NCBI GenBank assembly: GCA_944383135.1
Contig: CALWOL010000060.1
Location: forward strand, 1 to 33,439
Source: an uncultured Flavonifractor sp.
GTDB taxonomy: Bacteria > Bacillota > Clostridia > Oscillospirales > Oscillospiraceae
Direction of reading: 5' to 3'
DNA: 33,439 nucleotides
The notes below the pieces were generated by a model. The model had not been told where the DNA came from. It saw only the letters and a program-made list of their open reading frames with translations, and did no database searches. Each line of letters opens with the position of its first letter. Positions within the stretch are counted from its first letter, which is position 1. Positions 1-33,439 of the stretch are shown here, one piece after another. The position numbers and the translations under genes are program-made.

Positions 1-21
1 ATAACTTTATTATAGAGTAGG

Positions 22-897
22 ATGATTGCCGTGTCAAATCCCAATCGGATTGCGCTGCTCACCGATTCCACCGCCGACCTGACCGACGCCATGCGGGCAG
101 GTACGCCCATCTATACGGTCCCCCTGAAAATCATCTGTTCGGACGGGGAATTTTCTGATGGCGTGGACATCTTTGCCCAGGACGTCTATCAGCGCCTCCG
201 CCGGGGGGAGCTGCCCCGCACCTCTCTGCCAGAGGGGGGCGCGGTGAGCGACGCCCTGGACGCGATTGCCTCCGCCGGCTATGAGAAGGTCATCGCCCTG
301 ATGCTCTCCGGCGGTCTCTCCGGCACCTACAATATGGTGCGCCTCCAGGCCGAGCAGCGGGAGGATCTGGAGGTTGCGGTTTTTGACTCCAAAAGCGGCT
401 CCCTGGGACTGGGCATCATGGTGCTCCAGCTGTGGGAGGAAATTCAGGCCGGGGCGGACTGGGACACCCTCATCACCCGGCGGGTGCCCTTCCTGGTGGA
501 GCATACCTTCCCCTTCTTCTCGGTGGACACCCTGGAGTATCTCTACAAGGGGGGCCGCATCGGGAAGGTGACCGCCATGGCCGGCACCATGCTGTCCATC
601 AAGCCCATCATCACCTTCGCCACCGACGGCCAGCTGCAGAGCGTGGCCAAGGTACGGGGCCGCCGGCAGGTCCAAGACAAGATTGTGGACTTGCTGCGCC
701 AGAAGTTCCAGCCCGGACGGCGGTACAATCTGGGCGTGGCCAACGGCGGCGCACCGGAGGAGATGGCGGAACTGTCCGCCAAGGTTCGGGCCGCTTTCCC
801 CGACTACGAGCACTGCTGGGAGGGCCCCATGGACGCTACCCTCAGCGTCTATATCGGCGACGGCGTCATCGGCGCCGGTATTCAGTATTTGGATTGA
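22..897 (+). CDS. DegV family fatty-acid-binding protein
   Basis: DegV/EDD-fold proteins bind a fatty acid; in Firmicutes the relatives FakB1/FakB2 present it to the kinase FakA for phosphorylation. The sequence shows the N-terminal family motif TDSTADL (about residue 15), TSLPEGG (about 67), LSGGLSGTYN (about 96), DSKSGSLG (about 122) and the C-terminal run DTLEYLYKGGRIGK followed by SIKPII. The 291 residues are normal for the family. The start is uncertain. The ATG at 22 sits directly against a GTAGG sequence, too close for a normal ribosome-binding site, whereas a GTG at 31 has that sequence about 9 bases upstream and would give 288 residues. No fakA-like kinase is visible nearby, so which fatty acid or partner it serves cannot be said. 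A strong terminator follows, so it is not cotranscribed with the next gene. Confidence 0.93.
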   Translation: MIAVSNPNRIALLTDSTADLTDAMRAGTPIYTVPLKIICSDGEFSDGVDIFAQDVYQRLRRGELPRTSLPEGGAVSDALDAIASAGYEKVIALMLSGGLSGTYNMVRLQAEQREDLEVAVFDSKSGSLGLGIMVLQLWEEIQAGADWDTLITRRVPFLVEHTFPFFSVDTLEYLYKGGRIGKVTAMAGTMLSIKPIITFATDGQLQSVAKVRGRRQVQDKIVDLLRQKFQPGRRYNLGVANGGAPEEMAELSAKVRAAFPDYEHCWEGPMDATLSVYIGDGVIGAGIQYLD

Positions 898-908
898 GCA
901 TATTCACA

Positions 909-947
909 ACACCGGAACCAGTTATGAACTGGTTCCGGTGTTTTTTT
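909..947 (+). terminator. Intrinsic terminator after the DegV gene
   Basis: A perfect 15-bp stem (909-923 with 927-941) closes on a 3-base ATG loop and runs into seven T residues (941-947). This is a textbook Rho-independent terminator 11 bases after the stop codon. Confidence 0.93.
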
Positions 948-962
948 GCGCTATAAATCAAG

Positions 963-987
963 AATACTATGCTAGCTGCATAGTATT
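963..987. repeat. 10-bp inverted repeat, possible operator
   Basis: AATACTATGC (963-972) and GCATAGTATT (978-987) are perfect inverted arms around TAGCT. It lies after the terminator and about 60 bases upstream of the candidate -10 of the RCC1-repeat gene. It has no T-run of its own, so a protein-binding site is as likely as an RNA hairpin. No regulator is identified. Confidence 0.5.
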
Positions 988-1008
988 TATAATTTTGATA
1001 TGTAATAT

Positions 1009-1074
1009 ATAAAATTATCCTATGTTATTTTCCCGTATGGTAATGTATGCTATCATAAAATTATCCTACGTTAT
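1009..1074 (+). repeat. Pair of 20-bp direct repeats in an AT-rich promoter region
   Basis: Two copies of ATAAAATTATCCTAYGTTAT lie at 1009-1028 and 1055-1074, differing only at the T/C shown as Y. They are 46 bases apart start to start, and the second ends about 10 bases before the ribosome-binding site of the RCC1-repeat gene. They could be tandem operator sites. The composition is far more AT-rich than the rest of the window. Confidence 0.55.
1048..1056 (+). promoter_or_regulatory. Candidate extended -10 promoter for the RCC1-repeat gene
   Basis: TGC followed by TATCAT (1051-1056) resembles an extended -10 element. It lies just before the second direct repeat. No good -35 hexamer is seen at 16-18 bp, so this is tentative. 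Confidence 0.35.
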
Positions 1075-1095
1075 CCTAAGGAAAGGAAGGGTCTT

Positions 1096-4000
1096 ATGAG
1101 GCGGTTTTTATCATTTCTTCTGACCGCAGCCCTGCTGCTGTCCCTGCTTCCCGCATCCCTGGCAGCGGAGCCGGAGGAGGCGCCCTTTACCACCCAGCCC
1201 AAGATAGACAGCGATATGGCCCTGCTGTCCAACGGCACGGTGTATGTGTGGGCCAACAACGATCCCACCGGGGAAACTTCCAAACATCCGGTCCTGCTGT
1301 CCGGGCTGGAGCGTATTGTGGACATCGCCCCCGGCATAGCGCTGGACGCCGACGGCCACGTCTGGACCTGGGGCTATAACAACAGCGGGCAGCTGGGAGA
1401 CGGCACCACCACCAACCGCAGCACCCCCGCCATGGTGGAGGGGCTGGAGAACGTGGCCGCCATTGACGGAAGCGACAATAACAGGGCGGCAGTCACGGAA
1501 GACGGCACTCTTTACATCTGGGGCTCCAACAGCGGCGGACAGTTGGGTACTTCCCCGGACAACAGTGCCCATTCCACCCCGGTTCGGGTAGAGGGCATCG
1601 GCAGCGTCCAGACGGTGAAGCTGACCGCCTCCTCCGTGCTGGTGCTCCTGGAGGACGGCACGGTGTGGAGCTGGGGTGAAAACAACTACGGTACACTGGG
1701 AACCGGCGAAAGTCCTTATTATTCTCCTCGCATAGCACCCGCCCAAATTCCTGATCTGGTCAATATTACCGCCATTGAGGCCAACGATGACAGCTGCTTT
1801 GCCCTGTGTAAGGACGGCACCGTCTGGTCCTGGGGCTATAACCGCTACGGACAGCTGGGGTATTCCTATTTTGATAACATCAGCGTCACCAGCGGAAACA
1901 CCTACAGCTCATATAAACCTCAAAAGATGACGGGTCTTACGGGCATTACCACACTGGCCTCCGACAAGGATTACACCCTGGCCCTGGACGGGCAGGGGCG
2001 GCTATGGGCCTGCGGCCTGAACTACTACGGGGATTTCGGCAACAAGCCGCCGCTCTACAACTCAAGCGGCATTACCCCCGCCATCTACATTGATGAAGTG
2101 ACCCAGCCGGCCGTGGACGTGGCTATCGGCACCCGCTCTATCCTGTTGATGGAGGACGGCACCATCCAGAGCCCCGGCGGCAGCACCACCACCATTCCAG
2201 ATTACTTCCGCCCGCTGGAGTATGAGGACGGGCTGACCTTTTATGCCGACCGCTATCCCCTGCGGATTACGGCCCAGCCCGGCGGCAACACCACCGGCTT
2301 CTCCACCGGTCTCTATCAGCCCGGTCAGGAGCTGACGCTGTATGCTGTCCCGGAGCTGGGGAGCCAATGGGCAGGCTGGACCACAGAGGGACTTGCCCTC
2401 TCCGATCCACAGTCCACCGCCCAGAGCTTTTCCATGCCCAGCGGCCCCGCATCCCTGACCGCTCAGTTCCAGCTGTCGGACTGCCTGCTATCAGTCCCCG
2501 ACCTGGCCGGGAGCTACGTTGCCGTCACCGCCCTGCGCAGCGACGGCACCGTGTGGGCCTGGGGAAGCAATGTAGGCGGGATGTTGGGCAATGGCGGACC
2601 GGAGGAGAGCGGGGAGACCATCCGTACGGCGGCAGCGCCGGTACCGGCCTACGCCTCCCCTGCCTCCCAGCGTGCCGGCATCGCAGCCGGCGGGATGCAC
2701 GCTCTGGTCATCGGGAGTTCTCAGTCCGCTTGGGGCGACAACAGCGCGGGCCAGTTGGGTACCGGCAAAACCGAAAATGCCATGTCACCCGCCACCATCT
2801 CTCAGCTCTACGGCTCCGTCCTGGCCGCCGGTGAGCAGTTCAGCATGAGCCTCTATCTGGACCAGAACGGCAAGTCCACCGTCTACTACTGGGGCCTGGA
2901 CATTATAAACGGTACGGGCAGCATCCTCACCCCCACCAAGCTCACCCTCCCGGATGAGAGCTATCCCACCCTCATTGACCACATGCCCACCAATGTGACA
3001 GACATCTCCGCCGGCGGCAGCGCCGCCCTGCTGCTGTGCAGGGACGGCACCGTCTGGACGGTGGGCTGGGGCACAACCCTGAAGGAGCGGCAGCCCCGGC
3101 AGGTGGAGGGGCTGGAGCACGTCTCCGCCATTGCCGCAGGCAGCGGCTACTTCCTGGCCCTGAAGCAGGACGGCACGGTGTGGGCCTGGGGCTCCGGCCC
3201 GGTGGCCCAGAGCAGCGACGTGCCCACACAGGTGCCCGGCCTGAGCGATATCGTCTTTCTCTCCGCCGGATACAGCCACGCCGCCGCCATCAGGGCCGAC
3301 GGCAGCCTGTGGACCTGGGGCGCCAACACCAGCGGCCAGCTGGGAGACGGCACCACAGAGGACCGCTCCACCCCCGTAAAGGTCCGCCAGTCGGTCTCCT
3401 TTGTCCGGGCGGGCATGTCCCAGACCTTTGCGGCGGATCAGGACGGCTATCTGTACGCCTGCGGCTTCAACGGTAACGGTGAGCTGGGGTGCGGAAGCTG
3501 CGAAAATGCCCTGACGTTTGTCCCCGTGGTGGAAAAGGACTCCGGCCAGCCCTTCTCCCTGCTGGTCTATCCCGTGGAGCTGGGCACCAGCGCCGGCGGC
3601 GGCGCTTCCTTCCCCAACCAGCAGGCATATTATCCCATCGGTGCCCAGGTCACGGTGGACGCCCTGCCCAACATAGGCAATTTCTTCCACTCTTGGTCTG
3701 CGGAAGGGGTGGAGCTTGCTGATCCTCAGGCCAATCCGGCAGTCTTCACCATGCCGGACAACAAAGTGGTACTCACCCCTTCTTTTACTTCCGAAGAAGG
3801 CTCGATCCCCCAGGTTGCCATTGCCGCCGGCAGCATCCACGCCCTGGCACTGAACGACGGCGGCACGGTCTACGGCTGGGGCAGCAACAACTATAAACAA
3901 CTGGGCGACCGCTACGGTTACGCCGACTGCGTCCCCGGCAGGGTCCCGTTGCTCCAGAACGTGGCCGACGTGGTCTGCTCTTATTACGCCTCCATCTTTC

Positions 4001-6735
4001 TGATGCGGGACGGGACTGTCTGGTATGCCGGACAGATCGCCACCGGGCTGAGCAATTATACACTCACCCCCATTGAGGGCCTTACGGACATCACCGCCAT
4101 CGCCGCCGGCGACAACCATCTGCTGGCCCTGGACAAGGATGGCGTCGTGTGGGGATTCGGTTTTGACCGGGACGGCTGTCTCGCCACTGCAACCGGGACA
4201 GTCCTGACTCAGCCCGTCCAAATCGCAGGACTGCCGACAGTGACAGCCATCTGGGCCGGCCCTAACGGCTCAGCGGCCAAAGCTGCCGACGGCTCGGTCT
4301 ATGTGTGGGGCTATGACGACTACTTTGGCCGGTTCGGCACTCTGGAGAACGGCACCAGCGGTACCTCCCTCACCACCCCCACCAAGCTGGACTGGCCCTG
4401 CGGGGAGATCCGCTCCTTTGCCATCGGCGATTATTTCTGCGCCGCCCTGGCAGAGGACGGCACCGTATGGGCCTGCGGCCGCAACTGGGAGGGCCAGCTG
4501 GGTAACGGCACGGAAAACCGGGGCAGCGAAGTGCCTGTCCAGGTGTCGGGTCTAGAAAACATCACCGCCATCTCCACGAGATCTATGCACATCGTGGCCC
4601 TGGACAGCAGCGGTACCCTCTGGGGCTGGGGCCGCAACATGCATGGCCAGCTGGGCAACGGCACACGCACCAACAGTTTGGTCCCCGTCAAAATCGCGGA
4701 GGACGTGCTGCTGGCAGAAGCAGGTACTGATTTTACCCTGATCGTCAAGGAGGACTACTCCGTTCTGGCCTGCGGCTCCAACTCCAACAAACAGCTGGGC
4801 TATACCACCATCAGCAATTATTACGCCGGTTTCAAAAATGTCCAGTGCAATGATCGGGACTATACGCTGTACGCCCGGTCGGTCACCATCCAGGCCGGAA
4901 CCGGCGGCAAAATCACCGCCCGGGGCAGCAGCTCCTCCGACTGGCTCCAGGGCTCCAAGGAACCAGCCACCAAAGCAATCAGTTTCTTCGCCCCCGGCGA
5001 GTATATTACAGTGGAAGCGATTCCCGATCAGAATTGGCTCTTCGACTACTGGAGCTGCGAGGGCGTGATTCTGCCCTATCCGCTGAATGACACCGTGGTT
5101 TTCACCCTGCCCGACTGCGCCGTCACCCTCACCGCCCATTTCAAGGAGTCCCCGATCCAGGTCCCGGAGCAGCCCAGCGGTCCCTTCCCGGGAGAGATCG
5201 AGGCTCCCGACCTCACCGCCACCCCCATTGACAGTCCGGACGCGCTTGCCCTTATCGGTACCAGCCCGGACTACCCCCTGGACGGCTCCTACGCCCTCAC
5301 CGCCGATCTGGACCTGTCCGGCTGGGCAAACTGGACCCCCATCGGGACCACCGACGCGCCCTTCACCGGCACCTTCGACGGCTGCGGCCGGGTGATCCGG
5401 GGGCTGACCATTACCTCCCCCACCGGCAGCTACGCCGGTCTGTTCGGGGCGACAGACGGCGCAGACATTAAGAATGTGGGACTGGAGCAGGTCTCCATCG
5501 TCTTCTCCGCTTCAGGAACGGTCAATGCAGGCGCTGTGGCCGGCCGCCTGGACGGCGGCACCTCCCTCACCAACTGCTATGTCACCGGCTCGCTCTTTGT
5601 GGTGGGGGGCTACGGCAGCACCCTGCTCCATGTAGGCGGTCTGGCAGGCTACGCCGCCGCCTCCTCCCTGCGCGACTGCGTCAACCGGGCCAGCGTCTAT
5701 GCCTGCGATTCCTCCAAGGTCTATGTGGGCGGCGTGCTGGGCTACGCCTCGTCCGGCGGCGGTACCCTGACCCGCTGCACCAACGACGGCAGAATCCGCA
5801 CCGATGACAGCTCCACCGACGCATACTGCGGCGGCGTGTTCGGCTGGCTGTCCAGCGGCCTGTCCGTCAGCCAGTGCCGCAACGCCGCTGCGGTGGAGGC
5901 GGAGCGGAACTACGGCGGCCGCGGCGCCACCTTTGCCCTGGGCGGCATTGCCGGATACAGCGCCTCCAGCCTGCTCAACTGCTACAACCAGGGCGAGATA
6001 AACAGCGGCAGGCTGCAGTGCTACTATGCCTGCTCCGGCGGCATCGCGGGACAGCTCTACGGCAATGCCACCTCGGCCCAGTACTGCTATAACTCCGGCA
6101 ACGTATCCGCCGGCTCCTACTATACCGCCTACGCCGGCGGCATCGCCGGGGACTGCCAGAATTCCGGCTCCGTCAGAAACTCCGTCACCGCCTGCGCGTA
6201 CATCGACTCCTATTACAATTCCTTCAGCGGCTCCCAGGGCGGCGTTACCTTTACCTCCTGCGCGCTGGCCGGCAGATACAATGTGGGCGTCAGCAACTAC
6301 TGCCTCACCGGTGTAGCCAACCGGGGTTACAGCCGCACCGTCAGCAGCAGCGGAGCCAGCCCCACAGATGCCTCCGCCCTCGCCAGCTCCGACACCTATC
6401 TCAATCTGGGCTGGAACTTCACCACGGTCTGGCAGCTGAAGGAGGGGACCAACCGGGGCCTGCCCTGCTTCCTCTGGGAATACACCGCTCCTCTCTCCAT
6501 TCTGCGCTATGACAACTCCGTTGTCACCCTCCAGGTCAATGAGCTGCCGGGAGAGGTCCTCCTCTGCGCCGCCGGCTACGACGGCCTGGAGATGACCCAG
6601 TGCCAGGCCCTGCGCTTCACCCCGGAGCTGGGGACCGTCACCTGCTCCCTGCCCACCGGCCAGGCAGCCTCTCTCAAGATATTCCTGCTGGACGGGGAAA
6701 CCCTGGAGCCCCTCTGCCATCCCTGGACCAAATAA
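1096..6735 (+). CDS. Giant secreted RCC1-propeller / InlB-B-like / GLUG protein
   Basis: A predicted exported surface protein of 1,879 residues. A signal peptide covers residues 1-24 (MRR, hydrophobic core, LAAEPE). I count 21 RCC1-type blade motifs (DGTVWxWGxN...GQLG), in three groups of seven at about residues 35-388, 468-815 and 907-1250. RCC1 domains are known seven-bladed beta-propellers, so these read as three complete propellers. Each group is followed by a module like divergent InlB B-repeats (about 389-460, 822-900, 1257-1350; pattern GxxVTVxAxPxxG...FxMP...LTAxF). From about 1368 to 1790 there is a GLUG/beta-helix-like region (GTFDGCGRVIRGL, GGLAGYAA, GGIAGQLYG). The last 80 residues match the C-terminus of the LRR protein at 18448-23514. 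No LPXTG sorting signal or transmembrane tail is visible. The ATG has AGGAAGGG six bases upstream. Adhesion or polymer binding is likely, but no ligand can be named. Confidence 0.9.
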   Translation: MRRFLSFLLTAALLLSLLPASLAAEPEEAPFTTQPKIDSDMALLSNGTVYVWANNDPTGETSKHPVLLSGLERIVDIAPGIALDADGHVWTWGYNNSGQLGDGTTTNRSTPAMVEGLENVAAIDGSDNNRAAVTEDGTLYIWGSNSGGQLGTSPDNSAHSTPVRVEGIGSVQTVKLTASSVLVLLEDGTVWSWGENNYGTLGTGESPYYSPRIAPAQIPDLVNITAIEANDDSCFALCKDGTVWSWGYNRYGQLGYSYFDNISVTSGNTYSSYKPQKMTGLTGITTLASDKDYTLALDGQGRLWACGLNYYGDFGNKPPLYNSSGITPAIYIDEVTQPAVDVAIGTRSILLMEDGTIQSPGGSTTTIPDYFRPLEYEDGLTFYADRYPLRITAQPGGNTTGFSTGLYQPGQELTLYAVPELGSQWAGWTTEGLALSDPQSTAQSFSMPSGPASLTAQFQLSDCLLSVPDLAGSYVAVTALRSDGTVWAWGSNVGGMLGNGGPEESGETIRTAAAPVPAYASPASQRAGIAAGGMHALVIGSSQSAWGDNSAGQLGTGKTENAMSPATISQLYGSVLAAGEQFSMSLYLDQNGKSTVYYWGLDIINGTGSILTPTKLTLPDESYPTLIDHMPTNVTDISAGGSAALLLCRDGTVWTVGWGTTLKERQPRQVEGLEHVSAIAAGSGYFLALKQDGTVWAWGSGPVAQSSDVPTQVPGLSDIVFLSAGYSHAAAIRADGSLWTWGANTSGQLGDGTTEDRSTPVKVRQSVSFVRAGMSQTFAADQDGYLYACGFNGNGELGCGSCENALTFVPVVEKDSGQPFSLLVYPVELGTSAGGGASFPNQQAYYPIGAQVTVDALPNIGNFFHSWSAEGVELADPQANPAVFTMPDNKVVLTPSFTSEEGSIPQVAIAAGSIHALALNDGGTVYGWGSNNYKQLGDRYGYADCVPGRVPLLQNVADVVCSYYASIFLMRDGTVWYAGQIATGLSNYTLTPIEGLTDITAIAAGDNHLLALDKDGVVWGFGFDRDGCLATATGTVLTQPVQIAGLPTVTAIWAGPNGSAAKAADGSVYVWGYDDYFGRFGTLENGTSGTSLTTPTKLDWPCGEIRSFAIGDYFCAALAEDGTVWACGRNWEGQLGNGTENRGSEVPVQVSGLENITAISTRSMHIVALDSSGTLWGWGRNMHGQLGNGTRTNSLVPVKIAEDVLLAEAGTDFTLIVKEDYSVLACGSNSNKQLGYTTISNYYAGFKNVQCNDRDYTLYARSVTIQAGTGGKITARGSSSSDWLQGSKEPATKAISFFAPGEYITVEAIPDQNWLFDYWSCEGVILPYPLNDTVVFTLPDCAVTLTAHFKESPIQVPEQPSGPFPGEIEAPDLTATPIDSPDALALIGTSPDYPLDGSYALTADLDLSGWANWTPIGTTDAPFTGTFDGCGRVIRGLTITSPTGSYAGLFGATDGADIKNVGLEQVSIVFSASGTVNAGAVAGRLDGGTSLTNCYVTGSLFVVGGYGSTLLHVGGLAGYAAASSLRDCVNRASVYACDSSKVYVGGVLGYASSGGGTLTRCTNDGRIRTDDSSTDAYCGGVFGWLSSGLSVSQCRNAAAVEAERNYGGRGATFALGGIAGYSASSLLNCYNQGEINSGRLQCYYACSGGIAGQLYGNATSAQYCYNSGNVSAGSYYTAYAGGIAGDCQNSGSVRNSVTACAYIDSYYNSFSGSQGGVTFTSCALAGRYNVGVSNYCLTGVANRGYSRTVSSSGASPTDASALASSDTYLNLGWNFTTVWQLKEGTNRGLPCFLWEYTAPLSILRYDNSVVTLQVNELPGEVLLCAAGYDGLEMTQCQALRFTPELGTVTCSLPTGQAASLKIFLLDGETLEPLCHPWTK

Positions 6736-6748
6736 ACCGGCACACAGC

Positions 6749-6783
6749 AAAAGGGCCTGCCGCATTTTGCGGCAGGCCCCAAT
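6749..6783. terminator. Bidirectional terminator between convergent genes
   Basis: An 11-bp GC-rich stem (6753-6763 with 6769-6779) encloses an ATTTT loop. On the minus strand it is followed by TTTT (6749-6752 complement), fitting termination of the small minus-strand gene ending at 6798. On the plus strand the hairpin follows the RCC1-repeat gene by 17 bases but lacks a good T-run. Confidence 0.8.
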
Positions 6784-6797
6784 TTGTGGAAAAAGCC

Positions 6798-7067
6798 TCA
6801 CAGCGCCAGGGCCAGGCACCAGCACAGGGTGGCCCCCACCGCCCCTGCCGCGGCATACACCGGTCCGGGAATCCGCCGCCACAGCCGACTCCAGCGGGCG
6901 TTCTGACGCAGGTAGCCGTCCGCCGCCCGCTGGGCCTCCTGGAGCACCTGCTCCGCCGTCACTCCCGTTTTGAAGGCGTCCTCCTTTACCAGAAAAATGG
7001 CCTGCTCAAAAAAACGGGGGTCGGGAGACCGCACCACAATCACCTGCCGGGCCACGCCCTGCACCAT
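6798..7067 (-). CDS. Small protein with C-terminal membrane helix, putative sporulation gene
   Basis: An 89-residue protein I recognise only as a conserved clostridial hypothetical. The N-terminal part is soluble (VRSPDPRFFEQAIFLV, residues about 12-27, then GVTAEQVLQEAQRAADGY). The last 20 residues form a single hydrophobic helix after a basic stretch (RWSRLWRR), so it is probably tail-anchored. The open frame continues upstream, but the ATG at 7067 is preferred: it has AAAGGA about 10 bases upstream and lies downstream of a good sigma-G-like promoter (7096-7126). A GTG three codons earlier is possible. It is divergent from sleB and convergent with the RCC1-repeat gene. The promoter suggests forespore expression, but no function can be assigned. 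Confidence 0.72.
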   Translation of the reverse strand: MVQGVARQVIVVRSPDPRFFEQAIFLVKEDAFKTGVTAEQVLQEAQRAADGYLRQNARWSRLWRRIPGPVYAAAGAVGATLCWCLALAL

Positions 7068-7095
7068 CCTGCCCACATCCTTTCCGGTTTTCTCC

Positions 7096-7126
7096 CAGTA
7101 TGTCCCATTTCCTCCGGCGCTATTCC
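7096..7126 (-). promoter_or_regulatory. Sigma-G-like promoter of the small membrane protein gene
   Basis: On the minus strand GGAATA (7121-7126) and CATACTG (7096-7102) are separated by 18 bp. This closely resembles the Bacillus/Clostridium sigma-G pattern TGAATA-17/18-CATACTA. The predicted transcript would start about 20 bases before the ATG at 7067. Confidence 0.5.
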
Positions 7127-7145
7127 CCAATGGCACACATTGGCG

Positions 7146-7175
7146 CTCATAACCCCCCTTCTCTCTCCGTACACT
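7146..7175 (+). promoter_or_regulatory. Sigma-E/G-like promoter of sleB
   Basis: CTCATAAC (7146-7153), a 14-bp spacer and CGTACACT (7168-7175) resemble a sporulation-sigma promoter of the kTCATATT / CATACAnT type. It lies about 28 bases before the sleB ATG. The match is partial. Confidence 0.4.
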
Positions 7176-7203
7176 AGCTTCAGTGAGAAAGGAAGGCGAG
7201 AAT

Positions 7204-7872
7204 ATGGGCGTAAACAGACGCAGACTGATTGGGGCGCTTGCCCTGCTGTTTCTGCTGAATATCGGCGTCATCGTCCTGGCCCAGTCCGCCCAGGCCGCCA
7301 CCTGGCGGCAGGGCTCCACCGGGGAGCAGGTGCGGATTATCCAGAGCAAGCTGAAAAACTGGGGCTACTACGACGGCGCGGTGGACGGCATCTTCGGCAG
7401 CAAAACCACGGAGGCGGTCAAGTATTTCCAGCGGAAAAACGGTCTGACCGCCGACGGCATTGTGGGTCCCGCCACCCTGCGGGCCCTGGGCATGTCCACC
7501 AGCAGCGGCGGCGGCAGCCAGCAGGCCAGCGTGGACTTGCTGGCCCGGGTCATCTCCGCCGAGGCCCGGGGGGAGCCATACAGCGGCCAGGTGGCGGTGG
7601 GGGCGGTGATTCTCAACCGGGTGGAGCACCCCTCCTTCCCCAATACCATCGCCGGAGTGGTCTATCAGCCGGGGGCCTTCACCTGCATGGTGGACGGGCA
7701 GATTGACCAGCCGGTTGCCCAGTCGGCGGTGCGGGCGGCGCAGGAAGCCCTCAACGGCACGGACCCCAGCGGCGGAGCCATCTATTATTTTAATCCCAGC
7801 ACCGCCACCAGCGCCTGGATCTGGAGCCGGCCCCTGATTAAGGTCATCGGCAACCACCGGTTCTGCTCCTGA
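7204..7872 (+). CDS. sleB: SleB-type spore cortex-lytic enzyme
   Basis: SleB is a lytic transglycosylase that cuts cortex peptidoglycan containing muramic-delta-lactam during germination. The 222-residue product has a signal peptide (residues 1-31, ending AQSAQA). A PG_binding_1 domain follows at about 32-98 (WRQGSTGEQVRIIQ, DGIFGSKTTEAVKYFQ, GLTADGIVGPAT). After a short Ser/Gly linker comes a Hydrolase_2 catalytic domain at about 108-222. It contains ISAEARGE, carrying the expected catalytic Glu, and VAVGAVILNRV, GAFTCMVDG and NHRFCS. The ATG at 7204 is chosen over a GTG at 7183 because AAGGAAGGCGAG sits just upstream and the signal peptide starts cleanly there. No ypeB-like partner follows; a terminator does. 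Confidence 0.92.
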   Translation: MGVNRRRLIGALALLFLLNIGVIVLAQSAQAATWRQGSTGEQVRIIQSKLKNWGYYDGAVDGIFGSKTTEAVKYFQRKNGLTADGIVGPATLRALGMSTSSGGGSQQASVDLLARVISAEARGEPYSGQVAVGAVILNRVEHPSFPNTIAGVVYQPGAFTCMVDGQIDQPVAQSAVRAAQEALNGTDPSGGAIYYFNPSTATSAWIWSRPLIKVIGNHRFCS

Positions 7873-7922
7873 GAAAGAGAACCGCCCCCCGCCTTCGGTG
7901 AAGGCGGAGGGCGGCTTTCTCT
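7871..7922. terminator. Bidirectional terminator between sleB and spoVT
   Basis: A 15-bp stem with one mismatch (7882-7896 with 7900-7914, GGT loop) is extended by GAGAAAG/CTTTCTC arms at 7871-7877 and 7915-7921. It separates the convergent sleB and spoVT stop codons and probably serves both. Confidence 0.8.
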
Positions 7923-8464
7923 CAGGGCTCCATGTGGCGGCCCAGGAAACCGGCAATGGTCTGGGCCAGCTTGTACTCGGTCTCATCACTGGTCTGCTCG
8001 GTGTCGGTGCTGGCAAAGAGCACACACCCCAGCACATCCCCCTCGGACAGGATGGGGGCGGCGCAGGTGGCCACGTATTTCTCGTTGTCCTCGCACACCG
8101 CCACGGCCATACCCCCCGTCTGGGCCTGATAAATCTGACGGCCCTCCATGATCCGCTCCAGCTCGGGGGAAATGCGTCTGTCGGCCAGCTCCCGGCGGGG
8201 GGTGCCCGCCACGGCGATACAGGCGTCCCGGTCCGTAATCACGGCAATTTTTCCGGTGGTCTTGTTCAGAGTCTCGCACATCTGTCCGGCGAAATCTCCC
8301 AGGCCGCCCATCAGGGAATACTTCTTGAAAATGACGCCGCCGTCCTTATCGGTATAGATTTCCAGGGGGTCTCCCTCCCGGATGCGCATGGTCCGGCGAA
8401 TCTCCTTGGGAATCACCACCCGACCCAAATCGTCGATGCGGCGCACAATGCCAGTGGCTTTCAT
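7922..8464 (-). CDS. spoVT: Stage V sporulation protein T, AbrB-type regulator
   Basis: SpoVT is a forespore transcription factor that modulates sigma-G-dependent genes. The 180-residue product starts MKATGIVRRIDDLGRVVIPK, the AbrB/SpoVT swapped-hairpin DNA-binding domain (residues 1-50, IREGDPLEIY). A GAF-like C-terminal domain spans about 56-178 (GKIAVITDRDACIAVAGTP, ILSEGDVLGCVLFAS). Length and layout match B. subtilis SpoVT (178 residues). The ATG at 8464 has AGGAGG eight bases upstream; a TTG two codons earlier is in frame but badly placed. A sigma-G-like promoter lies upstream at 8499-8528, fitting its known role. Confidence 0.95.
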   Translation of the reverse strand: MKATGIVRRIDDLGRVVIPKEIRRTMRIREGDPLEIYTDKDGGVIFKKYSLMGGLGDFAGQMCETLNKTTGKIAVITDRDACIAVAGTPRRELADRRISPELERIMEGRQIYQAQTGGMAVAVCEDNEKYVATCAAPILSEGDVLGCVLFASTDTEQTSDETEYKLAQTIAGFLGRHMEP

Positions 8465-8498
8465 ATCCAACTCCTCCTGCGGTTTTGGTTACAGCCCT

Positions 8499-8528
8499 TA
8501 GTATCCGCAGGTTTCTTTTGCCTATGCA
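8499..8528 (-). promoter_or_regulatory. Sigma-G-like promoter of spoVT
   Basis: On the minus strand TGCATA (8523-8528), a 17-bp spacer and GATACTA (8499-8505) match the sigma-G consensus TGAATA-17/18-CATACTA at 11 of 13 positions. The start codon is about 34 bases downstream. Confidence 0.65.
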
Positions 8529-8563
8529 GGGAGCCGGGGTGGTTTCATTTGGTAACGAATACA

Positions 8564-8599
8564 AGCGCGCCCTCCGGCTCAACGTCCGAAGGGCGCGTT
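8564..8599 (-). terminator. Terminator of pyk
   Basis: A 12-bp GC-rich stem with one mismatch (8566-8577 with 8586-8597) lies 17 bases after the pyk stop codon on the minus strand. It is followed by a short T-containing stretch (TTGTATTCGTT). Confidence 0.75.
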
Positions 8600-8615
8600 C
8601 TGTCTGTATCTGGTC

Positions 8616-10046
8616 TCAGATGCCGCCGTCCACCACCTGGGCCTTGATGAGGTTGGTGGTGCCGGAGCGCCCCAGGGGCACGCCGGCGGTGATCACCACC
8701 GTCTCCCCGGGCTTGACGGCTCCTTCCTTCCGGGCCACGTCCACCGCCAGGGAGAACATCCGGTCGGTGGAGTCCACCTCGCCGGACAGGTAGGCGTGGA
8801 CGCCCCAGGAGATGGCCAGCTGCCGCCGGCTGGACTCACTCTGGCACAGGGCCACAATGGGGCAGGCGGGACGGAAGCGGGAAATCACCTTGGCGGTATA
8901 GCCCGACTTGGTGGGCGCCAGGATGGCGGTGGCGCTCAAATCCATGGCGGTGAGGCAGCAGGTGTGGGTGATGGCGTCGCTGATGCTGGAGATGCCGGGG
9001 AGCAGGTTGCTCTCCCGGAAGCGGCCCCAGTAGTCAATGGCGTCCTCCGCCGCCGTCACTGTATTCACCATGGTCTCCAGGGCCTCAATGGGATATTTGC
9101 CCGAAGCGGTCTCCCCGGAGAGCATCACGCAGGAGGTGCCGTCAAACACGGCGTTGGCCACATCGGACACCTCAGCACGGGTGGGCCGGGGGTTGCGGAT
9201 CATGGAGTCCAGCATCTGGGTGGCGGTGATGACCGGCAGGCCCGCCCGGGTGGTGGCCTTGATCATCTTCTTCTGAAGAATGGGCACCTCGTGGGCGGGA
9301 ATCTCCACGCCCAAATCGCCCCGGGCCACCATAATGCCGTCGGAGGCGGCAATGATGGCGTCAATATTTTCCACACCCTCCCGGTTCTCAATCTTGGAGA
9401 TGATGCGGATGCCGTCCCCGCCGTGCTTGTGGAGCTCCGCCCGGATATCCTCCACATCGCTGGCCTTGCGGACAAAGGAGGCGGCGATGAAATCAAAGTC
9501 GTGCTCCGCGGCGAACTTCAAATCCTCCCGGTCCTTGTCGGTGAGGGAGGGTAGCAGGATGTGTACATCGGGAATATTGATGGACTTGTTGCTGGACAGG
9601 GGGCCGCCATTCTCCACCACGCAGCGGATGGCGTGGCCCTCCACCTCCTTGACCCGCAGCTCGATAAGGCCGTCATCCACCAGGATCCGGCAGCCGGGCC
9701 CCACCTCCTGGTACAGGTTCTCGTAGGTCACCGACACCTGGGTGCTGTCCCCGGCCACATCGTCGGTGGTGAGGGTGAAGTCCTGGCCCTGATTCAGGGT
9801 AACGGGGCCGTTGGCAAAGGTGCGGACGCGGATTTCCGGACCCTTGGTGTCCAGAATGGTGGCCACGGGGGCGCCCAGATTGTCCCGCACCTTTTTGAAC
9901 ATATTCAGCCGGGCCAGCTGCTCGGCATGGCTCCCATGGGAAAAGTTGAAGCGGGCGGCGTTCATACCCTTGCGAATCAGCTTTTCAATGGTCTGCTCGT
10001 TGTCCACAGCGGGACCGAGTGTGCAGATAATTTTCGTTTTTCTCAT
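8616..10046 (-). CDS. pyk: Pyruvate kinase
   Basis: It converts phosphoenolpyruvate and ADP to pyruvate and ATP, the last step of glycolysis. The 476 residues begin RKTKIICTLGPAV and carry AARFNFSHG, LDTKGPEIR, FIAASFVRK and the active-site signature region ISKIENREG...IMVARGDLGVE. After that come ATQMLDSMI and PTRAEVSDVANAV...MLSGETASGKYP, all typical. The C-terminal effector-binding domain is complete (VITAGVPLGRSGTTNLIKAQ). The extra PEP-utiliser-like domain of Bacillus pyruvate kinase (about 585 residues) is absent. GGAGGT sits 7 bases before the ATG. It is the last gene of the minus-strand train but probably has its own promoter (10105-10133). Confidence 0.97.
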   Translation of the reverse strand: MRKTKIICTLGPAVDNEQTIEKLIRKGMNAARFNFSHGSHAEQLARLNMFKKVRDNLGAPVATILDTKGPEIRVRTFANGPVTLNQGQDFTLTTDDVAGDSTQVSVTYENLYQEVGPGCRILVDDGLIELRVKEVEGHAIRCVVENGGPLSSNKSINIPDVHILLPSLTDKDREDLKFAAEHDFDFIAASFVRKASDVEDIRAELHKHGGDGIRIISKIENREGVENIDAIIAASDGIMVARGDLGVEIPAHEVPILQKKMIKATTRAGLPVITATQMLDSMIRNPRPTRAEVSDVANAVFDGTSCVMLSGETASGKYPIEALETMVNTVTAAEDAIDYWGRFRESNLLPGISSISDAITHTCCLTAMDLSATAILAPTKSGYTAKVISRFRPACPIVALCQSESSRRQLAISWGVHAYLSGEVDSTDRMFSLAVDVARKEGAVKPGETVVITAGVPLGRSGTTNLIKAQVVDGGI

Positions 10047-10104
10047 ATCGTACCTCCATTGGGCATACGGTTTTCCTGCTCACAGACGTAAAACATACGG
10101 AAAT

Positions 10105-10133
10105 ATCATACACCATTTGTCCCGCTTTGGAAA
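10105..10133 (-). promoter_or_regulatory. Candidate sigma-A promoter of pyk
   Basis: On the minus strand TTTCCA (10128-10133), a 17-bp spacer and TATGAT (10105-10110) fit a housekeeping promoter. It overlaps the last codons of the upstream MFS gene and would give pyk a leader of about 50 bases. Confidence 0.45.
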
Positions 10134-11347
10134 GAGGAAATCCCAGTGTTTTTTCTTAATGCCAGCAGACAGAGCAGGGTACCGGCGCAGCCGCAGGCGA
10201 TACAGCCCGCCAGCATCAGGTTGGCCCCGCCCAGATCCAGGCTCCAGCCCGCCAGCAGGCCCCCCAGCATGCCCCCCAGCCCGTTGGAGGCCACCATCAT
10301 CACCGTCTGCCCCCGCACCCGGTCCGCCTGAGGCACCGATTCATTGACAAAATACACCGAGGCGGGGGTAAACAGGCCGTAGCCCAGCACCTGGATGGGC
10401 TGCACCAGCAACACCCCCGCAATGCCGGTGGTGCACAGCAGCAGCACCCCCTTCAGGGTGCCGAACAGCATGCTGAGCATCACCAGCTTCCCGCTGCCCA
10501 GCCGCCGGAGCAGTCGGCCGAAAAACCAGGCGGTGGGCAGCTCCGCCCCACCCATGAGGAAAAGGGCCAGGCCCAAATCCGCCTCGCTGCCCCCCCGGCT
10601 GGTGACGATGTTCACCAGGAAATTGGACAGAGGCATAATCCCCGTCAGGCCCAGCAGTACCCCCGCCAGCATCAGGGTGAACCGGGGGTTGCTCCGCAGC
10701 AGGGCCAGCACCGGCTGGGGCCGGGGTCCGTCACCCTCCCGGGCCAGCCGGGGTCCGGTATAGGCCGGGTAGCTGGCCACCAGCACAACCTCCGCCCCCA
10801 CCAGGAGCAGGTGGGTGAGCAGGGTGCTCTCCAGTCCCGCCCTCCCCACCTGGAGGCCCAGCAGCACGCACACCACCGCATAGGCCATGGAGCCGATGCC
10901 CCGGCCCAGGCTGTACCGGATGGGCACGCCGTCGTTGATGAACTGAATGGCCATGGCGTCCATCAGGGGGTAGGAGGACACCTCCAGCCCGCCGATGACC
11001 GCCCATACCACCCCGGTCTCCCACAGGCCCATGCCGGGGCAGAGCCAGTACCACGCCCCCGCCCCCAGGGAGAGCACCAGGGAGAGGGTGACAATCCGTT
11101 TCAGGGGGATCTCCGGGTGCCGGTCGGCAAAGCCGCCCAGCAGAGGCTGACAGAGGATGCCCGCCAGGCAGCGCACCGCCGTCATCAGCCCCGCCTCCCC
11201 GTTGGAGAAGCCCCGCTCCAGCAGCAGGGCGGTCTGATAGGCCACAATGGCGGCAAACATGGCCCAGAATCCCGCCTGCATCACAATATAGTGCAGGTCC
11301 AGCCGGCGGTAGGAGGGCGTTGTGTGTTGTACGTCCAAGCCGTTCAC
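10106..11347 (-). CDS. Major facilitator superfamily transporter, MFS_1-like
   Basis: A 413-residue integral membrane transporter with about 12 predicted helices in two halves. GFADRHPEIPLKRI (about residue 73) fits the conserved loop between helices 2 and 3. The N-terminal segment (LHYIVMQAGFWAMF) resembles the MFS_1_like/LacY-nucleoside branch. Substrate cannot be read from sequence. The frame opens with a GTG at 11347 whose TGA overlaps the stop of the preceding DHHW gene, so translation is coupled. A TTG at 11338 has GGAG eight bases upstream and may be the real start. It sits with MBOAT and DHHW genes, so export of, or uptake for, a surface-polymer component is possible but unproven. Confidence 0.88.
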   Translation of the reverse strand: MNGLDVQHTTPSYRRLDLHYIVMQAGFWAMFAAIVAYQTALLLERGFSNGEAGLMTAVRCLAGILCQPLLGGFADRHPEIPLKRIVTLSLVLSLGAGAWYWLCPGMGLWETGVVWAVIGGLEVSSYPLMDAMAIQFINDGVPIRYSLGRGIGSMAYAVVCVLLGLQVGRAGLESTLLTHLLLVGAEVVLVASYPAYTGPRLAREGDGPRPQPVLALLRSNPRFTLMLAGVLLGLTGIMPLSNFLVNIVTSRGGSEADLGLALFLMGGAELPTAWFFGRLLRRLGSGKLVMLSMLFGTLKGVLLLCTTGIAGVLLVQPIQVLGYGLFTPASVYFVNESVPQADRVRGQTVMMVASNGLGGMLGGLLAGWSLDLGGANLMLAGCIACGCAGTLLCLLALRKNTGISSFQSGTNGV

Positions 11348-12543
11348 TCCGTTTTGATGAATTCAAACATGTTGTCCAGCCCGGTGGTGCTGGCGGTATA
11401 GAGGGTGAGCACCAAATCCGGCTCCACCTCCCCGATGGTCTCCAGCAGGTCCCCGGTGAAGTGGCGCAGGTCAATGGTGACCAGCTCCGAGCAGGACAGG
11501 GCCAGGAAGGGGGCCAGGGCGCAGCCGAAGGACTCCCGCAGCAGCACCACCCTGGGACCGTCCGGATTGTTGTGGTTGACCATGGCGGCCATGCCGTAGT
11601 CCCCGCCGGAGTAGTAAGTGTAGGGGTTGCCGTTGAACCAGTCCCGCTGGGCTACCCGCTCGGGGAAGCACACCGACTGGTTGAAGGGGCCGGTGCGGGT
11701 AAAGCTGCCGTCGCTGTTGGTATAGGTGAGGCTGGTATCAAATTTCGGGGTATAGATGGTGAAATCATCCGTCCCGGCGTACAGGGTGCCCACCCGCTTG
11801 CCCTGGCTGCCCAGGAAAAAGTCCTCCAGCACGGTGGTCTCCCAGCTGTCCGAGGCGGTGAGGGCGGCGGGGGTCTCCAGCAGCTCCACGTGGCTGGTGA
11901 GATACTGCCAGGCAAAGAAGGCCGCCTCCGGCTTCCAGTGGTGGTCGGTATTGAAAAACCAGTTGGAATAAATACCGTTGCTCTCAAACAGGGGGCGCAG
12001 ATCCAGGTAGCCCACTCCCAGCCGGTCCAGATGCTCCAGATAGGCGTCGCAGTAGGCGTTGCCGCTCTCCTCCAGCCCCTCGGGCAGCAGCTGTACCCCC
12101 CGCTGGAGCTTCTGAGGGGCGGCCAGGTAGAGGTAGGGGATATCCTGCTCCGCCAGGGCTTCCGCCAGCTCCGCCGTGTTTTCCGCCCGGCGGGCCGCAT
12201 CCTCCCCCGGCCGGGCGGCCGCGCCCAGGGTGACAAAATTCAGAGCCCCGGTGGACAGCTTGGCCACCGTGTTCCCCTCCACCATGTCCTGAATTACCTT
12301 CCGGCCGGAGAGGCGCTGCACTCCGCCGTAGAGCTGGATAAACAGATGGTCCCGGTCCAGGTCTGTGTTCACCGCGCTCTCCGCCCCCTCCAGCAGGGCT
12401 CCGGGGTCCCGGTTGGCCGCGGCGGTTTTCAGCAGGCCCTCCAGCTTGCCCTCACCCCCCAGGAAGGAGGTGGCTACCAGCGCCAGTCCCGCCGCCGTCA
12501 GCAGCAGGAACAGGAGAGCCGTTATGGTATTGCGTCGTTTCAT
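11344..12543 (-). CDS. DHHW-family (AlgX/AlgJ-like) O-acetylation partner protein
   Basis: A 399-residue protein with one N-terminal membrane anchor (residues about 7-27) and an extracytoplasmic SGNH-like domain. It contains the family-defining DHHW box (FFNTDHHWKPEAAF, about residues 196-209). Others seen are TYYSGGDYGMAAM and RVVLLRESFG, the latter a likely nucleophile Ser region. DHHW/AlgX-like proteins move acetyl groups from an MBOAT membrane acyltransferase to a polysaccharide outside the membrane. The gene lies 12 bases after such an MBOAT gene, which strongly supports the pairing. GGGAGGGG precedes the ATG. Which polymer is acylated is unknown; no glycosyltransferases are in the window. 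Confidence 0.88.
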   Translation of the reverse strand: MKRRNTITALLFLLLTAAGLALVATSFLGGEGKLEGLLKTAAANRDPGALLEGAESAVNTDLDRDHLFIQLYGGVQRLSGRKVIQDMVEGNTVAKLSTGALNFVTLGAAARPGEDAARRAENTAELAEALAEQDIPYLYLAAPQKLQRGVQLLPEGLEESGNAYCDAYLEHLDRLGVGYLDLRPLFESNGIYSNWFFNTDHHWKPEAAFFAWQYLTSHVELLETPAALTASDSWETTVLEDFFLGSQGKRVGTLYAGTDDFTIYTPKFDTSLTYTNSDGSFTRTGPFNQSVCFPERVAQRDWFNGNPYTYYSGGDYGMAAMVNHNNPDGPRVVLLRESFGCALAPFLALSCSELVTIDLRHFTGDLLETIGEVEPDLVLTLYTASTTGLDNMFEFIKTE

Positions 12544-12555
12544 AGGCCCCTCCCG

Positions 12556-13965
12556 TCAGAAATTGAAGTAGATGAAGGGATTGTAGGTCCCTTTGATGAT
12601 AAAGCTGGCCGACACCAGAAATACCGCCGCCGCCAGCAGGGCGTAGCCCACATCCAGCAAAATGCTCTTCCGCCCGGCGGCCCAGTCCCGCAGCCTGGGG
12701 GCCACCGGCGCGGCAAAGATGGCCCCCGCCAGCAGCACCGTCCAGTTCTCCCGGAGGAAGAGGCCGGTCTCCCCGCTCCACAGTCCGGCGCCCCGGCCGA
12801 ACATGGCCCCCAGATAGCCCGCCGCCTGGCCCAGACTCTCCGCCCGGAAGAGGACCCAGGCGAAGTTGACCATCAGGAAGGTAAACAGCCACCGGCACAC
12901 CACCGGCCAGCCCTGGCCCAGGCGTCCGTACTTCTCCAGCACCAGCAGCACAAAGTAGAACAGGCCCCAGGCCAGAAAGGTCCAGTTGGCCCCGTGCCAG
13001 ATGCCGGTGAGCAGCCATACCACAAACAGATTGCGAATATGCTTTCCCTTGGAGGATACCCGGCTGCCGCCCAGAGGGAAGTAGACATAATCCCGGAACC
13101 AGGTGGACAGGGAGATGTGCCACCGACGCCAGAACTCCGTCACCGACCGGGAAATATAGGGATAGTTGAAGTTCTCCAGGAAGTGGAAGCCAAACATCTT
13201 TCCCAGGCCGATGGCCATGTCGGAATAGCCGGAGAAGTCGTAGTAAATCTGGAAGGTGTAGCACAGGGCCCCCAGCCAGGCAAAGCCGGCGGGCAGCTGG
13301 CCCGCCCCCTCCAGCTGGAAGGCCCGGTCCGCCACCAGGGCCAGCTGGTTGGACAGCAGCACCTTTTTCCCCAGGCCCACAATGAACCGGGCGCAGCCGG
13401 CGGAAAAGTCCTCCCAGTTCTCCCTCCGGCCGTCAATCTGTTGGGCCACCGTCTCGTATTTCACAATGGGGCCGGCGATGAGCTGGGGGAAAAAGGAGAT
13501 ATACAGCCCCACCTTCAGGGGGGAGCGCTGCACCTGTCCCCGCCCCCGCTGGACATCCAGCACATAGCTCAGGGCCTGGAAGGTGAAAAAGGAGATGCCG
13601 ATGGGCAGCTCAATGCCGGGGATGACAAAGGTTCCGCCCAGGCGGTTGAGAATACCCAGGGTAAAGGTGAGATATTTGAATACAAACAGGATACCCAAAT
13701 TCAGCGCCACCACCAGCGCCACCGGCAGGGCGGTGCTTCTTTCCCGCCGCTGGCGGGCGGCCACCCACAGGCCGAAGCCGTAGTTGGCCGCGATGGAGCC
13801 CATCATCACCAGCACGAACCAGGGCTCACCCCAGGCGTAAAACACCAGGGAGGCCAGCAGCAGGAAGATATTCTGGGCCTGCCGCCAGGGGCGCAGCAGC
13901 AGGTAGTAGACCAAAAGCACCCCGGGCAGGAAGAGAAACAGGAATACGGAACTGGAAAAAAGCAC
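12556..13965 (-). CDS. MBOAT-family membrane O-acyltransferase (AlgI/DltB-like)
   Basis: A 469-residue multi-span membrane acyltransferase. Canonical features are FWRRWHISLSTWFRDYVYFP (about residue 280), LTGIWHGANWTF (about 318-330) holding the conserved active-site His, and DFSGYSDMAIGLGKMFG (about 240). Such enzymes pass acetyl groups across the membrane to a partner; the DHHW gene immediately downstream is that partner. The start is a GTG with GAGGAGG seven bases upstream. It follows sdaAA by 47 bases with no convincing terminator. The remaining doubt is substrate: alginate-like polysaccharide, secondary wall polymer or teichoic acid D-alanine (no dlt genes are nearby, so the last is unlikely). 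Confidence 0.94.
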   Translation of the reverse strand: MLFSSSVFLFLFLPGVLLVYYLLLRPWRQAQNIFLLLASLVFYAWGEPWFVLVMMGSIAANYGFGLWVAARQRRERSTALPVALVVALNLGILFVFKYLTFTLGILNRLGGTFVIPGIELPIGISFFTFQALSYVLDVQRGRGQVQRSPLKVGLYISFFPQLIAGPIVKYETVAQQIDGRRENWEDFSAGCARFIVGLGKKVLLSNQLALVADRAFQLEGAGQLPAGFAWLGALCYTFQIYYDFSGYSDMAIGLGKMFGFHFLENFNYPYISRSVTEFWRRWHISLSTWFRDYVYFPLGGSRVSSKGKHIRNLFVVWLLTGIWHGANWTFLAWGLFYFVLLVLEKYGRLGQGWPVVCRWLFTFLMVNFAWVLFRAESLGQAAGYLGAMFGRGAGLWSGETGLFLRENWTVLLAGAIFAAPVAPRLRDWAAGRKSILLDVGYALLAAAVFLVSASFIIKGTYNPFIYFNF

Positions 13966-14012
13966 GCGGTCGCCTCCTCAGCCAAAAGAATCGTAATGGG
14001 ACGGCGGAGCGC

Positions 14013-14861
14013 TTACAGCTCCTCCGCCAGCCGCCGGCCGGTGGGGGTGGCGGCCAGGCCGCCGCCGCCGGTCTCCCGGAGGGAGGCGGGCAGGGCCTCC
14101 CCCACCGAGCGCATGGCGTCAATGACCTCGTCGCAGGGGATGGCGCTCCGCACCCCGGACAGGGCCAGCTCGGCACAGGACAGGGCGTTCATGGCGCCCA
14201 TCACATTGCGGGTCACGCAGGGCACCTCCACCAGTCCCGCCACCGGGTCGCACACCAGCCCCAGGGTGTTGGACAGGGCCAGAGCGCAGGCGTGGGCCAT
14301 CTGCTCCCCCGTGCCGCCCATCAGGTGGACCAGGGCGGCGGCGGCCATGGCGGAGGCAGAGCCCACCTCCGCCTGACAGCCCCCCTCCGCTCCGGAGATG
14401 GAGGCCCGGGTGGCGATGACCTGTCCGAAGCCGGCGGCCACGTAGAGGGCCTCCACCATCCGGCTGTCCTCCAGGCCGTCCCTGGCCTGGAGGGGGAGCA
14501 GCACCGCCGGAAGCACCCCACTGGAGCCGGCGGTGGGGGCAGCCACGATGCGCTTCATGCAGGCGTTGCACTCCCCCGTTTTCAGGGCGGCGGCCATCAC
14601 CTGCCGCAGGAAGGGGGGACACAGGCCGGGGCCCGCCCCCTCCAGCAGGGCCCCCGCTCCGCCGGTCAGGCCGCTGTGGGAGCGGGCGGCGGGGTCATAC
14701 TCCCGCACCGGCGGGGCCATGGCCGCCCACAGGGCGGCCATCTGCTCCAGGGATTTCCGCCGCTCCACTCCCCGGTCGGCGCAGTCGTCCGCCAGCACGG
14801 CCTCCCACACCGGACAGGTGCGGGAGGCCGCCAGCAGCCCCTCAATGGATGAAAATGCCAT
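14013..14861 (-). CDS. sdaAA: L-serine dehydratase, iron-sulfur-dependent, alpha subunit
   Basis: With the beta subunit it converts L-serine to pyruvate and ammonia using a labile [4Fe-4S] cluster. The 282 residues include AAPTAGSSGVLPAVLLPL (about 120), EGGCQAEVGSASAMAAAA (about 158) and CDPVAGLVEVPC (about 202). The last carries Cys residues expected to bind the cluster, with a further Cys in LSCAEL. The open frame extends upstream, but the ATG at 14861 is preferred: it has GGAGGAG upstream and follows the beta-subunit stop by two bases. Order and spacing show a two-subunit enzyme, as in Bacillus and Peptoniphilus, rather than a fused one. Confidence 0.96.
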   Translation of the reverse strand: MAFSSIEGLLAASRTCPVWEAVLADDCADRGVERRKSLEQMAALWAAMAPPVREYDPAARSHSGLTGGAGALLEGAGPGLCPPFLRQVMAAALKTGECNACMKRIVAAPTAGSSGVLPAVLLPLQARDGLEDSRMVEALYVAAGFGQVIATRASISGAEGGCQAEVGSASAMAAAALVHLMGGTGEQMAHACALALSNTLGLVCDPVAGLVEVPCVTRNVMGAMNALSCAELALSGVRSAIPCDEVIDAMRSVGEALPASLRETGGGGLAATPTGRRLAEEL

Positions 14862-14863
14862 AG

Positions 14864-15529
14864 CTATTCCTCCTCCGCCGTCAGGCAGGTGACCCGCTGG
14901 ATGCCGGGGCAGGCCCGCAGCTCCTCCACCGCCGCGTCCCACACCGGCTGGTCGCTCTCAATGACCATCACCGCCAGGCCCCCCCGGGTGTTCCGGTAGA
15001 GCTGCATGGCGGCAATGTTTACCTTCCGCCGGGACAGGATGGCGGAGACCTCCGCCACCATGCCCGGCCGGTCCTCGTTGCGGATGATGAGGGTGGGCAG
15101 CTCCCCGGAAAAGCTGGCCTCCAGCCCGTCAATGGCGCACACCTTCACCCGGCCGCCCCCCAGGGAGGAGGCCACCACCTCCAGCTGCCTGCCGCCGCCG
15201 TCCTCCACCCGCAGCAGCACGGTGTTGGGATGGACTCCCCGGAGGGCCGTTTTCCCCACGGTCAGGGCCATTCCCGCCTGGGCCGCCAGCTCAAAGGACC
15301 GGGGCAGGCGGGGATCGTCCGGGCGCATCCCCAGCAGGCCCGCGGCCAGGGCCCGGTCGGTGCCGTGGCCCGCGCCGGTGGCGGCAAAGGAGCCGTGGAG
15401 CAGCAGCTGGGCCTTCACCGGCTGGCTCCCCAGCAGCTTGCGGGTGATAAAGCCGATGCGGGCGGCGCCCGCCGTATGGGAAGAGCTGGGTCCCACCATG
15501 ACGGGACCCATGATGTCAAAAATATTCAC
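14864..15529 (-). CDS. sdaAB: L-serine dehydratase, iron-sulfur-dependent, beta subunit
   Basis: The beta subunit of the two-component enzyme, 221 residues. The N-terminus (NIFDIMGPVMVGPSSSHTAG) is the conserved beta domain, and an ACT domain follows at about 148-221 (PTLIIRNEDRPGMVAEVSAI, MVIESDQPV), thought to sense an amino acid. The start is a GTG whose bases overlap the stop of the ClC gene (GTGA), with GGAGGA about 11 bases upstream. It is therefore translated from the same message as clc and sdaAA. Confidence 0.96.
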   Translation of the reverse strand: MNIFDIMGPVMVGPSSSHTAGAARIGFITRKLLGSQPVKAQLLLHGSFAATGAGHGTDRALAAGLLGMRPDDPRLPRSFELAAQAGMALTVGKTALRGVHPNTVLLRVEDGGGRQLEVVASSLGGGRVKVCAIDGLEASFSGELPTLIIRNEDRPGMVAEVSAILSRRKVNIAAMQLYRNTRGGLAVMVIESDQPVWDAAVEELRACPGIQRVTCLTAEEE

Positions 15530-16869
15530 GTCCGTTTTTGTCCTCCCGCCGGTTGTTGTTTTTCCTCGTTGGCCTTCTTGTCGATGAATTCCGGCCGCAG
15601 CTTACTATATACGATTTTCTGCTCGCTGTACAGGCCATAATAGCCGGAGAGCATGTAGGACACCGCCAGGCACACCGCAAACAGGCACAGGCTCTGGCCG
15701 GTAAACAGCCCCAGGCTGTCCCCGGCAAAGAGCTCCAGGGCCAGCAGCAGGGAGCTGATGGGGCAGTTGGTGACGCCGCAGAATACGCTCACCATGCCCA
15801 GCCCCGCTCCGAAGGAGGGGTGGAGTCCCAGCAGGGGGGCCACGGTGCAGCCGAAGGTGGCTCCGGTAAAGAACACCGGCACAATTTCGCCCCCCTTGAA
15901 GCCGGCGCCCAGGGTAATGGTGGTGAAAAGCATTTTGAAGAAAAAGGCCTCCGGCCGGGCGGTGCCCTCCACCGCCGCGTGGATGACAGCCTCCCCCGCG
16001 CCATTGTAGTCGTAGCTGCCGGGGTTCCACAGCCACACCAGGAAGGTGAGGGCGATCACCAGGGCGCCGCCCGCCGCCGCCCGGGCGGTGGGGTTAGGCA
16101 GATATTTTTCGTACAGGTGGGGCGCGGCATGCATCAGCCGGCAGAAGAAGATGGACAGCAGGGCGAAGAGGATGCCCATGACAATCACCTGAAGGAGGGT
16201 GACGGGGCTCAGGTTGGGAATCCCCTCCAGGGAAAAGGCGGTGGCGGGTACCTCAAAGCGCTGGGCCACCCACAGCCCCACAATGGCGGAGAGGACGCAG
16301 GGGACGATGGCGGCGTAGTAGAGCACCCCCACGCTGGTGACCTCCATGGCGAACATGGCCGCCGTCAGGGGAGTGCCGAAGAGGGCGGCAAAGGCCGCCG
16401 CCATGCCGCACATGGTGATAATCCGGCTGTCCTTGTCGTCCAGGCGCATCCACTGTCCGATTTTGGAGGAGATGGAGCCGCCGATCTGGAGAATGGCTCC
16501 CTCCCGCCCGGAGGAGCCGCCCAGCAGATGGGTGATGATGGTGGAGAGAAACACCAAGGGGGCGGTGCGCAGCCGCAGGGGCTTGTTCTCCCGCACCGCC
16601 ACCAGTACAAAGTTGGTGCCCCGGTCCCCCGCCATGCCGGACACCCGGTAGAGCCACACAATGGCCGCGCCCCCCAGGGGGAGGAGCCAGAGCAGCCAGG
16701 GATTGGCGTGGCGCAGCTGGGTCACGGCGGAAAAGGCGTAGTAGAAGGCGGTGGCCACCCCGCCGCACACCACGCCGCAGATGGCCGCGAACACCAGCCA
16801 TTTGACAAAGGTAAGGGCATGCTCCCCCTGGGGAAGGCGGCCCGGAGGGCCCAACTGTACTGCTCGCAT
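15526..16869 (-). CDS. ClC-family anion transporter, possibly fluoride type (CLC-F)
   Basis: A 447-residue multi-span ClC protein. The second ClC motif reads GGSSGREGAILQIGGS (about residue 118), with the gating Glu present. The third reads AGFKGGEIVPVFFTGATFG (about 345). The usual first motif GSGIP is missing; the equivalent region has GDRGTNFVLVAV (about 82). In my recollection PLRLRTAPLVFLS, THLLGGSSGREG and FKGGEI resemble fluoride/proton CLC-F antiporters more than E. coli ClcA, so fluoride export is a reasonable alternative to chloride. The ATG is preceded by GGAG, and an extended -10 element lies at 16902-16910. It overlaps sdaAB by 4 bp. No fluoride riboswitch was recognised in the leader. 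Confidence 0.88.
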   Translation of the reverse strand: MRAVQLGPPGRLPQGEHALTFVKWLVFAAICGVVCGGVATAFYYAFSAVTQLRHANPWLLWLLPLGGAAIVWLYRVSGMAGDRGTNFVLVAVRENKPLRLRTAPLVFLSTIITHLLGGSSGREGAILQIGGSISSKIGQWMRLDDKDSRIITMCGMAAAFAALFGTPLTAAMFAMEVTSVGVLYYAAIVPCVLSAIVGLWVAQRFEVPATAFSLEGIPNLSPVTLLQVIVMGILFALLSIFFCRLMHAAPHLYEKYLPNPTARAAAGGALVIALTFLVWLWNPGSYDYNGAGEAVIHAAVEGTARPEAFFFKMLFTTITLGAGFKGGEIVPVFFTGATFGCTVAPLLGLHPSFGAGLGMVSVFCGVTNCPISSLLLALELFAGDSLGLFTGQSLCLFAVCLAVSYMLSGYYGLYSEQKIVYSKLRPEFIDKKANEEKQQPAGGQKRT

Positions 16870-16901
16870 GTCTCTCCATCCTCTCCCTGTGAACTGGGGA
16901 T

Positions 16902-16910
16902 ATTATAGCA
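16902..16910 (-). promoter_or_regulatory. Extended -10 promoter of the clc-sdaAB-sdaAA train
   Basis: The minus strand reads TGC then a perfect TATAAT (16902-16907), about 35 bases before the clc ATG. The -35 region is poor, as is common for extended -10 promoters. It is back to back with the promoter of the CBS-domain gene. Confidence 0.6.
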
Positions 16911-16957
16911 TGGATATCGACTTTTTTCCTCATTCTTCTGGATTTTTTTTGCGGCTG

Positions 16958-16966
16958 TGCTATACT
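16958..16966 (+). promoter_or_regulatory. Extended -10 promoter of the CBS-domain gene
   Basis: TGC followed by TATACT (16961-16966) lies about 50 bases before the TTG start at 17015. A T-rich tract (16943-16950) precedes it. The -35 match is weak. Confidence 0.5.
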
Positions 16967-17014
16967 GAGCGTTGTATAGGTATTTGTCTGTTTTGTTTTG
17001 GAGGAGGAATTACG

Positions 17015-18364
17015 TTGCAGCCCCCATTATGGCCTTGTGTCCTGCTGCAGGTCATACTGCTTTTGCTCACCGCCTTTTTTGCCGGCGCTGAGCTGTCCGT
17101 CCCCGCCCTGGATGAGGGAGAGCTCCGCCGTCAGGCGGAGGAGGGAGACCGGAAGGCCGCCCGGCTGCTCCGGCTGACGGTCCGGCCGGTGCGCATCCGC
17201 ACCACCATTCAGCTGTGCATCACTCTGGGCGGCTTCTTTTCCGCCGCCTGCGCTGTCCTGGCCTTCGGCCTGCCCCTGGGGCGATGGGCCGCGGACCGCT
17301 GGGCGCTGACCGGCGGCGCCGCCCTGGCCGTGCGCCTTCTGGCGGCGGCGGCGGTTACCCTGGCGGCGGCCCTTCTGGTTCTGGCCCTGGGATACATGAT
17401 TCCCCGGCGGCTGGCCCTCCACCGGGGAGACCAGGCCGCCCGGTCCGCCTGCTCCGCCCTGCTGGTTCTGTCCGTGGTTCTGCTCCCCCTCACCGCCCTG
17501 GCGGAGGGGATCAGCGCCCTGGTCCTCCGCCTGCTCCACCTGGACCCCCATCCGGACCGGACCCCGGTGTCAGAGGAGGGCATCCGCAAGCTGGTGGATA
17601 TCGGCGAGGAGAAGGGCGCCATTGAGACCGACGAGAAGGAAATGATTGAGAACATCTTTGAGTTCAACAACATGACCGCCGCCGATGTGATGATTCACCG
17701 CACCGACATGGTGATGCTGTGGGTGGACGATACGGCGGAGGAAATCGAGCAGGCCATTGAAGCCTCCGGCCTGTCCCGCTTCCCGGTATACGAGGAGGAC
17801 GCCGACGACGTGATCGGCATCCTGAACACCCGGGACTGGCTGCTCAACGCCCGCAAGGCTTCGCCCAAGCCCCTGCGGGAGTTGCTCCGCCCGGCCTACT
17901 TCGTCCCCGAATCGGTGCGTACCGACGCGCTCTTCCGGGATATGCAGAGCAAGAAGGTCCACCTGTCCATTGTGGTGGATGAGTACGGCGGCACCGCCGG
18001 CCTGGTCACCATGGAGGACCTGCTGGAGGAGATTGTGGGCAACATCTACGACGAGTTTGACCCCCAGGAGGACCAGGAGATCATCTCCCTGGGGAACGGG
18101 CGCTGGCGGGTGGCCGGCTCCGCCGAGCTGGAGGAGCTCTCCGCGGCCCTGGGGGTGGAATTCCCCGAGGACGAGGAGACGGAGACCCTGGGCGGCCTGG
18201 TATTCGCCCAGCTCAGCGTCATCCCCGAGGACGGCAGCCATCCGGAGGTGGAGGTCCACGGCCTGCACATCCGGGTGGAGGAGCTCTCCGAGCGGCGGGT
18301 GGAGTGGGCCACCGTCACCAGGGCCGCCCCCGTCCCGGCGGAGGAACCCGCCCCGGCCGGCTGA
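17015..18364 (+). CDS. CNNM/CorC (HlyC) family CBS-domain membrane protein
   Basis: Members of this family are linked to magnesium or cobalt efflux; older annotations call them hemolysins. The 449-residue product has an N-terminal DUF21/CNNM membrane region with about four helices (TAFFAGAELSV near the N-terminus, TTIQLCITLGGFF about 68). Then comes a CBS pair: GAIETDEKEMIENIFEFNNM and MIHRTDMVM about 215-235, SRFPVYEEDADDVIGILNTR about 257-276, and VVDEYGGTAGLVTMEDLLEE about 320-339. A CorC/HlyC C-terminal domain ends the protein. The start is a TTG at 17015, chosen because GGAGGAGG sits seven bases upstream and the first helix begins there. The frame is open further upstream, but that stretch is the clc leader. 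A strong terminator follows. Confidence 0.93.
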   Translation: MQPPLWPCVLLQVILLLLTAFFAGAELSVPALDEGELRRQAEEGDRKAARLLRLTVRPVRIRTTIQLCITLGGFFSAACAVLAFGLPLGRWAADRWALTGGAALAVRLLAAAAVTLAAALLVLALGYMIPRRLALHRGDQAARSACSALLVLSVVLLPLTALAEGISALVLRLLHLDPHPDRTPVSEEGIRKLVDIGEEKGAIETDEKEMIENIFEFNNMTAADVMIHRTDMVMLWVDDTAEEIEQAIEASGLSRFPVYEEDADDVIGILNTRDWLLNARKASPKPLRELLRPAYFVPESVRTDALFRDMQSKKVHLSIVVDEYGGTAGLVTMEDLLEEIVGNIYDEFDPQEDQEIISLGNGRWRVAGSAELEELSAALGVEFPEDEETETLGGLVFAQLSVIPEDGSHPEVEVHGLHIRVEELSERRVEWATVTRAAPVPAEEPAPAG

Positions 18365-18384
18365 ACCGGACCTCTCTCTGTTAC

Positions 18385-18431
18385 AAAAAGCACCCGCGGC
18401 CGGCAGGAAGCGCCGGCCGCGGGTGCTTTTT
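18385..18431. terminator. Strong bidirectional terminator between convergent genes
   Basis: A perfect 20-bp stem (18385-18404 with 18412-18431) begins with AAAAA and ends with TTTTT, so it gives a T-run in both directions. It serves the CBS-domain gene and the LRR gene ending at 18448. Confidence 0.95.
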
Positions 18432-18447
18432 CATTTCGTTCTTCTCA

Positions 18448-21400
18448 TCATGGGGCTGCCCACCGGAAGGAGGCGCAGAGGGGGGCGTACGCCTCATCCA
18501 GGGCAAAGACGCGGACGCTCCCGCCGGCAGGGCAGGCAAGGGACACGGCCTGGAAGAGGCCCTCGCCCGCCTCCAGGGCAAGCGCAGCCTCCCGGGCCTC
18601 CACCAGTCCGCCGGAGGCGTCATAGCTGGCGGCCAGCACCCTGCCGGACACCGGGCTCTCCCCCTCATTGAGGGCGGAGAGGGTCACTGTCACCCGGCCC
18701 TCCCCCGTCACGGCGGCGGCGGTGCCGTCCAGGGAGAATCCCCCCGCCGTCAGCGCGGTGACGGCGGCAAAGCCGCTGTCATTGGACAGGAGGTTCTCCG
18801 CCCCTTCCCCGGCGTCCGCCCACACATAGAGCAGCTCTCCCGCCTCCACCCGCCGTTCCGCCGGCAGGGTGAAGGTGAGCAGGTGGAAGGCCTGGGGCTC
18901 CAGCGTGGGGATGGCCTGCGCCGCCAGGGCCTCAGTGGCCTGGCTGCCGTCCGCCCCGATGGACGCCGTGCGTACCACGGAGGCGGCGGCGGCTTGACTG
19001 GTCCGCATCCCCCGGTTGACCACCACGGCGGTGACCTCCACCGAGCCGTCCCCCTGGAGCCGGGCGGACACCTGTTCCACCGACAAGTCCTGAGTCCCCA
19101 GGGCATAGGACCAGCTGACCGCCTGGCCGGACGTCCCGTTGTCCAGCTCCAGCGTCAGGGTATCGGCCCCCGCCTCCGGCACGGGGCAGGTGAGGGAGAA
19201 GGTGCGGCACTCCCCGGGCAGCAGGGTGGCTCCGTCGGCGCAGGTCTGGAAGGCGCCGCCGTCAAAGGCGCAGCGGAACCGGCAGTCGGAGGCGGTCAGG
19301 CCCTGATTTTCCACCGTGGCATAGACCTTCAGCTGGCCGCCGGGAATCAGGGTATGGCTCTCGTAGTCCATGCCGGTGAGCACCAGCTGTCCCGTCCGAC
19401 TGACGGTATACAGCCGCAAATCCGCCCGGACCGTCTCATACCCGGCGTCCACCGTCTGCTCGTTTACAGCCAGGAGAAGGTCCCCCTCCTCATTGAGCTG
19501 GCAGCTCCAGCCGCTCACCTGGCCGGCGGTGGTCACCCGCACCGGCTGGCCCCAGCCGGCGCCCTCATTGATGACGGCGTAGAAAACGGTCTCCGGCCCG
19601 CCGTCTGTTCCGGCGCTCCGGCCGGGCACGGCCCAGACCAGGGCATACAGCTGGGGATGGGCCGGGCTGGATACCAGCTGATAGTCCCCGCCGCAGTCGG
19701 GCAGAGGGATGGGTTCAAACAGGTCGCTTTGCAGCACGCCGCCGGACAGCCAGAACAGGGCGCCGCCGGAGTATGCGGGGCTGCTGTCGGGCACCTGGTT
19801 TTCGGTTAAGCGGACCGGCCCCTCCACGGGAGACACGCCATCCGCTTCCACGGCAAATTTGAGCTGGAACAGCTCCGAATCGTAGGCGGCGGAGGCATCT
19901 TCCTCCCGGGCGGGGGGGAGCTGGTCCTCTCCCACACGCCGGGCGTAGCAGACCGCCGCCCGGCCGCCCCGGTCCGCCAGGCTGAGGCTGTCCGCCTGTC
20001 CCAAATCCTCCCAGGCCAGGCCGGCGGTCCACTCTCCGCCGTCACATACCGCCAGCCAGAGGTCCGCGGAGGCGACGCTTGTGATGGAATCCCCGGTGCT
20101 CAGCCAGGCCAGCACCGTCCGGCCGCCCACCTCCGCCACGTCGGGCAGCATGTCCAGCCGGCCCTCCGCACCGAAGTGGCGGATCTGGGCAAACGCGCCG
20201 CTTTCCAGGTCAAATTGGGCATAGCCGATGCCCATGGCGGCGGCGATGTCGTCCAGCTCCTCCGTCTCGCCGAAGGTGCGGTCTCCGTCCATCCACAGCA
20301 GGCAGGCGGTTTGTCCCACCACCTTGAGGACAGGACCGCTGTCCGCCGTACCGGCCCACGGGCTCTCTCCATCCACCCGGGCGGGCCGGGACCACACCTC
20401 CCCGTCATAGCGGGTGTACCACAGGGCGGTATGGTTGTTCAGGGTGCCGGTGCCGTCATCCCCCACCCAGACCAGCAGCAGGGTGCCGTCGGGAAGGACG
20501 GCCAGCTGGGGCTGGCTCTCCGGGAAGGTATTTTCCATGATTTGCAGGACTTCCCCGGGGCTGCCCGCCCCCTCCAGCAGCTCCACCGCCCCGTCGTTGG
20601 CGGTAAAGGGGCTGGGCCACTCCAGGTAGTCCCGGGCGATGGGGACGAGCGCCCCCTCCTCCAGCCCCTGGGCGTTGATTACGGCGTCGTCGGGGAACCA
20701 CTTGGGACTGCTGTTCCTGTCATAAATGACAAAATTCCCGGTAAGGATATCGCTGCCCTTGCCGGCGGTGCCCTCAAACCACAGAATCCGCCAGGAGAGG
20801 TAGACCTGACCCTGGAGGTAGACCTGCTCCACGTTCAGAGGCAGCTGCCATCTGGCGTTGAAGGTGGCGTCGGCGTTGACCCCCACCTTCACGTAGTCGG
20901 GGATACCCACGCCTACTTCCCCCATCAGACCCAGCATCATGCGCATGTCGATGGGGGGAACGGTGAATTCCCCCAGCCCCGTGCCCGCCGGGCTGAGGAG
21001 CATGGCCGACTCCAGCTCGCCTTTCAGCTTGGCCGTCCAGTACAGCGGCCAGGGGCCCGCGTAGAACTGCTGGGCCACCCCCACCTCGCCCTTCAGCTGA
21101 ATGGCCAGCTTGGACATGGTGATGGACAGATGCAGACCCCCGTCTGCCCCCTCCACAAAGGCGCCCTCAAAATAGCCCAGGAACCTGGTCTCCATCTTGA
21201 AGCCCGCGTTGGTGTTCCGGACGGGCCACACCGATTCCAGATCCTTCTCGTCGGTGCACAGCCGCCGGAAGGACTCAAACAGGCTGCCGTGGTGGCCGCC
21301 GGTGTTCAAATCGTCGCTGAACAGGTGCTTGACCTCATCCAGGTAGCTCCGCTTCCGCTCCAAATCCACGCTGACGCCTACAATGCCCTGAATTTTCCCA

Positions 21401-23514
21401 TCCTCCCAGGCCACCGAAATGGGAATATTCTCCCCGGAGAGGTTGAATTTCACATTCATCCCGTTGAGCAAATCCTTCTCCTGGGGAATGGTGCCCCCGA
21501 TGGCGTACGCCCCGCCGTTTTCCCCGGTGCCCCCCAGGTTTGTGTCGATTTTCTGAGTGGGCTGGCGGATGGTCAGCTGCAGCCGCAGCATCTTGGTCTG
21601 GCCGCCGTAGACCAGCCGGAGATAAATGTCCCCGGCCCTGGCCTGGAAGGTAATCCCCGGCTGGAGCTCCGTCCAGCCGTTGTTGGTCAGGGGCACGGAC
21701 TGCTCCCCCTGAACCAGATAGATTTCCCCCTCCGGATGGCCGCGCCAGTCCACCGACACATAAACCCGCTTCAGGCTCTCGTCCAGCTCATAGATGGAGC
21801 AGTCACTGGTGAGCAGGTTGGTGAATTTCCGGTACGCCCCCTGGGAATTGTCCATGTAAATACCCTGGGGCACCGGGGTGGTGACGGTATCCTTCCACAT
21901 GCTCACCCAGTTGTAGCTGCCCAGCAGCTCCTCCGGCATGGTCCAGCTGAGATAGCCCTCCTTGGAAACGGTCACGTCTCCCGGGGCGGCCCCCAGCTCC
22001 AGGGTCATCCGGTCGGAGCTCTCTCCGGTGCGGTATTCCCGCCCCCCGGCGGTGAGCGTGAAATCCCGGGGACTGGGATAGCCGGCCTGGGGGTCCGTGA
22101 AGCAGAAAAAGTAGCTGCCGCCGGTGGCATAATAGTCGCCATAGGTCTCATCCCCCGTCTCCGGGACGGGCAGGTGCACCCCGTCCCAAATCCCCAGGGG
22201 GTGGGAAAACCACATGGTATCGCTGCAGCTGTCGTAGGGATCGTACGTGATTCCCGTCCATCCCGGCTGGTCCTCCAGATAGTATACCGCGGCGGTGGTG
22301 GGCAGGATGGTTTTGTGGCTGTCACTGAGCTGCTTCTTCCGGTAGTCGTTCAGGTCCTCCAGGGCGGAGCCGGGAAAGAGCAGCTCCAGATTACAGATGC
22401 CCTCCCCCAGAAAGCCCACCGACTTCAAACCGGTGCAGTTGAGGAAGGTCCAGCGCATCTGCGCCACGCTGGCGGGGATGACCGCCTGCTCCAGGGCGGT
22501 GCAGTTTTCAAACACGCGGCCCAGGTAGGTGAGCTTCTCCCCCAAAAACCGCACCTGCTTCAGGCCGGTGCAGTTGAAAAAGGCACCGTCTCCGATCTCC
22601 GTGACGTTGGCGGGAATGACCACGGAGGACAGGGCGGTGCAGCCGGAAAAGGCGACGCCGCCGATGGTGGTGAGCCCTCCCGGCAGCTGAATGCCCTCCA
22701 GGGCGGTGCAGCCGGAAAAGGCCCCCTCCCCGATGTCCGTCAGTCCCTGGGGCAGGGAGACGTAGCTCAGCTGCTCACAGCCGGCAAAGGCCCCGCTGCC
22801 GATGGTCCGCAGGCCGTCGGGCAGCACCGCCCGGCGGAGGGCAGAGTACTGGAAGGCCCCCTTCCCGATGGCGGTGCAGCCGGCGGGCAGGGCCACGGAG
22901 CACAGGCCGGTGCTGCTGGCAAAGGTGCGCTCGGGCAGGGTCTCCATCCCCGCGGGAAAGCGCACTGTCTGAACCGCAGACTGGGAGAAGATTTCCGTGC
23001 CCAGGGTGGTGACGCTGTCCGGGATGGAGAGGGAAAAGAGGTTCTCCGTGTCAGCAAAGGCCCCGTCCCCAATTTCCTCCAGACCCTCCGGCAGCTGGAT
23101 GGTGGTCAGGCCGGTGTGGGCAAAGGCATTGCTGCCGATGCGCTTCAGGGTACCGGGCAGCACCACCTGCCTCAGATTGACCTCCGGCCCGAAGGCGCCG
23201 TCGCAGATGGAGGTGCAGCCCTCCCCGATGTAGATGAAATCCACCGCCCAGCTCCGCCAGGGTCTTTCGGCGGGCATATCGCCGCTGCCGGTGATGACCA
23301 GGGCCCGGTCATATTTGGCGGAGCCCTGGGGGGTTACATAGGCCAGCCATTCCCGGACCTCCCAGTGCAGGCCGGAGCCGGACAGGTCTCCCTCCCCCAC
23401 CACCTCCGCTCCGGCGGGGATGGGAAAATTATCCCCGGAAGCGGCAGCGGCGGCGGGGAGCAAACCGAACAGCAGAGACAGAGCCAGAAGCAATGCGATT
23501 CCTTTCTGTTTCAT
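18448..23514 (-). CDS. Giant secreted BspA-like LRR_5 protein with CARDB-like domains
   Basis: A predicted exported surface protein of 1,688 residues. A signal peptide covers residues 1-25 (MKQKG, hydrophobic core, AAAAASGD). Residues about 95-385 hold some 11-12 leucine-rich repeats of the BspA/LRR_5 type (GLTDIGEGAFSGCTALEGI and similar). A central part (about 390-1000) has no domain I recognise. It is followed by a propeller-like stretch (LAVLPDGTLLLVWVGDDG, ALWYTRYDGEVWSRPARVDG). Two CARDB-like modules come next (LIPGGQLKVYATVENQGL; VEVTAVVVNRGMRTS). The C-terminal 80 residues match the end of the RCC1 protein at 1096-6735. No sorting signal is seen. The ATG at 23514 has GAGGTG six bases upstream and starts the signal peptide; the frame is open upstream but crosses the promoter. 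Confidence 0.9.
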   Translation of the reverse strand: MKQKGIALLLALSLLFGLLPAAAAASGDNFPIPAGAEVVGEGDLSGSGLHWEVREWLAYVTPQGSAKYDRALVITGSGDMPAERPWRSWAVDFIYIGEGCTSICDGAFGPEVNLRQVVLPGTLKRIGSNAFAHTGLTTIQLPEGLEEIGDGAFADTENLFSLSIPDSVTTLGTEIFSQSAVQTVRFPAGMETLPERTFASSTGLCSVALPAGCTAIGKGAFQYSALRRAVLPDGLRTIGSGAFAGCEQLSYVSLPQGLTDIGEGAFSGCTALEGIQLPGGLTTIGGVAFSGCTALSSVVIPANVTEIGDGAFFNCTGLKQVRFLGEKLTYLGRVFENCTALEQAVIPASVAQMRWTFLNCTGLKSVGFLGEGICNLELLFPGSALEDLNDYRKKQLSDSHKTILPTTAAVYYLEDQPGWTGITYDPYDSCSDTMWFSHPLGIWDGVHLPVPETGDETYGDYYATGGSYFFCFTDPQAGYPSPRDFTLTAGGREYRTGESSDRMTLELGAAPGDVTVSKEGYLSWTMPEELLGSYNWVSMWKDTVTTPVPQGIYMDNSQGAYRKFTNLLTSDCSIYELDESLKRVYVSVDWRGHPEGEIYLVQGEQSVPLTNNGWTELQPGITFQARAGDIYLRLVYGGQTKMLRLQLTIRQPTQKIDTNLGGTGENGGAYAIGGTIPQEKDLLNGMNVKFNLSGENIPISVAWEDGKIQGIVGVSVDLERKRSYLDEVKHLFSDDLNTGGHHGSLFESFRRLCTDEKDLESVWPVRNTNAGFKMETRFLGYFEGAFVEGADGGLHLSITMSKLAIQLKGEVGVAQQFYAGPWPLYWTAKLKGELESAMLLSPAGTGLGEFTVPPIDMRMMLGLMGEVGVGIPDYVKVGVNADATFNARWQLPLNVEQVYLQGQVYLSWRILWFEGTAGKGSDILTGNFVIYDRNSSPKWFPDDAVINAQGLEEGALVPIARDYLEWPSPFTANDGAVELLEGAGSPGEVLQIMENTFPESQPQLAVLPDGTLLLVWVGDDGTGTLNNHTALWYTRYDGEVWSRPARVDGESPWAGTADSGPVLKVVGQTACLLWMDGDRTFGETEELDDIAAAMGIGYAQFDLESGAFAQIRHFGAEGRLDMLPDVAEVGGRTVLAWLSTGDSITSVASADLWLAVCDGGEWTAGLAWEDLGQADSLSLADRGGRAAVCYARRVGEDQLPPAREEDASAAYDSELFQLKFAVEADGVSPVEGPVRLTENQVPDSSPAYSGGALFWLSGGVLQSDLFEPIPLPDCGGDYQLVSSPAHPQLYALVWAVPGRSAGTDGGPETVFYAVINEGAGWGQPVRVTTAGQVSGWSCQLNEEGDLLLAVNEQTVDAGYETVRADLRLYTVSRTGQLVLTGMDYESHTLIPGGQLKVYATVENQGLTASDCRFRCAFDGGAFQTCADGATLLPGECRTFSLTCPVPEAGADTLTLELDNGTSGQAVSWSYALGTQDLSVEQVSARLQGDGSVEVTAVVVNRGMRTSQAAAASVVRTASIGADGSQATEALAAQAIPTLEPQAFHLLTFTLPAERRVEAGELLYVWADAGEGAENLLSNDSGFAAVTALTAGGFSLDGTAAAVTGEGRVTVTLSALNEGESPVSGRVLAASYDASGGLVEAREAALALEAGEGLFQAVSLACPAGGSVRVFALDEAYAPLCASFRWAAP

Positions 23515-23559
23515 GGTACACACCTCAACCCGTCTGGTATGGATTTCCCGGATAAGCCC

Positions 23560-23588
23560 AGTATAAGGGCGCTGGCAAACTCTGTCAA
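23560..23588 (-). promoter_or_regulatory. Strong sigma-A promoter of the LRR gene
   Basis: On the minus strand a perfect TTGACA (23583-23588), a 17-bp spacer and TATACT (23560-23565) lie about 45 bases before the ATG. It is the best consensus promoter in the window, implying strong vegetative expression of the LRR protein. Confidence 0.88.
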
Positions 23589-23710
23589 CGCCGGGAGAAT
23601 TTTTGGGCCGGTTTTGTGACAAAAGGGCGGACAGGCTCGTATCCCAAGTGAAAAGATGAGACAAGGGGAACGTCTCCTGACAGTCTCTCTTTGAAATACA
23701 GGCTCCATAA

Positions 23711-23744
23711 GAAATGGGCGGCCCCGCTGGGGGCCGCCCATTTC
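23711..23744. repeat. 15-bp GC-rich hairpin upstream of the LRR gene
   Basis: A perfect stem, 23711-23725 with 23730-23744, has a 4-base loop. It lies between the multi-hairpin element and the LRR promoter. Read on the minus strand it could terminate transcription coming from miaA, but the T-run after it is poor. Confidence 0.7.
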
Positions 23745-23750
23745 AGCTTG

Positions 23751-23938
23751 TCAAAAAAGCCTCGCAGAGTTCGCGCCCGCAGGCGCGAAGAAAGTCCAAT
23801 CTGTGTTCAGCCGCGACATGTGCGTGGCTGAACACTCTTCTCAGGCTGCAAGTGTGGGTTTTGTCCGCCTCCGGCGGATAAAACCTGCATGCGGCAGCCT
23901 GCATCCCACTCGAAAAAGTGGCTCCGCCACTTTTTCGA
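23751..23938. repeat. Multi-hairpin intergenic element downstream of miaA
   Basis: About 190 non-coding bases are almost filled by inverted repeats. Hairpin A is 23770-23777 with 23782-23789, CGCA loop. B is 23803-23812 with 23826-23835. C is 23858-23869 with 23873-23884, TCC loop and one G-T pair; it is nested in D, 23842-23849 with 23894-23901. E is 23910-23922 with 23926-23938, TCC loop, 13 bp. Read on the minus strand E begins 10 bases after the miaA stop. Together with the promoter and hairpin nearby, this accounts for the gene-free stretch 23515-23947. Open frames crossing it look spurious. It could be a REP-like repeat, a structured RNA or a compound terminator. Confidence 0.65.
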
Positions 23939-23947
23939 CAGTCTCTG

Positions 23948-24853
23948 TTACGCCTGCAAAAATTGTCTGACCGCTTCCTCGGCCTGGGAGAGGAAATCCC
24001 CCTCCATATCCAGCCACAGCACGTCCCTGTCCTTTTTGAACCACACCACCTGCCGCTTGGCAAAGCGTTTGATGGCCCGGCCCAGCTCGTCCTGCAAGCC
24101 CTCCAGGGTGGGGATTTTCCCGGTGAGATACCAGAGGATGTAGCGGTACTCCAGCCCCAGCCGGTCCAAAAATTCGTCGCTCACCCCGGCGGCTCGGAGG
24201 CCTGCCACCTCGTCAAGCATCCCGGCGTCGATCCGGGCCCGGAGCCGGTCGTCAATGCGCCGGCACACCACCTCCCGGGGGAAATTCACCCCCAGCAGCA
24301 GGCAGTCATACCGGGGGCACGCCCGGGGAGCCTCCCAGCCGCCGGACAGGGCCTTCTCCACCGAGCGCATCAGCCGGTGGCGGTTGTTCTCCTCCCCGCC
24401 GGTGAGGGTGACGCCGGTTTTCTCCCGCAGGAGGGCGTACAGCTCGGCGCTGCTCCTGCGCTCCAATTCCTGCCGCAGGGCGGGGTCCGGCCTGCTTTGG
24501 GAGAACTGAAACCCCTCCGTGACGGCCCGGACATACAGCCCGGTACCCCCCACCAGAATGGGGGTCTTTCCCCGGGCCAGCACATCGTCGATGGCGGCGT
24601 AGGCCGCCGGCTGGAAGTCGGCCACCGAATAGGGCTCCCCCGGCTCCACCACGTCCAGCAGGTGGTGGGGAATGCCCTCCATCTCCGCCTCCGTCACCTT
24701 GCCGGTGCCCAAATCCAGGCCCCGGTACACCTGCCGGGAGTCGGCGGAGATGACCTCGCCGTCAAACCGCTTGGCCAGCTTCACGCCCAGGCCGCTCTTG
24801 CCGCAGGCCGTGGTGCCCAGCACCACCACCAGCTTGGGCAGTCCCCCCGTCAT
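23948..24853 (-). CDS. miaA: tRNA dimethylallyltransferase
   Basis: MiaA transfers a dimethylallyl group to N6 of A37 in tRNAs reading codons that begin with U. The 301 residues show the P-loop GTTACGKS (13-20; the more usual form is GPTAVGKT). The substrate-binding run ISADSRQVYRGLDLGTGKVT (about 39-58) follows, with HHLLDVVEPGEPYSVADFQ (about 65-83) and ILVGGTGLYVRAV (about 98-110). The C-terminal KRQVVWFKKD is also typical. The ATG overlaps the stop of the upstream signal peptidase gene (ATGA), so the two are translationally coupled. The multi-hairpin element follows. Confidence 0.96.
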   Translation of the reverse strand: MTGGLPKLVVVLGTTACGKSGLGVKLAKRFDGEVISADSRQVYRGLDLGTGKVTEAEMEGIPHHLLDVVEPGEPYSVADFQPAAYAAIDDVLARGKTPILVGGTGLYVRAVTEGFQFSQSRPDPALRQELERRSSAELYALLREKTGVTLTGGEENNRHRLMRSVEKALSGGWEAPRACPRYDCLLLGVNFPREVVCRRIDDRLRARIDAGMLDEVAGLRAAGVSDEFLDRLGLEYRYILWYLTGKIPTLEGLQDELGRAIKRFAKRQVVWFKKDRDVLWLDMEGDFLSQAEEAVRQFLQA

Positions 24854-25449
24854 GCCTGCGCTCCGTGGGCAATGGCGCCGAAATCCTGGAAGGGGAGCAG
24901 CACCCAGATGGCCCGGCCCAGCACATACCGCTCGTCCACCGTGCCCAGGGTCACGTCCCGGCTGTCGGAGGAGTGGTTGCGGTTGTCCCCCATGACGAAG
25001 ATGGAGCCCTCGGGCACCAGCACGTCGGTGAGGGTATCCCCCATGGGGCGCACCATGGGCTCATTGATGTAGGGCTCATCCAGCACCACGCCGTCCACGG
25101 TGACGGTGCCGGCGTTATAGTCGATGACCACATGCTGGCCGCCGGTGGCGATGACCCGCTTGACGATGGGGCCGTCGGCGGCGTCAAACTCCTTGGTGAG
25201 CACCACCACATCCCCCTGCCTGGGGGTATAGCCGATGCTCTGGAGCAGCAGCATGTCCCCGTTGTGGAGGGTGGGCACCATGGAGCTGCCCGACACGCCG
25301 ATAATCCGCCCCACAAAGGTGAACAGCAGAATCAGCAGCACCAGGGCCGCCACCAGGGCCTGAAGCCAGAAGTACAAATCCAGCTTCAGGGAATCGCCGC
25401 CGGACAGCTCCTCTTTCTGCTCCGGCTGCTCATGTCTGTCAAGTCTCAC
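24850..25449 (-). CDS. lepB: Signal peptidase I (first of two tandem copies beside miaA)
   Basis: Membrane-anchored serine protease that removes signal peptides from exported proteins. The 199-residue product has one N-terminal helix (about 25-46), the nucleophile Ser in GSSMVPTL (Ser56), and the general-base Lys in VKRVIA (Lys97). It also has the conserved GDNRNHSSDSRDVTLG (about 154-169). This is the short Gram-positive SipS type. The start is a GTG with GGAG about 10 bases upstream. It has its own sigma-A promoter (25483-25511) and is coupled to miaA by a 4-bp overlap. It is a clear duplicate of the next gene upstream, with long near-identical stretches in both protein and DNA. Confidence 0.95.
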   Translation of the reverse strand: MRLDRHEQPEQKEELSGGDSLKLDLYFWLQALVAALVLLILLFTFVGRIIGVSGSSMVPTLHNGDMLLLQSIGYTPRQGDVVVLTKEFDAADGPIVKRVIATGGQHVVIDYNAGTVTVDGVVLDEPYINEPMVRPMGDTLTDVLVPEGSIFVMGDNRNHSSDSRDVTLGTVDERYVLGRAIWVLLPFQDFGAIAHGAQA

Positions 25450-25482
25450 TCTGAATCAGCTCCATAACCAGTGAATAGACCC

Positions 25483-25511
25483 ATTATAATGCACGAAAAC
25501 TCCGATTGCAA
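25483..25511 (-). promoter_or_regulatory. Sigma-A promoter of lepB-miaA
   Basis: On the minus strand TTGCAA (25506-25511), a 17-bp spacer and a perfect TATAAT (25483-25488) lie in the gap between the two signal peptidase genes. It should drive the downstream signal peptidase and miaA independently of the ymdB operon. Confidence 0.8.
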
Positions 25512-25523
25512 GGGAAGGATGTC

Positions 25524-26060
25524 TCACGCCGCCGGGCCGAAATTCCGGAAGGGGAACAGCACCCACACCGCCTTGCCCAGCAGATATCGCTCATCCACCG
25601 CGCCCAGGGTCACGTTCCGGCTGTCGGAGGAGTCGTTGCGGTTGTCCCCCATGACGAAGATGGAGTCCTCGGGCACCTCCACGGAGGTGAGGTGCTGATA
25701 CCAGGGCTCCTCCATCGGCCCGTTGAGGTAGGGCTCGTCCAGCACCACGCCGTCCACGGCGACGGTGCCGGCGGCGTAGTCGATGTCCACGCGCTGGCCC
25801 CCGGTGGCGATGACCCGCTTGACGATGGGGCCGTCGGCATCCTCAAACTCCTTGGTGAGCACCACAATGTCCCCCTGCCTGGGGGTATAGCCCACGCCCT
25901 GGAGCAGCAGCAGATCGCCCCCCTCCAGGGTGGGGCGCATGGAGATCCCGTCCACCACAATGATGCGCCCCAGGAAGGTGAACACCAGAATCAGCGCAAT
26001 CAGCATCGCCGCCGCCGTCCCCAGCCAGAAGTAGAGTTCTCTTTTCAGCCCCTGTCTCAT
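25524..26060 (-). CDS. lepB: Signal peptidase I (tandem copy in the yhaN operon)
   Basis: A 178-residue SipS-type signal peptidase. It has one N-terminal helix (about 10-31), the nucleophile Ser in GISMRPTL (Ser40), the Lys in VKRVIA (Lys81) and GDNRNDSSDSRNVTLG (about 136-151). All catalytic parts are intact. It lacks the 20-residue polar N-terminal extension of its neighbour and differs most in the loop after VLDEPYLNGPM, which may affect substrate choice. The ATG overlaps the stop of the yhaN-like gene (ATGA), with GGAGG eight bases upstream, so it belongs to that operon. Confidence 0.95.
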   Translation of the reverse strand: MRQGLKRELYFWLGTAAAMLIALILVFTFLGRIIVVDGISMRPTLEGGDLLLLQGVGYTPRQGDIVVLTKEFEDADGPIVKRVIATGGQRVDIDYAAGTVAVDGVVLDEPYLNGPMEEPWYQHLTSVEVPEDSIFVMGDNRNDSSDSRNVTLGAVDERYLLGKAVWVLFPFRNFGPAA

Positions 26061-28267
26061 CCTTCCATCCTCCTCTGCCAGTCGGCCTCACGGCTGTGGC
26101 AGGTGAAGAGCAGAATCTGCCGTTTCCGCCCCAGCTCCGCCAGGGTCTCCAGGGCCAGGGCCATCCGCTCGTCGTCAAAGTTGGCCAGGGCGTCGTCCAG
26201 CACCAGGGGACAGGGCTCCTCCCCCGGCAGCACCAGCTCACACACCGCCAGGCGCACCGCCAGGTAGAGCTGGTCCGCGGTGCCCTGGGACAGGGCCAGG
26301 GCCCGCCGGGGCAGCAGGCCGCCGCGCTCCTCCGCCAGGGCCTCAAACTCCCGGGTGAGGGAGACCTTGTCATATCTGCCGCCGGTGAGCTTTGCCAGCA
26401 GCTCTCCCGCCCGCCGGTTCAGGGCAGGGGAGAACCGGGCCTGAAGGCCGGTATGGGCCTGCTCCAGGGCCTCCAGGGCGGCGGTAAGGGCGTCGTACTC
26501 CCGCCGCCGCTCCTCCAGCTCCTCCAGAATGGCCTCCCGCCGGGCGGTAAGTTCCTCCCGGTCCCCCAGGGTGTTCAGCTCCCCCTGGGCCAGGGCCAGA
26601 CCGCTGCGCAGCCGGGACAGCTCTCCCTCCGCCGCCTCCAGCCGGGCGGCGGTCTCCGCGGGGTCAAACCGGGGGACTACCCCATTGTCCTCCAGGCCGT
26701 CCTCCGGCCGGGGCAGGCTGTCCGCCAGGGCCTGGGCCCCCTCCAGCTTCACCCTCGCGGTGGCCAGCCGCTGCTCCAGGTTCAGGGCCCGGGAGAGGGC
26801 GGCGGACACCCCGAAGGTGTCGGTGACAGCGGGGGCAAAGGTGTGGACCAGCTCCAGCAGGGCCCTGCGGGTATCCTCGTCCTGGGCGTTGAGCTCCGCC
26901 AGGGACTGTTCCACCGCCTCCCGGCGGCGGGCGGCCTCGGCGGCCACCACCCACCGCTCCCGGTAGGCGCTGGCCCGGGCCAGAATGTCGTCGGGGGTCT
27001 GGACTCCATACCGGGTCAGGCACTCCGCCCGGGCGGCGGCGGCCCTCTTCTTGTTCCGGGCGGCGGCGGCCAGCAGGAGGACACCCGCCGCCGCCAGCAC
27101 GCCGCAGGCCGCCGCCCCCATCCAGAGGGCGGGGAGCACGCCGGCAAAGGCCAGGGCCAGGGCGGCGGCGGCCAGCACCAGGGCGGCAATGCCGCCCCCC
27201 GTCAGGCCGCCGGTGCGGACGGTCTGCCCCGCCCGCTCCGCGTCGGCGCCGGCCTGCCGCCAGGCCTCGTCCGGGGTCAGGCCGGGGAAGAGGTCGTCGG
27301 CAGCGGCGGCTTTGGCCGCTTCCTCCGCCCCCCGGGCCTCCTCCAGCTGGCTCTCCGCCAGCTTCTGGTTGGCGTGGAGGGTGTTGAGATAGTTCAGCTC
27401 CTCCTGGGCCTTTTTCAGGGTGCCGGCGTCGGGGGGCGTTCCATAGCGGCCCAGCTCGGCCTCCAGGCTCTCCACCTGGCCTCTGGCCTGGACCAGGGCC
27501 TGCTGCCCCGCCTCCCACTTCCGCCGCCGGGCGGCCATGGCCTGGGCCAGGTGGGCCTGCCGCTCGGACAAAAGCAGCTTCTGCTCGGCCTGGAGCTTGT
27601 CCAGCTCCCGGCGGGCCTCCTGGGACAGGCGGAAGGCCTTGGCCATCCGGGCCAGAGTGCCCTCCACCTCCGCCAGCTCCCCCTCCAGGCGGGGGATGAG
27701 GCCGGTCTTGTTGTGCTGGCGGCGGTTGCGCCAGTCCCGCAGCACCCGCTCCACCTGGGTGTAGGACACGTCCTCCTCCCCGCTGGAGGCCAGGGCGGCG
27801 ATGCGGGCCTCCAGGGCGGGGGCGCCGTCAATGGCCGTTCCCCCCTGGCCCACGAAGGCGGAGCGCTCAAAGATCTCCCGGGGGGCGCCCAGGAGGGTCT
27901 CCCCCACGTTGTCTGCGGTGAGGAAGCCCACCGGCTCTCCGGTATCCGTGTACACCGCCTCAAAGCTCCCAAAGGGGGTATTGCCCCTGGGCCCCCGGCG
28001 GAGGGTGATGGCCTGGCCCTTCCATTCCAGCTCCATCACACCCTCCATAGCGGCCCCGCTCCAGGGCTGGTAGCGGTTCTTTTCCGCGATGTGGTTCTGC
28101 TTGTCCCGCTCCTTGGTGTTGATGCCGTAAAACATGGCCCGCAGGAAGGCGGACCAGGTGGACTTGCCCCCCTCGTTGGGGGCGGTGATGATGTTCAGGC
28201 CCTCCTTCAGGGTCAGCTCCCGGTGGTCCAGGCCCCCGAAGGTGGCGCGCATGGTTTTGATTTTCAT
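26057..28267 (-). CDS. YhaN/SbcC-like AAA ATPase with internal membrane hairpin
   Basis: A 736-residue SMC/Rad50-like ATPase. It has an N-terminal Walker A (APNEGGKST, 29-37), long coiled-coil arms (about 190-330 and 440-610) and a C-terminal ABC signature region (LSQGTADQLYLAVRLAV, about 655). Walker B follows in LVLDDALANFDDERM (about 688-702). Between the arms two hydrophobic segments (IAALVLAAAALALAFAGVL and the following stretch, about 365-420) form a membrane hairpin, as in B. subtilis YhaN, in place of a zinc hook. It overlaps the yhaO-like nuclease gene by 4 bp, the SbcD/SbcC-type arrangement. It is probably a membrane-linked DNA end-processing complex. The ATG at 28267 has GGGAGGA upstream; the frame is open further upstream but inside the neighbour. 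Confidence 0.88.
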   Translation of the reverse strand: MKIKTMRATFGGLDHRELTLKEGLNIITAPNEGGKSTWSAFLRAMFYGINTKERDKQNHIAEKNRYQPWSGAAMEGVMELEWKGQAITLRRGPRGNTPFGSFEAVYTDTGEPVGFLTADNVGETLLGAPREIFERSAFVGQGGTAIDGAPALEARIAALASSGEEDVSYTQVERVLRDWRNRRQHNKTGLIPRLEGELAEVEGTLARMAKAFRLSQEARRELDKLQAEQKLLLSERQAHLAQAMAARRRKWEAGQQALVQARGQVESLEAELGRYGTPPDAGTLKKAQEELNYLNTLHANQKLAESQLEEARGAEEAAKAAAADDLFPGLTPDEAWRQAGADAERAGQTVRTGGLTGGGIAALVLAAAALALAFAGVLPALWMGAAACGVLAAAGVLLLAAAARNKKRAAAARAECLTRYGVQTPDDILARASAYRERWVVAAEAARRREAVEQSLAELNAQDEDTRRALLELVHTFAPAVTDTFGVSAALSRALNLEQRLATARVKLEGAQALADSLPRPEDGLEDNGVVPRFDPAETAARLEAAEGELSRLRSGLALAQGELNTLGDREELTARREAILEELEERRREYDALTAALEALEQAHTGLQARFSPALNRRAGELLAKLTGGRYDKVSLTREFEALAEERGGLLPRRALALSQGTADQLYLAVRLAVCELVLPGEEPCPLVLDDALANFDDERMALALETLAELGRKRQILLFTCHSREADWQRRMEG

Positions 28268-29346
28268 GGGCAGGGGTCCTCCCCGTGTTCCAGGGCCGCC
28301 AGGGCAAAGCGGGCGGCCAGGTCTCGCCTCTGCTGCTCCGGCTCCCCCTTCAGCGTCCGGAGGACCAGGCCGGTGAGGCTGTCCTCCCCCGCCCGTTCCC
28401 ACAGATCCCGGAGGGGCCGGGTGTCATCCCGGAGGGTGACGCTGAAATAGCTGGGCGCCGCCAGGGCGGTGAGGGCGGCCAGGTCCGGGGCGTCAAAGCG
28501 CCGCTGGCCGGTGAGCAGAATGCGGCAGCAGTCCCCGGTGGGGGCGGCGGGCAGCACGGCCCGCAGCGCCTCCTCCCCGCTGTCCGCTCCGGTGACATCC
28601 GCCTCCACAATCTCATACCGCCGGCCGGCCAGGGGCACAAACCGGGCGGACACGCCGCCCCCGTCCGCCACCGTCACCGACAAAACGCCCTTCTCCCCCG
28701 TCTCGTCAAAGCCCCGGCCCTCGGGGCAGCCGGGGTAGGCCCAGAAGGTATCCCCCGCCTTTTGCAGGCCGGAGCAGGTGTGGATATGGCCCAGGGCCAG
28801 GTAGGTCAGGCCGCTGGCGGCAATGTCGGCCTCCCCGATGGGGCCGTACCGCCCCTGGCCCGCCGTGTCCCCGTGGAGGACCATCAGGTGGATTTTTCCG
28901 TCCCGGGGGGCGGAAAAGCCCAGGAGGGGGGAGCGGTCCGCCTGGGGGGTGGTGAAGGCCGCCCCGTGGACCACGCAGCCCAGCTCCGGCAGCTCCACCG
29001 CCTGGGGCTGCACGGCGGAGAAGATGTGTACGTTGTCCGGCCACGCCGTACCGGCGTAGACGGAGCGGGGGGCGTAGGGGTCATGGTTCCCCGGGGCGAT
29101 AAAGACCGGCACCGCCAGCTGTCCCAGGGTGCGGGCCAGGGCCTCCACCGTCTCCTGATAGGTCTCGCCCCCGTCCAGCAAATCCCCGGCCAGGAGCACC
29201 AGCTCCGCCCCCTCGCTCCGGACCAGATCGGCCAGGCGGGAGAGCAGCTGCCGCTGCTCGGCCCGCCGCTGCCGGGCCTGCTCCGGGGAGAGGGCGGCAA
29301 AGGGGGCGTCCAGGTGGAAATCCGCCCCGTGAATGAACTTCAGCAT
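28264..29346 (-). CDS. YhaO/SbcD-like metallophosphoesterase, DNA repair nuclease
   Basis: A 360-residue calcineurin-type phosphoesterase of the Mre11/SbcD group. Metal-binding motifs are complete: GADFHLD (Asp9, His11), LLAGDLLDGG (Asp55), APGNHDPY (Asn87, His88), VLHGD (His158) and LGHIHT (His187, His189). The C-terminal part should contact the ATPase encoded next (YhaN-like, 4-bp overlap). Such pairs act as ATP-dependent nucleases on DNA ends. It starts 15 bases after ymdB with AAAGGA about 10 bases before the ATG. Confidence 0.92.
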   Translation of the reverse strand: MLKFIHGADFHLDAPFAALSPEQARQRRAEQRQLLSRLADLVRSEGAELVLLAGDLLDGGETYQETVEALARTLGQLAVPVFIAPGNHDPYAPRSVYAGTAWPDNVHIFSAVQPQAVELPELGCVVHGAAFTTPQADRSPLLGFSAPRDGKIHLMVLHGDTAGQGRYGPIGEADIAASGLTYLALGHIHTCSGLQKAGDTFWAYPGCPEGRGFDETGEKGVLSVTVADGGGVSARFVPLAGRRYEIVEADVTGADSGEEALRAVLPAAPTGDCCRILLTGQRRFDAPDLAALTALAAPSYFSVTLRDDTRPLRDLWERAGEDSLTGLVLRTLKGEPEQQRRDLAARFALAALEHGEDPCP

Positions 29347-29361
29347 CGTTTTGGTTTCCTT

Positions 29362-30144
29362 TCAGTCGTGGAGATCCAGCCGCTCCACTTCCAGGCAGCG
29401 GCGGGTATCGGTATCTATGGAGAACACCACGCTCTCCAGCTTGCAGGGGCCGTCGGCGGGCTCAAACCGCCGGGGCAGCCCCCCCAGGAAGCGGTTGATG
29501 GCCTGCTCGGGCCGGATGCCCAGCACGCTGCGGGCGGGGCCGGTCATGCCCAGGTCGGTGACAAAGCCGGTGCCCTTGGGCAGAATCTGCCCGTCGGCGG
29601 TGGGCACGTGGGTGTGGGTGCCCCACAGGGCCTGCACCCGGCCGTCCAGATAATAGCCCAGGGCCCCCTTCTCGCTGGTGGCCTCGGCGTGGAAATCCAC
29701 CACAATCACGTCGGCCCCCTCCATCCGCTTGAGCACCCGGTCGGCGGTGGTAAAGGGGTTTTCAAAGTTGCTGTCCATCTCGCACCGGCCGATGAGGTTG
29801 ATCACCCCAATGCGCAGGCCGCCGGGGCCGTCATACACCCCCCAGCCCCGGCCGGGCACCCGGTTGGTGTAGTTGGCGGGGCGCAGGGTATAGCGGTCAT
29901 CCTCCAGAAAATCGGCAATCTGGATGCGGTTCCAGGTGTGGTTGCCCAGAGTGACCACGTCCGCCCCGGCGTCAAAGATCTCCCGGGCCTGCCGGGGCAG
30001 GATGCCCACCCCGGAGGCGTTCTCTCCGTTGACCACAGTGAAGTGGATGCTTTTCAGCTGCTTCAGCTGCCGCAGGTGGCGGTTCAGGCAGTCCAGACCG
30101 CCGTCCCCCACCACGTCGCCTACCGCCAGGATATTGAGAATCAT
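29362..30144 (-). CDS. ymdB: YmdB-type metallophosphoesterase
   Basis: YmdB-family enzymes (TIGR00282) are cytosolic phosphodiesterases that cleave 2',3'-cyclic AMP and other cyclic nucleotides and influence biofilm and motility choices in B. subtilis. The 260 residues carry the metal ligands in VGDVVGDGG (about 8-16), VNGENASG (about 38-45), TLGNHTWN (about 65-72), VDFHAEATSEK (about 150) and WGTHTHVPTAD (about 175). Length is typical. GGGAGG sits six bases before the ATG, and a strong sigma-A promoter (30177-30205) lies just upstream, so it heads the operon ymdB > yhaO-like > yhaN-like > lepB. Confidence 0.95.
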   Translation of the reverse strand: MILNILAVGDVVGDGGLDCLNRHLRQLKQLKSIHFTVVNGENASGVGILPRQAREIFDAGADVVTLGNHTWNRIQIADFLEDDRYTLRPANYTNRVPGRGWGVYDGPGGLRIGVINLIGRCEMDSNFENPFTTADRVLKRMEGADVIVVDFHAEATSEKGALGYYLDGRVQALWGTHTHVPTADGQILPKGTGFVTDLGMTGPARSVLGIRPEQAINRFLGGLPRRFEPADGPCKLESVVFSIDTDTRRCLEVERLDLHD

Positions 30145-30176
30145 AATCTGCCTCCCTCTCTTCCTAAACGAAGTCT

Positions 30177-30205
30177 ATTATATGTGATTTTTCTCCAAAG
30201 GGCAA
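30177..30205 (-). promoter_or_regulatory. Sigma-A promoter of the ymdB operon
   Basis: On the minus strand TTGCCC (30200-30205), a 17-bp spacer and a perfect TATAAT (30177-30182) lie about 33 bases before the ymdB ATG. It is divergent from the lipoprotein cluster that begins at 30297. Confidence 0.8.
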
Positions 30206-30230
30206 TTGTAGTTTGTTGTTTCCAAATCGG

Positions 30231-30291
30231 AACCGCTTCCGTAACCCTTTGTACCAATCCCCGTGGTAGGATAGAGACGGAAAGGAAGGTT
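30231..30291 (+). promoter_or_regulatory. Structured leader / regulatory element, copy 1
   Basis: An imperfect inverted repeat pairs AACC (30231-30234) and TTCCGT (30237-30242) with ACGGAA (30277-30282) and GGTT (30288-30291). The Shine-Dalgarno AGGAAGG lies inside the right arm. Within it TACC (30252-30255) pairs with GGTA (30265-30268) around a 9-base loop. The TTTGTACC...TGGTA..ATAG core and its distance to the ATG are the same as in copy 2 at 32745. It may be an RNA that hides the ribosome-binding site, or a promoter/operator; no ordinary sigma-A promoter is seen upstream. Confidence 0.5.
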
Positions 30292-30296
30292 TTCGC

Positions 30297-31553
30297 ATGA
30301 AACGCGCCGCAATTTGCCTGATGCTCCTGCTGTGTCTTGCCGCCTGCGGGCAGACAAGAACGGTCTCGCAGGTGCTCTCCACTCCCGCTTCTTCCCCGTC
30401 CGCCGCCCCCACGCCGGAGTCCACGCCGGAGCCCACGCCCACGCCGGAGCCGCTGATCACCCGGGAGGAGCTGGAGCAGGTCATCGCCCGGGCGGGGGAG
30501 GACTGGCACGCCATGGGCGTCCAGGCCGCGGTCATTCAGGAGGGAGCCGTCATCGCCCAGGCCGCCTGGGGCTGGGCGGTGGACGGGCAGGTGCCCATGA
30601 CCACGGAGCACAAGCTGCGCTGCGCCTCCCTCACCAAGCTGGCCACCGCCCTCGCCGCCGGCGTGCTGATGGAGCAGGGAATCATTACCCCCCAGAGCGA
30701 CCTGTCCCGCTGCTGGGGGGTGACGGTGCGCAATCCCGCCTACCCCGACTGTCCCATTACGGTGGACATGCTCCTCACCCACACCTCCTCCCTCACCGAC
30801 GCCAGCGGCAGCCTGGCCGCCCTGAAGGGGACCGCCGCCCGGCAGCGGCTGGCGGGCGGCGGCTTTCAGGGGGTGGAGCCGGGGGCGCTGGAGAGCTGGT
30901 GCTACAACAACTACGGCTTCGCCGTGCTGGGCATGAGCCTGGAGCTGGCTTCGGGCAGGATGCTGGACGCGGTACTGGGGGAGGCCATTCTCACCCCCCT
31001 GGGCATCGACGCCGCCTTTGAGGCGGGCAGCGTGGCCGACACCAGCCTGCTCTGCCCCCTGTACCAGGGGGACACCATAACCCGTCCGGTGGCGGAGCAG
31101 CTGGGCTACGTGCGGGTGGAGCAGCCGGGCTACCGGGGCAACTTCTATGCCGGGGGCTTCACCTGCAGCGCCGGGGACATGGCCAGGCTGGCCGCTCTGC
31201 TGGCGGCGGACGGCCAATATCAGGGGGAACAGCTCCTCGCCCCGGAGACGGTGGCCTATCTGGAGCAGCCCCTGGGGGAGGTGCCCGGCGGCTTTCTCCA
31301 GTGCCGGCCCCTGCGCTGCCGGACGGAGCTGTACGGCAGGGACCGCATCTACTATCACACCGGCTCGGCCTACGGCTTTTATGGCCTGGTGTCCTACGAC
31401 CCGGACACCGGGGACGGCGTGGCCGTCTTTACCACCGGAGCGGCGGGAGACACGGACGATTGGGGGATCTATCAGGTGTGCAGCCAAATTGCCCGGGCGG
31501 TCTACCGGCCGGAGGAAAGGGAGGCGCTCGCATGCACCGCTTCGCAGCCCTGA
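30297..31553 (+). CDS. Lipoprotein beta-lactamase-like serine hydrolase
   Basis: A 418-residue predicted lipoprotein. The signal peptide ends in the lipobox LAAC (Cys17), followed by a Pro/Thr/Ser-rich linker (about 25-52). The rest is a class C beta-lactamase/DD-peptidase fold. The nucleophile motif is SLTK (Ser111, Lys114), the second motif Tyr-Asn-Asn starts at 203, and HTG at 354 replaces KTG, as in esterase/AmpH-like members. LLTHTSSL (about 159) is also typical. It may act on peptidoglycan peptides or esters outside the membrane; a true beta-lactamase is less likely. It is preceded by structured leader copy 1 and overlaps the CapA-like gene by 22 bp, so the two form an operon. Confidence 0.9.
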   Translation: MKRAAICLMLLLCLAACGQTRTVSQVLSTPASSPSAAPTPESTPEPTPTPEPLITREELEQVIARAGEDWHAMGVQAAVIQEGAVIAQAAWGWAVDGQVPMTTEHKLRCASLTKLATALAAGVLMEQGIITPQSDLSRCWGVTVRNPAYPDCPITVDMLLTHTSSLTDASGSLAALKGTAARQRLAGGGFQGVEPGALESWCYNNYGFAVLGMSLELASGRMLDAVLGEAILTPLGIDAAFEAGSVADTSLLCPLYQGDTITRPVAEQLGYVRVEQPGYRGNFYAGGFTCSAGDMARLAALLAADGQYQGEQLLAPETVAYLEQPLGEVPGGFLQCRPLRCRTELYGRDRIYYHTGSAYGFYGLVSYDPDTGDGVAVFTTGAAGDTDDWGIYQVCSQIARAVYRPEEREALACTASQP

Positions 31554-32713
31554 CCGCCGCCCTGCTGCTGGCGGCGCTGGCGGGATGCGCCGCCCCGGCC
31601 CCTGTTTCCACTCCCGCGCCGGAGGCCACTCCCACCCCCTCCCCCACGCCGGAGCCCTCCCCTCCGCCCCCCACGGTGGCCACCCTGGCGGTGTGCGGGG
31701 ACGTGATGACCCACCTTCCGGTGACCAACGACGCCTGGGACGAGGAGCAGGGCATTTACGATTACACCCCCATTTTTGAGCAGGCCCGGCCCTATGTGGA
31801 GGGGGCGGACTACGCCGTGGCCAATCTGGAGACCACCCTCTCCCCCCAGGGACCCTACTCCGGCTATCCCGCCTTCCGCGCCCCGGCGGCGCTGGCGGAG
31901 GATTTGAAGGAGGTGGGCTTTGATTTGCTGCTCACCGCCAACAACCACTGCCTGGACAAGGGCTATGACGGGCTGGTCTCCACCCTGGAGGCCCTGGATG
32001 AGGCCGGGCTGGCCCATGTGGGCACCTACGCCTCGGCGGAGGAGGCCGCCTCCCCCGTTTCTCTGGCCGATGTGGGGGGCATCACGGTGGCCTTTCTGGG
32101 CTACACCTACGGCACCAACGGCATCCCCCTGCCCCAGGGGAAGGAGTGGGCGGTGAACCTGTTCCTCACCGACTACCTCACCACCCTCTCCACCCCGGAC
32201 ACGGAAAAGCTGGAGGCCGACCTGGCCGCCGCCCGGTCCATGGAGCCCGACCTCATCGCCGTGATGATCCACTGGGGAGTGGAGTACCGCACCGAGCAGA
32301 ACAGCTACCAGGAGGAGATGGCCGACCTGCTCATTGCAAACGGAGCCGACCTGGTGCTGGGCGGCCACTCCCATGTGCCCCAGCCTATGGAGACGCGCAC
32401 CGTCACCGGCTGGGACGGCTCCCAGCGCACCGGCTTCGTGTGCTACTCCCTGGGCAACTTCATTTCCTCCCAGGTAGACCCTCTCACCGACACCACCGCC
32501 GCCCTCACTCTGGAGCTGACGAGGGACAACGAGACGGGCGAGACTGCCGTCACCGGCTGGTCTTATGTCCCCATGCTGATGGTGCGGCGGAATGGGACGG
32601 AGCGGGTCTTTACCCTTACCGACGCCTCCGTCATCCCCGCCGGCGCGGACGGCTCCCTTGTCCAGTGCCTGGAAGAAGCAAAGGAAAATTGTCTGGAAAT
32701 TTTCGGTTTTTAA
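31532..32713 (+). CDS. Lipoprotein CapA/PgsA-family metallophosphatase-like protein
   Basis: A 393-residue predicted lipoprotein: lipobox LAGC (Cys19), Pro-rich linker (about 21-47), then a PGA_cap/CapA domain. Seen are VCGDVMTHLP (about 54-63), ANLETTLSPQGPYSGYPAFR (about 99-118), LLTANNHCLDKG (about 140), IHWGVEY (about 246) and GGHSHVPQPME (about 277). These are the metal-site motifs shared with calcineurin-like phosphatases. CapA proteins take part in poly-gamma-glutamate capsule making in Bacillus, but no pgsB/pgsC-like genes are here, so a general cell-envelope role is safer. The ATG at 31532 has GGGAGG seven bases upstream and lies inside the end of the hydrolase gene. Confidence 0.92.
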   Translation: MHRFAALTAALLLAALAGCAAPAPVSTPAPEATPTPSPTPEPSPPPPTVATLAVCGDVMTHLPVTNDAWDEEQGIYDYTPIFEQARPYVEGADYAVANLETTLSPQGPYSGYPAFRAPAALAEDLKEVGFDLLLTANNHCLDKGYDGLVSTLEALDEAGLAHVGTYASAEEAASPVSLADVGGITVAFLGYTYGTNGIPLPQGKEWAVNLFLTDYLTTLSTPDTEKLEADLAAARSMEPDLIAVMIHWGVEYRTEQNSYQEEMADLLIANGADLVLGGHSHVPQPMETRTVTGWDGSQRTGFVCYSLGNFISSQVDPLTDTTAALTLELTRDNETGETAVTGWSYVPMLMVRRNGTERVFTLTDASVIPAGADGSLVQCLEEAKENCLEIFGF

Positions 32714-32744
32714 TTCTTTTCGTAGCTTTTTGCCTCTGAATTGT

Positions 32745-32805
32745 AACCTCCTTTGTCACTCTTTGTACCGATATCCATGGTACCATAGGGGTGACAAAGG
32801 AGGTT
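32745..32805 (+). promoter_or_regulatory. Structured leader / regulatory element, copy 2
   Basis: A perfect 15-bp inverted repeat, AACCTCCTTTGTCAC (32745-32759) with GTGACAAAGGAGGTT (32791-32805), contains the Shine-Dalgarno AAAGGAGG in its right arm. Inside, GTACC (32765-32769) pairs with GGTAC (32779-32783) around a 9-base loop. The core and its spacing to the ATG match copy 1, while the outer arms differ yet stay complementary. The T-run after the right arm is only four bases, so it is unlikely to be a terminator for the CapA-like gene alone. Confidence 0.62.
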
Positions 32806-32810
32806 TTATT

Positions 32811-33439
32811 ATGAAGCGCATACTTCCGGCTGCCCTTGCCTTGCTGCTCCTGGCTGGCTGTGCAAAACAGGCTCCGACCCCCGCCAGTCCCTCACCGGCG
32901 GCAGAGACCCGTCCCCTGACCCAGGAGGAGATAGACCGGGTCAACGAGGCCTTCCTCTCCCACATGGAGCGGGACGGCGTCACCTACGCCACGCCGGTGA
33001 GCGGGTTCTTCACCAGCTACTATGACGATGTGACCCAGCTGGACTTCTTCGACTTCCTCTACTACTTCCCCGGCGACGGCACCCTGGGGGAGGAAGACCA
33101 GGCGGAGTATGCCGCCCTGGCCGCCCTGCCCGACTTCCCCTACCGGGACGAGGTGGACACCCTGGGCTGGGATTCCCCGGAGGACCTGCCCGTGCCCACC
33201 CACCGCATCCCCCGCGCCTCGGTGGACGAGGCCCTGGAGCGGTACGCCGGCATCACCGCCGCCGACCTGGCGGACACCTCCGGCGTGCCCTATTCGGAGG
33301 AATACGACGCCTGGTACACTTTCTCCAGCGACTTCGGCCCCGGAACCTTTGTGTGCGCCGGCGGCCAGGTGGACGAGGAGGCCGGCGCCGCCCTGCTGTG
33401 GACGGACACGCGGGGGGACGGCACCCGGGTGGAGCTGCT
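32811..33439 (+). CDS. Lipoprotein of unknown function, cut by the window end
   Basis: An open frame of 209 codons runs off the window. The signal peptide (MKRILPAALALLLLAGC) has the lipobox LAGC with Cys17. A short Pro/Ser linker follows, then a soluble domain beginning LTQEEIDRVNEAFLS (about 38-52). Recognisable patches are SGFFTSYYDDVTQLDFFDFL, PVPTHRIPRASVDEALERYA, AGITAADLAD and EEYDAWYTFSSDFGPGTF. I recall similar Oscillospirales proteins but know no named family or function. AAAGGAGG precedes the ATG by seven bases and lies in the right arm of leader copy 2. Like the two genes before it, it belongs to a run of P/T-linker lipoproteins. Confidence 0.85.
   Translation, partial: MKRILPAALALLLLAGCAKQAPTPASPSPAAETRPLTQEEIDRVNEAFLSHMERDGVTYATPVSGFFTSYYDDVTQLDFFDFLYYFPGDGTLGEEDQAEYAALAALPDFPYRDEVDTLGWDSPEDLPVPTHRIPRASVDEALERYAGITAADLADTSGVPYSEEYDAWYTFSSDFGPGTFVCAGGQVDEEAGAALLWTDTRGDGTRVEL

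Follow-up and report, generated by a model that had tools for sequence, protein, structure and literature searches.

A regulatory protein probably controls the shared promoter of two lipoprotein genes in Flavonifractor through a row of short DNA sites

Two surface lipoprotein genes of an uncultured Flavonifractor sp. lie behind leaders built around the same conserved core, but does this core act as RNA or as DNA? The window analyzed here is the whole stretch of 33,439 nt, one complete contig of a draft genome of 2.3 Mb in 180 contigs. In both leaders the sequence reads as first described: the core TTTGTACC (30248-30255 and 32762-32769), TACC-N9-GGTA and ATAG stand at equal distances from the two ATGs (30297 and 32811), and the right outer arm of an inverted repeat begins exactly 20 nt before the ATG. 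That both driven genes encode lipoproteins is likewise confirmed, by a lipobox judged by eye and, for the second gene, by an LPAM_1 match; the capA-like gene between them also encodes a lipoprotein. The predicted structures of two lipoprotein families are poor (mean pLDDT 58.0 and 37.8). No regulator gene was seen among the gene neighbors, which were taken from a simple gene caller, often wrong about the strand, and tested with Pfam in part.

Repeat arrays and the -10 element

Judged from sequence, TTTGTACC forms the final unit of a series of direct repeats resembling TTGTAACC, and TGGTAnnATAG represents an extended -10 (Table 1). Only two units of leader 2 have at least six of eight matches to TTGTAACC. 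The direct repeats 5' of the core do not figure in the original prediction. Its remark that no normal sigma-A promoter is visible agrees with a consensus scan of the + strand, which found none. Its second-choice reading, an unusual and perhaps ECF-sigma promoter with an operator, was right in outline; the operator, however, consists of direct repeats in an array and not of inverted arms, and the -10 belongs to the extended sigma-A type and not to the ECF type.

Table 1. Features of the two leaders and their genes (positions in the window)
Feature	Position	Strand	Description
Array, leader 1	30206..30255	+	direct repeats, five units
Leader 1 unit	30206-30213	+	TTGTAGTT, 5/8 matches to TTGTAACC
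Leader 1 unit	30216-30223	+	TTGTTTCC, 6/8 matches to TTGTAACC
Leader 1 unit	30227-30234	+	TCGGAACC, 6/8 matches to TTGTAACC
Leader 1 unit	30239-30246	+	CCGTAACC, 6/8 matches to TTGTAACC
Leader 1 last unit	30249-30255	+	TTGTACC
Putative extended -10, leader 1	30264..30272	+	TGG TAGGAT
Leader 1 outer arms	30237-30242 with 30277-30282	+	6 bp, chance-level
Lipoprotein gene, Beta-lactamase domain	30297..31553	+	Pfam domain (PF00144), lipobox by eye
Lipoprotein gene, PGA_cap domain, capA-like	31532..32713	+	PF09587; overlaps the preceding gene
Array, leader 2	32720..32769	+	direct repeats, five units
Leader 2 unit	32720-32727	+	TCGTAGCT, 5/8 matches to TTGTAACC
Leader 2 unit	32730-32737	+	TTGCCTCT, 4/8 matches to TTGTAACC
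Leader 2 unit	32741-32748	+	TTGTAACC itself, 8/8
Leader 2 unit	32753-32760	+	TTGTCACT, 6/8 matches to TTGTAACC
Leader 2 last unit	32763-32769	+	TTGTACC
Putative extended -10, leader 2	32778..32786	+	TGG TACCAT
Leader 2 inverted repeat	32745-32759 with 32791-32805	+	perfect over 15 bp; Shine-Dalgarno within the right arm
Lipoprotein gene start, family unknown	32811..33439	+	LPAM_1 match; cut at the contig end

The conservation of the array, of its spacing and of the -10 was computed across the genus. A profile based on sequence only, with 16 leaders as its input, detected 17 strong sites (E < 1e-11) in 15 of the 20 Flavonifractor genomes sampled, two each in the window's genome and G018 and one in each of the other 13; 16 of these 17 sites had gone into the model, and the G016 site is the sole independent find. 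Each of the 17 driven genes encodes, at its start, a signal peptide of lipobox-like form, again judged by eye. The exact core is present in six mismatch-free copies in five of the 20 genomes, which is beyond chance, and a core search at up to two mismatches gave 16 rows, some of them clearly chance, against 6 control matches. When one genome per species was scanned with an exact pattern (84,980 species), nine loci were recovered, eight labeled Flavonifractor and one labeled Clostridiales bacterium. A family-level search (300 genomes, 6 from the genus) gave six good sites in five genomes, all Flavonifractor. Four family matches outside the genus, each with three mismatches, were chance-like beside five control matches.

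The leaders align nearly gap-free, with the row of TTGTAACC-like units. Together the 17 leaders hold 58 units with at least six of eight matches versus a shuffle mean of 13.4 (sd 3.3, max 26; 500 shuffles), a comparison that overstates significance because the leaders are related. Relative to the -10 hexamer, units stand at -28 and -40 in 17/17 leaders, at -51 in 14/17 and at -61 in 7/17 (15/17 if at least five matches count), and there is none at about -23, the usual place of a -35. TGTACC forms the last unit in 14 leaders, and an extended -10 of the form TGnTAnnAT fits all 17. The exact pattern of a unit, N17 and an extended -10 has 14 matches in 13 of the 20 genomes and none in the controls: 12 array promoters, one beta-lactamase promoter and the promoter of a PstS-like gene, the last in the window's own genome. 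Neither of the window's two leaders matches this pattern exactly. Among ten beta-lactamase homologs, a TGGTA or TGATA extended -10 is kept in eight, a unit at exactly -28 in six and the full array in only two, and the -10 and -28 unit are kept without a hairpin. Of the other two homologs, one carries TGTTACAAT; the other, whose match stopped short of the gene start, lacks an element of this kind in the stretch read.

Could TTTGTACC instead be the -35 of a promoter for an ECF or other alternative sigma factor? The absence of a consensus -35 would agree with this, and TGTAAC-like -35 elements occur for some ECF factors. ECF-sigma promoters, however, keep a fixed spacing of about 16-17 nt between -35 and -10, and here the distance to the -10 hexamer is 11 nt from the end of TTGTACC and 20 nt from that of the neighboring unit, neither of which is a normal spacing. 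There are also several units instead of one, G014 and G002 lack the core unit despite keeping array and -10, and the -10s of related promoters are sigma-A-like (e.g., TGGTAAAAT and TGGTATAAT), which together make an alternative sigma factor highly improbable.

With a probability of roughly three in four, these are primary-sigma promoters with an extended -10 and no recognizable -35, under the control of an OmpR/PhoB-type response regulator. PhoB-type regulators bind head-to-tail repeats of about 11 nt 5' of the promoter and contact the sigma subunit (PMC4415409), and the arrays are likewise head-to-tail repeats at about one helical turn 5' of a promoter. In the proposed mechanism, the TTGTAACC-like units, spaced by 10, 11, 12, and 10 nt, would bind the response regulator between -61 and -18 relative to the -10, and the bound protein would replace the -35, most likely activating both promoters. 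Transcription would begin about 7 nt after the -10, at approximately 30279 in leader 1 and 32793 in leader 2, inside the right arm. The mRNA made from each gene's own promoter would then have a leader of about 17 nt, barely more than the Shine-Dalgarno. Here the regulator class, activation and the start sites are what we infer. Against this model stand the irregular spacing of the units and their weakness in the window's leaders, and the stem of leader 2, which is far beyond chance, is unexplained by a promoter alone.

It is unlikely that the protein occupying the array, at what would again be a sigma-A promoter, is a repressor or belongs to a different regulator family. The units extend to -12 from the -10, near the place where polymerase binds, and a multimeric repressor could occupy such repeats, but head-to-tail, helically spaced repeats 5' of a promoter that lacks a -35 better fit an OmpR/PhoB-type activator (PMC4415409).

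Inverted repeats and RNA structure

The original prediction favored an RNA structure on the grounds that the outer arms differ between the leaders and remain complementary. They are complementary in both, and in leader 2 the match is longer than claimed, but the apparent covariation does not involve homologous positions: 30242 pairs with 30277 in leader 1 and 32759 with 32791 in leader 2, so that, with the core as reference, the left arms are shifted by 3 nt against each other. The arm of leader 1 was equalled in 152/400 shuffles, and its fold is unexceptional (z = -0.06 or 0.81 for two stretches). The arms of leader 2 were reached by 0/400 shuffles, and the two stretches folded gave z = -6.48 and -5.03.

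An RNA switch would require full transcription of both leaders and a conserved stem by which the ribosome-binding site is masked or exposed in response to a ligand, a protein or temperature. In favor, leader 2 has a strong stem over its Shine-Dalgarno, a stem of this kind (12-17 bp) is shared by five leaders of a single clade, and the inner TACC/GGTA pairs are kept in most leaders. The search of relatives for compensatory changes was carried out as first proposed, and its outcome speaks against a switch. Over 16 aligned leaders the named pairs are at shuffle level, with a paired share of 69.3% vs 68.7% (a level reached in 85/500 shuffles) and a covariation score of 0.050 vs 0.049 (reached in 312/500). 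When the partner strand is slid the paired percentage falls, as expected when a structure is taken from one sequence. In the register of leader 2, the outer stem forms 15/15 pairs in three leaders and 14 in two but just 5-8 in the other eleven, and within the five-leader clade these 15 pairs show one wobble-keeping change, one break and no compensatory change. Rfam returned only sub-threshold matches and no family above threshold over 28000-33439. As leader 1 folds no better than shuffles and the conserved bases are accounted for by the repeats and the -10, a switch is very unlikely. Under the promoter model, a start inside the right arm would leave the left arm outside the promoter's own mRNA, and the arms would be unable to pair there. 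A plausible but wrong call of an RNA switch is thereby settled, and the case illustrates that a chance 6-bp match in one leader can mimic covariation.

Candidate regulators of the arrays

Which response regulator might bind these arrays? The class is claimed with fair confidence and WalR (YycF) only as the first member to test, a tentative leading candidate at less than even odds. The B. subtilis WalR box is given as TGTWAH-N5-TGTWAH (PMC9210968), and TTGTAACC-N3-TTGTAACC contains this box. Within the arrays the strict box is found in 0/17, with one mismatch in 3/17 (G006, G014, and G002), and the window's leaders lie three mismatches from it, as near as shuffled sequences commonly come (130 and 156 of 200). 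The S. aureus consensus TGTHH-N6-WGTNDD as printed in PMC10746227 fits 0/17 arrays, and the looser TGTNDH-N5-BKBWRN, as printed in PMC9210968, fits 6/17, including leader 1 and excluding leader 2. In S. aureus, WalR sites upstream of the -35 are described as activating and those between or downstream of the -35 and -10 as repressing (PMC10746227). Because the last array unit falls in the interval from the -35 to the -10 position, the regulator may instead repress.

The genus does carry closer WalR-type boxes at other genes. TTGTAACC-N3-TTGTAACC with up to two mismatches has 51 matches in 19/20 genomes vs 5 in the control, 18 of them, in 15 genomes, without a mismatch. Thirty box loci were read: all 17 mismatch-free ones face a hydrolase-like gene (the one such protein scanned matches Cell Wall Hydrolase, PF07486), nine further loci face, or share flanks with, a protein of 96-100 aa, and the remaining four are chance-like. 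The window's draft genome yielded boxes of the 96-aa group alone, which deviate by 1 and 2 mismatches. In both the hydrolase and 96-aa groups the box, on the opposite strand, overlies a TACAAT read as a -10.

A YycF-like regulator is present in all 20 genomes, one in each. In an NCBIfam scan covering 6 of 18 regulator matches, its best model was YycF at 304 bits (curated cut-off 340; next best model 231). A kinase with HAMP and HisKA domains is encoded downstream, and the genome thus holds a pair of the WalR/WalK type. The literature search returned no paper on WalR in Flavonifractor; the texts naming both concern diet or the gut microbiota, going by their titles. The array-preceded lipoproteins, together with the cell wall hydrolase and the 96-aa protein with boxes over their -10, make up a testable candidate regulon of Flavonifractor.

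Phosphate control by a PhoB-type regulator, with the array as a Pho box, is barely credible. Some leaders do have CTGTCAC-like units in their head-to-tail repeats of about 11 nt, but the pstS promoters of the genus bear CTTTACA repeats (12 of the 18 listed; for the other six the wrong start had been picked and the promoter was not in view), and the array-driven genes are not recognized phosphate genes.

The leader 2 hairpin and likenesses to known systems

If the promoter makes its own short leader, what is the stem of leader 2 for? The hairpin occurs in five leaders (leader 2 of the window and those of G018, G013, G004, and G009), with 12-17 bp vs 5-7 bp in the other twelve and fold energies of -36.6 to -42.2 vs -12.8 to -23.4 kcal/mol. 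All five follow a co-directional reading frame whose stop stands at most about 20 nt from where the array begins, with no terminator found. Pfam identifies the gene upstream as capA in the window and G004, and clustering does so in G013; in G018 and G009 it is presumably capA as well, given its position. Among leaders behind such a frame without a terminator, 5/6 carry the hairpin, compared with 0/11 of the other leaders, although the five are orthologs of one clade and amount to about one evolutionary event. The exception, G017, has neither stem nor terminator, and in G003 neither a terminator nor a hairpin was found. Intrinsic terminators lie just upstream in G001, G007, G008, G010, and G016, in G010 after a gene identified by Pfam as mnmE. 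The terminator scan, which was limited to loops of 3-8, did not pick up the leader 2 hairpin, whose stem is followed by TTATTATG.

The hairpin may act on read-through RNA, either covering the Shine-Dalgarno or terminating. In this clade the spacer between two repeats (AACC-TCC-TTTGTCAC) would have become the complement of the downstream Shine-Dalgarno. It is conceivable, at less than even odds, that one stretch of DNA serves at once as response-regulator operator, as promoter and as the 5' half of a hairpin of 12-17 bp. Read-through from the capA operon would be silenced or terminated by this hairpin, and the regulated promoter of the lipoprotein gene would be the only source of the protein. 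The hairpin would then replace the terminator of other species, as a chromosomal counterpart of phage T4 gene e, and would represent an economical insulation of neighboring genes without a separate terminator.

In T4 gene e (lysozyme), promoters are described within the hairpin region, and long transcripts hide the Shine-Dalgarno whereas short ones without the 5' arm are translated (PMC3014915). Leader 2 would share this layout if its -10 is correctly placed, its start being predicted. Unlike the phage leader, it is chromosomal, has a repeat-array promoter and is confined to one clade. The WalR (YycF/VicR) regulon of Bacillota offers a second likeness: its promoters carry TGTAAC-like direct repeats as the arrays do, and its targets include cell-envelope and exported proteins, with exact WalR-type boxes of this genus standing at cell-wall-hydrolase genes. 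The arrays differ in having five degenerate units where WalR has one TGTWAH-N5-TGTWAH. Pho-box promoters resemble the array promoters in being preceded by repeats of about 11 nt in head-to-tail order (PMC4415409), but their unit is a different one, and the genus's own pstS uses CTTTACA.

Boxes overlying -10 elements

A pattern search of the genus set found TTGTAACC-N3-TTGTAACC with zero mismatches at 18 sites in 15 of the 20 Flavonifractor genomes. This box lies on the opposite strand and overlies a TACAAT -10 element, and the gene downstream encodes a secreted protein that, in the one member scanned against Pfam, carries a Cu_amine_oxidN1 domain together with Hydrolase_2, a cell wall hydrolase domain. 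Another conserved box, CTGTAACCAAATTGTAACA with its close variants, overlies the -10 element of a gene for a protein of 96-100 amino acids, for which a Pfam search returned no match.

Surroundings of the array-driven lipoprotein genes

The divergent promoter of ymdB directly adjoins the leader-1 array, the row of direct-repeat units before the lipoprotein gene at 30297, and the two promoters therefore stand back to back. The window itself ends inside a lipoprotein gene, and its last 127 nt (33313-33439) overlap exactly with contig C97, on which the interrupted reading frame continues; this contig end is an assembly break. In four genomes (L112, L114, L117, and L119) a second lipoprotein start directly follows the first array-driven lipoprotein gene, and the locus can therefore be a two-lipoprotein operon. 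A CIRCE-like element, TTAGCACTC-N9-GAGTGCTAA, is also found between lipoprotein genes and the next gene, identified by Pfam as htpG at L116.

Features of the window and of individual loci (L numbers) read in Flavonifractor genomes; G000 is the window's genome and C denotes a contig
Feature	Location	Remarks
Adjacent signal peptidase genes (PF10502)	Window 24850-25449 and 25524-26060	Two genes
ymdB promoter, sigma-A type	Window 30177-30205	TTGCCC, 17 nt, TATAAT; divergent from leader 1
Zero-mismatch TTGTAACC-N3-TTGTAACC boxes	L170-L174, L176-L178, L180, L182-L184, L186-L188, L190, L193	Opposite strand
CTGTAACCAAATTGTAACA-type boxes	L179, L181, L191, L197, L198, L199	At 96-100-aa protein
CIRCE-like element	L111, L112, L113, L115, L116, L118, L120, L121, L123	3' of lipoprotein genes
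PstS-like-domain gene promoters	L149 (G000:C17:7233-7268), L146, L147, L150, L151	
pstS promoters	L128-L132, L136, L137, L140-L144	CTTTACA repeats

Promoters of PstS-like and pstS genes

The gene for a secreted protein that contains a PstS-like domain is preceded by a promoter that combines TTGTTACC or TTGTAACC units with an extended -10 element and resembles a further member of the array-promoter class. The pstS promoters contain direct repeats of CTTTACA, which are probably the Pho boxes of this genus.
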